Shown: positions 1 to 64,000 of the stretch, one piece after another | How positions within the stretch are numbered: the stretch's first letter is position 1 | Layout of the letters: every line of letters begins with the position of its first letter | Origin: Candidatus Peregrinibacteria bacterium | GTDB lineage: Bacteria; Patescibacteriota; Gracilibacteria; UM-FILTER-43-11 | Assembly: GCA_016932505.1 (NCBI GenBank) | Contig: JAFGCT010000035.1 | Location: forward strand, 62,001 to 126,000 | Length of the DNA: 64,000 nt | Reading direction: 5' to 3' | Translations under genes and position numbers: made by a program | The notes under the pieces: model-generated | The model's database searches: none | What the model was told of the DNA's origin: nothing | Seen by the model: only the letters and a program-made list of their open reading frames with translations

Positions 1-141
1 GGTTATAAGTATATTAAACCTGGTGAAACCTTTAGGTTGGATGGTATGAATGCTAGGCTTTTTGGTTTTGATCCAAATAGCCGTTTCCAAATAATTAATG
101 AAATACGTGCTGAAGATAATCCAGAAATTATACCTTCATAA
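1..141 (+). CDS. C-terminal fragment of an unidentified protein
   Basis: An open frame enters from the left window edge and ends in TAA at 139-141, giving 46 visible residues that end in NPEIIPS. The stretch YIKPGETFRLDGMNAR looks like genuine protein, but the fragment is too short to assign a family. It converges on the ftsA-like gene and overlaps its 3' end by 14 bases, typical of tight packing here. The upstream part lies outside the window. Confidence 0.6.
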   Translation, partial: GYKYIKPGETFRLDGMNARLFGFDPNSRFQIINEIRAEDNPEIIPS

Positions 142-1357
142 TTCCAATTACTTTTCTAAGTGCCTTTTGTATAACGGTCTCCTCCCCTGCTAGTTCTATA
201 CCTAGATTTACAAGTGATAATGGAATTATATCCTGCTGATCTTTTATTTTCTTGGTTTCATCAATAATATTATTTAAATCGTTAGGATGCATAAATGTTG
301 CCTGAGGGGTATTTGCAAAATGAAGTTTTTTATACCATTTTGTGTTATTTATTGCTTCCTTGATTTCAGGAAGATTAGTACCTCCGCCACATAAAAGTAT
401 TTTGGATGGAAGTACATCCATTGATTTGAATTCAGAAAGAGCAAGCATTACTCCTTCAAGCCATATATCAATGTCATTATTTATTATATCACTGATGATT
501 TTCTTTGATTTTTGCTCAAGTTTATCATCTGTATAAGCTATTTTTAACTTTTCAGCTTCATCAAATGAAATATTCAACTCAACTGCTATCCTTTTAGTAA
601 ATGTTCTTCCTCCTATTGCAAACATTTTTGTTCCAATTACTGAGCCATCCGCTACCATCGCTATATCTGTTGTACCTCCGCCAACATCTATATATATTGC
701 AGACATGCTTCCGTTATGTTCTGAGTCAAGACATCTGGAAAGAGCGTATGGCTCTGAGATAATACTTAGGAGCTCAAGTTCAAGTTCATCTGCTATATTT
801 TGTAATGCAGTAAAGTGAACATGCGGAGCAAAAGAGTTAAAAATTGACATCTGCACTTCCCTACCCTGAAAACCAAGTGGATTGGTTACCTTATAACCAT
901 CTATTCTTACTTCTACAATTGAGCTACTTACCAATTTTACATCTATTTCCGGGTATCCTGTTTCTTCACTCATTTGTTTGCGTACTTCGTCAAATGCTCT
1001 CCATTCAAGTTTATGCACAATATTCCTTAGCTCAGATAAATTAATTTTTGCATCGTGCTCTTCTCTTTTATATTTAATTGTTGATGTTGAACCTTTTACA
1101 AATTCACCTGCAATTCCCATAACCATCTGAGATGCACGAATACCAGCTTCGTTAGTTGCGATACGAATGGACTCCTTGCAGTTATTGACCACGCTTGCTA
1201 TGTCCGTTACTGCTCCATTTTTTATATCTCCTTGACGTTGTTTAACTCCGCCAACACCACGTATTATGGCTCGTTTACCAATAATTTCGCCACCTGCACT
1301 TAGTTTTTCTTCAATTGTAAAAATAATTGCTTTCACAATTTCTGTACCTATATCCAA
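128..1357 (-). CDS. ftsA: FtsA-like actin-fold cell division ATPase
   Basis: Probable FtsA, the actin-like protein that tethers FtsZ filaments to the membrane and recruits the divisome. The N-terminal phosphate loop LDIGTEIVKAI, a second loop IDVGGGTTDIAM near residue 225 and the adenosine-site motif LLCGGGTNLPE near residue 324 are the actin/Hsp70-fold signatures. The segment NPLGFQGREVQ matches the conserved entry to the FtsA-specific SHS2 domain. At 409 residues the length is normal. The start is uncertain: TTG at 1355-1357 is the first usual start codon, with a purine-rich AGAGGG upstream, but the frame stays open further and begins KRKQREKAVLALDIG, so a rarer upstream start is possible. 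A classical C-terminal amphipathic helix is suggested by QKALRKVIGIMKV. No ftsZ is visible nearby. Confidence 0.78.
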   Translation of the reverse strand: MDIGTEIVKAIIFTIEEKLSAGGEIIGKRAIIRGVGGVKQRQGDIKNGAVTDIASVVNNCKESIRIATNEAGIRASQMVMGIAGEFVKGSTSTIKYKREEHDAKINLSELRNIVHKLEWRAFDEVRKQMSEETGYPEIDVKLVSSSIVEVRIDGYKVTNPLGFQGREVQMSIFNSFAPHVHFTALQNIADELELELLSIISEPYALSRCLDSEHNGSMSAIYIDVGGGTTDIAMVADGSVIGTKMFAIGGRTFTKRIAVELNISFDEAEKLKIAYTDDKLEQKSKKIISDIINNDIDIWLEGVMLALSEFKSMDVLPSKILLCGGGTNLPEIKEAINNTKWYKKLHFANTPQATFMHPNDLNNIIDETKKIKDQQDIIPLSLVNLGIELAGEETVIQKALRKVIGIMKV

Positions 1358-1424
1358 TGCAAGTACCGCCTTTTCCCTCTGCTTTCTTTTAAATATATTG
1401 AAAATTGAAAATTAAAATTAAAAA

Positions 1425-1940
1425 TTATTTATTTAGAAGCATATCAAGATAATATTTCTTCTCGAAATCCTTATGACTGTATCCTAATTTTTTAAACATA
1501 TCAATAAGTTCTTTCTTGGCTTTGAGTATTTCTTTTTTGCTTTTAACGACTCTTTCAATTTCTATAAAATATCCGAGCTTAGAAACAAAATTAAGTTCAA
1601 TGATAAAATTATCCAAAATATATGCTTCAGTTTTTTTATTTTTTCGTATAAAGGGCTTAATATCAATATTATTTAATATCTTATTCCATTTTTTTGCATC
1701 TTTAATCCCCCACTCTATTTCTGTATTTGCTTCGATGCCTCCATGCAAGCCTTTATCCTTTAGTCCAAATATAATATCGCCATTTTCATCTCTTACTCTT
1801 ATAAATGCCCCCTTGGAGTTATTGTAATATGTATCCTTTTTTTCATATATACCTTTAAATACTGCAATATTTTTAAGCTTTTTTTGTAACTTACAAAAAT
1901 CCCCTTTGCTAATAGCCACTTTGGCTTCGACTTCAAACAT
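1425..1940 (-). CDS. CYTH-domain protein (class IV adenylate cyclase / thiamine triphosphatase-like)
   Basis: The 171-residue protein begins with FEVEAKV, the ExExK signature of the CYTH (triphosphate tunnel) fold, and has the charged strand motifs FIRVRDENG, EANTEIEW and YFIEIERV expected of that barrel. CYTH enzymes act on nucleoside or inorganic triphosphates with metal ions bound by the acidic tunnel residues. Members include CyaB adenylate cyclases and triphosphatases, and the substrate cannot be read from sequence. The ATG at 1940 is favoured because ExExK must lie at the N-terminus. The gene is followed by an AT-rich heptamer-like spacer (1383-1432) and preceded by a repeat-rich spacer. 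Confidence 0.8.
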   Translation of the reverse strand: MFEVEAKVAISKGDFCKLQKKLKNIAVFKGIYEKKDTYYNNSKGAFIRVRDENGDIIFGLKDKGLHGGIEANTEIEWGIKDAKKWNKILNNIDIKPFIRKNKKTEAYILDNFIIELNFVSKLGYFIEIERVVKSKKEILKAKKELIDMFKKLGYSHKDFEKKYYLDMLLNK

Positions 1941-1941
1941 A

Positions 1942-2014
1942 TGCTATTTGCGTATTGCGTTATGCGTATTGCGATTGCATTTTCGCACAACGCACGTCGC
2001 ATAAAGCATAACGT
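1942..2014. repeat. Intergenic TATTGCG-type degenerate repeat with inverted half
   Basis: The spacer between the CYTH gene and purA is built from variants of GCGTATTGC/GCGTTATGC, followed by inverted variants. The octamer CGTTATGC at 1958-1965 has its exact reverse complement GCATAACG at 2006-2013. It belongs to the family of short-period intergenic repeats seen throughout the window. Confidence 0.6.
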
Positions 2015-2017
2015 AGT

Positions 2018-3340
2018 TTATTTATAAATCATTTCATTCCTATGAACTCCTACGCCGATAAAATTAATCGGAACCCCTAGTAATTCCTCCAACTTATTAA
2101 CGTATTTTTTTGCATTTTCAGGAAGCTCATCGAAGGTTTTTGCCTTACTTATATCCTCCTTCCAACCAGGCATTTCTTCATATAACACTTCAACTTTCTC
2201 GAAATCTTCAAGGCTTGAAGGTATGAAGTTTATTGTTTTTCCATCAAGTTTGTATTCCACTCCAATCTTAATGCTATCCATACCTGTAAGGACATCTAAT
2301 TTTGTTAGATTAATACTTGTTATGCCACTTAATACAATTGCATTTTTAACCACTGTACTGTCAAACCATCCACACCTTCTTGGCCTTCCTGTTGTAGCTC
2401 CGTACTCTCTTCCTTTCTGTTGTATATGGGCGCCAAGTTCATCTGTTAATTCTGTTGGAAATGGACCTGCTCCTACACGAGTTGTATAAGCCTTTGCAAT
2501 TCCGATTACTGTATTAAGTCTGTTTGGTGCAATTCCAAGGCCCGTAGCAACTCCGCCACTAGTTGTACTGGAAGAAGTAACAAATGGATATGTTCCGTGA
2601 TCAATATCAAGGTGAGTACCCTGAGCTCCTTCTGTAAGAATGTTTTTACCTTCTTTGTAAATATTATCTAAATATTCAGTAGTGTTTATAATCATCGAAT
2701 CAATCAACTCAAGTGCATCTTTGTGAATATTTATTTCTTCTTCAATATCAAAATCAAATCCATATTCTTTCATATAAAATTCTGCGTTTTTTCTTAACTT
2801 AGATGCAAACGTATCGAAGTTTTTAAGGTCGCCGAATCTTATACCTTTTCTCGAAATCTTATCAGTATATGCAGGCCCTATCCCCCTTAATGTTGTACCT
2901 ACCTTATTATCCCCTTTTCTTTCCTCCTGAATTCTGTCTATTTCGCAATGGTAATTAAATATAATATGAGCTCTATCACTTATGAAAAATCTATTGGTGA
3001 CATCAATCCCCTGCTCTTTTAATTCATGGATTTCATCAAGCATTGTAGGAATATGAACAACAAGCCCATTACCAATTACACATACTTTGTCTTCATGTAG
3101 TACTCCGGATGGCAAAAGGTGAAATATGAACTTTTGTGACTCTCCCCCCTTATTTACTACAATTGTATGACCAGCGTTAGCTCCACCTGCTGCACGAGCA
3201 ATTACATCGTATTTTTGTGAGAGAATGTCTACAAGTTTTCCTTTGCCTTCGTCTCCCCATTGGGTTCCGGCAATATAAATAACCTGACCGAGTACATTTA
3301 CTGCTTCATCGGCATTTTTTATTGAAATTGGCATTTGCAT
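2018..3340 (-). CDS. purA: Adenylosuccinate synthetase
   Basis: PurA joins IMP and aspartate using GTP to make adenylosuccinate, the first step from IMP to AMP. The signature GTQWGDEGKGK is at residues 25-35, GANAGHTIV (the catalytic His region) follows, then the switch segment TLRGIGPAYTDKISRKGIR, EGAQGTHLDIDHGTYPFVTSS, TRVGAGPFPTEL and TTGRPRRCGWFD, all family hallmarks. Length 440 is normal, but about 18 residues precede the usual start of the family, so initiation could be downstream, although no internal Met lies at the expected place. Presence of PurA implies salvage of IMP rather than proof of full purine synthesis. A repeat-rich spacer separates it from the CYTH gene. Confidence 0.97.
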   Translation of the reverse strand: MQMPISIKNADEAVNVLGQVIYIAGTQWGDEGKGKLVDILSQKYDVIARAAGGANAGHTIVVNKGGESQKFIFHLLPSGVLHEDKVCVIGNGLVVHIPTMLDEIHELKEQGIDVTNRFFISDRAHIIFNYHCEIDRIQEERKGDNKVGTTLRGIGPAYTDKISRKGIRFGDLKNFDTFASKLRKNAEFYMKEYGFDFDIEEEINIHKDALELIDSMIINTTEYLDNIYKEGKNILTEGAQGTHLDIDHGTYPFVTSSSTTSGGVATGLGIAPNRLNTVIGIAKAYTTRVGAGPFPTELTDELGAHIQQKGREYGATTGRPRRCGWFDSTVVKNAIVLSGITSINLTKLDVLTGMDSIKIGVEYKLDGKTINFIPSSLEDFEKVEVLYEEMPGWKEDISKAKTFDELPENAKKYVNKLEELLGVPINFIGVGVHRNEMIYK

Positions 3341-3391
3341 ATTGGTTATAGTGCTATATAAATTTATCAGATAGAATTTAAATTTACAATT

Positions 3392-3991
3392 TTAAATTTC
3401 TATTTTTGCTTCTTTAATTATTTTTTTAAGAAGATCAATTGGCAATCCAACGACATTCCAGTAACAACCTTCCACTTTTTTTATCCATTTGCCACCTCCA
3501 CCTTCAATTGTCATTGAGCCTGATCTATCTTTCCATTCACCAGAATCAAGATATTTTTCTATTTGGGTATCTGTAAAATCAGAAAAAACAAGTCTTGTTT
3601 TCTCATATCCTACATACTTCTTCTTTTTAGACTTATTAATTACTGCAAGACCAGAATAAACATCGCAGTATGAATTTCTATACAATTTAATTGTCTTTTT
3701 CGCATCTTCTCTGTTTTTTGGTTTTACCGATATTTCGCCATTTGATAAAACAACAATTGTATCACACCCAATTATCCAATCGTTTGTATATTTATTACTA
3801 ATTGCCAGGGCTTTTCTTTGAGCTATCGATTTTACTATCGCGTGAGGTGCTTTAAAACCACAATGATGCTCGTCTATATGAGCAGGAATAGCTTTAAACT
3901 TAATACCTAAATCTTTAAGTATTTTTTTACGCTGTGGACTTTGCGATGCGAGAATCATTGTGTGAGAATTTGAAAATTTTATGGTTTTCAA
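3392..3991 (-). CDS. maf: Maf-family nucleotide pyrophosphatase
   Basis: Maf/YceF-type proteins hydrolyse non-canonical or modified NTPs to monophosphates and have been linked to septum inhibition. The diagnostic MILASQSPQRKKIL motif lies at residues 12-25, and IIGCDTIVVLSNG, the central conserved Asp loop, follows near residue 94. GCYWNVVGLPI near the C-terminus is also typical. The first start is TTG at 3989-3991, overlapping the stop of the upstream protease gene in a TTGA junction, but most family members begin right at the ILASQS motif, so ATG at 3956-3958 is an equal candidate. The overlap indicates translational coupling with the S41 protease gene. Confidence 0.9.
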   Translation of the reverse strand: MKTIKFSNSHTMILASQSPQRKKILKDLGIKFKAIPAHIDEHHCGFKAPHAIVKSIAQRKALAISNKYTNDWIIGCDTIVVLSNGEISVKPKNREDAKKTIKLYRNSYCDVYSGLAVINKSKKKKYVGYEKTRLVFSDFTDTQIEKYLDSGEWKDRSGSMTIEGGGGKWIKKVEGCYWNVVGLPIDLLKKIIKEAKIEI

Positions 3992-5673
3992 AACATCTTT
4001 TTTAATTCGACAATTGCACGCTCTAATTGCTCATCAGTTTTAGTACTTGCTACATCCACTACTTTAATATCAGGAACTATGCCGTTTTCTTCAATGTCCT
4101 GCTTTAAAGGTGTTAGCCATTTTGCCACTGTAAGCTTTAGGCTTGAGTTATCTATAAAGTAATTAACCTCCTGCACTGAACCCTTTCCAAAACTTCTTAC
4201 ACCAATAACTTTTGCAAGACCAAAGTCTTGTAATGCACCTGCTAATATTTCTGAAGCTGACGCGCTATTTTCATTAACAAGTATTACAATAGGAAAATCT
4301 GAAAGCTCTCCTTTGCCTGTACTGAATTGAGCGTATTTAAAGTAATTGTATTGTATTGTGACAGATTCTGCACCCGGCTTAAGCAAGTAATTTAGAATCC
4401 CTATTGCTGAATCAAGAAGTCCACCCGGATTATCGCGCACATCTATAATTAACCCTTTAATCTCTCTGCTATTCTGAATTATATCTACAATATCACCGAA
4501 TTCACTTGGTGCGTTTTGATTAAATTGGTCAAGGTCAACGTACATTATTTGGTTATTACTAATTGTTTCGTAATCCATTGAATCAATCGTAATAACATCA
4601 CGAACAACTTCGACCACTTTATTGCCACCATTTCTTTTTATAGTAAGTTTTACAGTGCTTCCTCTTGGCCCCTTAATTAGATTAACCGCTTCATAAAGCG
4701 TCTTGTCAGTCAAATCAACTCCATCCACCTTTGTAATTATATCACCAGGCAATATACCGGCAATTTCGGCAGGACTATTTTTTATTGGAGCAATAATTGC
4801 AATTTGATTATTCTCATTTATACCAATAAAGGCACCAATTCCTTCAATTTCCCCATCTAAATCATCTGAAAATGCAGAATTCTGTGCAGGATCAAGATAG
4901 GCTGAATATGGATCATTTAATACATCTACCATTGCGCTAATTGCCGCATCAGATAGTTCTGACTGGCTTATATCGTCACGGTTTATATACCCTGAATTAA
5001 TTATTTCCCATGAACTTATTATTTTCTGCAAATATAAATCGAAGGATTCCGCTTCTGGCTTACTTGCCGGTGTTAGATTTACTAAATCCATTTTATAAAT
5101 AATCCTAGCTGCTTCAGCTCTGGTTACCCTTCTATACATTCCTACATAATCCGTCTTTTGAGGCTCGATTAATCCAAAGCTAAGTGCACGCATAATAAGA
5201 GGCGCGAAGGTTTCATTCCTTTTTGCATCCAGATAAGGTATATCACCTTTATATACTTTTGGAATTGGAATACTCTGAGATTGAAAGACCAGCTGAAGTG
5301 CGTCTATTAGTGTTAGCTTTTTATAAGGTTCCATCTTCAATTCTCTATCGGAAATAATCCCAAGTTTTATCGCTTCAGCAAAATAAGGCGCATACCATCC
5401 ATTGTCCGATGTATCTTCATAAGGTAATTTTACATTTTCTACAGGAGAATACTTAGGACTATTTAAAAGTACCAGATATTTTATAAATTCTGCTTTTGAG
5501 ATAATGATATCCGGATTAAAATTCTTTGTATCCTGAAATACGTCATTTCTTCTCAGATATTCTATTGCATAAAAATATTCCGAATCATTTGGAATATCAT
5601 CGTACGCATATGCATTTCCGTAGTTCGAAATCAATAAAACTGAAAGTAGAACAGAGGCAAATAATTTTTTCAT
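3988..5673 (-). CDS. ctpA: Carboxy-terminal processing protease (S41) with SLH repeats and PDZ domain
   Basis: A secreted or wall-attached serine protease. ATG at 5671-5673 gives MKKLFASVLLSVLLISNYG, a clear signal peptide; an 18-codon upstream extension of the open frame lacks such logic. Three S-layer-homology-like repeats follow (for example GWYAPYFAEAIKLGII), then a segment typical of the S41 N-terminal helices, a PDZ domain (IEGIGAFIGINEN to VKLTIKR) and the catalytic domain. The catalytic pair is visible as the Ser in NENSASASEI and the Lys in RSFGKGSVQEV. Known family members cut C-terminal tails of periplasmic or secreted proteins. The SLH repeats suggest attachment to cell-wall polymer. 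It overlaps the maf gene by 4 bases. Confidence 0.93.
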   Translation of the reverse strand: MKKLFASVLLSVLLISNYGNAYAYDDIPNDSEYFYAIEYLRRNDVFQDTKNFNPDIIISKAEFIKYLVLLNSPKYSPVENVKLPYEDTSDNGWYAPYFAEAIKLGIISDRELKMEPYKKLTLIDALQLVFQSQSIPIPKVYKGDIPYLDAKRNETFAPLIMRALSFGLIEPQKTDYVGMYRRVTRAEAARIIYKMDLVNLTPASKPEAESFDLYLQKIISSWEIINSGYINRDDISQSELSDAAISAMVDVLNDPYSAYLDPAQNSAFSDDLDGEIEGIGAFIGINENNQIAIIAPIKNSPAEIAGILPGDIITKVDGVDLTDKTLYEAVNLIKGPRGSTVKLTIKRNGGNKVVEVVRDVITIDSMDYETISNNQIMYVDLDQFNQNAPSEFGDIVDIIQNSREIKGLIIDVRDNPGGLLDSAIGILNYLLKPGAESVTIQYNYFKYAQFSTGKGELSDFPIVILVNENSASASEILAGALQDFGLAKVIGVRSFGKGSVQEVNYFIDNSSLKLTVAKWLTPLKQDIEENGIVPDIKVVDVASTKTDEQLERAIVELKKMF

Positions 5674-5769
5674 GACTAATATTATAAGATATAAGGACAA
5701 AGGAGTAAGGACAAGGCGGGAATTCATCTGAATCCTTAAGGCTTATGGCTTATTCCTATTTTAATGGAT

Positions 5770-7017
5770 TTATAGTTTAATTCCTGGAACTGGAAACTTC
5801 AAGCACATTTCTTTTACTTCATTTTTAATTTCCGCTAAAGCTGATTCATTCTCAACATTACTTATTACTCTATCTATCCAATCCGCTACCTTTTCCATTT
5901 CCGGTTCTTTCATTCCTCTTGTTGTAATAGCAGGAGTACCAAGCCTTATTCCAGATGGATCGAATGGCGAACGAGGATCGTCTGGAATTGTATTTTTATT
6001 AAGTGTGATTCCGACTCTATCTAATGCAATTTGTGCAATTTTTCCCGGAACATTCTTATTGGTAAGATCAGCAAGGATTAAATGAGTATCAGTACCATCT
6101 GAAATCAATTTAAAATCACGTTTCATTAATTCATTTGCCAGATATTCAGCATTTTTTCTTACCTGCATAGCATATTCTTTAAATTCCGGTTTTAATGCTT
6201 CGCCGAATGCAATAGCTTTACCTGCAATCGCGTTCTCATGTGGACCACCCTGAAGACCTGGAAATACAGCTCTATCAATATCTTTTGCATATTTCTCTTT
6301 ACACATAATTATTGCCCCTCTTGGACCCCTCATTGTTTTGTGAGTTGTAGTCATTACAACATCAAAAAACGGAACCGGAGATTCAAGTGCTTTACCCGCA
6401 ATTAATCCGGCTGTATGAGAAATATCTGCAAATGCTATTGCTCCAACCTCATCAGCAATTTCTCTGAATGCTTTCCAATCAATATCTCTTGGATAAGCTG
6501 TGTAACCAGCCACTATCATCTTTGGTTTATTTTCCAATGCTAACTTTCTTACTTCGTCCATATCCAATCTACCTGTCTGTGGATTTACTCCGTATTGTAC
6601 AAAATTATAGGCTTTACCAGAATAAGCTATAGGTAGACCGTGAGTTATATGACCTCCATGGTCAAGCTTCAGACCCATTATAGTATCTCCAAATTCAAGA
6701 AGAGCAAAATAAACAGCAGTATTTGCAGGCGAACCAGAATAAGGCTGTACATTTACATGCTCTGCACCAAACAATTCTTTAGCTCTATCAATCGCCAGAT
6801 TTTCTATCACATCAACATTTTCCTGACCTCCGTAATATCTTTTACCTGGATACCCCTCCGAATATTTATTTGTTAATATTGAACCATTTGCCTCAAGTAC
6901 AGCTTGAGATACATAGTTTTCGGATGGGATAAGTTCAATTCCCTCAGACTGACGCTGAGCTTCCTTAATCATTGACTCATAAATACTAGGATCTTGTCCT
7001 TTAATAGTTTCATACAT
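5770..7017 (-). CDS. glyA: Serine hydroxymethyltransferase
   Basis: GlyA is a PLP enzyme that interconverts serine and glycine while loading or unloading the one-carbon unit of tetrahydrofolate. The N-terminal region [11 protein letters not shown], the segment [13 protein letters not shown], and the PLP-lysine motif [15 protein letters not shown] are diagnostic, with [13 protein letters not shown] and [11 protein letters not shown] near the C-terminus. Length 415 is standard. The next gene upstream is 5-formyl-THF cyclo-ligase, so two folate one-carbon genes stand side by side on the minus strand with a repeat-type spacer between them. Confidence 0.97.
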
Positions 7018-7039
7018 ATTTTTGGAGGGTTAAATTATA

Positions 7040-7090
7040 TTTGTGATTTGAGATTTGTGAATCGAAATTATCAAATCACAAATCACAATT
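7040..7090. repeat. GATTTGTGATTT-type repeat between glyA and the cyclo-ligase gene
   Basis: TTTGTGATTTGAGATTTGTGA at 7040-7060 is followed by the inverted form ATCAAATCACAAATCACAA at 7070-7088. The right half includes the last codons and stop of the cyclo-ligase gene, so the repeat has replaced or become the 3' end of that gene. Confidence 0.65.
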
Positions 7091-7642
7091 GTAAATATTT
7101 TCTTCTGTGATGATAATATTTACAGATTCATCATACTTCTCTTTGGGAATTGATTCAAGCACCTGATTTTCAAATGCCAAGGCTACTTTTGGAGTATGTG
7201 GTAATTTGGCTAAATAGCGATCATAATAGCCCTTTCCCATACCAATTCTATTTCCATTTTTATCAAAACCAACACCTGGAACAATAATTAAATCCAGTCT
7301 ACTCTCGTAGCTTTCTTCATCTTCTTTTTTAATTGGTTCAGGAATTTGAAATGAACTTTGTTTTAATGTATCAAAATTATGAAATGGAAGTGCAACAAAC
7401 TGATTTTCACTAATTAATCTTGGTAAATATATTCGTTTTTCTTTAACGTATTTATTTATAATCGGTATTGTGTCGACCTCGGTATCAAATGAATAATAAA
7501 AAAGAATATGGTCTGAATTCTGAAAAACAGCCAATTCTTCCAATTTATCGCAGATTACTTTGCTCTTTTGATTTCGCTGAACAATAGGCAAAGACCTTCT
7601 AATCTCAAGTAACTTTGATCTGATTTCTTTTTTGTCAGACAT
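7076..7642 (-). CDS. 5-formyltetrahydrofolate cyclo-ligase
   Basis: Converts 5-formyl-THF to 5,10-methenyl-THF with ATP. The family signatures are the N-terminal ATP-contact segment KKEIRSKLLEIRRSL and the C-terminal loop VPGVGFDKNGNRIGMGKGYYDRYL near residues 135-157. Length 188 is typical. It sits between glyA and dnaX on the same strand. Its final residues (ITEENIYNCDL) are encoded by an intergenic-type repeat. Start at ATG 7642 is supported by alignment of the first helix with the family. Confidence 0.93.
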   Translation of the reverse strand: MSDKKEIRSKLLEIRRSLPIVQRNQKSKVICDKLEELAVFQNSDHILFYYSFDTEVDTIPIINKYVKEKRIYLPRLISENQFVALPFHNFDTLKQSSFQIPEPIKKEDEESYESRLDLIIVPGVGFDKNGNRIGMGKGYYDRYLAKLPHTPKVALAFENQVLESIPKEKYDESVNIIITEENIYNCDL

Positions 7643-7662
7643 TATTTTGAAATTAATTATTT

Positions 7663-9159
7663 CTAATTATTTTTACCACCAAAAACCTCCTGAGCCATCT
7701 CTATTACACTTGAGTCTTTATTGTCTTCAACTTTTGTATCGACTGTATTTAGTGATACTTTTTTAACTTCCAATTTTAAGCCTATTTTACTTCCGAGCAC
7801 TGTCTCAAAAGCCTTTTGAACAACTGCTTGATTAGAAGTATTTGCAATTTTATCCATGTATGTGCTTGATTTAAAGTTTAAATGAAGCACCCCATCTTCA
7901 TATTTAACCGGCTCACCATCCAAAAATGACATACGAACAAATGGCGTTTCAATATTATCGACAATCCTTTGCCAGTTATTCTTGACTTCATCTAAGCTAA
8001 CATCCGGAAAAGATTTACTTTCGCTTAATGCATTTTCTAATTTATCTTGAGCTATTTGTACTTTTTCAGCTATCTCTTCTTTTTTTACCTCCTTTGTAAT
8101 TTTAGGTTTTTCTGTTTTTTCCTCTGATAATTCAATTACTTCTTCCGTTCCAAAATTACATGCTTTAATTACTCCTATTTCAAGTGGCAGTTGTGGAATA
8201 ATTGATTGAGAGATTTTCATTTTAGCATCTGAAAATATCTCAATAAATCCTATAATAATTTTAATTTCATTACTGTCGCTTAAATTAATAAGCATTTGTT
8301 CTCTTAGATAGGAAATGACATCAGAAATAAATTGTTCAAGGCTTTTTCCCTGTGCATTTATTTGATTTAAAATTTCTATCGCCTTTAGCGGTTTTCTTTG
8401 TAGTAAGTTTTGAAAGAATTTTTCTACATGTATTGTTCCTCCTAAACCAAGATTCTCAGCTACTTTATCAAATGCTATTGAACCGTCAATAATCATTTGC
8501 TCGAAGAGTCCTATCGCATCTCTTAATCCTCCATTTGAGATTTTAGCGATTAGATTAAGTGATTCATCATCCGCTGTAACATTTTCCTGCTCGGCGATAT
8601 ATTGAAGCCTTTTAACAATGTCACTTTGAGTTATTCGCTTAAAATTAAATTGCTGACATCTTGAAATAATCGTTTCTGGGATTTTATGTACTTCAGTAGT
8701 TGCTAGTATAAAGTAGGCGTGAGATGGTGGCTCCTCTAATGTTTTCAAAAGCGCATTAAATGCATCTTTTGTCATCATATGCACTTCATCTATTATATAA
8801 ACTTTAGTTTTTGCCTGAGAAGGTGCAAATACTATTTTATCTCTAAGTTCTCGTATCTCATCTATACCTCTATTACTTGCTGCATCAATTTCAATCATAT
8901 CAACAAGACGGCCTTTATTTATACTATCGCAAATAGCACATTCATTACACGGCTCTGATTCATCTATAGGATTTAAGCAGTTCAATGCTTTTGCAACAAT
9001 ACGGGCTAGTGATGTTTTACCGGTTCCTCTTGGTCCTGAAAAAATATAAGCATGAGTAAGTGATTTGTGTTTTAAGGCATTCCTAAGAGTGGTTACAGCG
9101 TGATCCTGCCCAACAAGGTTATTAAAGTTTATCGGTCTGTATTTAAGGTAAAGAGACAT
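7663..9159 (-). CDS. dnaX: DNA polymerase III subunit gamma/tau
   Basis: Clamp-loader ATPase subunit. YLKYRPINFNNLVGQDH opens the protein; Walker A GPRGTGKTSLAR lies near residue 43, the zinc module is seen as CLNP followed by CNECAIC, Walker B is VYIIDEVHMM, and the sensor/arginine finger region is ETIISRCQQFNFKRI. The C-terminal third (from about residue 340) is lysine- and glutamate-rich and probably the flexible tau-like region. Length 498 is in the range of short bacterial DnaX. Nothing suggests a programmed frameshift, although I did not fold the mRNA. Confidence 0.96.
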   Translation of the reverse strand: MSLYLKYRPINFNNLVGQDHAVTTLRNALKHKSLTHAYIFSGPRGTGKTSLARIVAKALNCLNPIDESEPCNECAICDSINKGRLVDMIEIDAASNRGIDEIRELRDKIVFAPSQAKTKVYIIDEVHMMTKDAFNALLKTLEEPPSHAYFILATTEVHKIPETIISRCQQFNFKRITQSDIVKRLQYIAEQENVTADDESLNLIAKISNGGLRDAIGLFEQMIIDGSIAFDKVAENLGLGGTIHVEKFFQNLLQRKPLKAIEILNQINAQGKSLEQFISDVISYLREQMLINLSDSNEIKIIIGFIEIFSDAKMKISQSIIPQLPLEIGVIKACNFGTEEVIELSEEKTEKPKITKEVKKEEIAEKVQIAQDKLENALSESKSFPDVSLDEVKNNWQRIVDNIETPFVRMSFLDGEPVKYEDGVLHLNFKSSTYMDKIANTSNQAVVQKAFETVLGSKIGLKLEVKKVSLNTVDTKVEDNKDSSVIEMAQEVFGGKNN

Positions 9160-9352
9160 CTATTTCAGGAAATTAAGAATTAAAAATCACTAATTAATAT
9201 CGCGTTTTGAGTGATTATTATATCAGATGACTTTGAAACTTGAAATTAGAAATTTGATTTTTTTTCGCCAAAAAATCTTTCAACATTTTAAACAATTTGC
9301 AATTAAATATTAGTATAGTAAAATAATAATACCTCCTAACCATGAAATAAAA

Positions 9353-9916
9353 ATGAAAACAAATTCCTTGATACTGCTAATTGCCACAATTTTTTTGATG
9401 AATGGCTGTAGTAATTCTTCTGACCTATCTCCTTTAACAATGGGTAAGGATGACGCACCTGTTTTAATTGAGGAATTTTCTGATATTGAATGTCCTGCCT
9501 GTGGTGTAATTAGTCCTCAGGTGGAACAAATAGCCAGAGCTAACTCGGACATAGTAAGACTTGAATATTATCATTTTCCTCTTTCGTATCACGATTATGC
9601 TTTTATTGGTGCTGAAGCAGTTGAGTGTGCAGAAAACCAAGGAAAAGGCTGGGAATACCTTGGCGCACTTTTCAGAAATCAACAGAATTTAAGTGACGAA
9701 ATTTTTGATTCTCTTGCATCAACTTTTAAACTAAATGAATCAGAGTTTAAACAATGTTTGGAAAATCACGAAATGAAGTCAAAGATTACCTCTCACCAAA
9801 GAAAGGGCAGTCAGATGGGCATTCCAGGGACACCCACTTTATTTATAAATGGAAAAATGGTCCAATGGCCTGGAAAGGAACAATTGGATGCATATATTAA
9901 AAGCTTAGCCTATTAA
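9353..9916 (+). CDS. DsbA-like thioredoxin-fold lipoprotein
   Basis: A secreted thiol oxidoreductase. The N-terminus MKTNSLILLIATIFLMNGC is a lipoprotein signal peptide with Cys19 as the lipidated residue. The thioredoxin-fold active site is ECPACG near residue 47, and the cis-proline motif GIPGTPTLFINGK is near the C-terminus, with the expected helical insertion between them. Related proteins (DSBA-like, BdbD) form disulfides outside the cell. It is divergent from dnaX across about 190 bases, and TATAGT/TAAAAT boxes at about 9310-9325 could be its promoter. No DsbB partner is visible nearby. Confidence 0.9.
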   Translation: MKTNSLILLIATIFLMNGCSNSSDLSPLTMGKDDAPVLIEEFSDIECPACGVISPQVEQIARANSDIVRLEYYHFPLSYHDYAFIGAEAVECAENQGKGWEYLGALFRNQQNLSDEIFDSLASTFKLNESEFKQCLENHEMKSKITSHQRKGSQMGIPGTPTLFINGKMVQWPGKEQLDAYIKSLAY

Positions 9917-9946
9917 TTTCTAATATAGACATTTAATTTATATCCA

Positions 9947-10231
9947 ATGAGCTTAAAAACACCTTCACCATTGGTTGTATTCCAAGTAGAAATAAACGGT
10001 AATGAACAAATGTTAACTGCTGCAAGAACGCTTGCACTTGCAGGAGCTGGACAAATCAATGAAAATGATAGCCGAAATGAGAGATTGGTTTTCTTCGTTA
10101 ATGCAAGACGTAGAAAATTTGTTGATACTGTAATAAGAAAATTCTGTGACAGAAATGATGCCAAAATGAGCGTAAGGGAATTCGACTTCCTTCCATCTTC
10201 AAATTCTGAGCTTAGCGCCGAATCAGCCTGA
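9947..10231 (+). CDS. Uncharacterised 94-residue protein
   Basis: I do not recognise this gene. The protein starts MSLKTPSPLVVFQVEI, has a basic middle (NARRRKFVDTVIRKFC) and ends with a serine/glutamate tail. No signal peptide or membrane segment is visible. It lies 30 bases after the DsbA-like gene and ends two bases before the convergent der gene, and its codon use matches its neighbours, so it is likely a real gene in a two-gene unit. Function unknown. Confidence 0.6.
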   Translation: MSLKTPSPLVVFQVEINGNEQMLTAARTLALAGAGQINENDSRNERLVFFVNARRRKFVDTVIRKFCDRNDAKMSVREFDFLPSSNSELSAESA

Positions 10232-10233
10232 TA

Positions 10234-11667
10234 TTATCTAGGTGGTTTTTCTTTGTACTCCAATATTATAGGTGTGCCAGAGAAATGAAACTTCTCCCTA
10301 ATTCTATTTTCAAGATACCTTTTATATGAAAAATGGAATGCGTTCTTTTTGTTAACAAAGGCAATAAATCGAGGTGGATTTACTTCTGCCTGAGTTATGT
10401 AATACAGTTTAGGTTTTACATTAGTTCTACCTGTTGGACCATGATCTAGAATTAACTGCTCAACAAATGAATTTAACTTTGCTGTGGATATTCTTTTTCT
10501 GCGTTCAGCAATAATCAATTCAATTTGAGCAAATATATGATGAAGATTCTTTTTTGTTACCGCAGATGTGAAAATAACTGGTGACCATGAAAGGAATGGG
10601 AATTTATTCATCAGTTTTCCAATATATAAGTTCCTCAGGTCCTTCTCTGCTTGCCCCTTAAGTTCAGCATCCTTATTCTTTCCATCTTCATCATCTGTTT
10701 CGCTCTTTTTCTTTGCTTCACTCTGGGGAATATCCCATTTGTTTGCCAAAATTATCAACCCTTTACCTGATTTCTGTATATAACTGGAAATCTGTTGATC
10801 TTGATGACTTATTGGTTGGCTTGAATCTAGAACTAAAAGAGCTATATCACACCTTTCTATAGAAGCCATTGACCTTAAGGCGCTAAATTTTTCAATTCCT
10901 AATTGGGTTCTTCCCGGTCTTTTTAATCCAGCCGTATCTATAAAATTATATTTCTTCCCTTTATGAAGAACCAGTGAATCGGTACTATCGCGTGTTGTTC
11001 CCGGTACATCCGATACTATTAGCTTCTCTTTATTTAAAAGAGCATTGATTAGAGAAGTTTTGCCAACATTTGGCTTCCCTACCATTGCTATATTTCTATG
11101 AGATTGTTCCAGTTTTAACTCATGTTCATATTCCGGGTCGTTTTTAGTAAGGAAGTGCTGAAATTTTAATTGTTCTACAATTTGACCAAGCAGCATATCA
11201 ATGCCCGTTCTGTGCATTGCGGACACTTGTATTGGCTCACCGAGACCCAAACTATATAATTCTGCCAGTTCCGTTTGTTCAAGAATGTTATCGCACTTGT
11301 TAGCAACTAAAAAGACTGGCTTCTTCCCAGCTTTTGTTCGTAATAAGTCAGCTGCTTTATAGTCCTCTCCTACAAGTCCCGTTTTACTATCCATTACAAA
11401 TACAATCAAATCTGCTTCTTCAATTGCTACTCTCGCTTGAATTTGCATGTTATCTTCTATGTTGGTATCCCCTTTTCCAAATTCAAGCCCTCCGGTATCA
11501 ACCATGAAAAAATCAAGTGTAGGATGTTCGACTTTGTAAAAAATCCTGTCACGAGTTGTTCCTGATTCTTCTGCAGTTATAGCAATACGGGATCCGGCGA
11601 TCTTATTAAAAAGTGTTGACTTACCTACATTTGGTCTACCCACGATCGTAACGATCGGTGTTTTCAT
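10234..11667 (-). CDS. der: Ribosome-assembly GTPase Der (EngA)
   Basis: Double GTPase needed for 50S subunit maturation. The first G domain has GRPNVGKSTLFN at residue 9, DTGGLEF and NKCD; the second has GKPNVGKTSLIN near residue 197, DTAGLKR and ANKWD. The C-terminal KH-like domain ends with FVNKKNAFHFSYKRYLENRIRE. An acidic-basic insertion (KKKSETDDEDGKNKDAEL) follows the second NKxD motif and makes the protein slightly longer than average at 477 residues. Its 5' side is a repeat-type spacer that separates it from rpsU. Confidence 0.97.
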   Translation of the reverse strand: MKTPIVTIVGRPNVGKSTLFNKIAGSRIAITAEESGTTRDRIFYKVEHPTLDFFMVDTGGLEFGKGDTNIEDNMQIQARVAIEEADLIVFVMDSKTGLVGEDYKAADLLRTKAGKKPVFLVANKCDNILEQTELAELYSLGLGEPIQVSAMHRTGIDMLLGQIVEQLKFQHFLTKNDPEYEHELKLEQSHRNIAMVGKPNVGKTSLINALLNKEKLIVSDVPGTTRDSTDSLVLHKGKKYNFIDTAGLKRPGRTQLGIEKFSALRSMASIERCDIALLVLDSSQPISHQDQQISSYIQKSGKGLIILANKWDIPQSEAKKKSETDDEDGKNKDAELKGQAEKDLRNLYIGKLMNKFPFLSWSPVIFTSAVTKKNLHHIFAQIELIIAERRKRISTAKLNSFVEQLILDHGPTGRTNVKPKLYYITQAEVNPPRFIAFVNKKNAFHFSYKRYLENRIREKFHFSGTPIILEYKEKPPR

Positions 11668-11671
11668 AAAA

Positions 11672-11736
11672 TTCGATTTATGATTTACGTTATGCGATTT
11701 ACGAACTTAATCGTAAATCGTTAATCGTTAATCAGA
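11672..11736. repeat. GATTTACG-type intergenic repeat
   Basis: The space between rpsU and der is made of variants of GATTTATGATTTACG followed by their inverted forms (CGTAAATCGTTAATCGTTAATC). GATTTACG and CGTAAATC are exact inverted partners. On the minus-strand transcript this could fold as a hairpin between rpsU and der. Confidence 0.6.
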
Positions 11737-11737
11737 A

Positions 11738-11947
11738 TTAGGAGCTATAGAATTGTTCTTTTGCACGTTTCGAACGATAAAAATCGCGTTTTACTGCGGC
11801 AAGTCTGGTATATCGCTTTCTTTTTGGTTGTTCGTGATAACGATGCTGTTTAGCATTCATTAAAACCCGACTGCGCTGTACAACTTTTTTAAAACGACTA
11901 ATAAGACGTTCATTGGACTCATTTTGCTTTTTTATGGCGTAAATCAT
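11738..11947 (-). CDS. rpsU: Small ribosomal subunit protein bS21
   Basis: The 69-residue, strongly basic protein has the bS21 pattern: NESNERLISRFKKVVQRSRVL at residues 9-29 followed by a Lys/Arg tail with RKRYTRLAAVKRDFYRSKR. bS21 binds late to the 30S platform near the anti-Shine-Dalgarno region. A GAGCAA/AGGAGCAAT stretch precedes the ATG on the minus strand, a usable ribosome-binding site. It may be cotranscribed with der. Confidence 0.85.
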   Translation of the reverse strand: MIYAIKKQNESNERLISRFKKVVQRSRVLMNAKQHRYHEQPKRKRYTRLAAVKRDFYRSKRAKEQFYSS

Positions 11948-12163
11948 TGATTGCTCCTTTTAGGTTTATTAATTAAGCTAATTATTTATATAGTAATTGT
12001 CCGATAAAAGCAAACTTTTTTATAGTAATGCGAAATGATAACAATGAACTAAGTCTATTCTCAATCTTTACTTCTTATTCTTTAGTCTTTAGTTCTTAAT
12101 TCTTTTATTGGATTTCATGTTATGTTAAAATGCTTAAGAACTTACAAATTAACATTAAAAACT

Positions 12164-12466
12164 ATGGGTTTTATGGATCAGGCCAAAGATATGTACAAGC
12201 TACAAAAACAGGCTAAACAAATTAAAAAGGAATTAAAAAACATTCACGTTGAAGCCGAAAGTGATGGGGTCACTGTTATTTGCGATGGTGAGCAGCAATT
12301 TATTGAATGCAAAATCGCAGACGCAATTCTTGGCGATTCAAAAAGAATCGAGAAGGGATTTGTTGAGGCGGCTAATAAAGCAGTAAAAAAATCACAGACT
12401 ATTGGAGCTGAAAAAATGAAGGATATAATGGGTGGATTTGGAGGGATGTTCGGAGGAGGTCAATAA
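12164..12466 (+). CDS. ebfC: YbaB/EbfC-family nucleoid-associated protein
   Basis: Small dimeric DNA-binding protein usually found near recR and dnaX; here it is a few kilobases from dnaX. The helical start MDQAKDMYKLQKQAKQIKKE and the strand-turn pattern DGVTVICDGEQQFIECKI are characteristic, as is the glycine-rich tail MGGFGGMFGGGQ. I chose ATG at 12164; ATG at 12173 is equally plausible, and the open frame that extends to 12122 adds a family-atypical stretch. Length about 100 is normal. Confidence 0.85.
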   Translation: MGFMDQAKDMYKLQKQAKQIKKELKNIHVEAESDGVTVICDGEQQFIECKIADAILGDSKRIEKGFVEAANKAVKKSQTIGAEKMKDIMGGFGGMFGGGQ

Positions 12467-12480
12467 TTTTTAATCAGTAC

Positions 12481-12510
12481 TGTAGTAACGCGAGATCTCG
12501 CGTTACTACA
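12481..12510. repeat. Perfect 30-bp palindrome (GTAG...CTAC family)
   Basis: TGTAGTAACGCGAGA at 12481-12495 is immediately followed by its exact reverse complement. It lies between ebfC and mltG and is far more GC-rich than the surrounding spacer. Ends resemble the palindromes at 25961 and 56096. It may act as a hairpin in RNA but lacks a T-run for a classical terminator. Confidence 0.85.
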
Positions 12511-12521
12511 AACCATTATAT

Positions 12522-13514
12522 ATGAGAAAATTTTTGTACCTTCTGGTAGTCATAGTTATTGCATTCATTTTTTTCGGATACAGTTATTATTCTGGGGCGA
12601 TTTCATATTCAAAAAATCCTATAAGTGAAGATAGAATTGTTATTACTATTGATAAAGGTCAGTCCGCAGATAGTGTTGCCCAAATGCTAGCCGATAAGGA
12701 ATTAATAAAAAGCAGTTATGTATTCAAGCTTTACCTAAAGCAAAAAGGTTTAGCATCTGATATTAAAGCAGGTAGGATAGTATTATTGGAAAATTACAAA
12801 TTACCTGAAATCATTGATGCTCTTGTAAAAGGCGGAACATCCGAAGTTCCCATTACCTTGCTAGAGGGTTGGACAATTGCTCAAATTGGTCAGTATTTGG
12901 AAGATGCAAATTTTACAACCGCTGAGGAATTTATTGAATGCACTAAAACTTGTGAATTTGATTTCGATTTTATCCCTGAAGATTATTTGGAAGGTTATCT
13001 TTATCCTGATACATACTTTGTTGAATCAGCGAATTTTTCCAGCGAGGGTTTAATATCCCGTATGATTAGCACATTTGAAAATAAACTAGATGATGAAGAC
13101 TGGGAAGCAATTAGTAAATCCGAAAAAAGCCTTGAAGAGATTATAATCATGGCCTCAATTGTTGAACGTGAAGAACGCAGTTCTTCGGAAAGAGCAACGG
13201 TTGCCGGTATTTTGTGGAATAGATTCGATGCAGGTATTGGACTCGGTGCTGACGCTACAGTTTTATATGCACTTGGCAGAACAAAAGGAGGTCTTACCTA
13301 CCAAGATTTACAAGTAAATTCTCCATATAATACCCGTAAATACCGTGGCCTTCCGCCAACTCCTATTTGTAATCCTAGTATATCCAGCATACGTGCTGCA
13401 CTTTACCCTAAAAAAACAAACTACTGGTATTACTTACACGATAGTGATGGCGGTGTACATTATGCCGAAACATTAGATGGGCATAACGCTAATAAAGCGA
13501 TGTATATTAATTGA
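12522..13514 (+). CDS. mltG: Endolytic murein transglycosylase MltG
   Basis: Inner-membrane lytic transglycosylase that cuts nascent glycan strands and sets their length. One N-terminal membrane segment (FLYLLVVIVIAFIFFGY) is followed by a LysM-like region and the YceG domain: EGWTIAQIGQYLE, LEGYLYPDTYFV and MASIVEREERSSSERATVAG, where the Glu after SIV is the known catalytic residue. LGADATVLYALG, YNTRKYRGLPPTPICNP and the C-terminal YYLHDSDGGVHYAET are also family hallmarks. Length 330 is standard. Confidence 0.96.
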   Translation: MRKFLYLLVVIVIAFIFFGYSYYSGAISYSKNPISEDRIVITIDKGQSADSVAQMLADKELIKSSYVFKLYLKQKGLASDIKAGRIVLLENYKLPEIIDALVKGGTSEVPITLLEGWTIAQIGQYLEDANFTTAEEFIECTKTCEFDFDFIPEDYLEGYLYPDTYFVESANFSSEGLISRMISTFENKLDDEDWEAISKSEKSLEEIIIMASIVEREERSSSERATVAGILWNRFDAGIGLGADATVLYALGRTKGGLTYQDLQVNSPYNTRKYRGLPPTPICNPSISSIRAALYPKKTNYWYYLHDSDGGVHYAETLDGHNANKAMYIN

Positions 13515-13523
13515 TTTTAGTTA

Positions 13524-13691
13524 TCAATGAATAGTAGTGTCATCGTCTTTTCCAGATAGTAAAAAATCTAATTCAGCCATAACTCCAGCTACTGTTAAAT
13601 TTACCTGTTGTGAAAATTCAAGAGATTCTTTTAGAATTCTTAATTCTTCTTCTTTATCTATTTCACTTTCAGGCTTATCTTCTTTGCCCAT
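13524..13691 (-). CDS. Small acidic protein, 55 residues
   Basis: A short open frame from ATG at 13689-13691 to TGA at 13524-13526 encodes an acidic protein beginning MGKEDKPESEIDKEEELRI and containing QQVNLTVAGVMAELDFLLSG. The amino-acid pattern (amphipathic helix, no rare residues) and the exact fit in the gap between mltG and the next minus-strand gene make it likely real. It probably follows the 13727 gene in one transcript. I do not recognise a family. Confidence 0.55.
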   Translation of the reverse strand: MGKEDKPESEIDKEEELRILKESLEFSQQVNLTVAGVMAELDFLLSGKDDDTTIH

Positions 13692-13726
13692 TCTATTGTT
13701 GTTTGGTAATTAAATATGTGCATTTT

Positions 13727-14161
13727 CTATTCTGTCGCAAGCGAACCATCAATATCGTTTTCAAAATCACTTCCCCAATTGCCATATTCATTAAAATTAT
13801 CTGTAATTTTTTCAACTGCCATTTTAGCTATTTTAGGCAAAAGGATTTGATTAATTAATTCTCTACCATCGGTAATTCTACCACAGATACTTATAGCAAA
13901 TTCAGTTTCAATAGCGGTATTCACATCTAATTCAGAATTTCCTTCTACTTGTGCAGTGATTTTCTCAATATACCGTACGGTTTTCTCTTTTATCCAAACT
14001 GCAATCTTAGCTCGCGATAATTTAAGTATTTTTAATGCGCTTAAATGTTCAGTAACAAAAAAATCCAGAGATCTTCTTGAACAAATCGAACCACTTAATT
14101 GCTTTATTATTTCCTCATTTATTTCTGTTAAATTGAAATTTGGAGGTAGCTTTTCTGACAT
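13727..14161 (-). CDS. Uncharacterised 144-residue protein
   Basis: Unrecognised. I place the start at ATG 14159-14161 (MSEKLPPNFNLTEINEEII); the open frame runs 19 codons further upstream, but that part is Cys-rich and unlike the rest. The protein looks soluble and mostly helical, with AKIAVWIKEKTVRYIEKITAQVEG in the middle. It is probably cotranscribed with the small gene at 13524. Function unknown. Confidence 0.6.
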   Translation of the reverse strand: MSEKLPPNFNLTEINEEIIKQLSGSICSRRSLDFFVTEHLSALKILKLSRAKIAVWIKEKTVRYIEKITAQVEGNSELDVNTAIETEFAISICGRITDGRELINQILLPKIAKMAVEKITDNFNEYGNWGSDFENDIDGSLATE

Positions 14162-14257
14162 TACGAATAAATTAACTATATAAGAAAGTAAGGTATTACA
14201 TAAATTGCAATACGTCAAATAATATATAATTTATATTTGCTAATTCAATCAGAAAAA

Positions 14258-16303
14258 TTACTGAGTATAAGTTATTGTAATACTTACACTTGAAGTCTGT
14301 ACTCCGTCCATTTCACCTTTTACAGTGAATGTATTTTCACCCGGGTTAAGAGTAACTGTTTTTCTCCACTGTTCACTGCCTGGAATATAGTCAGTAAGTT
14401 TTTCTCCATTAACATAAACTTTGTCAGTCCATTTGCCAACGTCGCCACCAAGTACAACTTCGTTTAGTGATGTTGTGTATGAAGCTGATGAAGAAGGCAT
14501 AGTAATTGTTGGTGCCGCAGCCGAACCGCTTTCTACATCAATTGTAATAGAAGCACTACCAAGTACCTTACCGCTTTCATCATAAGCTTTTACTACATAC
14601 TCATTCTTTTCACCGATTGTCAGATTTTTAAAACTTGCCTTTGCAGAGTAACGGAATGTTGAATCCCCTGCCTCGTATAGGCTTAGTTTATAATCATTAA
14701 CTTCAACAGTTTCAGTTCCTGCAGGAACAGTACCTTTTATATCAAATTCTGTTTCAGATGTTGTAAAACTCTCTCCTCCGTTAGGTTCGGTTATTGTTAC
14801 GCCACCAGTAGAAGTAGCTACTGGCACAGGAGTTTCTGTTGCTGATGTTACACTTGAATCATCTTCTTCTGTTACTTCTTCATCTCCCCCCGCTTCATCT
14901 ACTGTATCTTGTTCGAGAACAAGTATAATTTTTGCGCTTTCGCTTTTATTTCCGGCTTTATCTTCGGCAATAACTTCGTATTCATTTTCCCCTACCTCTA
15001 GATTTCCGTAAGCGGTTTTTGCGTAATAAGAAAATTCTTTGCTTCCCGGTACATATTTACTTAATCGATAATCATTTACTATAACAACGTATGTATCACC
15101 GCTTACAGTACCCTCAATCATCTGCTCAACATCATCAATTGTCACCGTTTCGTCATTAGCTCCCGGATTTGTAATAACCGGAACAGCAGGCGGAGTTTTG
15201 TCATAAGTAATTATGAATGAGTCGAGCTGAACTTTTGCACCTGAAAGATCTTCAGCTTCTACTTTCAATTTGTTCTCACCTTCAGTCACTAAAGTAAGTT
15301 TACTAATTTTCCACTTATTTTTTTCAAGCAAGCTCGCCTTTTTGCCATCAATATAAACAGCTTGAACTTTTTCTGAATCGTAAACTCCTTCTATTGAAAT
15401 TTCTGATGATGATGTTGCACTATTTGAGGAAGGCTTGGTAATTGAAACCATTCTATCTGGATTTATCGATGTCTCTTCATCTGTACTTGCCTGTTCTGTT
15501 TCATTGTCTTCATCTGTAGTTTCTGTCTCATCTGTTTCAGCATCCTCATTATCAGACTCCTCAAATGCATTTATTGCACCATCTTTCTTAGTATTCCATC
15601 TATACCACTCTGAACTTTTAAATGATTCACTTAATGCAAAAATTAAGTCAGGTTCTGTGCCCTCATTTATACTGGCTATCGTATCAGAATCAATTACAAG
15701 CTGTTGCCCTACACCTACATTAATAGTTTTTATAATTTCATCTTCAAATTTAACACTAACCTGAGCAGTTCCATCCAATACATATACAGTACCGGGAGCT
15801 TCAACCGCTATATCACCGCCTTTAGTGTCAACAGCTATTAAATCAGTTGAAATTGTAAATCTTGAGTCGGGATGAAAAATTCTTTCTATCTGAGACCATA
15901 TCTGACCATTAACAAGTGACACCTCTATAACATTTGCATCATTCTTTTTACTAAGCTGAACAAGATCAATTTGAGTGTTGTTATCTAAACGAACAATGCT
16001 TTTGTCTGTAAAAGTAAGTGACACCCTTCCATCTGAACCTGTTTTTAATTTTTCACCTTTATATAGGTAGATATTATCAGGCGCATTATCCCAATCTCCA
16101 TTACCAACTGTCATCGCCTTTGCGCTACCATTTTCAATACTCAAGAAAACTTTTTCACTGAAAGTTGTTCTGTTGTCGTCAATAAAAACCTGATTAAGCG
16201 TTCTCCATCCAAAAAATATTATCGCAATAATAATAATTATAATGAAAAATGGCATGAAGTAATCGCGAGTGCGCTTTCTTGGTGCTCTATTTTGATAATA
16301 CAT
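14258..16303 (-). CDS. Membrane-anchored surface protein with FecR domain and Ig-like repeats
   Basis: A 681-residue envelope protein. I start at ATG 16301-16303 (MYYQNRAPRKRTRDYF); a cytoplasmic basic stretch precedes one membrane helix (FMPFFIIIIIIAIIFFGW), leaving the rest outside. The first external domain is FecR-like: IYLYKGEKLKTGSDGRVSL and the following RLDNNTQIDLVQL. An acidic Glu/Thr/Asp linker follows, then about four Ig-like modules that share the pattern ITxPxxxx...VEVNDYKLSLYEAG...NEYxVxAxD. The role may be cell-surface structure or signalling; the family does not fix it. The upstream open frame overlaps a GCATTTT-type repeat, another reason to prefer the internal start. Confidence 0.8.
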   Translation of the reverse strand: MYYQNRAPRKRTRDYFMPFFIIIIIIAIIFFGWRTLNQVFIDDNRTTFSEKVFLSIENGSAKAMTVGNGDWDNAPDNIYLYKGEKLKTGSDGRVSLTFTDKSIVRLDNNTQIDLVQLSKKNDANVIEVSLVNGQIWSQIERIFHPDSRFTISTDLIAVDTKGGDIAVEAPGTVYVLDGTAQVSVKFEDEIIKTINVGVGQQLVIDSDTIASINEGTEPDLIFALSESFKSSEWYRWNTKKDGAINAFEESDNEDAETDETETTDEDNETEQASTDEETSINPDRMVSITKPSSNSATSSSEISIEGVYDSEKVQAVYIDGKKASLLEKNKWKISKLTLVTEGENKLKVEAEDLSGAKVQLDSFIITYDKTPPAVPVITNPGANDETVTIDDVEQMIEGTVSGDTYVVIVNDYRLSKYVPGSKEFSYYAKTAYGNLEVGENEYEVIAEDKAGNKSESAKIILVLEQDTVDEAGGDEEVTEEDDSSVTSATETPVPVATSTGGVTITEPNGGESFTTSETEFDIKGTVPAGTETVEVNDYKLSLYEAGDSTFRYSAKASFKNLTIGEKNEYVVKAYDESGKVLGSASITIDVESGSAAAPTITMPSSSASYTTSLNEVVLGGDVGKWTDKVYVNGEKLTDYIPGSEQWRKTVTLNPGENTFTVKGEMDGVQTSSVSITITYTQ

Positions 16304-16607
16304 AATATTTTTTTTAGCATTTAAAATTTCGCATTTTGCATTAACCGATTTTAGCCCACAAATGTTACTAGAGAGGTAGGATTTTGTCAAACAAGGTTGT
16401 TCGTTCTTAATTAATTTTTTTGCTTATTCAACAAGTGGTAAAGATATTTATTTGCTAATAAAGAAAATTAATTTAGTATTAAAAAATGAAAGAAAAGTCT
16501 TCCGATTTAGTATTAATGTTTATATTGTAATTAAAGATTCTAATTTATTGTTTGGAATTTTATAAAGTTGTAGTATCTTTATTCCGCTATATAAATAAAA
16601 AAAATTA
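16304..16607. other. Divergent intergenic region upstream of secA
   Basis: About 300 bases separate the FecR-type gene and secA. The left part holds an AATTTCGCATTTTGCATT repeat, the right part a candidate secA promoter. I see no further gene. Confidence 0.5.
16548..16576 (+). promoter_or_regulatory. Candidate sigma-70-type promoter of secA
   Basis: TTGTTT at 16548-16553 and TAGTAT at 16571-16576 are separated by 17 bases, and transcription would start about 25 bases before the secA ATG. Confidence 0.4.
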
Positions 16608-19244
16608 ATGTTACAGAAATTATCGAAGCTTATCTTCGGAGATTATAATGAAAAAGAGCTAAAGAAGAAGGAACCAATAGTAGCACAAATCAATGAAAAG
16701 GAGTTGGAGTATCAGTCATTATCGGACGAAGAATTAAAAGCTAAAACACCGGAATTTATAAAACGAATAGAAGATGGGGGAAGTACTGACGACCTTCTTG
16801 TTGAAGCCTTCGCTGTTGTAAAAAATGCGTGTAGGCGCTTAAATGGAACCAAATTCACTTTGGGAAAAGACGAAAAAGAATGGAATATGATTCCTTATGA
16901 CTGTCAGCTTCTCGCAGGCATAATGCTTCATGAAGGAAAAATTGCGGAAATGAAAACGGGTGAAGGTAAAACCTTGGTCGCCACTTTACCTATGTATTTG
17001 AACGCTCTTGCAAAAAAAGGGGCACATCTTGTAACTGTAAATGATTATCTTGCTCAGCGTGATGCTGAATGGATGAGCGTTGTTTATAAATACCTTGGTC
17101 TTTCCGTTGGTGTAATTATACATGGGCTTTCTCAGGAAGAAAGAAGAGAGGCATATAACGCGGATATTACATATGGAACCAATAATGAATTCGGCTTTGA
17201 TTATCTAAGGGATAACATGGCAAGTTCGCTGGAATTACGCGTACAAAGAGATTATTACTACTCAATTGTAGATGAGGTGGATTCCATTTTAATTGATGAA
17301 GCAAGAACTCCTCTCATTATTTCGGCACCTGCAGAAGAATCCACTCAAAAGTATTATCAGTATTCTCAATTAATAAGACAGCTAAAAAATGAAGAAGATT
17401 ATGTTATAGACGAGAAACAAAGAGCTGTAACTTTAACCGAGGAAGGTATTGCAAGAATGGAGAAAATGCTTGGTGTTGATAATATATATACGGATGCCGG
17501 ATTTATGGAAGTTCATCATATTGAACAGGCATTAAAAGCTCATGCTATTTTTCAAAAAGATACAGATTACATAGTTAAAGATGACGAGATTGTTATTGTT
17601 GATGAATTTACCGGACGTCTGATGCCGGGAAGACGCTATAGCGATGGTTTACATCAAGCGATAGAGGCAAAAGAAAATGTTGAAGTAAAACGCGAAAGTC
17701 GAACTCTGGCTACAATTACTTTTCAGAATTATTTCCGTCTATACGAAAAACTTGCAGGTATGACAGGTACTGCGAAAACCGAGGAAGAAGAATTTTATAA
17801 GATTTACGGTCTTGAAACTATTGTTATTCCAACTAACAGACCCATAGCCCGCGAAGATCTATCCGACCAGATATTTAAAAATACCCGTGGTAAATGGCAA
17901 GCCGTTGTTAATGCAATTAAGGAATATAACGAAAAAGGACAGCCCGTTTTAGTTGGTACTATTTCTGTTGAAACTTCGGAAATGCTTTCCAAAATGCTTA
18001 AGCTGAGTGGTATTAAACATGAAGTGCTAAATGCAAAACAGCACGAGCGTGAAGCTGAAATTGTAGCTCTTGCCGGTCAAAAAGATGCAGTTACTATTGC
18101 AACAAATATGGCAGGTCGTGGTACGGATATTAAACTTGGCGAAGGAGTTAAAGAACTTGGTGGACTTGCAATAATCGGTACAGAAAGACACGATTCCAGA
18201 CGTATAGATAATCAGCTTAGAGGTCGTTCCGGAAGACAAGGTGACCCAGGTGCAAGTCGTTTTTATATTTCAATGGATGACGAACTAATGCGTTTATTCG
18301 GTTCGGACAAAATTAAGTCTATGATGGATAGACTTGGTTTGCCAGAAGATATGCCTATTGAGAATATGATAATTTCACGTTCAATTGAGTCGGCTCAAAA
18401 AAGAGTGGAAGGAAATAACTTTGATATTCGTAAGCATTTGCTTGAATACGATGATGTTATGAACAAGCATCGAGAAATAATATATGCAAGACGCCTAAAA
18501 ATTCTTAAAAATAACGATTTAAAAGAAGATGTTATTAAATTAATGTCCGAGGAAGCTAAAAACATCACACTTTTTCACACTTCATCTGTTAATCGTGAAG
18601 ACTGGGATTTTAATGCAATCGCTGAAGCTATTAATGCTATTTTACCGCACCAGACTAAAAAGTTTGATTCAGCTGATATTGAAAAACTTGATAAGACCGA
18701 GGATATTATCGAAAACCTTACAAATATTCTTCATAATGAATATAGAATCAAAGAAGAATCTCTTCCTGATCCAAAAATGTTACGAGATGTAGAAAAACGT
18801 GTTTATCTTCATATTATCGATTCTCTATGGATGGAACATATTGATTCCATGACTCAATTGCGTGAAACAGTTTCTCTTCGTGGTTATGGTCAACGCAATC
18901 CTTTAATGGAATATAAGCAGGAAGCTTTCCAGATGCTAAAAAAACTATTGGATGCCGTCCAGCACAACACAATCAATACCTTATTCAAAGTTCAGATAAA
19001 TGTTGAGGCTCCTTCATCGGCGCAGGATAAAGTGATTGCTCCAAAAAATATTCGGACAAATCAAGACGCAATTGAAGGAAACATTTCCGGTCCTAAATTC
19101 CGTGCGCGTCCTGCATCCGCAGAAGCCGCAGTTGCAAGCAGAATATCCGTAAGCTCCCCTACTCCACGTAATATGCCAACAGTTGGTCGTAACGACCCAT
19201 GCCCTTGTGGAAGTGGGAAGAAGTATAAAAAGTGTTGTGGATAA
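16608..19244 (+). CDS. secA: Preprotein translocase ATPase SecA
   Basis: Motor of the Sec export channel. Walker A EMKTGEGKTLVATLP lies near residue 105, the DEAD-like box VDEVDSILIDEARTP near residue 222, the second ATPase half has TNMAGRGTDIKLGEG and QLRGRSGRQGDPG. The preprotein-crosslinking and helical wing/scaffold regions follow. The C-terminus has a linker and the zinc-binding SEC-C tail NDPCPCGSGKKYKKCCG, which binds SecB or phospholipid in other bacteria. Length 878 is normal. secE lies in this window at 32.5 kb. Confidence 0.98.
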   Translation: MLQKLSKLIFGDYNEKELKKKEPIVAQINEKELEYQSLSDEELKAKTPEFIKRIEDGGSTDDLLVEAFAVVKNACRRLNGTKFTLGKDEKEWNMIPYDCQLLAGIMLHEGKIAEMKTGEGKTLVATLPMYLNALAKKGAHLVTVNDYLAQRDAEWMSVVYKYLGLSVGVIIHGLSQEERREAYNADITYGTNNEFGFDYLRDNMASSLELRVQRDYYYSIVDEVDSILIDEARTPLIISAPAEESTQKYYQYSQLIRQLKNEEDYVIDEKQRAVTLTEEGIARMEKMLGVDNIYTDAGFMEVHHIEQALKAHAIFQKDTDYIVKDDEIVIVDEFTGRLMPGRRYSDGLHQAIEAKENVEVKRESRTLATITFQNYFRLYEKLAGMTGTAKTEEEEFYKIYGLETIVIPTNRPIAREDLSDQIFKNTRGKWQAVVNAIKEYNEKGQPVLVGTISVETSEMLSKMLKLSGIKHEVLNAKQHEREAEIVALAGQKDAVTIATNMAGRGTDIKLGEGVKELGGLAIIGTERHDSRRIDNQLRGRSGRQGDPGASRFYISMDDELMRLFGSDKIKSMMDRLGLPEDMPIENMIISRSIESAQKRVEGNNFDIRKHLLEYDDVMNKHREIIYARRLKILKNNDLKEDVIKLMSEEAKNITLFHTSSVNREDWDFNAIAEAINAILPHQTKKFDSADIEKLDKTEDIIENLTNILHNEYRIKEESLPDPKMLRDVEKRVYLHIIDSLWMEHIDSMTQLRETVSLRGYGQRNPLMEYKQEAFQMLKKLLDAVQHNTINTLFKVQINVEAPSSAQDKVIAPKNIRTNQDAIEGNISGPKFRARPASAEAAVASRISVSSPTPRNMPTVGRNDPCPCGSGKKYKKCCG

Positions 19245-19269
19245 GTAACGTTTAACTCGTTTTTGGCGG

Positions 19270-19320
19270 AATGTTTATTACCGATAACATTATTTTTCTT
19301 GTTATTAATCGATAAACATT
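19270..19320. other. Large imperfect hairpin after secA
   Basis: AATGTTTAT at 19270-19278 pairs with ATAAACATT at 19312-19320, and inside it GATAAC pairs with GTTAT. The loop is T-rich. It may end or stabilise the secA transcript. Confidence 0.45.
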
Positions 19321-19362
19321 GCAGACAAAAATGAGTTGTAGGTAATATTTTTAAACATGCGA

Positions 19363-19397
19363 AAAAGCCCCAACACAAGAAAGTCGGGGCGAATTTT
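19363..19397. terminator. Possible bidirectional terminator
   Basis: GCCCC at 19367-19371 pairs with GGGGC at 19386-19390, flanked by A-rich and T-rich sequence on either side. It lies between the convergent secA and 19450 genes and could serve both. The stem is short. Confidence 0.4.
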
Positions 19398-19449
19398 CTA
19401 GAGATAGAAATCACATCAGAACGATGGATTATCTCATTAAATGAATCAT

Positions 19450-19869
19450 TTACTTTTTTAAGATATTGTCACAATATACTTGCCAAGCTTTCTCAATTTC
19501 AGGTCCAATTATCGCATCCCATTCCGCCTGTTTGACCCCATACCTTTCATAACAACTGCCACACCTGGCAATATGAACTGCCATAGGCATACGATGTTCA
19601 GGTTCAGTTCCTTCCTGGGCAAACAAATAGATGTCCTCATCACTCGGATGATCATCCATTTGAGGAAGGTCGATGTCAGATTTTCTAATCCAAGCAACAA
19701 TCCGGGAGACAACCGGTTTCTCAAATGCACAAGTGTCACAGTTAGTCGATAACTGATCCTTAAGGACTTCAAAATCAAGCTCACTTAACTCGTCTTTTGC
19801 ATCTAAATAATCTAAGTCGCGATGTTCAACAGCATGAACACCATCTGGAAAATAATAATGAGTACGCAT
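19450..19869 (-). CDS. Small zinc-finger-like protein with strong Shine-Dalgarno site
   Basis: Unrecognised 139-residue acidic protein. VHIARCGSCYERY carries an HxxxCxxC pattern as in zf-HC2/anti-sigma-factor zinc-binding domains, and NCDTCAFEKP gives another CxxC; metal binding is therefore plausible, a sigma partner is not shown. The ribosome-binding site AAGGAGGTG at 19874-19882 is a near-perfect match to the 16S tail, unlike most genes here. Base composition is richer in GC than the neighbours. There is no transmembrane segment. Likely horizontally acquired or strongly expressed. Confidence 0.7.
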   Translation of the reverse strand: MRTHYYFPDGVHAVEHRDLDYLDAKDELSELDFEVLKDQLSTNCDTCAFEKPVVSRIVAWIRKSDIDLPQMDDHPSDEDIYLFAQEGTEPEHRMPMAVHIARCGSCYERYGVKQAEWDAIIGPEIEKAWQVYCDNILKK

Positions 19870-20209
19870 CTTACACCTCCTTATGTTATAGTTAAAAGTA
19901 ATATGATTGTAAGTAACATAATAAGCTATAAAGCTAATTAGTATTACATTATATATAATTTATTGATTGTGTCAAATAGATAAAAATACAACCTACAGCA
20001 GCAGTTTATAGGGCTCGCCCCCTATTTGAGATAGACTGGATATTTGTTCTCCCAAATTTACCAATTGAGTAGAATTATACCATCGGCACTCTTCCTATAA
20101 ACTGCAAACGTTAGTATAAATAATGTGATAAACTTAAGTATACTAGACTAGACTTGACTTTTTTATATAAATAGCTATAATATACTCCAAAAAAATAATC
20201 AACTTAATT
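19870..20209. other. Intergenic region with spaced inverted repeat
   Basis: GCAGTTTATAGG at 20001-20012 has its exact reverse complement CCTATAAACTGC at 20094-20105, about 80 bases away; the enclosed part has short stems such as TAGGGCTCGCCCCCTA. It could be a structured RNA. I see no protein gene in the region; the right end holds the promoter of the next gene. Confidence 0.4.
20154..20181 (+). promoter_or_regulatory. Candidate promoter of the 20210 gene
   Basis: TTGACT at 20154-20159, 16-base spacer, TATAAT at 20176-20181; transcription would start roughly 22 bases before the ATG. Confidence 0.55.
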
Positions 20210-20539
20210 ATGAAAAGCAAACTAGGATCATCCCCTGAAGATAATGCCCGACAGATACCTGTTCCAGGCTTTCTATCTGAAAGGGATGGAAGGCTATTTG
20301 TTAAATATATAGAAGGAACTGATGTCACGGATGAATATCGGCAAATCTTGGAAGAAACCGGAATAAAAGCATCAAGCAAGCTACCTTATTTTTTGTATAT
20401 TTATGATGCAAGAAAAAGTCTTGGGAGAGCGATAAGAAAAGTACCAAAAGACGGAGATTCCATCAGAATTAGTGGAATGGAAGGTGCTGATTACAGGAAT
20501 GAATGGGAAGAGTGGGTTAGAGAAAAGTCCAAGAACTAA
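20210..20539 (+). CDS. Uncharacterised 109-residue protein
   Basis: Not recognised. The charged soluble protein contains GRLFVKYIEGTDVTDEYRQIL and ends DYRNEWEEWVREKSKN. It has its own promoter with a perfect TATAAT. The ten-base string ACAACCTACA occurs on both flanks (19988-19997 and about 20555-20564), which may be chance. No membrane segment or signal peptide. Confidence 0.6.
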   Translation: MKSKLGSSPEDNARQIPVPGFLSERDGRLFVKYIEGTDVTDEYRQILEETGIKASSKLPYFLYIYDARKSLGRAIRKVPKDGDSIRISGMEGADYRNEWEEWVREKSKN

Positions 20540-20674
20540 TAAATTCATACCATTACAACCTACAATAGGGTCTTATATGGGTAAACCCTTGTTTTTTTGT
20601 GATATTATACCAATTTAAAAGTATTTTTTTGGTAAATATATTTAGATTAAGAACAAATGAAAAATTTTCTTTAT

Positions 20675-20703
20675 TTGATTTTTTAGTTATTATATTGTAT
20701 AAT
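20675..20703 (+). promoter_or_regulatory. Candidate promoter of the 20849 gene
   Basis: TTGATT at 20675-20680, 17-base spacer, TATAAT at 20698-20703. The deduced start near 20710 leaves room for a coding region beginning well before 20849. Confidence 0.55.
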
Positions 20704-20848
20704 AATAAGATAGAATTTCGTAAATACAAAGAAGATTATTGAGGGTCAACATCACATTGTCGGCGCAAGAAGGAAAACCCCTGAAGGACCATGGGACTTT
20801 TCACGTGCAGCCATTCTGGAATCTGCGTCTGCAACCAATAGAGATAGA

Positions 20849-21481
20849 ATGAAAGATATTCTAAAGCCTAATGTGCTATCGCCAAATGAATTGCGAAGCC
20901 TATCAATGCAAATATTATCTGCTACCGAAGTCGGAAAAAATATAAAGATAGCACAGGTAGCTAAACAAAAATCAGTTTCTCCTGAACAGATATTACAAGA
21001 AGTAAGAAATTACAAAAAATCAGCTATAAGGGCAGCAGAGAAAGGAAATATCAGACACTTCCATAGAACAAGTATTGAAAGTTTTAGAATTATAGCAGAA
21101 ATGAAAAGATTATTGTCCAGAACTGAACTAAAAAAAGAAAGACCTGATATCAACCTTCCAAAATGGTCATCCAGCGACGACATTATGATGACAAGGGATA
21201 AATTTAACTCTGAAGGAGATATGATTGAACCGGGTTTTCATGATCAAGAAGTGGTAGGGGCATCTGGGTCAGGGGTTACCCTTGTTTTGAAGAATAACAT
21301 AATGGATAGAAATGATTATGATATTACTCGCCAGTATCCGACAATAACAGATTTGCCGTTGCAAGACTACTGTGAAGTCATTTTGGTTGATTCATCAGAT
21401 CAATATCATAAAATTGAGAAAATTCTATCAAGCAATGAATTAAATATTCCAATTTCTTTAAAATCTAATTGGAAAAGATAA
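20849..21481 (+). CDS. Uncharacterised protein, possibly starting upstream at a rare codon
   Basis: From ATG 20849 the protein is 210 residues, soluble, with a helical first half (VAKQKSVSPEQILQEVRNYKK) and a second half rich in Asp. No family recognised. The frame is open back to a stop at 20711, and its upstream codons read protein-like (IVGARRKTPEGPWDFSRAA) without any ATG, GTG or TTG. The promoter at 20675-20703 would transcribe this part. Either translation begins at ATT 20735/20738, or the 5' part is a remnant. The 309 bases between the previous gene and this ATG otherwise hold only AT-rich sequence. Confidence 0.6.
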   Translation: MKDILKPNVLSPNELRSLSMQILSATEVGKNIKIAQVAKQKSVSPEQILQEVRNYKKSAIRAAEKGNIRHFHRTSIESFRIIAEMKRLLSRTELKKERPDINLPKWSSSDDIMMTRDKFNSEGDMIEPGFHDQEVVGASGSGVTLVLKNNIMDRNDYDITRQYPTITDLPLQDYCEVILVDSSDQYHKIEKILSSNELNIPISLKSNWKR

Positions 21482-21636
21482 GAAAATTTTTCACGTAGAA
21501 ATTATGCTGAGACTTAAAAATACACTAGCTCTTCACTTGCGTGTTTTGGTCTGCTCCTGCCAGTGCCCGAACCTCCTTCGCCCATGATTATTTCAACTTT
21601 TTTAAAAGTATTTTTTTGATGATTGATTTTTTGTAG

Positions 21637-21642
21637 TATAAT
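21637..21642 (+). promoter_or_regulatory. Minus-10 box upstream of cfa
   Basis: TATAAT, with TTTTTG 18 bases upstream as a poor minus-35 box. It lies 30 bases before the cfa start codon. Confidence 0.4.
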
Positions 21643-21671
21643 GAACAAAAATATTTTTAAATTAACAAGAG

Positions 21672-22781
21672 ATGTCTAAATCAAAAAAAGTAATAATTGA
21701 TTTACTGGCAAAAGCCGGAATTAAAGTAAACGGCAATGAGGATTGGGATATTCAGGTTCATAATGATAAATTTTACTCAAGTGTAATTAGTGGTGGTTCA
21801 CTTGCATTAGGAGAATCTTACATGAAGAAGTGGTGGGATTCTAAAAGGCTTGATTTGTTTTTTAACAAACTATTACGGGCTAAAATTTATGACAAAATGA
21901 ATCTGCCATTAATATTACACGGTTTTAAAGCCAAATTTCTTAACATGCAATCCAGATTCAGATCAAGAAAAGTTATTGATAAGCATTATGATTTAAGCAA
22001 CGAACTGTATGAGTCTTTTTTAGACCCATATAATCAGTACACATGCGGTTATTTTGACGGAACTGATGATTTAAATGAGGCTCAGGTTAAAAAACTCGAA
22101 TTGATTTGTAAAAAGCTGCAGTTAAAAAAGAGTGATAGAGTTCTGGATATAGGTTGTGGCTGGGGTGGTTTTGCAAAATATGCAGCTGAACATTATGGTT
22201 GTCATGTAACCGGAATTTCAATTTCCGACGAGCAGATTAAATATGCAAAGGAGTATACAAAGGGGTTACCTGTTGAAATAAAAAAGATGGATTATAGAGA
22301 TTTGGAAGGAAAATTCGATAAAATAACTGTGGTAGGAATGATAGAGCATGTTGGTTATAAAAATTATCGCAAAATAATGAAAGTAATTAATAAATGTTTA
22401 GCTGAAGACGGATTGTTTTTACTCCATACAATTGGTGATAATGTTTCAAGTACCAAGTGTAATCCATGGATGGATAAGTATATATTTCCAAACGGTATGC
22501 TTCCTTCTATAAAGCAGATAGGAAAAGCCTATGAAAAACTGCTTATTATGGAAGACTGGCATAATTTTGGTCCTTATTATTACAATACGTTGATGGCATG
22601 GGATAAAAACTTCAGAAAAAACTGGACTAAATTTAAAAAAGTATATTCTGAGAAGTTTTACAGAATGTGGAGATATTACCTTCTTAGTTGTGCCGGTGCA
22701 GCAAAAGCAAGGCACTTTCAATTATGGCAAATAGTATTCAGTAAAGGTAAAAGTGATAAGGTTTATCAATGTGTAAGATAA
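21672..22781 (+). CDS. cfa: Cyclopropane-fatty-acyl-phospholipid synthase family methyltransferase
   Basis: SAM-dependent enzyme that adds a methylene bridge to unsaturated acyl chains of membrane phospholipids. The N-terminal lipid-binding region (LALGESYMKKWWDSKRLDLFF) is present, then KHYDLSNELYESFLDPYNQYTCGYF, the SAM motif VLDIGCGWGGFAKYAA near residue 157, GMIEHVGYKNY and, at the C-terminus, SCAGAAKARHFQLWQIVFSKG. These match CFA synthase closely, including the His/Glu/Tyr active-site segments. Length 369 is typical. It stands alone with its own promoter, flanked by unknown genes. Confidence 0.93.
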   Translation: MSKSKKVIIDLLAKAGIKVNGNEDWDIQVHNDKFYSSVISGGSLALGESYMKKWWDSKRLDLFFNKLLRAKIYDKMNLPLILHGFKAKFLNMQSRFRSRKVIDKHYDLSNELYESFLDPYNQYTCGYFDGTDDLNEAQVKKLELICKKLQLKKSDRVLDIGCGWGGFAKYAAEHYGCHVTGISISDEQIKYAKEYTKGLPVEIKKMDYRDLEGKFDKITVVGMIEHVGYKNYRKIMKVINKCLAEDGLFLLHTIGDNVSSTKCNPWMDKYIFPNGMLPSIKQIGKAYEKLLIMEDWHNFGPYYYNTLMAWDKNFRKNWTKFKKVYSEKFYRMWRYYLLSCAGAAKARHFQLWQIVFSKGKSDKVYQCVR

Positions 22782-22782
22782 C

Positions 22783-22811
22783 TTGACGTATTCTAAATAT
22801 TGGTATATATT
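22783..22811 (+). promoter_or_regulatory. Candidate promoter of the 22841 gene
   Basis: TTGACG at 22783-22788, 17-base spacer, TATATT at 22806-22811. It overlaps the upstream part of the open frame and so supports the start at 22841. Confidence 0.5.
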
Positions 22812-22840
22812 TGTGCCCATATTTTTTTAATAATCAGATT

Positions 22841-23299
22841 ATGTACACAAAAGGAATTTTAGAGCGTTATGGAGAAGCAATTATAATTCCTGAGTTAAAG
22901 AATTTGTTCTTATCAAAAATTGAATTAATTCAATTTACCAGATACAATACGATTCAAGCTTGTACTGCTGGAGCAGTAGCCCAGGTATTACGTGGAACCG
23001 ATGCTGAAGGTTTGGTTGACGATTTATCTCGAAATTTTATGCAATTTGTTGAAGCTGAAGATATTGAATTCGAACAGACACCAATTGATACAAACTCATC
23101 AGATGTTGAAAAGCCTGTACCTTTAACACGTGATACTGTGAGAGTAGGAATGAAAGTTATATCAACTGATGGACTTTCGAAAGGCGAAATTACTGGCGTT
23201 GAAAGTGCTGGTTTTCTTATTAAACTTGAAAATACAACAACTCCAATAGGATTTGCATGGGATATAGTGCAAAATTTTGTAGAATATATTGAGAATTAG
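22841..23299 (+). CDS. Uncharacterised protein with a PRC/DUF2171-like C-terminus
   Basis: Start at ATG 22841 (MYTKGILERYGEAIIIPEL) because a promoter box covers the in-frame upstream part. The 152-residue protein has a helical N-terminal half and a C-terminal segment VRVGMKVISTDGLSKGEITGV that resembles the small beta-barrel of PRC/DUF2171 proteins; this is a pattern resemblance, not a firm assignment. No membrane segment. Function unknown. Confidence 0.6.
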   Translation: MYTKGILERYGEAIIIPELKNLFLSKIELIQFTRYNTIQACTAGAVAQVLRGTDAEGLVDDLSRNFMQFVEAEDIEFEQTPIDTNSSDVEKPVPLTRDTVRVGMKVISTDGLSKGEITGVESAGFLIKLENTTTPIGFAWDIVQNFVEYIEN

Positions 23300-23380
23300 G
23301 AATTATTGTTCCAAAATTAAGTGGGCACGAATCCAATTTGAATCCGTGCCCGTATGTTTAAGGTTGTTCCAGCTTCTGCG

Positions 23381-23737
23381 TTACACGCGAACCATCGAGC
23401 GCCTGACCGCTTCCGCGAATGCCTTCAGCCCGGCGGGCTTGATGACATAGAGATCAACGGTTCCTGAGAAGACACTTTTCGCACGAATGTTGTGGAGGAA
23501 TCCGAAGATCCTCACGAAATCGTGCCACTCTTCGTCGAGTGCGATGGCTTCTTCTTTGGGCATGCCCGCGCCCGTGATGGCCTTGGCTTTCCACTTGCCG
23601 TCATTGGTGCGAGTGATCATCCACTGACCGATTCTGCCATGGATATTCGACCAGGCATCTATCGGACGGAAGATTCCGCCAAAATCGCCAATTTCGATTC
23701 CAGCTGACCGAAGTTCCCTTTTGAGCTCTTCTTTCAT
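23381..23737 (-). CDS. GC-rich orphan gene, 118 residues
   Basis: Unrecognised soluble protein beginning MKEELKRELRSAGIEIGDFGG and ending GLKAFAEAVRRSMVRV. Codon use is strikingly GC-rich (third positions mainly G or C) against an AT-rich background, and AAAAGGAGAA lies 6-15 bases before the ATG. The leader upstream has short inverted segments (GTGA...TCAC and CCCTTTTAGGG). The composition and the strong ribosome-binding site suggest recent acquisition. Similar style is seen at 51817 and 52211. Confidence 0.7.
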   Translation of the reverse strand: MKEELKRELRSAGIEIGDFGGIFRPIDAWSNIHGRIGQWMITRTNDGKWKAKAITGAGMPKEEAIALDEEWHDFVRIFGFLHNIRAKSVFSGTVDLYVIKPAGLKAFAEAVRRSMVRV

Positions 23738-23916
23738 CTTACTTTCTCCTTTTCCCTAAAAGGGATTTACTGTGAACGAACCTTTCCTATAGGTAAGCTC
23801 ACAACTTTTTTTAATGCTGAAAGGCAAACCAAGAAATAGTATTACAATTTAACATTATTTTAATATAATGTCAATATATTTATTTAAACAAGCCATTTCT
23901 TAAAATTATTGTTACG

Positions 23917-23945
23917 TTGACAACTCATTGACATTCTGATACTAT
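23917..23945 (+). promoter_or_regulatory. Candidate promoter of the 23971 gene
   Basis: TTGACA at 23917-23922, 17-base spacer, TACTAT at 23940-23945. Confidence 0.55.
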
Positions 23946-23970
23946 CTGCTTGTTATTTAATTATTTTAAT

Positions 23971-24393
23971 ATGGAAACGCATAAAGAAAGCATATCAATC
24001 GAATCAATGTCATCTGAAGAAATGCTCGATATTGTAAGATCTCTACGCATTAATTCTCTTAATGAATTCCAAATGAGGGATAAAGAAAATTTTAGTAATA
24101 ATGATTTAGCCGAAATACTTATTGAAGCAGAAAATGTATGTCGCGAGATTTTTCGCGTGTATCCAATCAATAGTAAAACTACTAAAGATGAAATTGATTC
24201 TTTGCAAAGGCCTATTGAAAATTATTTGATGTTGGTTACTAGGAATAGATGTGCTCGTGGTGGTCAACAAATCTTAGACCTACTTGAAGCATTAACCGGA
24301 ATAAGCCTCTCTATAATCGAGAGATGGGCTGAAGAAACAAGAAGAAGAGAATCAATTGCAGAACCATCTAGAGATAGAATCAGTAGTCTTTAA
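23971..24393 (+). CDS. Uncharacterised 140-residue protein
   Basis: Start at ATG 23971 (METHKESISIESMSSEEML); the seven codons before it overlap the promoter. The protein is soluble and helical, with an Arg/Glu-rich end (SIIERWAEETRRRESIAEP). No family recognised. It precedes the small 24407 gene by 13 bases, probably one transcript. Confidence 0.6.
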   Translation: METHKESISIESMSSEEMLDIVRSLRINSLNEFQMRDKENFSNNDLAEILIEAENVCREIFRVYPINSKTTKDEIDSLQRPIENYLMLVTRNRCARGGQQILDLLEALTGISLSIIERWAEETRRRESIAEPSRDRISSL

Positions 24394-24406
24394 AAAAAAT
24401 CCATAA

Positions 24407-24619
24407 ATGCCCCCCAAACAATCCACTATTCCAGCACCTTTTTTTGATAGGCAACCAATTAAGAGTTTTTCGAGCGTAAGAGAATATTATGGACTTCCCA
24501 AAGATGCTCCTGATTTTGAATTACAAAAAGCTATTAAGGCAAAAGTTGCAGAAATTATTGGTGATTCCGACTTGTATGAAGGATTAGAGGATGAAAATGA
24601 TTTTTTCAAGATGCTTTGA
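24407..24619 (+). CDS. Uncharacterised 70-residue protein
   Basis: Small acidic protein, not recognised, containing SVREYYGLPKDAPDFELQKAI, with a C-terminal DENDFFKML. It follows the 23971 gene closely and precedes hrcA. The regular amphipathic pattern and position support a real gene. Confidence 0.5.
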   Translation: MPPKQSTIPAPFFDRQPIKSFSSVREYYGLPKDAPDFELQKAIKAKVAEIIGDSDLYEGLEDENDFFKML

Positions 24620-24661
24620 TTGTAAGTTTGTATTTAACGATACAATTTTTTTAGCATTGAC

Positions 24662-24690
24662 TTTACTCAGGGTAGGCTTTGCCTTATACT
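24662..24690 (+). promoter_or_regulatory. Candidate hrcA promoter
   Basis: TTTACT at 24662-24667, 17-base spacer, TATACT at 24685-24690. The expected transcription start falls in the left half of the CIRCE-like operator, a good place for repression. Confidence 0.5.
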
Positions 24691-24691
24691 T

Positions 24692-24718
24692 CTAGCACTT
24701 ACTAAGTTTGATTGCTAA
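24692..24718 (+). promoter_or_regulatory. CIRCE-like operator at the hrcA start codon
   Basis: CTAGCACTT, nine bases, then GATTGCTAA. The CIRCE consensus is TTAGCACTC-N9-GAGTGCTAA: the left arm agrees in 7 of 9 positions, the right in 8 of 9, with the exact 9-base spacing. The last A is the A of the hrcA ATG. This suggests HrcA represses its own gene. Confidence 0.7.
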
Positions 24719-25425
24719 TGGATTTAAGAAAAAGGCAAATTCTGGAAGCTATAATCGATTCATTTATAAAAAGTGCAATACCCGTTGGCTCAAAGCATAT
24801 TCAAGAGTCTTACGATTTTGGTGTGTCCCCTGCTACTATACGAAATGAAATGGCCGCACTGGAAAGCGAAGGTTATATTGCTCAACCTCACACTTCCGCA
24901 GGTCGTATTCCAACAAACAGGGCTTACCGAATGCTAGTTGATCAAATGGTAATTCAGAATCAGCTGATGAATAAGGTTAAACGCGACATGGAGCGTGTAA
25001 GTAAGCAATATTTTTTACGAAAAACTAAAGAAAAGCTATACGACACAGTTTCTATTCTTGCAGGAGTAACAAATAATATTAGTTTTGCGACAATACCGGA
25101 TAAAGATAGGGTTTTTTACATAGGTATTAGTAACCTCCTTAAAAAACCGGAATTTATTATTGAACCTGAAAAAGCATCACGTGTTGTAGAGATACTTGAA
25201 AATGACTTATATAATATTATTTCAGAATTAGATATTACTGAGGAAGGTACTATATACATTGGTGAAGAAAATATTCTACCTGAAATCCAGAGCTGTAGTA
25301 TTCTGGCAATTCCCTATCAATTAAATGGATTTAAGGGCGTAATTGGTTTACTTGGTTCAACAAGAATGGATTATGCTTATAACCTAGCTGCGATTAGGAC
25401 TTCATTACAACTACTTTCTGAATAA
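24718..25425 (+). CDS. hrcA: Heat-inducible transcription repressor HrcA (short form)
   Basis: The N-terminal winged-helix domain is clear: MDLRKRQILEAIIDSFIKSA, PVGSKHIQESYDFGVSPATIRNEM and GYIAQPHTSAGRIPTNRAYR at residues 1-75, the HrcA signature. HrcA represses groE/dnaK genes by binding CIRCE. The C-terminal region ends with FKGVIGLLGSTRMDYAYNLA, the conserved last segment. At 235 residues it is about 100 shorter than typical HrcA, so the middle (GAF-like and inserted dimerisation parts) is reduced. A CIRCE-like operator overlaps the start codon. No groEL, grpE or dnaK lies in the window. ruvC follows six bases later. Confidence 0.9.
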   Translation: MDLRKRQILEAIIDSFIKSAIPVGSKHIQESYDFGVSPATIRNEMAALESEGYIAQPHTSAGRIPTNRAYRMLVDQMVIQNQLMNKVKRDMERVSKQYFLRKTKEKLYDTVSILAGVTNNISFATIPDKDRVFYIGISNLLKKPEFIIEPEKASRVVEILENDLYNIISELDITEEGTIYIGEENILPEIQSCSILAIPYQLNGFKGVIGLLGSTRMDYAYNLAAIRTSLQLLSE

Positions 25426-25431
25426 TCAATT

Positions 25432-25908
25432 ATGAAATTCTATTTAGGAATCGACCCAGGTCTCTCCGAAGTTGGTTTCGGAATTATTAAGTCCGACGGA
25501 AGAAAGGCTGAATTTGTTGATTGCGGAATTATTAAAACAACTCCTAAAAACTCATTTTCGGAAAGACTTGAAATTATTAAAAAGGATCTTTCAGAAATTC
25601 TTTCCATGTATAAATACGAAGCCGTTGGAATAGAAGACTTATATTTTGCAAAGAATGTTACAAATGGTTTAAAAGTTGCCCATGCACGCGGTGTGATTCT
25701 TCTTACTATTCATGAATCAAAAATTCCTATTTATGAATTCTCACCACTCGAGGTAAAAAATAATATTTGTGGTTATGGTGGAGCTGATAAATTACAGGTA
25801 CAAGAAATGGTTAAAAGGCTTTTAGAACTTAACACTTTACCAAAGCCTCACGATGCTGCCGATGCTCTTGCAATTGCAATGTGTACAGAAAGAAGTAGCA
25901 AATTTTAG
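25432..25908 (+). CDS. ruvC: Holliday junction endonuclease RuvC
   Basis: Resolves four-way DNA junctions with RuvAB. The RNase H-like core shows the catalytic carboxylates: FYLGIDPGLSEVGFG (Asp7), GIEDLYFAKNVTNGLKVAHARG (Glu near 64) and the C-terminal KPHDAADALAIAMC (two Asp). Length 158 is standard. It starts six bases after hrcA, implying cotranscription, an uncommon pairing. Confidence 0.96.
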   Translation: MKFYLGIDPGLSEVGFGIIKSDGRKAEFVDCGIIKTTPKNSFSERLEIIKKDLSEILSMYKYEAVGIEDLYFAKNVTNGLKVAHARGVILLTIHESKIPIYEFSPLEVKNNICGYGGADKLQVQEMVKRLLELNTLPKPHDAADALAIAMCTERSSKF

Positions 25909-25960
25909 ATGTCTGAACTGTGATTTCATATGATTTAATTGATTTATATGTTTTTCCGCA

Positions 25961-25994
25961 ATAGTAGGGTCACGCCATGGCGTGACCCTACTAT
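25961..25994. repeat. Perfect 34-bp palindrome (GTAG...CTAC family)
   Basis: ATAGTAGGGTCACGCCA followed directly by its exact reverse complement. It lies between ruvC and the TPR gene in AT-rich sequence. Same architecture as 12481-12510. Confidence 0.85.
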
Positions 25995-26106
25995 GAATTA
26001 ATAAAAATCATCAGTTAGTGCAAAATTGTAGCTCAGACCTAATTTTCAATTCCAAATTGTGTAATAATTTGTTAGAATTTGTGTTGAAATAAATAAAAAG
26101 TTTTAA

Positions 26107-27576
26107 ATGCGTAAATTCCTTGCTTTCCTACTTGCGGTAATACTTGCTTTGGTCGTTGTAACTGGCGGTCTTTTCTATAAGCAAGAAGGTTCATTTAATG
26201 AATTCTCATTTAGTTCTGCAATCAATATTTGGAAGGATATTGTAAAAATTGATAGTAAAGTAAACGATAAGGATAAAGTTGCTATTACTGAAACAAATAT
26301 ACCCGAAATTGAAGAAAATCTTAGTTACGATGAAAGGATTGAAAAGGGAGATTATTACTTTGAAAGAGGGTTTTTATCCTTTGCGTCAAATGAATATGTT
26401 AAGGCTGCAAATATGGAGCCTAATAGAGTTGATCCATATATTAAGTTGCTAAAAACAAATTACGAGCTTGGAGATTACGCCAAGGCTCAAAAGAACGCTG
26501 AAACAATTCTTGAAAAAATCCCAAATGATTCAAACACGCTTTTTGATTTGGCTATGATTCATATAAAGCAAAGTGAATTTGAAAGCGCTTCGACAATATT
26601 AGAAAGTCTTTCTGTTGGTCAAAACGTTGACCCAAGAATTACTTATTACCGCGGTTTGTTACAGATTGTAAATGAGAACCACGACGAAGGAAAGAAGTTA
26701 ATAAGGCAAGCCTTAAGTACAAGTAAAGACCCATTACTTGATGCAGATATCGAAACTATTTTAGCAGCCTACACTGAATATGAATTTGCAAAAGCAGCTG
26801 ATGAAATATATTTATCCGAATTACTAGCTCGTTCATTTAATAAGCTAGGAGAATATGAAATGGCTATTCATAAGCTAAAAGGAATACTTAAAACTAGGAA
26901 TGATTTAAGAGATGCGTGGATATTATTTGGATTTGCTTACCTTAGTTTAGAAAAATATTACTTTGCTCAATCTGCATTTGAGCGCGCTTACGAGCTTGAT
27001 TCCGAATGGCCAACTACACAGTATTTTTTAGGACTTACTCTTGCTGAAATGGGTAGTATAGATGATGCTATTATCTACCTTAATTACGCTCTTTCAAATA
27101 ATTTTCAGCCTGAAATTGTTGTTCATCAAAAACTTGCAGATTTATATATGGAAAAGGGAGATTATACAAAGTCTGTTGAATCTTATGAAAAAGTTCTAGC
27201 ACTGAGTGATGATGATATTAATTCATTTGTCAGACCGATATGGATTTATTTGGATTACCTTAATGAACCGGATAAGGCACTTAATATTGCAGAAGTTGCC
27301 AATACAACTTTTCCAGAAAATGCCATGAGCTATAATTTGCTAGGCTGGAGTCAGATAGGTACAGAAGACTACAATGAGGCTGAAATAAATTTAAAAAAAG
27401 CTATTGAACTTGATCCAAATCTTCCTGCGGCTTATTACAATATCGCAAGATTATATGACACTCAGAATAGAAAATCTTTGGCTCTAGAAGCCTATCAAAA
27501 AGCCTATGAGCTTGATACAAACGGCAGTATAGGTAATTTAGCCGCTCAGGCATATAACGAACTACTTTCACAGTAA
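26107..27576 (+). CDS. Membrane-anchored TPR protein
   Basis: A 489-residue protein with an N-terminal membrane helix (FLAFLLAVILALVVVTGGLFY) and at least six tetratricopeptide repeats in the exterior part, recognisable by the pattern of YFERGFLSFASNEYVKAA, AWILFGFAYLSLEKYYFAQ and YNEAEINLKKAIELDPNLP. TPRs scaffold protein assemblies. No catalytic motif is visible. The following gene encodes another membrane protein only 37 bases away, so they may act together. Confidence 0.8.
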   Translation: MRKFLAFLLAVILALVVVTGGLFYKQEGSFNEFSFSSAINIWKDIVKIDSKVNDKDKVAITETNIPEIEENLSYDERIEKGDYYFERGFLSFASNEYVKAANMEPNRVDPYIKLLKTNYELGDYAKAQKNAETILEKIPNDSNTLFDLAMIHIKQSEFESASTILESLSVGQNVDPRITYYRGLLQIVNENHDEGKKLIRQALSTSKDPLLDADIETILAAYTEYEFAKAADEIYLSELLARSFNKLGEYEMAIHKLKGILKTRNDLRDAWILFGFAYLSLEKYYFAQSAFERAYELDSEWPTTQYFLGLTLAEMGSIDDAIIYLNYALSNNFQPEIVVHQKLADLYMEKGDYTKSVESYEKVLALSDDDINSFVRPIWIYLDYLNEPDKALNIAEVANTTFPENAMSYNLLGWSQIGTEDYNEAEINLKKAIELDPNLPAAYYNIARLYDTQNRKSLALEAYQKAYELDTNGSIGNLAAQAYNELLSQ

Positions 27577-27613
27577 TCTTCTATTATTCAATCACTAATT
27601 ATAAGAATTCATA

Positions 27614-28156
27614 ATGTTTAAAAAATTCAAAAAAGAAATCATATTCACAGTCATTCTGATTCTAATCGGTCAGATAGTATATGCGACCGTAAGCAAAAAA
27701 TTCACTACACCTGTATGGGAAAACAGAATTTATGCAACAACAGGTGTAATGCACGATACAAGCGATTTACACAAACTTAACGAAGCGGCTCATTACTTTG
27801 GGCAAACGATGATAGGCTGGACTAAATTTCCAAGTTTTATGAGTAGTATGTCGGATAACGTAGACTTACCGGAAGGAAGTTCAATAAATGCTCATATACA
27901 GGAACGTCAGAATATAATCTTTACAGTTACCACTCCTGAGCCTATTGAAATGAGCAAGATAATTCAAGTAAAAGATTATATACAAAAGAAGATGGACGAA
28001 TATAACGATGTAAATCGCACTAAATTTGTTCTTAGTAGTTTAGATTACGAGCAGGCTGAAATATGCAAAACATATGGCTTTGGCGCAATGGTTGCCTTAA
28101 TCGTTTCACTTGTTGTTGCCGGATGCTCACTATTTATAAGGAAGGAATTCTTCTAG
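27614..28156 (+). CDS. Two-TM membrane protein with external loop (Wzz-like topology)
   Basis: Membrane helices lie at both ends (IIFTVILILIGQIVYATV and GFGAMVALIVSLVVAGCSLFI) with about 120 external residues between, the topology of Wzz/chain-length-determinant proteins. Sequence similarity to Wzz is not evident, so only the topology is claimed. Basic residues at both tips place both ends inside. It follows the TPR gene and converges on the 28153 gene, overlapping it by 4 bases. Confidence 0.65.
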   Translation: MFKKFKKEIIFTVILILIGQIVYATVSKKFTTPVWENRIYATTGVMHDTSDLHKLNEAAHYFGQTMIGWTKFPSFMSSMSDNVDLPEGSSINAHIQERQNIIFTVTTPEPIEMSKIIQVKDYIQKKMDEYNDVNRTKFVLSSLDYEQAEICKTYGFGAMVALIVSLVVAGCSLFIRKEFF

Positions 28157-28401
28157 GCTTCGTCCAGTAAATTCTCTTTATGAATTCTCCTTACTTCCTT
28201 TATTAATCCTGATAAAAACGGACATTTACTTTTTACGCAAATTTCCAACCCACTTAAATCTACCTGCGCTTTTTTTAATGCATCTGTAATCTGGTCTCGT
28301 AATTCATCACCTTCTTCAACACCTTTTGTATAAGCGAACGTTGCTAAAGTTGTTGAATTATAAAGACAACTTTCTTTTGATCTCTTGCATGATTTTGTCA
28401 T
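28153..28401 (-). CDS. Uncharacterised Cys-containing 82-residue protein
   Basis: Not recognised. It has Cys pairs in SCKRSKESC and CVKSKCPF, a possible metal or disulfide site, and a helical end IKEVRRIHKENLLDEA. Its ATG overlaps the stop of the 28398 gene (ATGA), so the two are translationally coupled. Confidence 0.6.
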   Translation of the reverse strand: MTKSCKRSKESCLYNSTTLATFAYTKGVEEGDELRDQITDALKKAQVDLSGLEICVKSKCPFLSGLIKEVRRIHKENLLDEA

Positions 28402-29246
28402 CTTTTTTTAGGATTACCACTTACAATACTTGCCCGAACGTTTGCAATGTTTTTTGCTCTTTGTGATTCTTTATTATCCCCTGTCTGTCTTTCAGCTATT
28501 CTTACTATAATTTCCTGAAGTCTTTTAAATACATGAGGTGAATTATATATTCCACCTGCAACGCTACTAAGAACATCTCTCATTCCCGCTATGGCATTTT
28601 CAGATAGCATATTGCCCTTTCCACATTCCATTACTGCTAAATATGCTGCTGGGCATTGTTTTTTCATCATTTCAACTCCAATAGCAGTTGCAACAGCTTC
28701 TATATCAAGATTTTCAACCGCAGTTTTTGTAATTTCTTCAATTAAATCCGGTAGTATTGAATCAATTTTTGCTGATTCTGAAAGTTTTCCAGTCTTTATT
28801 AATGCTTTCAAAATGAGCTTTTTAACCGTTGCCTTTTCGTCAGCATCTGAGTCTTCATAATTCAATATAGCATTTAGTTTTTCTGAATCCATCATATATT
28901 CCTTATACACAACTAAAGCCAGATGTGCGAGTGGACCTTCACGAAACTGAAGAGTCATATCACCTCTTTCCTCAAATGCTTTTTTAATAATCCCTGTATC
29001 ATCTGGATTACCTTGAACAACTTCACTTTCACGAACATACCTCTCTAATTCAGCTCTTGGAACGGTAGCTGTTACTGCTTCACCCTCAGTATTTGGTCTA
29101 TCTACTTCGATTAAATCCTCAACAGGCTGACCACTAACAGCTTTACGACCTGTTTTAATTAGTTGTACTGTTTGATCATTTCGTTTAACTCTTTCTAAGC
29201 TTCTTGCAGCGCCATAGCTCCCATCGAATTTATTTTTATCGACCAT
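28398..29246 (-). CDS. Uncharacterised 282-residue protein
   Basis: ATG at 29244-29246 (MVDKNKFDGSYGAARSLERV) is preferred to the TTG two codons upstream. The protein looks soluble: a charged N-terminal part and a helical C-terminal half with ENLDIEAVATAIGVEMMKKQ and a basic tail. I do not recognise the family. Its 3' end overlaps the 28153 gene by 4 bases, a two-gene operon. Confidence 0.65.
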   Translation of the reverse strand: MVDKNKFDGSYGAARSLERVKRNDQTVQLIKTGRKAVSGQPVEDLIEVDRPNTEGEAVTATVPRAELERYVRESEVVQGNPDDTGIIKKAFEERGDMTLQFREGPLAHLALVVYKEYMMDSEKLNAILNYEDSDADEKATVKKLILKALIKTGKLSESAKIDSILPDLIEEITKTAVENLDIEAVATAIGVEMMKKQCPAAYLAVMECGKGNMLSENAIAGMRDVLSSVAGGIYNSPHVFKRLQEIIVRIAERQTGDNKESQRAKNIANVRASIVSGNPKKR

Positions 29247-29323
29247 AATCAAACTTTATTATTAATTAAGTACTAAAAATTAACACTTATTTAATAAAAA
29301 GTCAATTTATTTTCTGAACATAA

Positions 29324-29596
29324 TTACAAAAATACCGTATCACCATAAGGAACTTCGACCCATTTATCATCTTCATTTCTTACAGCCACTATTACCTCTT
29401 TTCCCGCTCCCCCAAATTCCTCCTGACATAAAAACATAACTTTTTTTAAACCAAGAACTCTCATAACCGAACCTCTTATTGTTGTTTGATCCATCCTTAT
29501 GATTGTAGGAAGATCCTCAATTATATCACTACCTTTTTTATGTGGTGAGTTAGGTAGTTTTAGTGTTGTTAATGTTTCTGAGCCTTCTTTTGGCAT
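29324..29596 (-). CDS. Uncharacterised 90-residue protein downstream of dut
   Basis: Small soluble protein of unknown family. The last 45 residues (GSVMRVLGLKKVMFLCQEEF and VIVAVRNEDDKWVEVPYGD) suggest a small beta barrel, but I cannot place it with a known fold. It lies 19 bases after dut on the same strand and probably shares its transcript. Confidence 0.55.
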   Translation of the reverse strand: MPKEGSETLTTLKLPNSPHKKGSDIIEDLPTIIRMDQTTIRGSVMRVLGLKKVMFLCQEEFGGAGKEVIVAVRNEDDKWVEVPYGDTVFL

Positions 29597-29615
29597 TGGA
29601 TAAATTTATAGCAAT

Positions 29616-30044
29616 TTAATCAGTACTTCCAAAACCCCCTCTACTTTCCTTGTTTATCTCATCAACTTCCTCAAAATCCATTTTATCAACTCTCATAAAT
29701 AATCCCTGAGCAATCTTTGTACCTTTTTTAATTTCTACTGTATTCTCTGTAAAATTATACACCTGAATCTTTACCTCATCTTCCGGTCCACAATAATCTT
29801 TATCGATCACCCCAATTCCATGAGGCTTAGTTAAACCATGCTTACGCGGTGTGGAACTTCTGGAAGCTACTATTAATGCGTACCCCTCAGGAACTTCTAC
29901 AATTACATTCGATGGGATAAGTACTATTTCTTTAGGCTTAATAACAGTATCAACACGAGCGAATAAATCAAATCCCACCGAACCAGCGGTTTCATAAACC
30001 GGAATCGGAAGAGATTTGTCTATACGTTTGATTTTAACTTTCAT
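29616..30044 (-). CDS. dut: dUTP diphosphatase
   Basis: Hydrolyses dUTP to dUMP, keeping uracil out of DNA. The five trimeric dUTPase motifs are present: AGSVGFDLFARVD, ASRSSTPRKHGL, GVIDKDYCGPEDEV (catalytic Asp), QGLFMRVDKM and the C-terminal GGFGSTD arm that closes over the substrate. Length 142 is typical. It follows rplA on the same strand by 14 bases, so it appears to be part of the secE-rplA transcript. Confidence 0.96.
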   Translation of the reverse strand: MKVKIKRIDKSLPIPVYETAGSVGFDLFARVDTVIKPKEIVLIPSNVIVEVPEGYALIVASRSSTPRKHGLTKPHGIGVIDKDYCGPEDEVKIQVYNFTENTVEIKKGTKIAQGLFMRVDKMDFEEVDEINKESRGGFGSTD

Positions 30045-30058
30045 GAATCGTAGCGTAC

Positions 30059-30760
30059 TTATAAGTTCTTCATAACATCTGTAGCATCAAGAGCAATTCC
30101 AGGCCCCATTGATGATGCAATGGATATTGACTTAACAAATGTACCCTTAATACCTGCTGGTTTTGATTCGCGAATTACCTTTAATACTGTTTTTAGGTTA
30201 TTTTCAAGTTGCTCTTCTTTAAAAGAAAGCTTGCCGAAAATTGTATGGATAATTCCTTCTTTGTCATTTCTGTATTCAACTCTTCCAGCTAGAAGTTCTT
30301 TAATTGTTTTTTCAACGTTATCTGTAACAGTTCCTGATTTAGGATTAGGCATAACACCTTTTTGACCAAGAATCTTAGCTACTTTTCCTAGTTTTTTCAT
30401 AGAATCCGGAGTTGCGACGATTACATCATAGTCAACTTTACCCTTTGTAAATTCTTCTATAAGATCTTCTAATCCCGCGCTAACTGCACCAGCTTCTTTA
30501 GCGGATTTAATTTTGTCGTCAGAAACAATTGCAGCGATTCTTACCTTTTTTCCTGAACCATGTGGAAGAGCTACTGTTCCTCTAATTGCTTGGTCAGCCT
30601 TTTTTGGATCGATATTAAGATTAATGTGTACTTCAGCAGTACCATCAAATTTAGTTGTTCCAGTTTCCTTTAAAAGTTTAACTGCTTCTGTGAGTTCGTA
30701 AAACTCTTTACCTTTGATTTTATCAAGGGCATTACGATAATTTTTACCTTGTTTAGGCAT
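30059..30760 (-). CDS. rplA: Large ribosomal subunit protein uL1
   Basis: Forms the L1 stalk at the E site and represses its own operon in many bacteria. The 233-residue protein shows KFDGTAEVHINLNIDPKKADQ, RGTVALPHGSGKKVRIA, the central TPDSMKKLGKVAKILGQKGVMPNPK and the C-terminal SSMGPGIALD. Normal length. It lies downstream of rplK behind a stable 19-bp hairpin; rplJ and rplL do not follow, dut does. Confidence 0.97.
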   Translation of the reverse strand: MPKQGKNYRNALDKIKGKEFYELTEAVKLLKETGTTKFDGTAEVHINLNIDPKKADQAIRGTVALPHGSGKKVRIAAIVSDDKIKSAKEAGAVSAGLEDLIEEFTKGKVDYDVIVATPDSMKKLGKVAKILGQKGVMPNPKSGTVTDNVEKTIKELLAGRVEYRNDKEGIIHTIFGKLSFKEEQLENNLKTVLKVIRESKPAGIKGTFVKSISIASSMGPGIALDATDVMKNL

Positions 30761-30824
30761 GTTATAAAATGTTGCGTGGTATTAACGGCTTTCGAGGCCT
30801 CCCACATTATATAAAACTTTAACT

Positions 30825-30872
30825 ATAACCAATACTAGTACTAGTTATAGTAATAGTACTAGTATTGGTTAT
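30825..30872 (-). promoter_or_regulatory. Perfect 19-bp hairpin between rplK and rplA
   Basis: ATAACCAATACTAGTACTA at 30825-30843 pairs with its exact complement at 30854-30872, with a 10-base loop. The outer edge covers the rplK stop codon. It has no T-run, so it may stabilise or process the mRNA rather than end it. Confidence 0.7.
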
Positions 30873-31291
30873 TCTATTGTTACCCCCATACTCCTTGCAG
30901 TACCTGCAATGATTTTCATTGCCTGATCAACATCATTTGCATTTAAGTCTTCCATCTTCTTTTCTGCAATCTCTTTAAGTTTTGCTTTAGATAGAACACC
31001 TACTTTATCCTTATGAGGTACTCCACTCCCCTTTTTTAGATTTATTGCTTTTTTTATGAGCTCCGCAGCTGGTGCGGTTTTCATAATAAAGGTGAATGAG
31101 CGGTCTTCATATACGGTAATTACTACAGGTACAACGGTATCACCCAATTCCTTGGTTTTATCGTTAAACTGAGAGCAGAAATCCTGAATATTTAAACCAT
31201 GCTGACCAAGAGCAGGACCAACTGGAGGAGCTGGATTTGCCTTTCCGGCAGGAATTTGTAATTTGATAAGCTGAATTACTTTTTTAGCCAC
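30869..31291 (-). CDS. rplK: Large ribosomal subunit protein uL11
   Basis: Binds the GTPase-associated region of 23S rRNA. Clear signatures: [35 protein letters not shown], and the C-terminal [13 protein letters not shown]. Length 140 is normal. Start is GTG at 31289-31291. The preceding gene is an unexpected membrane-protein gene instead of nusG. Confidence 0.97.
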
Positions 31292-31307
31292 GTTATAAAA
31301 AATTAAA

Positions 31308-31904
31308 TTATATTAGTAAGTCTATATCCATCAGTGCATTAATCATGCTTTTGATAGTTGTAAAATTGTTTTCATCGGCCTTGCTATATTGAAAACCGAA
31401 TATATTGTCTTTAATCTGAGAAATCAGATAACCAGTATTTGCGTTGTTAATGTCGTTATAAAAGAAACTATTATACCCATAACCATCTACTTCATTTATT
31501 TCTCCTCCTGAACTCATCTGATCTACTATTTTTAATTTCATGTTCTGATATACAAGGGCTCCCTGATTCTTTTTGCTTTGTATTTCGTATATTGTGATTG
31601 GTGCTTTTCCCTCTAATATATTCGCATATATTACTGCGTTAGCTAGATTACTTAGATCAAACTTCTCAAATAATTGTTTAGTTCTTTCTCGTTTTAAGAT
31701 TTTATAATTGAATTCAGATGGTTTGTAATCCAGAAGCTCCTGAGTAAGATTTGGATAAGGATCTTCAATTTGAGTAACTGCTGGTGCTTCAGTGGAAGAT
31801 GAATCTGCAAGCCTTAACCCATCAGGTGTATTTACGTAGTAATCACCTGCAATGAATAGCGCGATTGCTATAAAAATGATAATGAAAAGCTGAGCTTTCT
31901 TCAT
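31308..31904 (-). CDS. Single-TM exported protein between nusG and rplK
   Basis: Unrecognised 198-residue protein with one N-terminal membrane segment ([22 protein letters not shown]) and an external domain rich in Asn, Ile and Tyr. It begins two bases after nusG and ends 16 bases before rplK, so it is embedded in the transcription/translation operon. Known nusG-rplK operons place these genes next to each other. Function unknown. Confidence 0.75.
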
Positions 31905-31906
31905 AT

Positions 31907-32452
31907 TTACTTCTTTTTTACTTGAGTAAAATCAAGTTCAATTGGAGTTTCTCTATCAAAAATTGAAACAAGTACTTTAACTTTACCTTTTTCAGGGTCG
32001 ATTTTATCAATAATACCATCGTAATTAGCAAATGGACCGCTATTAATTGTTACGTGGTCACCAATACTGAAATCAATTTTATATTTAAGGTCCTCACCTC
32101 CGACTCGCTTCAACATCATTCCGATTTCTTCTGCAGTTACTGGAACTGGAATGTTACCAGAACCAACGAAACCAGTTACATTAGGAGTATTTCTTACTAC
32201 ATACCATGAATCATCAGTTACTATCATCTCTACAAGTACGTATCCAGGGAAAATTCTTTTTTTCTCTTGTACAGGCTCGCCTCTTTTGATTGCAATTTGT
32301 GTTTCTTTGGGAACTTTTACATCAAAGATAAAATCCTGCATATTCATTGCTTCAATTCTCTGTCTAAGAGCTTTTTCTACGGCATCTTCGTATCCTGAGT
32401 ATGTGTGCAGAACGTACCAATTTCGTCCTGTTCCTTTTGCTTGTTTACCCAT
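31907..32452 (-). CDS. nusG: Transcription elongation/antitermination factor NusG
   Basis: Binds RNA polymerase and links it to Rho or ribosomes. The NGN domain begins RNWYVLHTYSGYEDAVEKAL, includes KRIFPGYVLVEM and TPNVTGFVG; the C-terminal KOW domain is FSIGDHVTINSGPFANYDG. Length 181 is standard. It follows secE by nine bases, the classic order. Confidence 0.97.
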   Translation of the reverse strand: MGKQAKGTGRNWYVLHTYSGYEDAVEKALRQRIEAMNMQDFIFDVKVPKETQIAIKRGEPVQEKKRIFPGYVLVEMIVTDDSWYVVRNTPNVTGFVGSGNIPVPVTAEEIGMMLKRVGGEDLKYKIDFSIGDHVTINSGPFANYDGIIDKIDPEKGKVKVLVSIFDRETPIELDFTQVKKK

Positions 32453-32461
32453 AGTTATTAA

Positions 32462-32644
32462 TTATCTAATATTTAGTAATGCCTTGTAACCAACAGCTAG
32501 AAGCTGGTCTACAAAACCAAGAATTGCAGCTGCAACAATCATAAATATAAAAACGATTGTTGTAATGCGTATAGCCTGTTTTTTAGTTGGCCATGTAACA
32601 TTGTGCAGCTCCTGTATGCTTTCACGTATGTATTTTCTAATCAT
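32462..32644 (-). CDS. secE: Preprotein translocase subunit SecE
   Basis: Small essential SecYEG subunit. The 60-residue protein has the conserved amphipathic segment SIQELHNVTWPTKKQAIR followed by one membrane helix (ITTIVFIFMIVAAAILGFV), as in single-TM SecE. It heads the secE-nusG transcript. Upstream (32645-32760) I see no tRNA-Trp or rpmG, which often precede it. Confidence 0.93.
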   Translation of the reverse strand: MIRKYIRESIQELHNVTWPTKKQAIRITTIVFIFMIVAAAILGFVDQLLAVGYKALLNIR

Positions 32645-32784
32645 GATTATAAATGTTATTAATCAGAGTTTATGGCTTATTGCAGATGTTTTATTCACAA
32701 GCACTCCTCTGATTGCCATACCCTTAAAAAGCCGGCACCGAAATCTTATCAAATACTATGAATAAATACAAGCGGAATATTTGA

Positions 32785-32840
32785 AATTTGAGATTTGTGA
32801 TTTGAGATTCAAAAAATTAGAAAATCACAAATCTCAAATT
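32785..32840. repeat. Perfect 19-bp inverted pair of the GATTTGTGATTT repeat family
   Basis: AATTTGAGATTTGTGATTT at 32785-32803 is matched exactly by its reverse complement at 32822-32840, with an 18-base loop; further inverted copies continue to about 32855. It sits between the convergently unrelated end of the LOG-type gene and secE. Confidence 0.75.
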
Positions 32841-32852
32841 ACAAATCTCAAA

Positions 32853-33446
32853 TTAGTTCTTTTCTTTACCTGATACAACACGCTGATCTTCCGTCATCGG
32901 CGTTACATAATTATTCAGTTTATTTATAACTTTCTCTACAAGTCTTTTCGGATCTTTATCAAAAACGATGTAATCCTCTAACTGTCTATCGCAGATATTA
33001 AGTATCTCTTTAATATGATTTGAAACACCGCCTGAACCTCTTAATACTCCAATTACTTTTCCTTCATCGTATGCAACTGTAAATTCATTAAGTGTACCGA
33101 TTCCCCCACCTAAAAGGATTATCGCATCTGAGCTTCTTATATTTACAATATCACGTTCCATAAGACCCATTGCTGTATATAGGATAATATCGTAGTTCTC
33201 ACTTGGAGATTTATATTGCTCAATATGCTCTTTTGCACTAAATGCCGGTGATACACCAATTGTTAGCCCTCCTGCCATATGTGCCCCATATGCGGCTTCA
33301 TCGGGTAGACCGGGGCAGGCACCATTAACCAGTATACAGTCGTTTTTCGCAATATAATGACCTATTTCTATAGCTTTTTTTATACTTTCCTGATTTTCGA
33401 TTGTAGGTCCTTGTGCAGAACCCATTACTCCGATGCGGTATTTCAT
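32853..33446 (-). CDS. LOG-family / TIGR00725-like Rossmann protein
   Basis: The fold of lysine-decarboxylase-like LOG proteins is indicated by KYRIGVMGSAQGP at the start, LVNGACPGLPDEAAYGAHMAGG, and IILLGGGIGTLNEFTVAYDEGK, corresponding to the PGGxGTxxE signature in which Gly replaces Pro. LOG proteins release cytokinin-type bases or cleave nucleotide monophosphates; molybdenum-cofactor-carrier-like relatives share the fold, so substrate is unclear. Length 197. The final codons run into a repeat. Confidence 0.8.
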   Translation of the reverse strand: MKYRIGVMGSAQGPTIENQESIKKAIEIGHYIAKNDCILVNGACPGLPDEAAYGAHMAGGLTIGVSPAFSAKEHIEQYKSPSENYDIILYTAMGLMERDIVNIRSSDAIILLGGGIGTLNEFTVAYDEGKVIGVLRGSGGVSNHIKEILNICDRQLEDYIVFDKDPKRLVEKVINKLNNYVTPMTEDQRVVSGKEKN

Positions 33447-33588
33447 CTATTTGTATTATATGATTATCTTAATATTATATCATTAATTTTCGTTTATTTC
33501 AAGCACAATATGGCTAATGTTACCAAAAATGGAAAGTTGTAAAGTTACTATAATTAATGTAATCTAGTTTTAATAATGGTTAATAAAA

Positions 33589-35946
33589 ATGAAAACTTTC
33601 TCCTATTCAAATTACAGGGAAGTAAGTGCAAAAGGTGGGTCCGATAGAATAAGGATTTATACACTTATAGTGGTTGTAGTTATTTTATTTTTAATTATTA
33701 TAGGTAGGCTTTTTCAGCTACAGGTATTTAAACACGATACTTATAGCCAAACCGCTGAGAATCAGCATTTTGGTGCAATTGATCTACCTGCAAGAAGAGG
33801 TGAGATATTAGTACGCGATACTCATTCCGGTGAATTTTCCAAACTTGCTACCAATACCACTTTGGATTTGCTTTATGTTGACCCATTAGTTGCTGAAGAT
33901 AAAACTGATATTGCCAAGAAATTAGCACCACTTCTTTTTACTGCTGATGATTATGAAGCTTGCACGGAAGAGCCCGATGAATGTACTTACAATGTAATTG
34001 AAGATGAGCCAATTGACAGTTTTATTACAACTGAGCCAGTATGGAATTTAGGAATTTCAGATAATACTGAAGTTACCATACCGACCGAAGAAGATAAGGA
34101 TAACTTCAAAAGTTATTATGAAGTTGTTCAGGAGGTAGAAGAAAATATTTTTAGCAAAATATCCAAACTTGAAGTTGATTTTGTAATTTTAAAACGTGAT
34201 GCTGAACCGGATCTAATGGCAAGTATTATCAACGAAAGGTTACCAGGAATTTTTGTTGATACTGAGCGATTTATGGTTTATGGGGATCCTACCATGATAC
34301 CTGAAAACCAAATTGGACAGATTTCCAAAACCCTAGCTAGTTTTCTGGAAGACTCACCTACTACTTTGGAGAAAAAGCTTATTCGAAGAAAAGTCAGGTA
34401 TGTCTTCTTAAAAAATAAACTCAATCCCGATGTTTCAAGAAAAATCAGAGATCTTGATTTAAAGGGAGTGGTTCTACTGCCTGAACATTGGAGATATTAT
34501 CCTGAAGATAGTCTTGCTCCTCATGTTATCGGATTTTTAAACAGAGACAATATAGGCCAATACGGTATTGAGGGCTTTTTTAATATTGAACTTGAGGGTA
34601 AAAAAGGAAAGATTTATGCCGAAAGCGATCCATTCGGAAGGCAAATTACTGTTGGAGAAAGTAAAATTGTAAATGCTATTAATGGTGATACTGTAGTGCT
34701 TACTATAGATAGGATTGTTCAGAAGAGAGTTGAGGAAATACTTGCTGAATCGGTTGAAAATTTTAAAGCGGATAGCGGACAAGTTGTAATAATGAATCCT
34801 TATACCGGTGCGATAATTGCAATGGCTAATTATCCATCATTCAACTCAAATTCTTATACAGATGCTTATACTCTAAGAAGTGTTGCACGCTCCGAGAAAG
34901 AGACAATGTACAAAACAATTCCTGCATTCAAAAAAGATGACAAAGGGAAATATGTACCCGCATCCCAAACTGATAAGGATAACTTCTTTCTTGATTACGC
35001 TGATCGCATGAAACTACCGGAAGAACAGCGAATTGATGAACTTTTTATGTACGAAAATAAATTCGGTCCAGGTGTTTTTAAAAACAAGATTATTTCTGAG
35101 TATTACGAACCTGGTTCAGTATTTAAACCAATTGTTATGTCGATTGCACTGGATGCAAAGGAAGTAGAGCCACAAACAAAATTCTTGGATGATGGACCAC
35201 TTAAAATCGATGAATTCGAGATTAAAAATTCAGATAATCAATATCACGGTGAATCTACTATGACTGAAGTTCTTGAACTTTCACTTAATACCGGAATGTC
35301 TTTTGTGGCTAAAAAACTTGGAATGAGTCTTATGTACAAGTATTTAAAGGATTTTGGTTTTGGTGAATATACAAATATAAAACTTGAGGGTGAAACAAAA
35401 GGAGCTTTGGATTACTACAAACATTGGTCTAAGGCCCAATTACTTACTACTTCTTTTGGTCAGGGTATTGTTGCTACGCCACTTCAGATGATTACCGCAT
35501 GGGCAGTACTTGCGAATGGCGGGAAATTAGTCCAACCTTATATTGTTGAAAGTGTAATTAAAGATAATGAAGTTATTCAAACTGAAACAAATGTTATTCA
35601 TAGAGTAATATCCGAGGAAGCATCCAGTATAATTACTTCAATGCTTATAAGCGTTGTAAGACTCGGACATGCAAGACCAGCAGATATTCCCGGATACCTT
35701 ATTGCCGGTAAAACTGGTACTGCTCAGATGGCAGGTCCTAACGGAAAATATGAGGTCGGTGAAGGTTCTACAATTACATCGTTCGCAGGATATTTACCAG
35801 CTTTACAACCTCAATTTGTCATGTTGGTTAAGTTTGATAGACCTCGTATTGGTGAAAACACTTGGGGTTCTACAACTGCCGCTCCTACCTTCCGACGAAT
35901 ATCTGAGTTTTTAATTGATTATTATAATATTCAGCCCAACTCATAA
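33589..35946 (+). CDS. ftsI: Peptidoglycan D,D-transpeptidase (PBP2/FtsI family)
   Basis: Class B penicillin-binding protein for cell-wall crosslinking. One membrane helix (IYTLIVVVVILFLIIIGRLF) near residue 36; the dimerisation domain has ARRGEILVRD and PHVIGFLNRDN; the transpeptidase domain shows the three active-site motifs: EPGSVFKPIV (SxxK), LSLNTGMSF (SxN) and AGKTGTAQ (KTG). At 785 residues it is longer than most (about 600), with insertions after residue 90 and around 440 (a charged KKDDKGKYVPASQTDKDN segment). It acts with MltG, VanW and the double Ddl encoded in this window. Confidence 0.94.
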   Translation: MKTFSYSNYREVSAKGGSDRIRIYTLIVVVVILFLIIIGRLFQLQVFKHDTYSQTAENQHFGAIDLPARRGEILVRDTHSGEFSKLATNTTLDLLYVDPLVAEDKTDIAKKLAPLLFTADDYEACTEEPDECTYNVIEDEPIDSFITTEPVWNLGISDNTEVTIPTEEDKDNFKSYYEVVQEVEENIFSKISKLEVDFVILKRDAEPDLMASIINERLPGIFVDTERFMVYGDPTMIPENQIGQISKTLASFLEDSPTTLEKKLIRRKVRYVFLKNKLNPDVSRKIRDLDLKGVVLLPEHWRYYPEDSLAPHVIGFLNRDNIGQYGIEGFFNIELEGKKGKIYAESDPFGRQITVGESKIVNAINGDTVVLTIDRIVQKRVEEILAESVENFKADSGQVVIMNPYTGAIIAMANYPSFNSNSYTDAYTLRSVARSEKETMYKTIPAFKKDDKGKYVPASQTDKDNFFLDYADRMKLPEEQRIDELFMYENKFGPGVFKNKIISEYYEPGSVFKPIVMSIALDAKEVEPQTKFLDDGPLKIDEFEIKNSDNQYHGESTMTEVLELSLNTGMSFVAKKLGMSLMYKYLKDFGFGEYTNIKLEGETKGALDYYKHWSKAQLLTTSFGQGIVATPLQMITAWAVLANGGKLVQPYIVESVIKDNEVIQTETNVIHRVISEEASSIITSMLISVVRLGHARPADIPGYLIAGKTGTAQMAGPNGKYEVGEGSTITSFAGYLPALQPQFVMLVKFDRPRIGENTWGSTTAAPTFRRISEFLIDYYNIQPNS

Positions 35947-35956
35947 CATCCAAATA

Positions 35957-36163
35957 ATGAAAAAACAAAAATTCTTTTTTCCAGCTCTAAGTTTTTTTAT
36001 TATCGGAAATGTTTGCGTTCTTGCTTTTAAACTTATTGGCTCAAGTGTGGATGCAAATGGAGTACTACATGAACCTTTTGCTTTAATTCCAATCGCATAC
36101 ATTGCTTTTTTCCTTGCTCTTATATTTGGCTTATTAGCTGTTTTAAACAGATTTCGTAAATAA
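35957..36163 (+). CDS. Small two-TM membrane protein
   Basis: Start at ATG 35957 (MKKQKFFFPALSFFIIGNVC), ten bases after ftsI; the earlier in-frame ATG lies inside ftsI. The 68-residue protein has two hydrophobic segments and a short loop (SSVDANGVLHEP). Not recognised; likely cotranscribed with ftsI. Confidence 0.65.
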   Translation: MKKQKFFFPALSFFIIGNVCVLAFKLIGSSVDANGVLHEPFALIPIAYIAFFLALIFGLLAVLNRFRK

Positions 36164-36225
36164 CAAAAGTAAAATCGCTTGATGTATTTTAAAAACTTAT
36201 TTAATATGTTCAGGCATTAGAACAA

Positions 36226-36300
36226 GCGGGTATAGTATAGTGGCTATTATGTTGGCCTTCCAAGCCGAAGACACGGGTTCGATCCCCGTTACCCGCTCCA
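36226..36300 (+). tRNA. tRNA-Gly (TCC)
   Basis: Acceptor stem GCGGGTA/TACCCGC, anticodon loop CTTCCAA with anticodon TCC, T-arm ACGGGTTCGATCCCCGT, and an encoded CCA end. Cloverleaf is complete. Confidence 0.95.
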
Positions 36301-36410
36301 AAAAATTATCTATTATAAATTCCATTAGTAGTGCTAATTAATGGTATTTATTAGGAAATTATTTTTTCTTCAATTAGCTATTCGGATTTTTAAGATATTT
36401 CAATGATTTA

Positions 36411-36419
36411 TGCTATAAT
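36411..36419 (+). promoter_or_regulatory. Extended minus-10 promoter of the 36450 gene
   Basis: TGCTATAAT is an extended minus-10 element 30 bases before the ATG; no good minus-35 box is present, as is common for such promoters. Confidence 0.45.
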
Positions 36420-36449
36420 GTTTTCAATATCAAATAACAAAAAATAAAA

Positions 36450-36836
36450 ATGAATGATATAACTATATTTTTAGCTCAAATCTTTGGGCCAGTACTTGGC
36501 TTTGTTGGCTTGGGGATTCTTTTAAATCAGGGCTTTTATATGAAGGCGTTTAAAGACCTTACCAAAGAAAGCTTTGGCCTTGTAATGAATAACATGGCAA
36601 TGATTGCAATCGGTGTGGTTCTTGTCATGAAGCATTTTTTATGGGGATCTTTACCAGAAGTTCTAATTAGTCTTGTAGGCTTAGCTTTTTTGGTTAAAGG
36701 CGCTTTACTTGCAATTATGCCTAAGGCTTTTGATTCTTTTATAAAATCAGTATTGTCAAAAGAATTGATGATGTTCGCTGGTGGTCTATGGTTAGTTGGC
36801 GGAGCATATCTTTCTTATGTTGGCTTCATGGCCTAA
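36450..36836 (+). CDS. Small integral membrane protein, 128 residues
   Basis: About four hydrophobic helices (for example FGPVLGFVGLGILLNQGFY and MNNMAMIAIGVVLVMKHF) with short loops and a single cytosolic-looking segment. No catalytic residues or named family recognised. It has its own extended minus-10 promoter and lies next to tRNA-Gly. Confidence 0.7.
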   Translation: MNDITIFLAQIFGPVLGFVGLGILLNQGFYMKAFKDLTKESFGLVMNNMAMIAIGVVLVMKHFLWGSLPEVLISLVGLAFLVKGALLAIMPKAFDSFIKSVLSKELMMFAGGLWLVGGAYLSYVGFMA

Positions 36837-37016
36837 TTTGTCCTAATTACATATGTAAAAAATATAACTAATTTGTTATTGATTTTAAGTGTTAGTTAAA
36901 ATTTCTACGAATATGAAATATTCTTGTCATTTGCTCAATTAAAACTTTAATTTTTAATTTTCAATCTTCTATTTATAATGTAGTCTTGTTCAGCTTACTT
37001 CATAAAATAAATACTT

Positions 37017-37424
37017 ATGGCAGATGTAAAACCAGGTCAAATAGAAAAGAAATTAGTTGAATTAATGGAATTAAAAGAGAAGATGCTAGATACTAAGGAG
37101 ATTTTAAAATCTTTCAAAGTTAAATCTGAAAGACTTACTGATTTAGTAAAAGCAAAAAAAGATATTTCTGAACAAGTTGCTGAAGAAAAAGACAGAATTG
37201 AGAATGAATTTTATGAAGATAATGATTACGAGAAAGCAAAAAATGATGAGCTAACCCTAAAAAACCAGATTAAAGAGAAAAACTCTGAACTTAGAGAGAT
37301 GATGAAAACAGTTGAAGTGGAAAAACAGCTACTTTCTTACGATTACAATATAAAAGGAGAAAAGGTTAAAATGCAGGTCGAAAGAGTTGTAAAGGTATAT
37401 TTAAACGGAAAAGAAGAGAAATAA
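37017..37424 (+). CDS. Coiled-coil protein, 135 residues
   Basis: Almost entirely Lys/Glu heptad repeats from residue 8 to 110 (KKDISEQVAEEKDRIENEF), then a short strand-forming end VKMQVERVVKVYLNGKEE. Soluble. The pattern says scaffold or partner-binding; no family assigned. The downstream spacer carries a CATTTGAGATTTATC repeat. Confidence 0.6.
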   Translation: MADVKPGQIEKKLVELMELKEKMLDTKEILKSFKVKSERLTDLVKAKKDISEQVAEEKDRIENEFYEDNDYEKAKNDELTLKNQIKEKNSELREMMKTVEVEKQLLSYDYNIKGEKVKMQVERVVKVYLNGKEEK

Positions 37425-37458
37425 TTTATCATTTGAGATTTATCATTTTTAAATTTTC

Positions 37459-38016
37459 CTAGTTCCACCCCTTCTTTCTTTTTCCATCTCTAGGACCATA
37501 ATTTGATATGCTTTTTCTATTTTTGTGACGTTTCTTATAACCCTTAGCTCTTCTCCCTACAAATACATCATTAGAGAGTGGAGACTGATTACTTGTTTCA
37601 ACCTTTCTTTCATCTCTTTTTAAAACTGTAGTCAATTTCTCATTTTTCACTTGCATTACTTCTTGTAGGAACATTCTAATTTTTTCTATAGACCTAGTAA
37701 ATACTTCTTCATACTCCTGGATATCATCTTTTTGTGAGATTCTATCCGCCTCCATTTTAACGGGAACTAAGACTTTTAGAATTTCTGGACATCTTTCTTT
37801 TCTGCTTGATTTACCACCCCAATATTTTCTCCAAATATTGATTTCTTTTGTGGCGAGCTGAAAAAATAATCTTGGTTTATTTATTTTAAGTAATTCTATT
37901 AAGCCAAATCTAAGAGCACTAACCTCATTTTCTTTCAGATTAGGTAAGCTTGTACGAAAAACCTCAAGCAACTCATCAAATCTATCTTCTATCGGTAGCT
38001 GTTCATTTAATTCCAT
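37459..38016 (-). CDS. Uncharacterised 185-residue protein with basic tail
   Basis: Not recognised. The N-terminal two thirds are helical (ELNEQLPIEDRFDELLEVF); the C-terminus is strongly basic (GRRAKGYKKRHKNRKSISNY and RDGKRKKGWN), suggesting nucleic-acid or ribosome binding. It follows the ion-channel gene on the same strand by 29 bases. Confidence 0.6.
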   Translation of the reverse strand: MELNEQLPIEDRFDELLEVFRTSLPNLKENEVSALRFGLIELLKINKPRLFFQLATKEINIWRKYWGGKSSRKERCPEILKVLVPVKMEADRISQKDDIQEYEEVFTRSIEKIRMFLQEVMQVKNEKLTTVLKRDERKVETSNQSPLSNDVFVGRRAKGYKKRHKNRKSISNYGPRDGKRKKGWN

Positions 38017-38045
38017 TATGAATAATTAACTGATGAATTATTATA

Positions 38046-38666
38046 CTAATTCTTGCTTCTAAAATGTATTGAAATAACTCCGTTTATTACAATTACAAGT
38101 GTATAAAATGTAAGTATCATTTGTGCTATAACAAGCCACTTTGCACCAGTTGATAAAGGAATTATATCGCCAAATCCAACGGTTATCATCGTAACAACAC
38201 TAAAATAGAAGCTATCCAGAATAGATAATGCTTTTGAAAATGAAGCCGGTTCCCAAAAACTCATAAGTCTGTACCATATTGCAAAAATAAGGACTATTTG
38301 AATCATATTAAAACTGAACATAAGTATGAGCCACTGCCCTCTTCTTTCAGGAGTTTTAAATGCCGTAAAAATTCTTCCTTCGTTTAATATGAAGTTTCTT
38401 GAATACACTATTAGAAATTCAACAACACGCTGTATAAGCAATATGCATACAATTAAAGCAAGCCAGTATGGAAACATATGAACCGTTAACAGAAGTACAA
38501 TACAAATGACTGTAATTATTACCATTAATTGCTCAAGTTTGCTGAAAATATGTTTTTCGTTCTTCAAAAACCAATTGGATAGAGTCAGCCACTTGTTTCC
38601 AAAGTTTATAATCATTCTAAAATAGTGAATAATTATTCCTATTTTTGGTTCATCTGGGTGTTCCAT
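38046..38666 (-). CDS. Two-pore-type potassium channel (Ion_trans_2)
   Basis: The selectivity filter TMITVGFGDIIPLS is visible near residue 160 between two membrane helices, as in KcsA/MthK-type channels, with two or three additional helices before it (MVIITVICIVLLLTVHMF). There is no C-terminal RCK domain; the protein ends soon after the last helix (ISIHFRSKN). It probably conducts K+ across the cell membrane. It is divergent from the MFS gene. Confidence 0.85.
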   Translation of the reverse strand: MEHPDEPKIGIIIHYFRMIINFGNKWLTLSNWFLKNEKHIFSKLEQLMVIITVICIVLLLTVHMFPYWLALIVCILLIQRVVEFLIVYSRNFILNEGRIFTAFKTPERRGQWLILMFSFNMIQIVLIFAIWYRLMSFWEPASFSKALSILDSFYFSVVTMITVGFGDIIPLSTGAKWLVIAQMILTFYTLVIVINGVISIHFRSKN

Positions 38667-38721
38667 GCTTTTATTTTGGTTAACTTTATGTTATAATAAT
38701 GAGATACAACTAATAAATCAA

Positions 38722-39291
38722 ATGAGAAATTTCTTATTTAACAAAGCACTGAGGATTCTTCTTATAACAAATGCGCTAATTTTAATATCAGCGGCTATGC
38801 TTGGCCCAATATATGCGATATTTGTAGAGAAAGTTGGCGGAGATTTATTAGATGCAAGTATAGCCGGAGGACTATTTGCTTTAACCGGCGGACTTGCAAC
38901 TCTTTTATCCGGCAAAATGTCCGACAAAGTAAGGCATAGTGAATTTATTATAATCCTTGGCTATGCTTTTATGGGTACGGGATTTTTTCTATACCAATAT
39001 GTAAATACTGTTGAATTTTTATTTGTAATCCAAATGATTATAGGGCTTGGGCAGGCTACATACTCCCCTGCTTTTGACAAACTCTATTCCATGCATCTTG
39101 ATAACGGAAAAGGTGGTACTGAGTGGGGCGCATGGGAATCTATGTATTACTTTACTACTGCGGCTGGTGCATTTGTAGGTGGTTTAATTGTTACAAAATT
39201 TGGATTTAATGCAATATTTGTGATAATGGCTATGCTTTGTTATTTAAGTGCATCCTATCTTTATCTTCTTGCTCCAAAGAGAGTATTTTAG
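38722..39291 (+). CDS. Half-size MFS transporter-like membrane protein
   Basis: Six membrane helices; the start MRNFLFNKALRILLITNAL at ATG 38722 is chosen because the frame upstream overlaps the divergent channel gene. The loop LSGKMSDKVRHSEF resembles MFS motif A between helices 2 and 3. With 189 residues it has only half of the usual 12-helix MFS, and no second half follows. It may act as a homodimer, or represent a decayed gene. Confidence 0.7.
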   Translation: MRNFLFNKALRILLITNALILISAAMLGPIYAIFVEKVGGDLLDASIAGGLFALTGGLATLLSGKMSDKVRHSEFIIILGYAFMGTGFFLYQYVNTVEFLFVIQMIIGLGQATYSPAFDKLYSMHLDNGKGGTEWGAWESMYYFTTAAGAFVGGLIVTKFGFNAIFVIMAMLCYLSASYLYLLAPKRVF

Positions 39292-39321
39292 CTAAATGAT
39301 GTTTTTTATTATTAATAGGAT

Positions 39322-39349
39322 TTGACAAATGGCTTTTTTTTGGTAAAAT
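39322..39349 (+). promoter_or_regulatory. Candidate promoter of the 39378 gene
   Basis: Perfect TTGACA at 39322-39327, 16-base spacer, TAAAAT at 39344-39349. Confidence 0.6.
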
Positions 39350-39377
39350 ATCTTCCACCCTTTAATAATAAAGTGAT

Positions 39378-39869
39378 ATGCCCAAAGAAATAAATAATGG
39401 AGCTGATGCAGTTGATGCAGCTCTAGAACGAATTACAAACCTTAAAACCCAAGTTGGTTCAGGCAGCAATGTTTTCGGTCTAGACCAAGCTGCTACTGAT
39501 CTTGTTTTGGCGACAGCCAGTGGCAATAAAAGAATTCCTGAGACTGTTTACCGCTGTAATTTTGATGCACTCATTCAACAAATTCATTCAAATCGTTCTC
39601 AATATGCGAGACTAGTAGAATTGAATCAAGGTGGTGATGGTTCAACAGATACAATTGATAATAATGAAGCATTAGATCCTTCAGCCCAGGATGATGCAAT
39701 AGAATCAATCCATTTTAATCCTTTTGAACATAAGAGGTTAAGTATTTATAATCCTAACTTTAAAGAAAACGCTCGTTTATATATTAAAATGTGTGAATCT
39801 GGTATATTTGGTACAGGAAAAGCTGATGCTTCTCTAATCGCAATTCTTAAACAGCAGCTTAAAGATTAA
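39378..39869 (+). CDS. Uncharacterised 163-residue protein
   Basis: Soluble, Asn/Asp-rich, with NNGADAVDAALERITNLKTQ at the start and an acidic middle (DGSTDTIDNNEALDPSAQDD). No family recognised. It has a consensus promoter and is followed 16 bases later by another unknown small gene, so the two form a unit. Confidence 0.6.
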   Translation: MPKEINNGADAVDAALERITNLKTQVGSGSNVFGLDQAATDLVLATASGNKRIPETVYRCNFDALIQQIHSNRSQYARLVELNQGGDGSTDTIDNNEALDPSAQDDAIESIHFNPFEHKRLSIYNPNFKENARLYIKMCESGIFGTGKADASLIAILKQQLKD

Positions 39870-39885
39870 TTATGTATAGTTTTAT

Positions 39886-40167
39886 ATGGAATGTGAACTT
39901 TCACCAGAAGAGGCGGATAACTTATTAGAATCTATTATTAGTAACTGTCCAGACCGAAAGGAAATGATAGCTAGATTAAGGAGTCTAGTTTTAACACCAG
40001 AACAAGCAATAGCACTTGATGTTGCGGCTTCTACATATGTATCTGGACTTAGGATTGTTAAGAGGCCTAAAGAATTCAGTGAAGCTGAAAATTTAACTAA
40101 ACTTATTGGTCAGCTCAGACCATTAATTACTGAAAGGTTCAAAGAGATACTAATGCCTAATCTATAA
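39886..40167 (+). CDS. Uncharacterised 93-residue protein
   Basis: Soluble helical protein (ECELSPEEADNLLESIISNC, LTPEQAIALDVAASTYVSGL). Not recognised. Its last 11 bases overlap the 3' end of the convergent double-ddl gene. It probably shares the transcript of the 39378 gene. Confidence 0.6.
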   Translation: MECELSPEEADNLLESIISNCPDRKEMIARLRSLVLTPEQAIALDVAASTYVSGLRIVKRPKEFSEAENLTKLIGQLRPLITERFKEILMPNL

Positions 40168-42589
40168 TTTTCTCCAAAAACTCCGTCGGATACATCGGCG
40201 GTTTTTCTTCGAGTGCCTGATGGTAAATTACAGTAGAAGGAGTTAGACCTGGGGTAGTATTGGCTTCTATTATTATAAGCTCCCCTGTTTTAATATGCAT
40301 AAAAGCATCAATTCTGCAGTAACCGGAAAGACCCAAAGCATTTGCAACCTTTTCCATTCTTTCCTGTGCCTTTTTAACAGCGGAAGGTTTTACATAAGGT
40401 GAAGGTGGTGGTGTTATGTTTACCCCTGTTCCCCCTTGGAACTTTTCTTCAAGACTTAATATATTTCCGACAGCAACTGTAATACTCGGCGACATAGCTT
40501 TCATCTTCCCATTTTTTTCAATAAGCCCCATTGTAATTTCAATCCAATTATTTTTTGTCTGCCATTTAAGCTTGTTTTTTATAACACGCACTTTGTCTGT
40601 TGAAATAAACTGCTCAAACATAATATTTTTCATCTTTATGTGGGGCATATCAATTATTCCATGTTGTTTTGTAAGTGCCCCTTCTGGAATCATAGGCGAT
40701 GCATTCAGGGCATATCTCATATACTGTTCAAGGTCTTTAGGGGTATAAAGACGTGCTATTCCCGAGCTACATCCATCATCTACTGGTTTTACAATTATTG
40801 TCCTGCTAGATAAATCACGGACTAATTCTTTCCAATATCTTTTGTAGTCGACTGGTTTGAATTCTTTAAACAAATTAATTTTTTCAAGTTTTTTTAAAGC
40901 AGAATATACTCCGTCTTTTTTTAACGACTTTATCGCTTCGGCAGTTTTATATTTATCCATTCCTAGTCTAGAAGCTTTTGAGCCCGAACCATTGAAAGGT
41001 ACTTTTGCCTCTTCTAACATCTTTTGTAATGTGCCATCTTCTCCAATTCCACCATGCAAACCTATAAATACAAATTTTGATTTTTTGATAAATTCTTTCA
41101 GTGTCATTTTTTGCGGAAAAAACCACGGCTCAGTTAAATCCCCTTCTTCTACCGCAAGCTTATCCACCACCCTGCTAATTAGCTCATGAAGCCTTTTCTC
41201 ATCATTTTTAGCGTTCATACATGTCTCCATCATTTCTTCAACCGTATGATTAAGCGTAAGAGCATAAGGGAGATGCCATACGTTATGATTTGTATCGAGT
41301 AAATATGGTTCAGGGCAGTATTTATTTGAACGTTTTAATTTTAGCCATACATTTGTGCCAGACATTACAGAAACCTGACGTTCTGCGGTTTTGCCACCGA
41401 AGAGAACATTGATTTGTGATTTGTGATTTTTGATTTGTGATTTTTGATTTGTGATTTGTGATTTGTGATTTGTGATTTGTGATTTTGAATCCTTAATTCT
41501 CAAATCACAATTCTCAAATTCTATGTTATATCGTCGACAAGCACTTTTGATTATGTATTTTAAAACATCTCGGTGACTCATACCAATGCGTGATGACTGC
41601 ATAAATAAGAAACTGTTTTGCTCCATTCCGCTTATCGGATTAAAATCCGAAAACCACAATTTCCCGTCTGGCATCAGCCATCCATCAAAACGGGCAAAAT
41701 CCTTCATTCCAAGAAGCTTAAAAAGTTGTTCTGCCTGTATCTGAATATCTTGAATTACCTCGTTACTGAATCTTGGCGGACAATGATAAGTTACCTGACG
41801 ACTTGCCAGGTATTTTTTTCTGTAATCGAAAATCTGATGGTCTTTGTAACTTATTTCTATTTCAGACGGCATAACAGCTACTGGCATACCAAAACGGTTC
41901 TGCAAAATGATGACTGTAAATTCAGTACCTTGGCAGAATGGCTCAATTACAACTCTTGTATCCACACGCTTAGAAAATATTTCCTGAGCTTTTTTAAGTG
42001 CTTCTTCTGGTGTTGAAATTGAATACACAGCAATACTGGAACCACCTGTAGCCGGTTTTACAATTGCGCGTTTTATTTTATTTTCCCTAAAGAACTTATC
42101 AATTATTTTTTTATGATCATTTAAATGACTCTTTAGTAATGCGGACGGAAGAGTATAGAAACCATTCTTCTTTATAAACTCATTTGCATTATATTTATCA
42201 AATGCCTGCTTACATGCTTCCTCTGGTGAACCAACAGTTGGAATATTTAATTTCTTCAACATTCTTTGAATTTCGCCATCTTCTCCAAAAGGCCCGTGCA
42301 TTACAGGAAAGGCTAGATCAACTGTTTTTAGAAATTTAGCGAATCCACTTTTAGAAAGCGGTTTACCAGAGGTATTTAACTTGAAATCAAAATCAGACGG
42401 TGTATTGGAATAAAGTTGGCTACGTGATATCTGATATGCATTTTTTTTATGGTCAAAATAAATCGGTAGTACCTCAATACTTTCGGAATGTAAATGGTCG
42501 CATACAGACCGTGCGGAATTTAGAGATATCCCCCTTTCAAGTGATGGACCACCGCATAATAAAGCAATTTTTATTCTATTTTTTGACAT
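40157..42589 (-). CDS. ddl: Fused tandem D-alanine-D-alanine ligase
   Basis: Two complete Ddl (ATP-grasp) units in one 810-residue chain. Unit 1 (about 1-355): CGGPSLERGISLNSA, MHGPFGEDGEIQRML, AIVKPATGGSSIAVY and FARFDGWLMPDGK then FNPISGM. Unit 2 (about 394-810): FGGKTAERQVSVMSG, GLHGGIGEDGTLQKML, IVKPVDDGCSSGIARL and CRIDAFMHIKTG then EANTTPGLTPS. Ddl joins two D-Ala for peptidoglycan precursors. Unit 1 has DFNPISGM where the metal-binding consensus is EANTSPGM, so an essential Glu is replaced by Asp; unit 2 keeps it but carries a longer insertion before the C-terminal core. The units may differ in activity or substrate. Residues 357-393 are a repeat-encoded linker. Confidence 0.92.
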   Translation of the reverse strand: MSKNRIKIALLCGGPSLERGISLNSARSVCDHLHSESIEVLPIYFDHKKNAYQISRSQLYSNTPSDFDFKLNTSGKPLSKSGFAKFLKTVDLAFPVMHGPFGEDGEIQRMLKKLNIPTVGSPEEACKQAFDKYNANEFIKKNGFYTLPSALLKSHLNDHKKIIDKFFRENKIKRAIVKPATGGSSIAVYSISTPEEALKKAQEIFSKRVDTRVVIEPFCQGTEFTVIILQNRFGMPVAVMPSEIEISYKDHQIFDYRKKYLASRQVTYHCPPRFSNEVIQDIQIQAEQLFKLLGMKDFARFDGWLMPDGKLWFSDFNPISGMEQNSFLFMQSSRIGMSHRDVLKYIIKSACRRYNIEFENCDLRIKDSKSQITNHKSQITNQKSQIKNHKSQINVLFGGKTAERQVSVMSGTNVWLKLKRSNKYCPEPYLLDTNHNVWHLPYALTLNHTVEEMMETCMNAKNDEKRLHELISRVVDKLAVEEGDLTEPWFFPQKMTLKEFIKKSKFVFIGLHGGIGEDGTLQKMLEEAKVPFNGSGSKASRLGMDKYKTAEAIKSLKKDGVYSALKKLEKINLFKEFKPVDYKRYWKELVRDLSSRTIIVKPVDDGCSSGIARLYTPKDLEQYMRYALNASPMIPEGALTKQHGIIDMPHIKMKNIMFEQFISTDKVRVIKNKLKWQTKNNWIEITMGLIEKNGKMKAMSPSITVAVGNILSLEEKFQGGTGVNITPPPSPYVKPSAVKKAQERMEKVANALGLSGYCRIDAFMHIKTGELIIIEANTTPGLTPSTVIYHQALEEKPPMYPTEFLEKIID
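41411..41521. repeat. GATTTGTGATTT repeat inside the double-ddl coding sequence
   Basis: The DNA is a run of GATTTGTGATTT variants (41411-41487), then the inverted form CTCAAATCACAATTCTCAAAT (41500-41520). It encodes the protein repeat SQITNHK/SQITNQK/SQIKNHK between the two Ddl units, in frame. The same repeat type is otherwise seen between genes. Confidence 0.9.
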
Positions 42590-42734
42590 TTATAATTTAT
42601 TATTTGAATTTTCGTCAAAATCATATAACTTTTTTTTACCTATAACAAGCCAACTTTCAATTTTTATTATCTATCACTTATATTTAGACATTTTCTGGCA
42701 ATTATATCTAATGTCATTTTTGACTTTTTTTAAT

Positions 42735-42764
42735 TTGACATCAGCAAAGCGAAAATACTAAGAT
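42735..42764 (+). promoter_or_regulatory. Candidate promoter of the 42873 gene
   Basis: TTGACA at 42735-42740, 18-base spacer, TAAGAT at 42759-42764. The leader of about 100 bases precedes a strong ribosome-binding site. Otherwise the 283-base space between ddl and this gene is AT-rich and without genes. Confidence 0.45.
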
Positions 42765-42872
42765 AATTTCCACGCTACTTTTATTGAGTTATTTTGCGAA
42801 AGCAAATTAGCTGTAATAAAAAGTGCGAAATTTAAATCAAAGGAGTGTCAATTTTTCAACTAGGAGGGAAAA

Positions 42873-43079
42873 ATGGGTAACAACCATCAAAAGAAAAAGA
42901 AGAACCGAGTTTCAGATGAAGAAAGCGTAAGAAAGCAAAAGAAAAAGAGGAAACAACGTACTGGTGGTGGTAAGTGTACGATACGGTCCAACACTACCAA
43001 ATGCCCACAATGCGGACGTTCAATAACTATGAATGCCACAAGATGTAAAGACTGCAAAACAGTGTTCAACCGCGAGTAA
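42873..43079 (+). CDS. Small basic zinc-ribbon protein
   Basis: A 68-residue protein: the first half is Lys/Arg-rich (QKKKKNRVSDEESVRKQKKK), the second a zinc ribbon with CPQCGRS and CKDC pairs. Nucleic-acid or ribosome binding is likely. The ribosome-binding site AGGAGG is close to the ATG (about 42861-42867), stronger than for most genes here. A 10-bp hairpin follows. Confidence 0.75.
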   Translation: MGNNHQKKKKNRVSDEESVRKQKKKRKQRTGGGKCTIRSNTTKCPQCGRSITMNATRCKDCKTVFNRE

Positions 43080-43107
43080 AAGATGCAATCTATTCAACCT
43101 CTACCTA

Positions 43108-43131
43108 GGAAAAAGGAACACTCCTTTTTCC
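43108..43131 (+). terminator. Hairpin after the zinc-ribbon gene
   Basis: GGAAAAAGGA at 43108-43117, loop ACAC, TCCTTTTTCC at 43122-43131. Perfect 10-bp stem; no T-run, so a weak terminator or an mRNA 3' end. Confidence 0.5.
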
Positions 43132-43242
43132 ACTTATGACGGATAAATTTAACTTAATATTTATTCATTTTTTTAGCATTCATGTTTTCAAGTTTGTAAT
43201 TTTTCAAGTATAGTTATTCTGTTATTTTGTTAAAAAATTTTT

Positions 43243-44661
43243 ATGATTGATCAAGAAATATTCCGTGCTTACGACATTCGTGGCACTTATCCTGAGCAAG
43301 TAAATGCAGAAGTTGGAGAGTTAATTGGGAAAGGGTTTGGAACCTACTTACGTAGAAAACTCGAAGACAGAAGACCGAAGACCGATGAGAATTCCAATGA
43401 CCAAAACTCAAATATCAAAGTGGTTGTTGGTATGGATTGCCGAACTCATTCACCTGAAATTCATGAAGCGTTTATAAATGGGCTACTTTCAACGGGTTGT
43501 GATGTAACTAATATTGATAAATGCCCATCACCTTATATGTATTTTGTGAATTCAAATGGTAAGTTTGATGCAGGATGTGCGATTACCGCAAGTCATAACC
43601 CTAAAGAATTCAACGGTTTTAAACTGATAACCGATAATGCGCATGCCGTTTTTGGAGACGAACTTCAAAAGGTATACCAGATTATAGAAAACGGTGAGTT
43701 TGCAGAAGGAAGCGGACAAAAGATAAGTGCCGATTATTACGATTTCTATGTTCAAAAAATTAAAAGCATTTTTTCTTTCTACCGCCCATTAAAAATTGTT
43801 ATTGATACAGGAAATGGTATTGCGGGAATAATGTATCCGAAGGTCTTAAGGGAACTTGGGCATGAAATCGTTGAACTTTTTACAGATTGTGACGGCACAT
43901 TCCCTAATCATGAAGCAGATCCCGTTAAAGAAGAGAACACTGAAGATTTAAAGAAGAAAGTAATTGAAGTAGGCGCTGATATAGGACTTTCATTTGATGG
44001 CGATGGTGACCGCTTAGCAATAATTACCGAAAAAGGTGAATATATTACTGCTGATAAACTATTAATGCTCCTTTCTAAGGATGTTCTTTCCCGAAATTCC
44101 GGTGGATCAATAGTATTTACTGTTGCCTGCTCTCAATCATTATTTGATTTAATAAAAGAATGGGGTGGAAAACCAATTATGTGCGAGGTAGGCCACTCAT
44201 ATGTAGAACATGCAATGGCAAAAAGTAACGCTATACTTGGTGGCGAGCAATCAGGACATTTCTTTTTGCCTGAAAACTATTTTCCGTATGATGACGCCCT
44301 AGTAACTGCACTTAGAACATTATTTATTTTAAGTCAGTCAAATTCAACTGCCTCTGCATTATTCAGCAATTTTCCAAAAGTATTTGCCATACCAGAAATA
44401 AGGCCATTCTGCCCAGATGATAAGAAGTTTGATATTTTGAATGATGTTAAAAAATACTTTTCAGATAAATATCCGAGCATTACAATCGACGGAATTAGAA
44501 TGGATTTTGGCAAAGGTGGTTGGGCTGGAATACGCGTAAGCAACACAAGCCCTCGAATTTCAATCATTATGGAAGCTCAGACACCTGAACATCTTGAGGA
44601 GATTAAGGGAATCGTTTTGGCTCATATGAAGACTTATTCCGAGATAGATTGGACTAAATAA
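43243..44661 (+). CDS. manB: Phosphomannomutase/phosphoglucomutase
   Basis: Alpha-D-phosphohexomutase that moves phosphate between C6 and C1 of a hexose, supplying sugar nucleotides for the envelope. The catalytic serine loop is TASHNPKEFNGFK, the metal loop SFDGDGDRLAI, and the substrate loop GGEQSGHFF. Length 472 is normal. Residues about 41-60 (RRPKTDENSNDQNSNI) form an extra loop encoded by a GAAGACC-type repeat, not expected in the family. Confidence 0.95.
   Translation: MIDQEIFRAYDIRGTYPEQVNAEVGELIGKGFGTYLRRKLEDRRPKTDENSNDQNSNIKVVVGMDCRTHSPEIHEAFINGLLSTGCDVTNIDKCPSPYMYFVNSNGKFDAGCAITASHNPKEFNGFKLITDNAHAVFGDELQKVYQIIENGEFAEGSGQKISADYYDFYVQKIKSIFSFYRPLKIVIDTGNGIAGIMYPKVLRELGHEIVELFTDCDGTFPNHEADPVKEENTEDLKKKVIEVGADIGLSFDGDGDRLAIITEKGEYITADKLLMLLSKDVLSRNSGGSIVFTVACSQSLFDLIKEWGGKPIMCEVGHSYVEHAMAKSNAILGGEQSGHFFLPENYFPYDDALVTALRTLFILSQSNSTASALFSNFPKVFAIPEIRPFCPDDKKFDILNDVKKYFSDKYPSITIDGIRMDFGKGGWAGIRVSNTSPRISIIMEAQTPEHLEEIKGIVLAHMKTYSEIDWTK
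43365..43425. repeat. GAAGACCGAAGACC-type repeat inside manB
   Basis: The DNA CTCGAAGACAGAAGACC continues as GAAGACCGATGAG and then into AACTCAAATATC, matching the style of the intergenic repeats. It is translated as a hydrophilic loop. Confidence 0.55.
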
Positions 44662-44745
44662 TTTCAATTTGTGATTTAAAATTTGTGATTTGGAATTTTA
44701 CCTTTTCATAGTATAATAATTAGGATAATTGATTAATATGCCCTT

Positions 44746-44994
44746 ATGGAATTAAAGAAACCTAAAGTAGGAAAGAAAATATTCAAAGTACTAACAGGAG
44801 TTGTTGTTGGAGGTGCAATTGGTTCCATCCTCGGCTTAACACTTGCTCCCAGAAAAGGAAAAGAGACAAGGCAGTATTTACGAGACAAATCTCTTGAAAT
44901 GTTTCTGGAAGGCAAGGCTCATTTAAAACAAGATAAAAAAATCGGTCTTTTTAAACGTTTTATTATAAAAGTTCTCACTCCAAAGAAAAAATGA
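44746..44994 (+). CDS. YtxH-like small membrane protein
   Basis: An 82-residue protein with one glycine-rich membrane helix (VLTGVVVGGAIGSILGLTLA) followed by APRKGKETRQYLRDK, the YtxH/gas-vesicle-associated pattern. It may coat or stress-protect the inner membrane; role unknown. Its end overlaps the start of the VanW gene (ATGA). Confidence 0.8.
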   Translation: MELKKPKVGKKIFKVLTGVVVGGAIGSILGLTLAPRKGKETRQYLRDKSLEMFLEGKAHLKQDKKIGLFKRFIIKVLTPKKK

Positions 44995-46217
44995 AATTCC
45001 TTCTACGAATTGTGTCGGTCCTAATAATTGTTTTGTTTTTTACTGCGGACGGATATGCAGAGGGACTTCCGAATAGCCTTGTACTAAAAACCCCTTTCAG
45101 AATTTGGACAATTAATCCAAATAAAATGGATTTTCAATCCGAATATGAAAAGATGTATTTTGGTGATTTTGAGGTTAATACCGATGAAGAGGATTCTTTA
45201 TTTATCGAAGGATTACTTGAAACTAAACCTGTTGAAGGGATTGATTTGAAGAAAATAACTGCATATTTAGAAAAAGTAATTGCACCTGAGCTGGAAAGAG
45301 AAAAAAGTGATGTTACCATTGATATGAACGAAGAAGGTAAGGTTACTTTTGATGGATATGGTCTTTATGGTCGAAAACTGGATATCGAGAAGACCGCTGG
45401 GATGATTAAGTATGCCCTTGAACATAATATTGAATATGTTCATCTTCCTTTTATACGTGAGGAACCTATAGTAAACGTTTTAAGTGAAGATTTAAAAACA
45501 ATGGGGATTATTGAACTTTTTTCTTCCGGGGAAACTGATTTCAGCGGTTCACCCGCAAACCGGATTGTAAATATCAATACAGGTCTTTCTAAGTTTAATG
45601 GTCATATAATTAAACCAAATGAAGAATTTGTATTTGGCGATGTACTTGGTGAAGTCGGTCCGGAAACCGGTTATAAACAAGAGCTGGTTATTAAGGGTGC
45701 TGAGACAATACCTGAATATGGTGGTGGTCTTTGCCAAGTTTCAACAACAACTTTCCGCGCAGCATTAGACGCAGGCTTCCCAATTTTGGAAAGAAAAAAC
45801 CATTCTTATGCTGTAAGTTATTACACCCCCCATGGACTTGATGCAACTGTTTATCCACCTTCACCAGACTTAAAATTTATAAACGATTCACCTGCTCATA
45901 TTCTAATGCAGTCTTTCACAATTGGTAGTAAGGCTTATTATAATTTTTATGGAACAAAAGATAACCGTGAATCATTTTTGATAGGTCCGTATTATTCAGG
46001 ATGGAAGGCGGCACCACCTGCAAAAACCGTGGTGGACAGCAAGCTTGCACCAGGTGAGACAAAGGTGGTGGGTCACAAAGTCTCCGGTCTTGATTCCACA
46101 TGGTATAGACATGTTGTTTATAACGATGAAACCAAGGAAGAAAAAGACAATATTTACACCATTTATAGCAAATACCAAGCCCGACCGGATTATTATTTAG
46201 TTGGCCCTGAAGAATAA
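44991..46217 (+). CDS. VanW-family exported protein
   Basis: A signal peptide (LLRIVSVLIIVLFFTADGYA) precedes an N-terminal domain of about 170 residues and the VanW domain: NINTGLSKFNGHIIKPNEEF, GDVLGEVGPETGYKQE, GGGLCQVSTTTFRAALDAGF, ERKNHSYAVSYY and PSPDLKFINDSP. VanW proteins are linked to cell-wall metabolism but the reaction is not known. Its position after YtxH and near the mutase and Ddl genes fits an envelope role. 408 residues. Confidence 0.9.
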   Translation: MKFLLRIVSVLIIVLFFTADGYAEGLPNSLVLKTPFRIWTINPNKMDFQSEYEKMYFGDFEVNTDEEDSLFIEGLLETKPVEGIDLKKITAYLEKVIAPELEREKSDVTIDMNEEGKVTFDGYGLYGRKLDIEKTAGMIKYALEHNIEYVHLPFIREEPIVNVLSEDLKTMGIIELFSSGETDFSGSPANRIVNINTGLSKFNGHIIKPNEEFVFGDVLGEVGPETGYKQELVIKGAETIPEYGGGLCQVSTTTFRAALDAGFPILERKNHSYAVSYYTPHGLDATVYPPSPDLKFINDSPAHILMQSFTIGSKAYYNFYGTKDNRESFLIGPYYSGWKAAPPAKTVVDSKLAPGETKVVGHKVSGLDSTWYRHVVYNDETKEEKDNIYTIYSKYQARPDYYLVGPEE

Positions 46218-46222
46218 TAAAC

Positions 46223-46750
46223 TTAATTATAAATATCTCCGCCAAAAATGTCATAAGCAACATATAGTGGCATATTTTTTACTGTAAGCCGATAGATAGC
46301 CTCGGGACCTAAGTCTTCGAATGCAATCAATTCAGATTCAACTACAGATTCCTGCATCACCGCTCCCCCACCACCCATTGCTGCCAAATAAGGTGCTTTG
46401 TATTTTTTAACAAGTTCCTTAAACGCATCCGACCGTACACCTTTTCCAATAGTTATTTTAAGCCCCTGTTTAAAAAGTGGCTCCGATATTGTATCCATTC
46501 TTGCCGAAGTAGTCGGGCCAATTGAGCCAATCACCTCACCTGGTTTTGTAGGACTTGGTCCAGCATAATATACGACCTGATTTTTCAAATCGACTGGTAA
46601 TTCGAGTTCCTTTTTTATCATATCTATCAAACGTATGTGAGCCTGATCTCTGGCGACAAAAATAGGACCACTCAGCAATACTTTATCGCCAGCTTTTAAA
46701 CCGGATATTGATTTTTCTATTAATGGTGTGTTTAGTTCGATTGTTTGCAT
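46223..46750 (-). CDS. fumB: Fumarate hydratase class I, beta subunit
   Basis: C-terminal (Fe-S hydratase beta) subunit: INTPL-like start ELNTPLIEKSI, GKVLLSG-like KVLLSGPIFVARDQAHIR, GPTTSARMDTI, and AMGGGGAVMQESV. Together with the alpha subunit it hydrates fumarate to malate. A tartrate dehydratase beta subunit is very similar. The gene lies 43 bases downstream of the alpha gene. It converges on the VanW gene. Confidence 0.9.
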   Translation of the reverse strand: MQTIELNTPLIEKSISGLKAGDKVLLSGPIFVARDQAHIRLIDMIKKELELPVDLKNQVVYYAGPSPTKPGEVIGSIGPTTSARMDTISEPLFKQGLKITIGKGVRSDAFKELVKKYKAPYLAAMGGGGAVMQESVVESELIAFEDLGPEAIYRLTVKNMPLYVAYDIFGGDIYN

Positions 46751-46793
46751 TGTGTTATTAGTTTTTACCGTAGGCGCGATGATAGGTAGCGCG

Positions 46794-47636
46794 TTAAATT
46801 TTTAATGTTACGGATGCGTGGCGATGCATACTACATTCTGTGTTTACTGCTACTGGGAGAGAAGCTATATGACATGGCGCAACTTCAATATTCACTCCAA
46901 TTGCCGTTACAAACCCACCAAAACCCTGTGGACCTATTCCTAACTGGTTAATTCTCTTTAATGCCTCCTTCTCCATTTTATCGTAAAAAGGGTCTTTGTT
47001 TGGTTTTGTAAGGTTGCGGAGTAGTGATTTTTTTGCGAGATAAGGAGCTTGCTCAAAGTTTCCACCTATTCCAACTCCGATTACATATGGCGGACAACCT
47101 TTAGAAGAAGCTTGGCGGACTGTTTCTACAATAAAATCTAAAACACCTTCATAGCCTTCTGCCGGTTTAAGCATTTTAATCTGTGAACAATTTTCCGCAC
47201 CTCCGCCTTTTTGAAGTAATGTGATTTTAAGCGATGAACCGCGTTTAGGTTCTATATGAATAATTGCAGGAGTATTATCTTTAGTATTCTCTCGCCTTAA
47301 TGGATCTTTAACAATAGACTTGCGCAAGAAATATTTCTTATAACCGACTTTTACTCCATTATTAATTGCATTTATCAAATCGACATCCGATATTTTCACC
47401 TTGTCTCCTTTTTCCACAAAAACTACTGATGTTCCTGTATCCTGACATGCCGGTACCTGTTTCTTTCCTGCTATCTGAATATTCTTTTTAAACAACTTAT
47501 AAATATCTTGAACACGTGGACTCTTTTCATTCTTAAAAGCGTTATCAAGCGCCTGCATAACATCTTTCGGCAGACTGAAACTGGCTTTCTTACATAATTC
47601 TGCAACTGCAATTTTTATTGTTTTTTGTGAAATCAT
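46794..47636 (-). CDS. fumA: Fumarate hydratase class I, alpha subunit
   Basis: The 280-residue subunit carries the three Cys that hold a 4Fe-4S cluster: CQDTGTSVVF, AENCSQIKML and GCPPYVIGVGIGGNFEQAP. CHIASLPVAVNTEC is the C-terminal region. The two-subunit form is common in anaerobes. Together with the beta gene this makes a complete enzyme; no other citric-acid-cycle gene is visible. Confidence 0.92.
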   Translation of the reverse strand: MISQKTIKIAVAELCKKASFSLPKDVMQALDNAFKNEKSPRVQDIYKLFKKNIQIAGKKQVPACQDTGTSVVFVEKGDKVKISDVDLINAINNGVKVGYKKYFLRKSIVKDPLRRENTKDNTPAIIHIEPKRGSSLKITLLQKGGGAENCSQIKMLKPAEGYEGVLDFIVETVRQASSKGCPPYVIGVGIGGNFEQAPYLAKKSLLRNLTKPNKDPFYDKMEKEALKRINQLGIGPQGFGGFVTAIGVNIEVAPCHIASLPVAVNTECSMHRHASVTLKI

Positions 47637-47752
47637 TTTTTTGATTGGGATATAGGAGATGAATGGTATGGATAGGATAAATGGGATAACAACTAGTTAC
47701 ATTCCCAGCCAATCCTAGTTTATCCTGTTTATCATATTAATCCCAAATGAAA

Positions 47753-48352
47753 TTAATATTCAAGTCGTCCCTCCAAAGCTCTTTTTAGCGTCTGACTATC
47801 AGCATATTCCAAATCTCCACCAACAGGAATACCACGAGCTATGCGTGTTACACGGACATTTAATGGTTTAATAAATCTCATAATATAACTGGCAGTCGCC
47901 TCCCCTTCCATTGAAGGATTTAATCCGATTATCACTTCCTTAATATCGTTGTTCTGAACTCTATCTACTAAATCGGTAATTGTAAGTTCATCTGGTCCTA
48001 TTCCTTCCACCGGAGATATAAGCCCATGCAAAACATGGTAAGCGCCTTTGTATTCATTTGCTTTTTCAAGCGCTATTAAATCAAGCACGTCCTCTACAAT
48101 GCATATAGTAGATTGGTTTCGACTTGAATCTTCGCAAATAGCACATTTTGTTTCAGTTGTAAGATTTTTGCATATTTCACAATACTTAATCCCCTCTTTT
48201 AATTTTGAAATCGTATCACCAATATTCCTGATATCACTTTCGGTTTTTTTTAATAAATAGAATGTAAGACGTTCAGCGGATTTAGGACCGATACCTGGCA
48301 TCTTGCTGAATTCTTCAATTACCCTTTCTATGTTTTTTGGAATATATTTCAT
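47753..48352 (-). CDS. recR: Recombination mediator RecR
   Basis: RecR helps load RecA at gaps and replaces SSB. Helix-hairpin-helix FSKMPGIGPKSAERLTFYLL, zinc finger CEICKNLTTETKCAIC, Toprim domain with STICIVEDVLDL, and the Walker-like end TRIARGIPVGGDLEYADSQT. 199 residues, typical. Flanked by repeat-rich spacers (47640-47755 and 48356-48418). Confidence 0.97.
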   Translation of the reverse strand: MKYIPKNIERVIEEFSKMPGIGPKSAERLTFYLLKKTESDIRNIGDTISKLKEGIKYCEICKNLTTETKCAICEDSSRNQSTICIVEDVLDLIALEKANEYKGAYHVLHGLISPVEGIGPDELTITDLVDRVQNNDIKEVIIGLNPSMEGEATASYIMRFIKPLNVRVTRIARGIPVGGDLEYADSQTLKRALEGRLEY

Positions 48353-48355
48353 ATT

Positions 48356-48418
48356 TTTAATTTGTGATTTGCGATTTATGATTTGTGATTTAATTAGAAA
48401 TTCTCAAATCTCAAATAA
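48356..48418. repeat. GATTTGCGATTTATGATTTGTGATTT repeat between recR and smpB
   Basis: Three to four imperfect 9-base units, followed by inverted ATTCTCAAATCTCAAAT at 48400-48416. Same architecture as the other spacers. Confidence 0.65.
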
Positions 48419-48421
48419 TTA

Positions 48422-48865
48422 TTAATAGTTCTTAGTAATTCTATCCATCTGCCGCTTAACATCCCTATCTTTAATTGAATGTCTTTTATCGTGTTTCTTT
48501 TTACCTCTCACAACACCAATCTGAATTTTAGCATACTTACCCTCTAAGCCTATTGCAAGCGGTATTACTGTAACTCCTTGAGTGTTCAGGTGATTTATAA
48601 TCTTATGTAATTCCACTTCTTTTAAAAGTAATTTCCGGATGCGAAAAGGGTCGTAATCCGAACTTGAGTCATGTTTGTACCTGGAAATATTTACGTTTTT
48701 TAAAAAAGCTTCTACATTCTGAATGCTAACGTAACCCCCTTTTAAATTTACATGCCCTCCACGAATAGATTTGATTTCAGGACCGGTCAAAATTATACCG
48801 GCTGTATATTCATCTATAACTTCGTAGTCAAAATATGCCTTTTTGTTCTTATTTATCAGCTTCAT
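48422..48865 (-). CDS. smpB: SsrA-binding protein SmpB
   Basis: Carrier of tmRNA in trans-translation. Signatures: NKKAYFDYEVIDEYTAGIIL, GPEIKSIRGGHVNLKGGYVS, SRYKHDSSSDYDPFRIRKLL, and the basic tail GKKKHDKRHSIKDRDVKRQM. 147 residues. No tmRNA gene is found in this window. Confidence 0.97.
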   Translation of the reverse strand: MKLINKNKKAYFDYEVIDEYTAGIILTGPEIKSIRGGHVNLKGGYVSIQNVEAFLKNVNISRYKHDSSSDYDPFRIRKLLLKEVELHKIINHLNTQGVTVIPLAIGLEGKYAKIQIGVVRGKKKHDKRHSIKDRDVKRQMDRITKNY

Positions 48866-48956
48866 AATACCGATTCACGATTAGTGATTAACGATTAACG
48901 AAAAATAAATTGTACAACGTAAATCGTACAACTTTAATTCTAATTCGTAAATCAAA

Positions 48957-49883
48957 TTATACTGCTTGTGATATTCCTTTAGCCTTTTCTAAAGTCTCCA
49001 TTATGGCATTTTTAAAAGAAGAATAGATTGGCACGCCATCGCCTTCTTGATAATATTTATCGTTAAATATTTTAGTGTCCATAACCTCGAATGCTTTTGC
49101 ATATCTCTCTGAATCACTTATCCCACTACCATGTGTTCCAAATACATCAGTCGGACGATGTATATCTATTAAGGCCGAGAATACATCGGCAAAAGCGGCA
49201 ATCTGATCTTCTTCATTCAATTCTGGTTTTTGATGTGTCTCCTGACAATACTTAAGAAAATCTTCTACCGGATAACCGGATATAACCACTTTACCATCAG
49301 GTAATGTTTTATATTTTAGATGATGTGTAAGTGCCAGTCGTACACTTTTATCATCAAAATTCAGCGCACGCAAAATCAAATGTCCAGTAACCGGATGGGT
49401 TTCCTTAACACGTGTATCCCCTTCCGTATACATCCCATGTTTATCTAATATTGAATCTGGCATAACTAATTTACCTATATCATGCCGTTCAATAGCCTCC
49501 GCAAGCTCTTTTAAATTAACATTATGAAATATCTCTGAACCTTGAGCCTGCTGTAATCCATCCAAACTCTCTATTATTTCTTTTATCCATTTACTATGTA
49601 TAACCGAATGTTCTGAATATTCACCAAGAATTTCCATAAGCATTCTTGTTTTTTCTGAATTTTCATTATTTGGATTTATTTTCCCAAGCTCTTCCAAGAA
49701 ACCATAAGCTTTTTCCTTGTTATTCGCATATAACAATTTAGCTATTTCCACTAGTTCAGGCTTATTTCGTAACAATAAATTCACTTTTTGCCTATTCTCG
49801 CCAGTAAATTTAATACCAATAACTTCATTATCAAACGATGTACTCAATTGCATATCCCGTGATGTACTTTCTGCTTGTAGCAT
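48957..49883 (-). CDS. HD-domain phosphohydrolase-like protein
   Basis: A 308-residue soluble protein. ELAEAIERHDIGKLVMP near residue 134 holds the HD doublet followed by GK, and VTGHLILRALNF then LALTHHLKYKTLPDG give additional His residues, as in HD-GYP type phosphodiesterases; a later Asp in ADVFSALIDIHRP completes the metal set. Substrate unknown, and the GYP motif itself is not clear, though VVISGYP follows. It is next to tRNA-Ser. Confidence 0.8.
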   Translation of the reverse strand: MLQAESTSRDMQLSTSFDNEVIGIKFTGENRQKVNLLLRNKPELVEIAKLLYANNKEKAYGFLEELGKINPNNENSEKTRMLMEILGEYSEHSVIHSKWIKEIIESLDGLQQAQGSEIFHNVNLKELAEAIERHDIGKLVMPDSILDKHGMYTEGDTRVKETHPVTGHLILRALNFDDKSVRLALTHHLKYKTLPDGKVVISGYPVEDFLKYCQETHQKPELNEEDQIAAFADVFSALIDIHRPTDVFGTHGSGISDSERYAKAFEVMDTKIFNDKYYQEGDGVPIYSSFKNAIMETLEKAKGISQAV

Positions 49884-49936
49884 ATTGTTTTATTCTATTA
49901 ATTATACATTAATTAGAATAAAACTTCAATGCATTG

Positions 49937-50029
49937 TGGCGGAGAGAAAGGGATTCGAACCCTTGGTCCGAGATAAACTCGAACACCGCTTTTCGAGAGC
50001 GGCGCCTTCAACCACTCGGCCATCTCTCC
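49937..50029 (-). tRNA. tRNA-Ser (CGA)
   Basis: Minus strand. Acceptor GGAGAGA/TCTCTCC, anticodon loop CTCGAAA (anticodon CGA), long variable arm expected of serine tRNA, T-arm AGGGTTCGAATCCCT, encoded CCA. Confidence 0.95.
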
Positions 50030-50502
50030 ACTTACAACAAAATAACGATACAACTAGATAATAATTGCATCAAGACAATAGTGATATCACCTCGTTGTTT
50101 CGTTGTTATAACAAAAAACTCCAAACTGCCATTCACTACTGTGCTATTTAATCCAGATTAGTAGGTGGGAAGGGCCGATCCGGTACTGCCGGATGGAGAA
50201 ACCCATAATCCCGTAAATCTGATGAAAGAGTTAATGCACAATGCTAAGCGGTCAATTTCGAATTTTTTTGTTTTTATTTTTCTTACACAATCATTGAACC
50301 AAAAATTTGTTCAAGATGCAAATGGTTTGAGTTGACAAACTTTTTATTTGGCATTCTGATTTTTTTACTTATTGGTCTATAAAAGGGATTTCTCGACTTC
50401 GTAAACTACGCTCGAAATGACGATTCCCTTCCCACAGTGATTGACCGTCATTTCGAGCGAACGGAGTGAGTCGAGAAATCCCTTCGTTTCGCATTTTCCA
50501 AA
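50030..50502. other. Intergenic region with hairpins, no protein gene
   Basis: About 470 bases. At 50162-50210 a GC-rich part contains ATCCGG-TACTG-CCGGAT and an outer TGGG/CCCA pairing; the sequence ends at 50260-50285 in a T-rich run. This could be a small structured RNA on the plus strand. The right part holds a long inverted repeat (50383-50484). I find no coding frame I trust. Confidence 0.4.
50383..50484. repeat. Long imperfect inverted repeat GTCATTTCGAGCGA family
   Basis: AAGGGATTTCTCGACTTCG...CTCGAAATGAC (50383-50421) is matched by GTCATTTCGAGCGAACGG...GAGAAATCCCTT (50447-50484). It is REP/MITE-like, GC-richer than the surroundings; similar GTCATTTCGAGC elements are known from many bacterial phyla. 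Confidence 0.8.
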
Positions 50503-51114
50503 TCAGGTAGCCAACATCAATCCAATAGTCGTTAGTTCGTATCCCCATTGAAGATAAGTTCCTAGAATTGTAAAACCTGTAACACCGGCTATTAATCTAT
50601 CAAAAACAATTAGCAATATTATATACAAAGGACCTTGTGCCAAGAATTTTTGATACCAGTCCTCTTTTGAATGGGGAATAACAAGCCCAAGCAATTTTGA
50701 GCCATCAAGAGGTGCGATTGGTATTAAATTAAAAAGGAATAAGACAATGCTTAGCGAATAAATCGCTCTTATTATTTCAAATGCAAATACTGGCATCGAC
50801 ACATATTTAATTAAAATTGCGATAAGAAAGGCAGTAATAAGATTGCTTGTAGGCCCTGCAATTGCAATTAATGCGGAGTCTCTTCTTGGATGTTTTAAAT
50901 TATAATAGTTAAACGGTACAGGCTTACCCCAACCGAAGTGGGCGATAAAAATCATAAGCGTACCGACTATATCTAAATGTCGCATTGGATTAAGCGACAC
51001 ACGGCCTGCAATTTTTGCTGTAGGATCACCTAATTTATAGGCAACCCAAGCATGTGCGGCCTCGTGAACCGAGATACAAACAGCCAGTGCTATCAACAAA
51101 TATATATACTGCAT
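50503..51114 (-). CDS. Site-2-protease-like membrane metallopeptidase (M50)
   Basis: Intramembrane zinc protease. VHEAAHAWVAYKLGDPTAK carries the HExxH zinc motif in the first helix, and LFNLIPIAPLDGSKLLGL gives the conserved N-P-x-D-G third-ligand motif in the later helix. About five to six membrane segments, 203 residues. No PDZ domain. The substrate is unknown. The start ATG at 51114 is fixed by the first helix. Confidence 0.9.
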   Translation of the reverse strand: MQYIYLLIALAVCISVHEAAHAWVAYKLGDPTAKIAGRVSLNPMRHLDIVGTLMIFIAHFGWGKPVPFNYYNLKHPRRDSALIAIAGPTSNLITAFLIAILIKYVSMPVFAFEIIRAIYSLSIVLFLFNLIPIAPLDGSKLLGLVIPHSKEDWYQKFLAQGPLYIILLIVFDRLIAGVTGFTILGTYLQWGYELTTIGLMLAT

Positions 51115-51115
51115 T

Positions 51116-51150
51116 TACGATTTATGATTAACGATTAACGTTATCGATTT
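51116..51150. repeat. TTACGATTTATGATTAACG repeat upstream of the M50 gene
   Basis: Short-period variants (ATTTATGATTAACGATTAACG) in the space between the divergent M50 and rpmB genes. Confidence 0.5.
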
Positions 51151-51171
51151 TAATTTATATTTAATTATTAT

Positions 51172-51200
51172 TTGACAATATTCATTTGAAATGATAGATT
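51172..51200 (+). promoter_or_regulatory. Candidate rpmB promoter
   Basis: TTGACA at 51172-51177, 17-base spacer, TAGATT at 51195-51200. It overlaps an in-frame upstream ATG at 51191 and therefore rules that start out. Confidence 0.65.
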
Positions 51201-51226
51201 CTTTGGGCATTTTAATCAACAAGAAC

Positions 51227-51415
51227 ATGTCAAAAGTATGTGAAGTCTGCAACAAAGGTCCAGCAACAGGTCATAATGTATCTCATTCTGTACGTCGTAC
51301 AAAACGTCGTTTTATGCCTAATTTAACTACAAAAAAGATATTTGACCCAAAAACCGGTGAAACAACTAAGGTAAAAATATGTATGAAGTGTTTAAAAACT
51401 TCTTCAAAAGCATAA
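51227..51415 (+). CDS. rpmB: Large ribosomal subunit protein bL28
   Basis: The 62-residue protein [20 protein letters not shown] begins with the CxxC pair of zinc-type bL28, continues [13 protein letters not shown] and ends with the second Cys pair region [13 protein letters not shown] 51227 is chosen because the promoter lies over the upstream frame. A clear terminator follows. Confidence 0.93.
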
Positions 51416-51436
51416 TTTAATTTAAATATCGATATG

Positions 51437-51465
51437 AATCCGCTTTATAAAAAGGCGGATTTTTT
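51437..51465 (+). terminator. Rho-independent terminator of rpmB
   Basis: AATCCGC at 51437-51443 pairs with GCGGATT at 51455-51461 and runs into six T. Confidence 0.85.
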
Positions 51466-51528
51466 GTAAATTGATTTTTGTTTGATAAATAATTTATTAT
51501 CTAGGATAATCCTAAAGCGTGTTTACGC

Positions 51529-51618
51529 GGAGAGGTCGCATAGTGGTTTAGTGCGCTCGCCTGGAACGCGGGTTGATCCGCAAGGGTCTCGAGGGTTCGA
51601 ATCCCTTCCTCTCCGCCA
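51529..51618 (+). tRNA. tRNA-Ser (GGA)
   Basis: Acceptor GGAGAGG/CCTCTCC, anticodon loop CTGGAAC with anticodon GGA, long variable arm (TTGATCCGCAA), T-arm AGGGTTCGAATCCCT, encoded CCA. Confidence 0.95.
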
Positions 51619-51648
51619 CAAAACTCCAATACGACATCAATACAATAA

Positions 51649-51724
51649 GCCGCGATAGCTCAGTTGGTAGAGCGCACCCATGGTAAGGGTGAGGTCCCGG
51701 GTTCGATTCCCGGTCGTGGCTCCA
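51649..51724 (+). tRNA. tRNA-Thr (GGT)
   Basis: Acceptor GCCGCGA/TCGTGGC, anticodon stem CACCC/GGGTG around loop ATGGTAA (anticodon GGT), T-arm CGGGTTCGATTCCCG, encoded CCA. Confidence 0.95.
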
Positions 51725-51816
51725 TTTATATTTGCATAGCAAAAAGACGGCGCGTTAGAATAAATCTTCCGCATCTCCGTCTTCAATTTGCCCTGCATAT
51801 TGCCCCAGACAGGGGG

Positions 51817-52146
51817 CTATGGCACTTGTGCACCACTTTTCAATTCCGCCAGCTTGTGCTGGAGAGCCCTGATGGTCGTTTCTTTGTCCATCAGTTGTGT
51901 CTCGTACTTCGCTATCGAGTTTGCGGATTCTCCTTGGAGTTTCCTATATTCTTCGAGGAGCTTCATCCTTGCCATCTCGCAAAGCTCAAGCTCCGAAGCT
52001 CCTTGCTGTACCGGCTGTTGCACTTTCGGGGGCGCAAGAAGTTCTCCGCCTGTGAATCCATCTGCCATGTAAACCACGGCAACCAGAAATCCCAGAAACA
52101 AAAAAACCAGCAACCCTTTCACTCCAGGACTAGTATTTTGCCACAT
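51817..52146 (-). CDS. GC-rich orphan membrane protein with coiled coil
   Basis: Start at ATG 52144-52146 (MWQNTSPGVKGLLVFLFLGF), 109 residues, with AAGGAG about 10 bases upstream. One N-terminal membrane helix, then a Gln/Pro stretch (PPKVQQPVQQ) and a long helical region YETQLMDKETTIRALQHKLA, likely coiled coil. Not recognised. GC-rich codons set it apart. It follows the 52211 gene and likely shares its transcript; the region between them contains a GGGCTT/AAGCCC hairpin. Confidence 0.7.
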   Translation of the reverse strand: MWQNTSPGVKGLLVFLFLGFLVAVVYMADGFTGGELLAPPKVQQPVQQGASELELCEMARMKLLEEYRKLQGESANSIAKYETQLMDKETTIRALQHKLAELKSGAQVP

Positions 52147-52210
52147 TCTTTTTTTCTCCTTCGTTTTTTGGGCTTGAAGCCCATTCTTCACATCATTTTT
52201 TCTTCCGATT

Positions 52211-52417
52211 TTATTCGTTATCTGTCTGCACTTCAGCCTTCCCGTCAATCCCGAGCACCTGGTTCCATTTGTCTCTCTCGGTGAACCAAGTCACTACGAT
52301 ACAAATAACCGCAACAATAAATAACATGATTGCAAGTTTTGAACCGTATCCCATTTCAGGATTCCGATGGACTGGTGACCCGCTCACATGGATGTAATTG
52401 ATATGGCCTCTTTTCAC
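52211..52417 (-). CDS. GC-rich orphan single-TM protein, 68 residues
   Basis: GTG start at 52415-52417, AAAGGAG at a good distance upstream. One membrane helix (GSKLAIMLFIVAVICIVVTWF) and a short acidic tail GKAEVQTDNE. No family recognised. Probably forms a unit with 51817. A leader with inverted repeats lies upstream. Confidence 0.6.
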   Translation of the reverse strand: MKRGHINYIHVSGSPVHRNPEMGYGSKLAIMLFIVAVICIVVTWFTERDKWNQVLGIDGKAEVQTDNE

Positions 52418-52722
52418 TTATTTTCTCCTTTCGGGTATAGCACTTTGCTACAGAACTATCCCTCTAAGCGGGACAAATCAGTAGCAAAGTACTTGATTAG
52501 TAGGCAGGGCAACTGAACTTAAAATTAAGCAACCTGATAAACAAGTTTCTTAATAATTTAAGAACAGAAAAATGCCTATTAATCTTATATGATGTCAATG
52601 AACACAATTTGTCTAATTTATACTGTTATCCTAGACTATTTTACATATTTTGTCAATATTAGATTTGACAAACTGTTTCTTTTTGTATAACCTTGTTCAG
52701 CTTTATAAGTAATCAGAACATT
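52418..52722. other. Divergent spacer between the 52211 gene and rpmG
   Basis: On the left, the leader of the 52211 gene forms a stem: ACTTTGCTAC at 52442-52451 pairs with GTAGCAAAGT at 52481-52490, with an inner TCCC/GGGA stem. On the right is the rpmG promoter. Between them the sequence is AT-rich without a gene. Confidence 0.55.
52665..52691 (+). promoter_or_regulatory. Candidate rpmG promoter
   Basis: TTGACA at 52665-52670, 15-base spacer, TATAAC at 52686-52691. Confidence 0.45.
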
Positions 52723-52905
52723 ATGCCACGTGGTAAGAATACAAACGTCAATTTATCCTGCTCAAAATGCAAGATGAAGAACTATACAACTCGTATCAAT
52801 AAAAAATCTATTAACGGTAAATTGGAGCACAAGAAACATTGTAATACATGCAATGCTCATACTACGCATGTTAGCGGTTCTGAAATAAAACACAGCAGTT
52901 CCTAA
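52723..52905 (+). CDS. rpmG: Large ribosomal subunit protein bL33
   Basis: A 60-residue basic protein with the zinc-type bL33 pattern: LSCSKCKMKNYTTRINKKS and then HCNTCNAHTTH, two CxxC pairs. ATG 52723 is chosen; the ten residues encoded before it lie in the promoter leader. It stands apart from secE, its frequent neighbour. Confidence 0.8.
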   Translation: MPRGKNTNVNLSCSKCKMKNYTTRINKKSINGKLEHKKHCNTCNAHTTHVSGSEIKHSSS

Positions 52906-52971
52906 TTTACCATTTTGCATTTTCCATTTCGCATTCGAATGCGAAATTTGAACTGCGAAATACAAAATAAT
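52906..52971. repeat. GCATTTTCCATTTCGCATT repeat after rpmG
   Basis: ATTTTGCATTTTCCATTTCGC followed by inverted GCGAAATTTGAACTGCGAAAT; centre is the palindrome GCATTCGAATGC. Between convergent rpmG and the transferase gene. Confidence 0.6.
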
Positions 52972-54384
52972 TTAGCATCCGTCCGCCTTTAAAACTACTG
53001 CGATGCTTTTTAGAATTATCTTTATATCAAACCAAGGGCTCCAGTTTTCTATATAATAAACATCAAGTTTAACCTCTTCTTCAAAATCCAAATTAGAACG
53101 TCCTCTTGTTTGAGCTAAACCAGTAACACCCGGTTTAATTGCAAACACCTGATAGTGATGCTTTTTATATTGCTCAACCTCTTCAGGTAAGTGAGGACGT
53201 GGGCCTACAAGGCTCATGTTACCGATAAAAACGTTAAATAGCTGTGGTAGCTCGTCTATACTTGTCTTTCTTATAAATCGACCGAGTTTAGTAATTCGTG
53301 GGTCATTTTTAATTTTAAACAGAGGGCCTTTTCTTTCGTTCTGCTCAATAAGTTCTGTTTTTATTTTATCTGCGTCAACTCTCATTGATCTAAATTTATA
53401 AACATTAAATATCTTATCCCTGTATTGTCTTTTACTCTTGTAGATAATTGGCCCTTTCGAATCAAATTTTATCGCAAAGGAAACAACAAGCCATACAGGA
53501 ATTAGAATAATTATAAAGATTAGTGCGAATAAGAAATCAAAGATTCTTTTCCAAACAGCCCCCCAGCCCTCTAGCGGTGTCTGTTTAAGACTTATTAAAG
53601 GAATATCATCAACCATTTCCATTTCTACATTTGTTCTCTGGATTCGAAGTAAATCAGGTATAAAATAGTATTTAATTTGATTTGAACGGCAATAGCCCAG
53701 TAAATCACTGGCTCTTTCCTCATCAGCCTGAATTATTTCCTCAATATTGTATTTTTTTACTATTTGTTCCAACTGGTCATATGTACCTACTATTTTTAAA
53801 CTACCCATTTTTCTTGATTCCAATTTTTCCGCCAATGCACCAATAATCATGTAATGTCTATCGTTTTTTAGTTTCTCATAACATTGGTCTGCTATTTGAT
53901 TTACCCCAACAATTAGAACCCTTGTTCTGCCAATATTAAATCGCAATAAAAATGATTGAAGGAGTATTATTACAAATCTAACAAATCCTACAAATACAAT
54001 TGTTAGTAACCATATATGAGCTAATGCGATTCTTGAAAAGAACAGTTGATGCACTATTAAAAAGTAATAAGCGATTATAAACATCAACCAAGCTGAAACC
54101 CAAAGAATTATCTTCAAAAATGTTCTTCCGAACTTCTCAGTATTTTTCATTGAATACATTTTCCCGAAGAATACAAAAAGCAAAATTAAAAAAATCGATG
54201 CATAAATCGAAAATCTAAAGTAATCATCAAAATTAGGCAGTAATTCTGGCGCATATACAAACTGTATTCCAGGAATTAAATCTGTAAGCGGTCTTATGTA
54301 GTATGCCAAAAGCAAAGCTGCCATAATAGCTATAAAATCAAGTGGCAGACGCAATACTCCGAAAATTATTTTGGACTTTTTCAT
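52972..54384 (-). CDS. Polyprenyl glycosylphosphotransferase (initiating sugar transferase)
   Basis: Transfers a sugar-1-phosphate from a nucleotide sugar to undecaprenyl phosphate, the first step of an exopolysaccharide or glycan. Four to five N-terminal membrane helices, a Rossmann-like middle ([19 protein letters not shown]), another helix ([20 protein letters not shown]) and the catalytic end [31 protein letters not shown] and [13 protein letters not shown]. This matches WbaP/CpsE/CpsA-type enzymes. 470 residues. Upstream lies a GGATTATT repeat spacer and rnpB. Confidence 0.93.
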
Positions 54385-54399
54385 TTATTGTGCGATTTG

Positions 54400-54507
54400 T
54401 GGGATTATTAGGATTATTGGGATTATTAGGATTATTGGGATTATTGGGATAATTCAGGTTGCACTCCCAATAATCTCAATAATCTTACACCTCTCAATAA
54501 TCCCAAG
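54400..54507. repeat. GGGATTATT tandem repeat with inverted half
   Basis: About six units of GGGATTATT/AGGATTATT at 54400-54449, then inverted CCCAATAATCTCAATAATC and TCTCAATAATCCC at 54464-54507. Folding would give a long hairpin between the glycosyltransferase gene and rnpB. Confidence 0.85.
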
Positions 54508-54520
54508 TAATTATTCAAAA

Positions 54521-54887
54521 CTCATAAGCCGAGTTCTGTTCCCCGAAGTAAATTGGGGAAGTAGTTATCTATCTTAACCCCGAAGTAAATCGGGATATTT
54601 AGCGGTTGCAGGAATGGATAAACGAGCAATTCATTAATCCCATTCCCCCATACAACCTTGCACCAGGTGGGGTTTACCGCCCCAATACGCTCACGCGATT
54701 GGAGACCGTACTAATTATTACGGACTTTTCACCCTTATCCGCCGAGGCGAAAGGTATAGTTTCTGTGGCACTTTCCCTTGTCCATGTGTTACCACTGGAC
54801 CGGTCGCCGTTAGCGACCACCCTGCTCTTTGGTGCTCGGACTTTCCTCTCATAGACACACTTTCGCGTGTCTAGAGCAACTACTACG
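54521..54887 (-). ncRNA. rnpB: RNase P RNA (bacterial type A)
   Basis: Minus strand. The conserved core is clear: GAGGAAAGTCCGAGC at 54834-54848, ACAGAAACTATAC, AAGGGTGAAAAGT, and the 3' ACAGAACTCGGCTTAT near 54525-54540. It removes 5' leaders from pre-tRNA. Ends are estimated. The 3' half contains two copies of CCCCGAAGTAAAT (54541-54553 and 54578-54590), each able to form a small hairpin. Confidence 0.93.
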
Positions 54888-55067
54888 GTTTAAAATAATC
54901 AAATGGTACAAGTTTTATAACATATATTTTCTAGTTTGACCATAATAAAAAATATTGACAGTTATTCTGAAATCCAATAACTTAGTTCTGCTCATTTTAA
55001 TTTTAGATTAAAAAATATATCATTTCTTAAATGAAGAATGTAGAATCTAAAATGCAAAATGAAACGA

Positions 55068-55143
55068 GCCATCCTAGCTCAGTTGGTAGAGCAACCGCCT
55101 TGTAAGCGGTCGGTCGCCGGTTCGAATCCGGCGGATGGCTCCA
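55068..55143 (+). tRNA. tRNA-Thr (TGT)
   Basis: Acceptor GCCATCC/GGATGGC, anticodon stem ACCGC/GCGGT around CTTGTAA (TGT), T-arm GCCGGTTCGAATCCGGC, encoded CCA. Confidence 0.95.
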
Positions 55144-55145
55144 TA

Positions 55146-55235
55146 ATAAGATTTACGATTTACGATTAGCGATTTACGATTTAAAAGCAGAAATACAATC
55201 GCTAATCTTAAATCAACGTTGTTAAATCACTAATA
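55146..55235. repeat. GATTTACGATTTACGATTAGC repeat between tRNA genes
   Basis: Four to five 9-base units at 55146-55183, then inverted forms ATCGCTAATCTTAAATC. It lies between tRNA-Thr and tRNA-Pro. Confidence 0.7.
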
Positions 55236-55241
55236 CAATAT

Positions 55242-55318
55242 CGGGGAGTAGCTCAGTTGGCTAGAGTGCACGGTTTGGGACCGTGATGTCGCAGGTTCGA
55301 GTCCTGTCTCCCCGACCA
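55242..55318 (+). tRNA. tRNA-Pro (TGG)
   Basis: Acceptor CGGGGAG/CTCCCCG, anticodon stem CACGG/CCGTG around TTTGGGA (TGG), T-arm GCAGGTTCGAGTCCTGT, encoded CCA. Confidence 0.95.
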
Positions 55319-55348
55319 GTAAATTTAGTTCCGTAGGTCGTAATGTTG

Positions 55349-55378
55349 GTCCGATGTGCATCGGACTCTCCCCGACCA
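55349..55378 (+). other. Duplicated 3' end of tRNA-Pro behind a short palindrome
   Basis: TCTCCCCGACCA at 55367-55378 repeats the last 12 bases of tRNA-Pro (55307-55318). GTCCGATG-TG-CATCGGAC at 55349-55366 directly precedes it. It is not a whole tRNA. Confidence 0.6.
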
Positions 55379-55388
55379 AAGTAAATAT

Positions 55389-55474
55389 GGGTAGGTACCA
55401 GAGCGGTCAAATGGGGCAGGCTGTAAACCTGCTGGCGTAAGTCTACGGGGGTTCGAATCCCTCACTGCCCACCA
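55389..55474 (+). tRNA. tRNA-Tyr (GTA)
   Basis: Anticodon stem GCAGG/CCTGC around CTGTAAA (GTA), long variable arm, T-arm GGGGGTTCGAATCCCTC, encoded CCA. The acceptor GGGTAGG/ACTGCCC has a T-G wobble and a mismatch at the innermost pair. Confidence 0.92.
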
Positions 55475-55478
55475 TAAG

Positions 55479-55501
55479 AAGTTCACCTTGGTGGACTTTT
55501 T
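55479..55501 (+). terminator. Terminator after the tRNA cluster
   Basis: AAGTTCACC and GGTGGACTT pair with one G-T, loop TT, followed by five T. Confidence 0.7.
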
Positions 55502-55558
55502 ATTGAATTTTCATTTAATAATTTTTAGTATTTATGTCAATTCTATTTTTCTTAATTA

Positions 55559-55587
55559 TTGACTTAGATAAATGTATTTGATAGAAT
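55559..55587 (+). promoter_or_regulatory. Candidate promoter of the pilin-like gene
   Basis: TTGACT at 55559-55564, 17-base spacer, TAGAAT at 55582-55587. Confidence 0.55.
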
Positions 55588-55623
55588 ATGTATGATAATT
55601 TATTAATTAAACAAAAATAAATC

Positions 55624-55974
55624 ATGATCAAAAAGATTCTTGCACCCCTTGGAGTATTTGCTTTATATATTAATGATGCTTATGCACAATCCGCTGGGTT
55701 TTTTGATAACCCCCAGACTGGTGCAGCACCATCTGCTACTGCTCAAGGCACTTTAGGTCAAAATATTACTACTATATTAAACTTCTTCCTTGGAATTCTT
55801 GGTCTAATTGCTGTTGCATTCTTAATTTATGCTGGAGTTCTTATGGTTACTGCAGGTGGAGGAGAAGAGCAGATTAACAAGGCAAAGAAAATTATCACAT
55901 ATGCTGTTATTGGTATCGTGATTATATTACTTGCATGGACAATCGTTACATTCGTAACTAGCGCTCTAGGTTAA
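55624..55974 (+). CDS. TrbC/VirB2-like pilin-type membrane protein
   Basis: A 116-residue protein with a signal-like N-terminus (ILAPLGVFALYINDAYA), two hydrophobic helices (ITTILNFFLGILGLIAVAFL and IITYAVIGIVIILLAWTIV), and the short loop MVTAGGGEEQINKAKK. This arrangement, including the GGGEEQxxKAKK loop, is the TrbC/VirB2 pilin-superfamily pattern common in Patescibacteria. Function here, secretion or attachment, is unproven, because no VirB4 or VirD4 ATPase is visible in the window. A strong terminator makes it a single-gene transcript. Confidence 0.85.
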   Translation: MIKKILAPLGVFALYINDAYAQSAGFFDNPQTGAAPSATAQGTLGQNITTILNFFLGILGLIAVAFLIYAGVLMVTAGGGEEQINKAKKIITYAVIGIVIILLAWTIVTFVTSALG

Positions 55975-55995
55975 TATTAAACAAATTCATTAATT

Positions 55996-56031
55996 AAACC
56001 CTACCCCGACAAAATCAGGGTAGGGTTTTTT
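55996..56031 (+). terminator. Rho-independent terminator of the pilin-like gene
   Basis: AAACCCTACCC at 55996-56006, GGGTAGGGTTT at 56018-56028, followed by T-run. Perfect 11-bp stem. Confidence 0.92.
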
Positions 56032-56095
56032 GTGCGCGAGTAAAAGTCTGAACTGCGAATTATCCGAATAAAGTATTAACTATAATAAATACATC

Positions 56096-56129
56096 GTAGG
56101 GATCCAATAAGCGGGACGTCCCTACGAGT
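56096..56129. repeat. GTAGGGA...GTCCCTAC inverted repeat
   Basis: CGTAGGGA and GTCCCTACG arms with a GC-rich interior (TCCAATAAGCGGGAC). Resembles the GTAG...CTAC palindromes at 12481 and 25961, though imperfect. Confidence 0.65.
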
Positions 56130-56164
56130 ATTCCACCCATTACAAAAATTTATAAACCAAACGT

Positions 56165-56701
56165 CTAAGTCACCGCTGGGCTCTCTAATATAACCGGCTC
56201 AATGATTTCCTCTTTAATTTCAGTTTTGTCTTCCACAATTATTGCCGATTTCTTAATCTTTATAATCGAGTTAAAACTGAAGATTCTTCTCTGATAGCCA
56301 AATAATCCTATAAACTTCTTTTCTGTATATATCTGTCTTAATTTCAAATTCTTTGTATCAAAATCAAAATCATAAACAGAGCCTAAATATCTACCTTCTT
56401 TATTTTCTACATTGTTTCCAACTATCATAATTTCTTTTTCAAGAATTTCTGTAATGTTTATTAAATCGTCTGACTCAGATATTACAGAATCGTCTTTAAT
56501 ATATATTTTGCTCTTCCATTCAATAATATCTGATGTACGTAAAACCGCATTAGTTAAAGGTAAAGTCAATGATTTTACCCACAACCCCTCAATTTTACCT
56601 GTATCAGTATCTATTATTACATCGCTAGCTACTGCCAAAATATTACCATCATCGTGCTGGTGTATTTGTGTGCCGATAATTGATAGGTAATCTTTTATCA
56701 T
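56165..56701 (-). CDS. PRC-barrel domain protein
   Basis: The 178-residue protein seems to contain two PRC-barrel-like modules: VASDVIIDTDTGKIEGLWV near residue 24 and the later GRYLGSVYDFDFDTKNLKL. PRC barrels occur in RNA-processing (RimM) and photosynthetic reaction centre proteins and in many unknown bacterial proteins; the role here is unknown. C-terminus is Glu/Ile-rich and disordered-looking. It converges on the pilin-like gene. Confidence 0.75.
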   Translation of the reverse strand: MIKDYLSIIGTQIHQHDDGNILAVASDVIIDTDTGKIEGLWVKSLTLPLTNAVLRTSDIIEWKSKIYIKDDSVISESDDLINITEILEKEIMIVGNNVENKEGRYLGSVYDFDFDTKNLKLRQIYTEKKFIGLFGYQRRIFSFNSIIKIKKSAIIVEDKTEIKEEIIEPVILESPAVT

Positions 56702-56765
56702 CGGAATGAATAATAATTGATTTAGCGTCTATAAACAAACAATTTTACTTGTTTTCCAATTTTAC

Positions 56766-56880
56766 TTGACATTTTTAGATTAAGTGGTAGAATGTGAAAT
56801 AAGCTGTGAGCTAGTAACTCCTACATGATGCGCCTCGGCTTCCACATCACATACCATACCCGTCGGGTTTTATTTTGGCT
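56766..56880 (+). ncRNA. Candidate small RNA transcription unit
   Basis: A near-consensus promoter, TTGACA at 56766-56771 and TAGAAT at 56788-56793 (16-base spacer), stands before about 80 bases without an open frame. They contain GC-richer segments (TGATG...CATCA) and end near CCCGTCGGGTTTTATTTT. It could be an independent RNA or a long leader of the next gene, which has a promoter of its own. Confidence 0.35.
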
Positions 56881-56923
56881 GATTTTACTAAATCTATATT
56901 CGCTTAGAGTAGCCAAAAACCCA

Positions 56924-56952
56924 TTGTAATCCGGGTGAATTTGTGATATAAT
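56924..56952 (+). promoter_or_regulatory. Candidate promoter of the 1356-residue gene
   Basis: TTGTAA at 56924-56929, 17-base spacer, TATAAT at 56947-56952, giving a very short leader before ATG 56973. Confidence 0.55.
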
Positions 56953-56972
56953 AATTAGATAATATTAATTCA

Positions 56973-59900
56973 ATGGATATTTTTCGAAAGAACAAATTAT
57001 CGGTATGTAGTTATTTTGAATTTAATCATGTCCTTTTCAGCAATAGAATGCTGTTCTATACACCTGAATCTTTAGAGCATTCAAATAATGCAATAGATAG
57101 TGCGATTACAAGTAAAAGAAATGATGTAATTGCCAGAATGAATAGCGCTAAAAGAAATTCAAAGGAGTGGCATGAATTAAATACAACTCTGGATGAAATA
57201 AATACTTCACGCGACTTAATCGAATCCCCTGTTACTGATGAGCGTAGTGCAAATAGTGCTATTGAAGAAATTGATTTATCGAATGCATGGCTCGCAAACA
57301 TTTCTAAAAGTGGCGTAAGAGCGCAGGATGTATTAACTATTGCTAGGTATAAACATTTCTTTGACGATGCTACCACCGCTAGATTCAATCAGATGTTTAC
57401 GCAACTTCAAACATCATTCAATGTTTCAGATGTATTAAGAACTAATAACACCTTTGTACCAGATAATATTCAATCTCAGGCTGAAAGAATGGTTGATAAA
57501 AAGGACACTGAGGTAAAACTAGAAAAAATCCGTGAACAGAAGCTTAGTGAATATGAGACTCAATTTCAAATTGATCTTAAGAGTTTAAAAACCAAATATG
57601 ATTCAAATGATATTGATTTTGCAAAGTATTCAAACGAACGTTCTAAACTTATTAAGCAACGACAGGATTTTATTGAATCTCTACAAAGAGACGACTTTAT
57701 TGACCCTACCGAATTAACTAAACTCTTAAAGGAAACAAATGGAATGACGGATTCTGACAGGCAAAAGTATCTCGACTCCGTTCTATACAAATTGCAACAT
57801 AAGGAAAAAATGAACCTCCTGACCGAAAAGTCCAAAGGTTTCCTTTCCGGTACTGAAATCGATAAAATTAAATCTGTTCTTGTGGAAGTGAGAAGATACC
57901 GAGGCCTTGCTCTTCATGAGCACATTCAAGGCAGATTAGATGGAATAAGAAAAATCTACGAAGAACATAGCTGGCCAGCACAAGACCTTGACCTTCTTGA
58001 AAAGGGGCTAAGGGATAAATCTGAGTATTTACAAGACCCCGATTCTATAAAAAGTGTTTTAGATGCAATTAAGAAACTAGAGTTCCGCACTAACGCAATT
58101 GTTAAAAAAGAAGCTAGATTACAAACCCCTGAAAACAAAGAAAAGCTTTCTTATTTGGAAAGAGAATTTGCGAAATTTACGATTAATCCTGAAAAGGCAT
58201 CTTTAATTGCCAAGTTAATTCCAAATCCGAATGAAGGTTCAGTAATATATTTGAAAAAAGCTCAAGGCGTCGCTAATCTTGCTGAGTATCAGCAATTTCT
58301 TTCGGATTTAAAAGCGGATGCGAATAGCGCAAATCAACAGGAAAGATTTGATGCCTCAGTTACAATCGATGAAGTTTACACATTACTAAGACGTGCTGAA
58401 GCGGATAAAGCCACCAGAATCATAAACGGACTTTCTGTGTGTACTACAACAGAGGAAATGATGAAGTTTGTAATGGATAATGCAAGCGACCATGTTGAAT
58501 TAATTAAAACCACAACTGAATTTAATTCAAAATATGGGGATTATACTTCTGGCGGAATGGTTTTTTACCGCAGAGGCGAAGAATGGAAAGTGATTATTAA
58601 TGAACAGAAGATGAATGACCCGGGCACTGATCCGGAAAAATTCAAAGAGCAGATGATACATGAAATGCATCATGTTGAATATGATTATAATCAAGACATT
58701 ACTGATTCAGAGTACGCCAGGTTTACTAATAATAAGAAATGGATTGATATTAAACAGGCTTTTATTGATAAAGCTAATGCCAATCCAACGCCAAAAATGC
58801 CTCCTACTTTCAAAGGTAATCCTAAATCCGCCTATACAATTAAAGACTGGGAAGATGCCGATGTAGTAAGTGAACTGTATGCGATGCAGGAGACCATGGC
58901 AAATCATTCTATTGCTGAAACTCCGAATCAAACTCCATTTGATAAATTAGTAAGTCTTGTCGCTTCTGCAGGGTTATTAGCTGAAATAAATAAACCTAAT
59001 GCAAAGATTTCCGGTTTTGAAGGTAAAGATGATGCAGTAATAAGAGGCGCAGAAGATGATGGAGGCAGTAGTCCAAAGCAAACCAATGGAACTTCTGTGG
59101 CTAGCCAAGTAGCTTCCAGTGCAGATGAAACTACAAATGATTTTAAAACCTCCAATATACTAAATCGAATTAAAGCAATAAGAGAAACCGGAGTTATAGG
59201 AAACATCCCTGATGCTGCTGAAATATTAAAAGTTGTTGAAGATAAATGTAATGATAATCCTTCTGATACTTATCTTGAAAGTGCTGAAGGAGCAATTGGA
59301 AAAGTAGAAGATGCAATAAAAGATTATACCGCCAAGAATCCAAAAGGCTCTGATAATCCTATTAGGGATTTATGGAATGGCACAACCTTTTTATCAATTG
59401 ACGATATTGTACAGCTTGGTAAATTTACTTATGAATTTTATCAAAGGAGACACAAACGAAGAACTGAAGATCATGCAGCTAAACTTGGAGAAGCACTCTT
59501 TAGCAATATCCCTTTCTTAAAAGAACTTGGAATGGATGCATCTGCTAATAAAGAAAAGGCCGAAGCAGAATACGTAAATGAATGGAAAGGAAGACTTGAA
59601 AATAAAGATGCATGGGTATTACTAAGTATGATTGATAAAATGGGGAACCAACCCTTACCCGATAAAGATCAATTAAAAGCTATATTAAGAATTCTTTCAG
59701 AAAAAGGTCGTATCGATTGGACTCAGCCCGGACTTTGGAAAACATTAAATAAGCTTCAGGCAGGTGAAAAATTTGACTTGGGTGATCAATTCCTACTTCA
59801 GAACCCAGACGCTCTTAACCAGAAGATAATGGCGGCGATGGGTGAAATGTGGGATTTTGACGAATTCCAGCAATTATTAAATAAAAACGAAAGTAGCTAC

Positions 59901-61043
59901 AGTAGTAAGAAAGAAGATTATATGAAGACATATGACAAACTTCAGGGACGTCTCGATTCTAGGCTATACGAATTACTTTCTTTACATAGAAATGATGGGA
60001 ATGCCGATCCTGCTGAGTTTGAGGCTATTCTTGAATATGCAATTAAAAACGGAAAATCACATCAGGAAAACGTCTTCTTTTATCTTATTTCAGGAATGGC
60101 GTCTGGACTACTTGCAGCAGATAGAGGTATACATCTGGATAAGCATCTAAATCTTTTTCCGCCACTAGATTGGTTTACATTTTTAAAGCCACCTCCAACA
60201 CAGCAGTGGTTCGAGAATCTATGTAATACTTACTTTAAAGATGAATATAAAAATGGGAAAAAGCAAGCGACAGGTACTGGTGGTGAATTTCAGAATTTTT
60301 ACTGGACGGTTATTCTTAATAACAAAGATGTAATTGAAAGAACTCAAAAATCTGCTAAACCGGATGCATGGGATCATGACTGGTCTAGAGGTATTTCCGT
60401 TAATGGAGGTGCTGATACCTGTGATCGTTTCCTTAGTGGAGGTTCAGGACAAAAACAAACAAGACCTACCGCTGTTGCGAATGCAATGGGAGGTATTATT
60501 CAATGGCTGGAGGAAAATGCTAAAAAACCTGGTAAACACTGGGATGATAATATTGCAGACCATATAGCTTGGATGGCAATGGCTGACGGTATTATGGAAA
60601 ATGTAGCTTATTCAGACAATAAGACATATACGAGAAAAGAAGCCCTTCAGGGTGGCAAGCCAGTACGTGAAGGTAGTGTAGGTTATCACGGAAATCAATC
60701 AGCCGAATGGCATTGGAGAAAGATGCAAGATATTCTAGATGTAATTGACCCTGTACTTTTTGGCTATTTAAGAAACAAGGAAATGAGAGATGAGCCTTCT
60801 AATAACGATAAGGACGGTAAGAAAGGTGTAGCAATAACAAACAGAATTCTTACACATTTAAAGACAAATTATAGTGGAGATAAAGATTTGGATGATACCA
60901 TTACTGGGATTAACTCAATCGATGATGTGTTTAAAAACTTGGCTGTAATTATTAATGCTGTAGTTAAAGCGAATCCTGGAAAAATGGAACAGGTAAGGAA
61001 TATGCTTGTTGACCCTAAAACCGGGCAAGTAAGAGCTGGGTAA
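56973..61043 (+). CDS. Giant 1356-residue protein with HExxH motif
   Basis: Not recognised as a known family. N-terminal about 430 residues are strongly helical and charged, probably coiled coil (for example KKDTEVKLEKIREQKLSEYE). Near residue 563 MIHEMHHVEYDY contains HExxH (H563, E564, H567), a zinc-peptidase signature, with a downstream WEDADVVSELYAMQE that could supply a third ligand (E634). A low-complexity linker follows at about 690-730, then a long C-terminal part rich in Trp (WDHDWSRGISVNGGADTC). No signal peptide or membrane helix is evident. It stands alone, downstream of PRC-barrel and pilin-type genes. Confidence 0.75.
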   Translation: MDIFRKNKLSVCSYFEFNHVLFSNRMLFYTPESLEHSNNAIDSAITSKRNDVIARMNSAKRNSKEWHELNTTLDEINTSRDLIESPVTDERSANSAIEEIDLSNAWLANISKSGVRAQDVLTIARYKHFFDDATTARFNQMFTQLQTSFNVSDVLRTNNTFVPDNIQSQAERMVDKKDTEVKLEKIREQKLSEYETQFQIDLKSLKTKYDSNDIDFAKYSNERSKLIKQRQDFIESLQRDDFIDPTELTKLLKETNGMTDSDRQKYLDSVLYKLQHKEKMNLLTEKSKGFLSGTEIDKIKSVLVEVRRYRGLALHEHIQGRLDGIRKIYEEHSWPAQDLDLLEKGLRDKSEYLQDPDSIKSVLDAIKKLEFRTNAIVKKEARLQTPENKEKLSYLEREFAKFTINPEKASLIAKLIPNPNEGSVIYLKKAQGVANLAEYQQFLSDLKADANSANQQERFDASVTIDEVYTLLRRAEADKATRIINGLSVCTTTEEMMKFVMDNASDHVELIKTTTEFNSKYGDYTSGGMVFYRRGEEWKVIINEQKMNDPGTDPEKFKEQMIHEMHHVEYDYNQDITDSEYARFTNNKKWIDIKQAFIDKANANPTPKMPPTFKGNPKSAYTIKDWEDADVVSELYAMQETMANHSIAETPNQTPFDKLVSLVASAGLLAEINKPNAKISGFEGKDDAVIRGAEDDGGSSPKQTNGTSVASQVASSADETTNDFKTSNILNRIKAIRETGVIGNIPDAAEILKVVEDKCNDNPSDTYLESAEGAIGKVEDAIKDYTAKNPKGSDNPIRDLWNGTTFLSIDDIVQLGKFTYEFYQRRHKRRTEDHAAKLGEALFSNIPFLKELGMDASANKEKAEAEYVNEWKGRLENKDAWVLLSMIDKMGNQPLPDKDQLKAILRILSEKGRIDWTQPGLWKTLNKLQAGEKFDLGDQFLLQNPDALNQKIMAAMGEMWDFDEFQQLLNKNESSYSSKKEDYMKTYDKLQGRLDSRLYELLSLHRNDGNADPAEFEAILEYAIKNGKSHQENVFFYLISGMASGLLAADRGIHLDKHLNLFPPLDWFTFLKPPPTQQWFENLCNTYFKDEYKNGKKQATGTGGEFQNFYWTVILNNKDVIERTQKSAKPDAWDHDWSRGISVNGGADTCDRFLSGGSGQKQTRPTAVANAMGGIIQWLEENAKKPGKHWDDNIADHIAWMAMADGIMENVAYSDNKTYTRKEALQGGKPVREGSVGYHGNQSAEWHWRKMQDILDVIDPVLFGYLRNKEMRDEPSNNDKDGKKGVAITNRILTHLKTNYSGDKDLDDTITGINSIDDVFKNLAVIINAVVKANPGKMEQVRNMLVDPKTGQVRAG

Positions 61044-61077
61044 ATTGTTTAAACTGATAAATTCAAGGAACGAATAA

Positions 61078-62046
61078 CTAAGAACGAAGCTCAATTTCTA
61101 AAATCCCTTTAACTTCATCAACCGATTCAACTGTAACAAGTTTTGCCCTTAGTTTTGCTGCATTTGGAAGACCTTTTATGTAAGAGGCAAAGTGCTTTCT
61201 TATATCAAGCATTCCTTTCTTTTTGCCAAGCATTTCAATATTAAGCTCGCAGTGATGTATCATGAATTTTTTAAGTGATTCAAAATCTTCTGGTTTTTTC
61301 TTGATATCTTTCTCGTCAATAATTCCTAAAGCCGCGCATACCTCACCCATTAACCATGGATTACCAAAAGTCCCCCGCCCTACCATTACACCATCTAAAT
61401 TTTTAATTTTGTTCTTGGCATCATTACCACTTATTATATCACCATTACCCGTAACAGGAATTTTTAGAGTTTCTTTCAATCGATAAATCGGCTCCCAATC
61501 TGCTTTACCTAAAAATGCCTGAGAAGTAGTACGCCCATGTACTGTAATCATCTGAGCTCCAGCATTTTCAAGCCCTTTTGCAAAATCAAGTAATGTTGAA
61601 TCATCCGACCACCCTAGCCTTGTTTTTACAGAAACCGGAAGTTTGGTATTTGCTCTGCAAGTCTCTACAATCTCAAAAGCCAATTCAGGAGTTTTTATAA
61701 GGGCGGAACCGTGCATAGAACCAACAACTTTTTTTGCGGGACAACCCATATTAATATCCACACCATCAAAACCCATGTCCTCAGCAATTTTTACAGCTTC
61801 TTTAAAATGGTCTATATGTTTACCAAATAACTGGAGAATATGTGGTCGCTCGGCTTCTTTAAACCTCAGCATCTCAATAGTTTTTTTGGAACCGTAAGAA
61901 AGTCCATCCGCACTTATCAGTTCTGTAATACAAATAACAGGCGGTGCTATTTCCTTTATAAGCTGGCGGAATGGCGAATCTGTATAACCCGCCATTGGGG
62001 CGAGGATTACGTATGGTTTTGTGATTTCGTTCCAATTGAATGTCAT
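61078..62046 (-). CDS. dusB: tRNA-dihydrouridine synthase
   Basis: FMN enzyme that reduces uridine to dihydrouridine in tRNA D-loops. Start at ATG 62044-62046 (MTFNWNEITKPYVILAPMAG); the upstream extension of 26 residues is compositionally odd. Signatures: PMAGYTDSPFRQL, INMGCPAKKVVGSMHGSALI with the catalytic Cys, VKTRLGW, VHGRTTSQAFLGKADW and GNGDIIS. 322 residues. Closest to the DusB type. It follows priA with about 85 bases between. Confidence 0.95.
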   Translation of the reverse strand: MTFNWNEITKPYVILAPMAGYTDSPFRQLIKEIAPPVICITELISADGLSYGSKKTIEMLRFKEAERPHILQLFGKHIDHFKEAVKIAEDMGFDGVDINMGCPAKKVVGSMHGSALIKTPELAFEIVETCRANTKLPVSVKTRLGWSDDSTLLDFAKGLENAGAQMITVHGRTTSQAFLGKADWEPIYRLKETLKIPVTGNGDIISGNDAKNKIKNLDGVMVGRGTFGNPWLMGEVCAALGIIDEKDIKKKPEDFESLKKFMIHHCELNIEMLGKKKGMLDIRKHFASYIKGLPNAAKLRAKLVTVESVDEVKGILEIELRS

Positions 62047-62130
62047 GTTTTGTATAGTATTTCGTATTGGGGATCGTATTGATCCATCCAAACTCCTATT
62101 CGAGCTCCAATTCGATTCCCCCATTCGTAT

Positions 62131-64000
62131 TTAAGTTGTATGTATCGGGTCCACATCAATTCTCCAATATTTTGGCACTTTCCAATAATCAAATATTACG
62201 TGTGCGTTCTTTGCACGGATTAAAACATGGTAATAAAATCTACCGGCGATTTTAGAAATCATTGCGGGAGCGAAGACGATTTTAAATGGCAGTTTATTGA
62301 CTTCAAATATATCTTCGAGTATTTCGGATTCTATCTGAATATGTTTTTTGAGCTTTTCCAAATCCGTACCGACTACTGTAAATTTAATTAGTTCGTGAAA
62401 AGGAGGATAATTGAGTTTTTCACGAAATTCCAGTTCTTTTTCAATAAATTCAATATATTCATTTTTAGAAGCACTTTGAATTGCAAAATTATCTGGCTGA
62501 TATGTTTGAAGAATCACTGACCCACCTGTATCTCCCCTTCCGCACCTCCCAGATACCTGAGTTATTAGCTGAAAAACTCTTTCGTGACTTCTGAAATCCG
62601 GTAAATGAAGACCAATGTCTGCAAGAATTATGCCGATTAAACTTACATTCTCAAAATCCATTCCCTTTGCTACCATTTGAGTTCCTACAAGAATGTCGTA
62701 ATCTCCTTTTTTGAAAGCGTTATAAATTGGCTCGAACCCATTCTTATCACTTGTAGTATCACTATCTGCACGAACAACCCTAGCATCCGGATACAACTTC
62801 ATCACTTCTTCTTCTACCCTTTGAGTCCCTATACCGACATGTTTGATATGTGGTGATTTACACTCAGGGCAGGTAATAACCTGATTTTTTTTAAATCCAC
62901 AATAATGGCACACAAGTTCTCCTCCTCTGAAATTTTTATGATATTTGAGGCTAACCTCACAATGAGGACATTCTTCTGTATAACCACAATCTCTGCAGAC
63001 AACAGCACTTGCCATTCCTCTCTGATTTACAAATAATATTATTTGCTCTTTTTTCTCAAGTTTTTCTTTTATTTTATTTTGAAGCGCAAGAGAAAAAATA
63101 CTGAAGTTCTTTTTCTGAAATTCATCACGCAAATCTATTATCTCAATCTTTGGCAGTTCGTTTTTATTTATTCTTTCTGCAAGGTTTATATATTTATAAT
63201 CCCCTATTTTTGATTTATACATTGTTTCTAGCCTTGGTGTTGCGCTTCCTAAAATCAGCTTTGATTTATACAAATCACTTAGTATTTCACCGATATGATG
63301 AGCTTGATAGTAAGGTGATGATTCCTGCTTGTAAGTCCATTCATGCTCTTCATCCAGAATAATAACTCCAAGATTTTCTGCAGGCGCGAATATTGCCGAT
63401 CTTGAACCGATTACTAGTGGTGCATATCCACTTTTTACTTTCCACCATTCAATCAATCTTTGCCCGTCCGATAATTTTGAATGAAACAATGCTAAGTGCG
63501 GACCAAAGAAATCTTTAAAATAATTAATCATCTGTGGAGTAAGAGCAATCTCTGGAACTAGTAATATAGCTTGCTTATTATTCTTAACTACATCTAGTAT
63601 CACCCTAAGGTAAACCTCTGTTTTACCCGAACTTGTTATCCCATGAAGTAGAATGGGTTTTTCTGAATTTCTTATTTCTTCCAATGCTTTTTGCTGACCT
63701 TCGTTTAATTCATGTCTTAGTTTTATTAACGGAAACTGGCTGTAATCTGGTTTTACATAAATAGGTTTTTCAATTTTTTCGATTATTCCCTTTTCGATTA
63801 ATGATTTCATTGTTGCTTTTGATGCATTTATTTCTGACTCATCAAGCTCTTCTACCTCCGATAACAATCCGACAATTTCTTTTTGCTTTGCACCTCTAAT
63901 ATCATCCGATGAAATGGTAACGTTTCCGTCCTTTCTTTTTTCTGCAATACGGTAAAACACTTTCATTGGTTCCCCTAATTTCCCTTTCCAAATTGCAGTT
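62131..64000 (-). CDS. priA: Primosomal protein N' (PriA helicase), 5' part outside the window
   Basis: Restart helicase that reloads the replisome at stalled forks. Walker A GITSSGKTEVYL, the DEEH box ILDEEHEWTYKQE, a zinc-binding cluster (CRDCGYTEECPHC and CHYCGFKK, then CPECKS) and helicase motifs QVSGRCGRGDTGG are visible. ATG at 63966 is internal rather than a start: the frame is open through 64000 and reads TAIWKGKLGEPMKVFY. The missing N-terminal 3'BD domain therefore lies beyond the window. The C-terminus runs to KVPKYWRIDVDPIHTT. Confidence 0.95.
   Translation of the reverse strand, partial: TAIWKGKLGEPMKVFYRIAEKRKDGNVTISSDDIRGAKQKEIVGLLSEVEELDESEINASKATMKSLIEKGIIEKIEKPIYVKPDYSQFPLIKLRHELNEGQQKALEEIRNSEKPILLHGITSSGKTEVYLRVILDVVKNNKQAILLVPEIALTPQMINYFKDFFGPHLALFHSKLSDGQRLIEWWKVKSGYAPLVIGSRSAIFAPAENLGVIILDEEHEWTYKQESSPYYQAHHIGEILSDLYKSKLILGSATPRLETMYKSKIGDYKYINLAERINKNELPKIEIIDLRDEFQKKNFSIFSLALQNKIKEKLEKKEQIILFVNQRGMASAVVCRDCGYTEECPHCEVSLKYHKNFRGGELVCHYCGFKKNQVITCPECKSPHIKHVGIGTQRVEEEVMKLYPDARVVRADSDTTSDKNGFEPIYNAFKKGDYDILVGTQMVAKGMDFENVSLIGIILADIGLHLPDFRSHERVFQLITQVSGRCGRGDTGGSVILQTYQPDNFAIQSASKNEYIEFIEKELEFREKLNYPPFHELIKFTVVGTDLEKLKKHIQIESEILEDIFEVNKLPFKIVFAPAMISKIAGRFYYHVLIRAKNAHVIFDYWKVPKYWRIDVDPIHTT

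Follow-up and report, generated by a model that had tools for sequence, protein, structure and literature searches.

Introduction

The secE-nusG-rplK-rplA cluster is one of the most conserved in bacteria. In the locus described here, identical genes in identical order surround an additional gene, which we call gene X: the order secE-nusG-X-rplK-rplA is that of the usual operon with a membrane-protein gene added between nusG and rplK, and the addition is retained class-wide. The domain predicted for its product also has described counterparts. PsbP, CyanoP and Mog1 resemble it in fold, as do LpqN, DcrB, TiME, the C-terminal domain of RseB and the ectodomain of PknH; CyanoP is a lipoprotein of photosynthetic membranes, LpqN and DcrB are lipid-anchored, and LpqN, DcrB, RseB, PknH and TiME have anchors, partners and operons different from those of X. 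The best structural match by Z score to both of our models is Thermotoga maritima TM1622 (PDB 1vr8), deposited as a “GTP binding regulator”. We are highly confident of the gene X family, its site and its topology taken together, and discuss the role of the protein as a set of graded alternatives.

Throughout the text “the window” means the whole stretch of 64,000 nucleotides that was analysed. We use “class” for the grouping employed in the genome search, i.e., the Peregrinibacteria and relatives, a large class of ultra-small bacteria whose name we take from GTDB usage to be Gracilibacteria, and we refer to family-level groups within it by number (e.g., f8, f14).

Position of gene X in the window

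Gene X occupies 31308..31904 on the minus strand, opens with an ATG and encodes a bitopic membrane protein of 198 aa with a predicted C-terminal PsbP/Mog1-like domain. Its upstream partner is nusG (31907..32452; Pfam NusG 7e-27), with secE lying 5' of nusG (32462..32644; Pfam SecE 2e-17); rplK, encoding L11, follows on the 3' side of gene X (30869..31291; Pfam L11 3e-29), and rplA, encoding L1, lies downstream (30059..30760; Pfam L1 1e-60), all on the minus strand. The nusG stop codon has its last base at 31907, and gene X begins at 31904 after a gap of 2 nt; at the other end, 16 nt separate the stop of gene X (31308) from the GTG start of rplK (31291). A first-pass annotation of this DNA had placed a membrane-protein gene between nusG and rplK with spacings of 2 and 16; both values are exact, Pfam confirms the neighbours, and a single N-terminal transmembrane helix is predicted. 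Gene X shares one strand with secE, nusG, rplK and rplA and is set off from its neighbours by short gaps; a sequence scan of the minus strand across the nusG-rplK interval found no terminator-like site, and the same scan returned 15 promoter-like sites against 15.1 expected by chance. The genome to which the window belongs (1.35 Mb, 91% complete) carries gene X as a single copy, with one match at E 1.

The rplK-rplA spacer contains a long inverted repeat, possibly a regulatory hairpin (30827-30870); Rfam gave only sub-threshold matches near the operon, this repeat included. A 7-base unit, AAATCACAAATC, has 26 matches in the window (allowing up to one mismatch) against 1.4 expected. It forms an inverted pair upstream of secE (32780-32850) and recurs at 7038-7084, 44666-44691 and 48359-48391, and a tandem run of it lies at 41411-41485, inside a minus-strand ORF (40157-42589), where its in-frame translation links two fused D-Ala-D-Ala-ligase-like halves.

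Predicted structure and topology

The AlphaFold2 model of the window protein (12 sequences; mean pLDDT 87) comprises a transmembrane helix at residues 2-25 (31830..31901), a disordered linker at residues 26-51 (31752..31829), where pLDDT falls under 50 at 29-45, and a domain at residues 52-193 (31326..31751) which this model and its structural matches describe as PsbP/Mog1-like. From residue 53 to 193 the predicted elements run helix, three strands, helix, four strands, helix. The most conserved stretch in the alignment of 33 members, INExxxxGxxSFFxND in the frame of the window protein, covers residues 136-151 (31452..31499): N150 is invariant (33/33), and N137, E138, G143 and S146 are conserved at 90% or more. 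The MKK start, read by the positive-inside rule, points to an N-in, C-out topology, and the domain would probably lie outside the membrane.

A second model, of a distant member from f18, has a mean pLDDT of 75, with domain blocks at 83 or more, and a linker of about 95 residues without secondary structure at 28-122; its element order is that of the window protein, at 19% identity between the two. The best solved match to the window model is 1vr8 (Foldseek E 9.6e-4; Z 11.6; rmsd 3.3 over 120 residues), the rows after it reaching Z 7.9 or less. Against the f18 model 1vr8 is again first by Z (10.1; rmsd 3.1 over 117), followed by TiME and PknH at 9.1; in Foldseek it is fourth by E (0.03), and nothing passes 0.001. 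Both predicted models superpose on CyanoP (Z 7.5 and 7.0), PsbP reaches about 6 and Mog1 6.8 (f18 model), although most of these fold matches have Z values that common arrangements also reach, and unrelated proteins are among the rows. The putative external domain, whose structure the first-pass annotation had proposed to predict, has a confident model, and we describe its fold as PsbP/Mog1-like. A shared fold in itself shows no function.

Sequence searches assigned the protein to no described family. Pfam gave no family for the window protein and none for the 33 members, among which five families each hit a single member, at E 0.0018 or weaker, which we regard as chance; the PsbP and Mog1 profiles matched 0 of 33 members at E 0.1. 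NCBIfam, searched with the window protein only, gave one match at 15.7 bits against a cut-off of 498 and hence no family, and PDB by sequence likewise gave none, the best match being Abraxas 2 at E 0.044, taken as chance. The literature searched, which was covered at the level of abstract openings and with most subscription journals outside it, yielded no description of gene X.

Distribution across the class

A direct scan of genome contigs with X returned no match, and loci were therefore collected via nusG. Six named loci, three of them from Candidatus Peregrinibacteria, have a NusG 83-90% identical to that of the window. Searching with the single X sequence recovered 33 of 98 related genomes at E 0.01, including 16 of the 18 from its own family; in the two own-family misses (G012 and G013, 88 and 81% complete) nusG was not found either. 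A profile of 33 members (A1; L004 and L015 left out; model of 200 positions) matched 152 of 353 class genomes at E 0.001, and in direct search its matches fell below E 1e-10 in 22 family-level groups, in f22 through a single genome. In f14 and f22, in-frame TGA codons in both nusG and X suggest recoding of UGA to Gly; with TGA so read, an ORF of 219-249 aa stands directly behind nusG (seven sequences, alignment A4). By hhalign, A4 matched A1 at 98.2% (E 2.8e-14), and f6 matched at 93.5% (E 2.2e-7) in profile-profile comparison, each E being that of one comparison. As judged from sequence, the gene X family spans 22 family-level groups by direct search, plus f6 and f14 by profile-profile comparison.

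Outside the class, a phylum-wide sample of 379 genomes contained no relative of the conserved C-terminal half of X, although such a profile search is weak in recoded families, so that an equally diverged relative elsewhere could escape it. Matches at E 0.001 did occur in 24 genomes outside the class, confined to positions 1-132 of the 200-position model; all of these end at or before position 132 and miss the C-terminal half, and a phylum-wide family was thus not seen in this sample. No match to X occurred either in 50 further nusG loci, mostly of other Patescibacteria (L060-L110 without L089). In two of these, from Doudnabacteria (L069 and L071), the ORF behind nusG looks by eye like an SPFH/slipin protein, so that the site takes membrane genes elsewhere too. 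The clade-specific insertion proposed in the first-pass annotation is supported, with an extent that is the whole class rather than a small clade.

The NusG tree (113 rows; a quick tree with long branches flagged) places the class on one side of a starred branch, with f9 and f13 near the base and f14, f22 and f10 in one group, and no fewer than 6 changes are required on it to account for which lineages have X at the site. Early acquisition followed by later losses is the simplest reading of the tree, though not a proven one.

Retention of X behind nusG

Gene X loci were read in 125 genomes, 95 found by searching X first and 30 by nusG first; for the former, adjacency to nusG was not built into the search. 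In 121 of the 125, X is preceded by a nusG on its own strand, and the remaining four comprise three contig edges (G144, G268 and G305) and one genome with nusG on the opposite strand (G283). The gap between the HMM ends of nusG and X has a median of 30 nt and is 100 nt or less in 100 of the 121; the longest are 576, 587 and 974 nt. secE lies upstream of nusG in 118 of 122 genomes, and in the other four no more than 106 nt of contig remains; G268, with pieces of X at two contig ends, counts as lacking nusG among the 125, and the secE count takes its other contig end.

Downstream the association is looser. rplK follows X in 91 of 99 genomes outside f14 and f22, and three of the eight misses are short contigs; in f14 and f22 it was not found within the DNA examined in any of 26 genomes, 17 found through nusG and nine through X. 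There X stands behind nusG in 25 of the 26, the exception being a contig edge, and greA then follows X in 25, the miss falling at a contig end (Pfam check on two). In these loci (L157-L164, L185-L193, L253-L262), with the order nusG, X, greA, a PAP2-like ORF comes next in several, by eye. Since X keeps nusG where rplK is not adjacent, nusG, and not rplK, is its most faithful neighbour. The survey of nusG-rplK spacing proposed at the outset accordingly upheld the place of X behind nusG and lost rplK as a neighbour in f14 and f22. X can be recognised by its place where sequence search is weak, and its history and function are testable on that account.

Exceptions within the class

The genome set also contains lineages without X at the site: no X stands behind nusG in the nusG-first loci of f5 (5/5), f7 (5/5), f8 (5/5), f9 (1/1), f13 (2/2) or genus g48 of f15 (1/1), and no match was found anywhere in G304 (f18, 98% complete). 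X is not essential for the class, given its absence from the site in f5, f7, f9, f13 and g48 and from G304. In the f5 loci (L145, L148, L173-L175) and in L040, L043, L044, L046-L049, L052, L053, L055 and L056, which by title are Peribacteria, Peribacteraceae or Peregrinibacteria, other genes follow nusG, often a short acylphosphatase-like ORF (by eye); rplK was not found within the DNA examined in either set.

Family f8 keeps X elsewhere. Its homologue, which scores 97.1% in hhalign with E 7.5e-11 across 174 columns, sits upstream of a UvrC-like ORF (by eye) in 5/5 genomes read; weak matches (L320, L321, L324, L326 and L327) were left out. Three of the five copies have a cysteine resembling a lipobox, and in these the helix seems to have been replaced by a lipid anchor; neither the site nor the helix is then indispensable. 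The first-pass annotation had stated that finding this gene at unrelated places in sister genomes would make the site accidental; such a shift is restricted to these five f8 copies, and elsewhere the site is kept.

Two further families have an ORF of like design at the site, which we left out of all counts of X. In f10, 27 of 30 loci have an ORF of 225-289 aa behind nusG, hydrophobic by eye in a segment near its N terminus, and the remaining three end at contig edges; in the one f3 genome a 243-aa ORF lies between nusG and rplK. hhalign did not join them to X: the f10 ORF scored 0.7% with A1 and 27.6% (E 6.5e-4) with A6, and the f3 ORF 10.3%.

Selection and descent

Gene X is under purifying selection: five pairs give pN/pS of 0.17-0.24, and the two pairs with computable dS, which is high (1.3-1.4), give dN/dS of 0.08 and 0.10. 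Homologues at 41% mean identity, these ratios and a confident fold together mark it as a real gene rather than a chance ORF. It is nevertheless a fast-changing one: within the family of the window (13 genomes) X averages 41% identity, against 87% for NusG and 81% for L11, and across the class it diverges to about 20%. X and NusG distances correlate with r 0.72 over 113 genomes, the best of 1000 permutations reaching 0.13, and with r 0.76 over the 92 genomes that remain without the recoded ones; X has been inherited vertically across the class.

Among 14 X sequences of the window's family, identity is 46% in the transmembrane helix and 42% in the domain; the linker stands at 13%. The controls in the same family, which are few, namely two single-pass envelope enzymes only, differ: PBP2 (12 sequences, fragments L358-L361 left out) has 51% in the helix and 67% in the rest, and MltG (13 sequences, fragments L339 and L342-L345 left out) 32% and 59%. 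Because its helix is conserved like the domain, unlike those of PBP2 and MltG, the helix of X may be more than an anchor.

Possible roles of X

That X stands near-constantly behind nusG suggests a basic, undescribed job in the cell envelope, and the growth-linked envelope role put forward in the first-pass annotation fits the operon, the topology and the fold. We favour a putative envelope or export adaptor tied to growth, a reading that we find plausible while stopping short of calling it probable. X would be co-transcribed with its neighbours and made at a rate tied to the synthesis of SecE and ribosomes, and its most likely job would be that of a housekeeping adaptor or an assembly factor, carried out on the outer side of the cytoplasmic membrane. 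Its domain would bind a client or partner, with the conserved Asn and Glu residues as first candidates, and its helix would contact a partner in the membrane. The leading candidate for that partner is the Sec export route, since SecE is encoded two genes upstream in 118 of the 122 genomes counted; an association with Sec in particular is nevertheless unlikely in our estimation. A sharper proposal makes X an accessory Sec translocon subunit peculiar to this lineage, with a helix that packs on SecYEG and a domain that catches emerging proteins outside; we consider it slightly less likely still. On this proposal the class would have gained the gene early, ahead of the divergence of its lineages with in-frame UGA, and would have retained it in the SecE operon as the sequence diverged to the present level, and the ORFs of f10 and f3 would represent this gene, too far diverged for sequence methods to recognise.

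A substantial minority chance goes to X being an envelope protein of the cell wall, surface or pili whose function is unrelated to Sec or ribosomes and which is kept behind nusG only for strong, growth-coupled expression or translational coupling. The site takes other genes in some other lineages, the nusG-rplK gap exceeding 330 nt in nine of the 50 further loci (one of them, L110, an artefact in which the L11 ORF starts at +23) and holding an ORF of 251-252 aa in the two Doudnabacteria loci; f8 carries X elsewhere, and X holds to nusG where rplK is not adjacent. Near-constant class-wide retention at such low family identity nevertheless exceeds what would be expected of a casual passenger. 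The matches to RseB and the PknH ectodomain (Z 7.6 and 7.9 with the window model, 7.6 and 9.1 with the f18 model) could instead be taken to mean that X is an envelope sensor, its domain binding a ligand or misfolded protein as these do and signalling via a partner encoded elsewhere. We think this quite improbable: those Z values lie mostly in the range of common arrangements, the predicted cytoplasmic part consists of the first residues only, X has no attached kinase or anti-sigma domain, and the operon neighbours are constitutive genes.

The cytoplasmic part bears equally on the idea that X links transcription to the membrane by anchoring complexes of NusG or GreA there. X stays with nusG, and in f14 and f22 lies between nusG and greA, but a predicted cytoplasmic part of a few residues is too short to bind NusG, which leaves the idea very remote. 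The genomes are mostly many-contig drafts, which might invite the view that X is a chance ORF or a product of misassembly; selection on the protein and the recurrence of the arrangement in 121 of 125 genomes refute this, and we give it virtually no weight. Retained by a whole class inside so conserved a cluster, at about 20% identity and in lineages with and without in-frame UGA, X is a promising candidate for a core role in the envelope or in export that is peculiar to the barely cultured bacteria of the candidate phyla radiation.

Comparison with known systems

SecDF offers a known export component for comparison, and X as a SecDF substitute was considered and rejected, since 97 of 98 genomes encode SecD_SecF_C whether or not they have X. 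The sensors RseB and PknH differ from X in that no kinase or anti-sigma domain is attached to X or found among its immediate neighbours. The lipid anchor of LpqN and DcrB resembles the putative one of some f8 copies of X; the window protein itself has no N-terminal Cys of the lipobox type seen in LpqN, DcrB and CyanoP, and three of five f8 relatives have one.

In fold, the X domain is similar to LpqN, DcrB, the RseB C-terminal domain, the PknH ectodomain and TiME at Z 5.5-9.1, a likeness so far confined to fold. PsbP and Mog1 share the predicted fold without a sequence-family match in the search of the members described above, and TM1622, the closest structure, is 8-9% identical to X in sequence and went unmatched in the PDB sequence search. 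The fold of X is known; its family, and its fixed place within an operon that otherwise has the usual genes and order, are new as far as searched.

Follow-up and report, generated by a model that had tools for sequence, protein, structure and literature searches.

The 64,000-nucleotide stretch of a Candidatus Peregrinibacteria genome analysed here, referred to as the window, raises the question of what its largest protein does and with which cellular system it works. The gene occupies an ORF at 56973-61043 on the plus strand, open throughout from ATG to stop and encoding 1356 residues, against 878 for the next-largest ORF in the window, as a sequence-only reading of this DNA had claimed. The absence of an export signal, also claimed there, holds as well: the protein has no signal peptide and no predicted TM segments, and its hydropathy, 0.56 near the N-terminus and at most 1.2 over 19 residues, does not fit a Sec-exported adhesin or toxin.

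Upstream of the gene lies a promoter-like site, TTGACA-16-TAGAAT, at 56766-56793 on the plus strand, which matches at 11 of 12 positions and carries a TG before the -10 element. The site makes the proposed promoter of its own plausible, but sigma-70-like sites in the region do not exceed chance, with 4 found and 3.2 expected. A small RNA in the leader between this site and the start codon was ruled out (z +1.0), and Rfam gave no match there. The divergent neighbour (56165-56701, minus strand) encodes a PRC-barrel protein and adjoins pilin genes also at L025, L027 and L118. On the 3' side follow a convergent tRNA-dihydrouridine synthase-like (Dus-like) gene (61078-62124, minus) and a PriA-like helicase gene (62131-63966, minus), both named from their sequences; in f1, the family to which the window belongs, most members have the PriA-like family 3' of the giant. 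The window also holds a bacterial class A RNase P RNA at 54509-54896 on the minus strand (RF00010, 186.8 bits), adjoining a tRNA-Thr, tRNA-Pro and tRNA-Tyr cluster.

A pilin-like gene close by had been taken to agree with an effector, toxin-like or host-contact protein. The gene is a true VirB2-like T4SS_pilin (55624-55974, plus; PF18895, E 1.6e-15), but the window's genome has 19 T4SS_pilin matches, this one among them, and proximity alone is therefore weak evidence. Several of the matches, on contigs C6, C7, C12, C14 and C19 of this genome (G000), stand in tandem arrays, and some share one reading frame.

The giant had been said to belong to no family. We found instead a class-wide family of the Gracilibacteria, which are ultra-small bacteria that depend on a host, albeit one unnamed in Pfam, NCBIfam and PHROGs, none of which has a model above cut-off for the protein. 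A scan of genome contigs with the single protein gave no relative; an alignment-based scan gave 14, from Candidatus Peregrinibacteria, Gracilibacteria and Patescibacteria MAGs. Across 58 genomes, the window's and 57 relatives, the homologue search matched 33; within the same family, 15 of 17 further members had a match, and in the rest of the class roughly half did. A profile built from the C-terminal domain matched 34 of 37 Gracilibacteria genomes, a few of them weakly (E 3e-9 to 9e-4), and 0 of 343 genomes from other classes of the phylum; a missing match in a genome can stem from an incomplete MAG. Genomes have essentially a single copy of the gene. Where a second match occurs, it is a piece of that gene or of one broken over contigs, the exception being a 405-residue fragment-like extra copy in G016.

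The universal part of the family is a new all-helical C-terminal domain (residues ~795-1180; 59355-60512, plus) and not the peptidase, since mean pairwise identity reaches 51% here, against 22% in residues 30-450, 37% in the peptidase, 24% in the linker and 29% in the tail. The model of this domain (pLDDT 82.6) gave no significant Foldseek match against the PDB. Residues G912, G1027, P1063 and D1134 occur in every member aligned over the domain; D1134, found in 34 of 34 members, belongs to a DHD motif at residues 1134-1136 (60372-60380, plus). The C-terminal part is Trp-rich, as described earlier, with 4.55% Trp in residues 1061-1280. The variable region at residues 30-450 (57060-58322, plus) is largely helical; of the long coiled coil proposed for the N-terminal part, composition bears out the helical character (AEKLQRM fraction up to 0.55 at residues 301-400). 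The rise in identity from the N-terminal region through the peptidase to the C-terminal core is a payload-plus-docking-domain pattern.

Close to the start of the protein is a short motif, SNRMLF (residues 23-28; 57039-57056, plus), that recurs in relatives. Its general form, [ENDG]x[RK][LFMVY][LIVFA][FYC] at ~15-35 residues from the start, was found in 16 of 41 giants versus 4 of 338 other ORFs at the same loci, and in 1.4% of shuffles. Certain proteins encoded close to T4SS genes but not homologous to the giant have it too, and it is possibly a targeting motif; besides the window, it was noted at L105:6948-8852, L104:10384-11007 and L173:890-2230. When the DNA of the whole genome was scanned, the motif was as frequent as its reversed-pattern control, so we make no genome-wide claim for it.

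By clustering the genes that neighbour the giant gene, we recognised a recurrent operon. It opens with a small membrane protein of 150-208 residues, followed by one or two variable soluble proteins (~300-780 residues), a multi-pass membrane protein of 640-909 residues with up to eight predicted TM segments, and the giant. In 13 distinct genomes from six families (f4, f7, f16, f18, f21 and f22), the giant gene lies directly downstream of the multi-pass gene on the same strand, with gaps of -1 to 153 bp (L039, L040, L041, L046, L047, L048, L110, L111, L112, L113, L114, L116 and L117). Four f5 genomes (L038, L118, L119 and L121) have it directly behind the gene of the small membrane protein, overlapping or 1 bp apart, and their giants carry HExxH and the downstream Glu. 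Altogether, 17 genomes of seven families place the giant gene tightly behind one of the two membrane genes on the same strand. In three f7 genomes, very large proteins of 2461-2797 residues, cut by the stretch ends and with a signal-peptide-like start, are encoded directly downstream of the giant gene (L045:12118-19500, L048:1-7806 and L123:7610-16000).

The family of the multi-pass protein is not recognised by Pfam, even member by member. Its profile found homologues in 123 of 192 Patescibacteria genomes. At ten loci from other classes, the homologue is followed in most cases by PrgI-like, accessory and VirB4-like ORFs; Pfam confirmed PrgI at both loci tested (PF12666, E 7e-12 and 7e-13) and VirB4 at all three (PF19044, E 1e-31 to 3e-27). 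A homologue of the small membrane protein lies near one of the other-class loci (E 2.8e-20). Because its other-class homologues adjoin PrgI and VirB4, we assign the multi-pass protein, as a divergent form, to the VirB6 position of the Patescibacteria T4SS. In Gracilibacteria, VirB6 was scarce or absent in a 2025 survey, which proposed extreme divergence (PMC12102498); the family of the multi-pass protein is likely the missing one. In the window's genome it is encoded at L104:4918-7188 on contig C36, where the same membrane genes lie beside a TraD/VirD4-type ATPase. In the class members G026, G030, G037, G039, G048, G055 and G056 (families f10 and f14), the homologue search matched no giant and the VirB6-like gene contains in-frame TGA; these lineages are probably recoded. 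The VirB6-like gene of an f11 genome (G027:C17:7039-8151) has two in-frame TGA codons, which may reflect recoding or decay, and the giant gene there (L042) has none.

The operon with T4SS genes is thus a feature of relatives, 13 behind the VirB6-like gene and four behind the small membrane protein gene, and not of the window's genome. The gene had been called solitary, which is true of the window's genome but not of many relatives; the proposed link to host contact, and one to a secretion apparatus, draw support from the operon with the VirB6-like gene in relatives rather than from the pilin. In f1 the membrane genes lie elsewhere in the genome and the giant gene neighbours PriA or Dus-like genes, and in other families ssb, rpsR and further housekeeping genes flank the locus. 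In a tree of the C-terminal domain, T4SS-linked genomes occupy several deep branches, and the association therefore looks ancestral and loosened in the window's family. Independent linkage events are fewer than linked genomes, because neighbours are inherited together. The peptidase labels of this tree are crude, with some members, the window protein included, mislabelled; peptidase status was taken from motif comparisons.

With the gene directly behind a T4SS membrane gene in so many relatives, the giant becomes a candidate cargo or working part of the T4SS, and we are fairly confident that it works with this system in one role or the other. Our computations show the family and its restriction to the class, an active site without variation, a zincin-like fold and, in relatives, operon linkage to T4SS genes; docking, translocation and proteolysis we infer. 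The reading that we prefer, and hold with evenly balanced confidence, is of a giant cytoplasmic protein docked on the T4SS by its C-terminal domain, with a variable N-terminal half that here holds a gluzincin, and probably a translocated substrate. The C-terminal domain, with its DHD motif, would dock on the inner-membrane complex around the VirB6-like protein, and the long, fast-changing N-terminal half would be the lineage-specific business end, which in five families, the window's included, appears to carry a gluzincin-type zinc peptidase (HExxH plus Glu634). The protein would most likely be handed through the T4SS into a bacterial host cell, where the peptidase could cut a host protein, or cut the giant itself and so free its parts. 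Taken by itself, translocation falls slightly short of an even chance in our judgement; an effector or toxin function, as raised earlier, is possible.

A conserved, secretion-tied C-terminal domain, joined to an N-terminal half that changes fast and bears an exchangeable peptidase, suits a T4SS substrate, as well as a cytoplasmic machine part. The giant may, as a possibility to be taken seriously though held with limited confidence, be such a permanent part and not cargo: a scaffold, a sorting platform or an assembly protease, whose peptidase would act on pilins, on substrates or on the giant itself. Its near-universal, single-copy conservation in the class fits a machine part as well and is unusual for an effector, and its operon position directly behind the VirB6-like gene points the same way. 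Conservation of the C-terminal domain at least matches that of the VirB6-like protein (mean identities of 43% and 37%, respectively, across one set of five genomes), and Patescibacteria T4SSs are without recognisable VirB8 and other parts (PMC12102498). Against a fixed component stand the strong variability of the N-terminal half in sequence and in length (full-length members span 1056-1803 residues), the gain or loss of the peptidase between families, and the restriction of the giant to one class, though the T4SS is phylum-wide.

It is improbable that the giant is a housekeeping cytoplasmic protease or scaffold that neighbours T4SS genes incidentally, both lying near replication or translation genes. 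The PriA and Dus-like neighbours in f1, the ssb, rpsR and similar genes flanking the locus in other families, and the lack of a secretion signal would be expected of such a protein; the tight same-strand adjacency in 17 genomes of seven families, and an N-terminal motif common to giants and some non-homologous T4SS-locus proteins, would not.

The peptidase domain spans residues ~486-660 (58428-58952, plus), as delimited by alignments and by a zincin-like fold in the model. Its HEMHH motif at residues 563-567 (58659-58673, plus), invariant in peptidase-bearing members, would provide two zinc-ligand His residues and the catalytic Glu. The third ligand suggested earlier, Glu634 (58872-58874, plus), lies in SELYAMQ within WEDADVVSELYAMQ, is likewise invariant and, in the model, sits on a conserved helix further along. 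Alignments A2 and A4 cover 236 residues of 14-15 homologues, which share 23-33% identity with the window protein there; the H, E, H and E are 4 of only 12 invariant columns, and the motif is therefore not a matter of chance. None of the four residues varies among the 16 representatives compared from five families (f1, f2, f5, f11 and f15), or in any same-family relative that retains the region; by these alignments, HExxH and Glu634 are under selection. The AlphaFold2 model of the region (pLDDT 86.7) has a predicted minimal zincin layout, with three strands (54-57, 75-80 and 83-89), the HExxH helix (100-118) and then the Glu helix (174-183). The zincin core of polyvalent-protein peptidases has the same layout (PMC5512222). 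Foldseek against the PDB returned no match for the model at E <= 0.001, and profile searches of PDB sequences with alignments A4 and A3 gave nothing meaningful. Against a viral structure library the best match had E 5.8e-3, with several zincins among the weak fold matches, and Pfam matches below threshold include five zinc-peptidase families.

The HExxH motif with a downstream Glu, set in the core layout of the AlphaFold2 secondary structure, agrees with clan MA(E) gluzincins. The original motif call is thus upheld by invariant ligands and a predicted fold in which HExxH lies within, and not outside, a zincin-like arrangement; on alignment and model together, the giant is very probably an active gluzincin. 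That the HExxH is degenerate and structural, with no peptidase action, is most unlikely: no profile passes its curated cut-off and family members without the motif exist, but across five families neither the catalytic Glu nor any of the three zinc ligands varies, in a domain otherwise ~30% identical, and the model places them as in zincins. All peptidase-bearing lineages keep HExxH, but members of f4, f7, f16, f18, f21 and f22 are without the peptidase, as far as can be read from their sequences. Since T4SS-operon-linked relatives mostly do without it, the peptidase is a module, and the core of the giant lies elsewhere. Peptidase and secretion linkage co-occur only via the small membrane protein gene in f5; the tightest VirB6-linked relatives mostly have no peptidase.

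Among known systems, one close comparison is with the Patescibacteria T4SS, a monoderm MPF-FATA-like system (PMC12102498): relatives carry the gene behind the VirB6-like gene, and VirB2-like pilins (PF18895), a TraD/VirD4-type ATPase and an AAA_10 ATPase match are present in the window's genome. The giant resembles none of the T4SS components and substrates described so far, and no Pfam or NCBIfam model of such a component or of a secretion signal matched it above cut-off. The polyvalent proteins that phages and conjugative elements encode are likewise very large and include zincin-like metallopeptidases with a minimal zincin; some are carried through T4SSs, and self-cleavage has been proposed for them (PMC5512222). 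The giant differs in being chromosomal, class-wide and near-universal, with conserved chromosomal neighbours, and Pfam detected in it neither an ArdC-N, ART or methylase domain nor any other typical of polyvalent proteins. We rejected carriage of the giant, as a polyvalent protein, on phages, plasmids or conjugative elements, given the class-wide distribution and the lack of a homologue in phage and plasmid records. The effector peptidases of Peptidase_M91 (PF14891) match weakly over residues 485-589, the HExxH region included, but membership was rejected at 14.5 bits for the whole protein and 17.9 for the domain against a cut-off of 25; only 1 of 14 homologues is matched at all. The giant surface proteins of Vampirococcus, from a related CPR lineage, are also very large and thought to contact the host (PMC8080830); they are inferred membrane proteins, whereas the window giant has no signal peptide or TM segment.

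A cultured Patescibacterium cannot grow without its T4SS, yet the role of the system has been called completely unknown, and its effectors are a matter of speculation (PMC11665869). A class-wide giant genetically tied to this system, with a candidate docking domain and a conserved protease site, makes the question of its role testable, and the divergent VirB6-like family of Gracilibacteria is a new identification relative to the 2025 survey (PMC12102498). We suggest, tentatively and with less than even confidence, that the family is the principal T4SS cargo of Gracilibacteria, pairing a conserved C-terminal delivery domain with an exchangeable N-terminal payload that here would be a host-acting zinc protease. 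If so, the giant would be the first named candidate substrate of a Patescibacteria T4SS.
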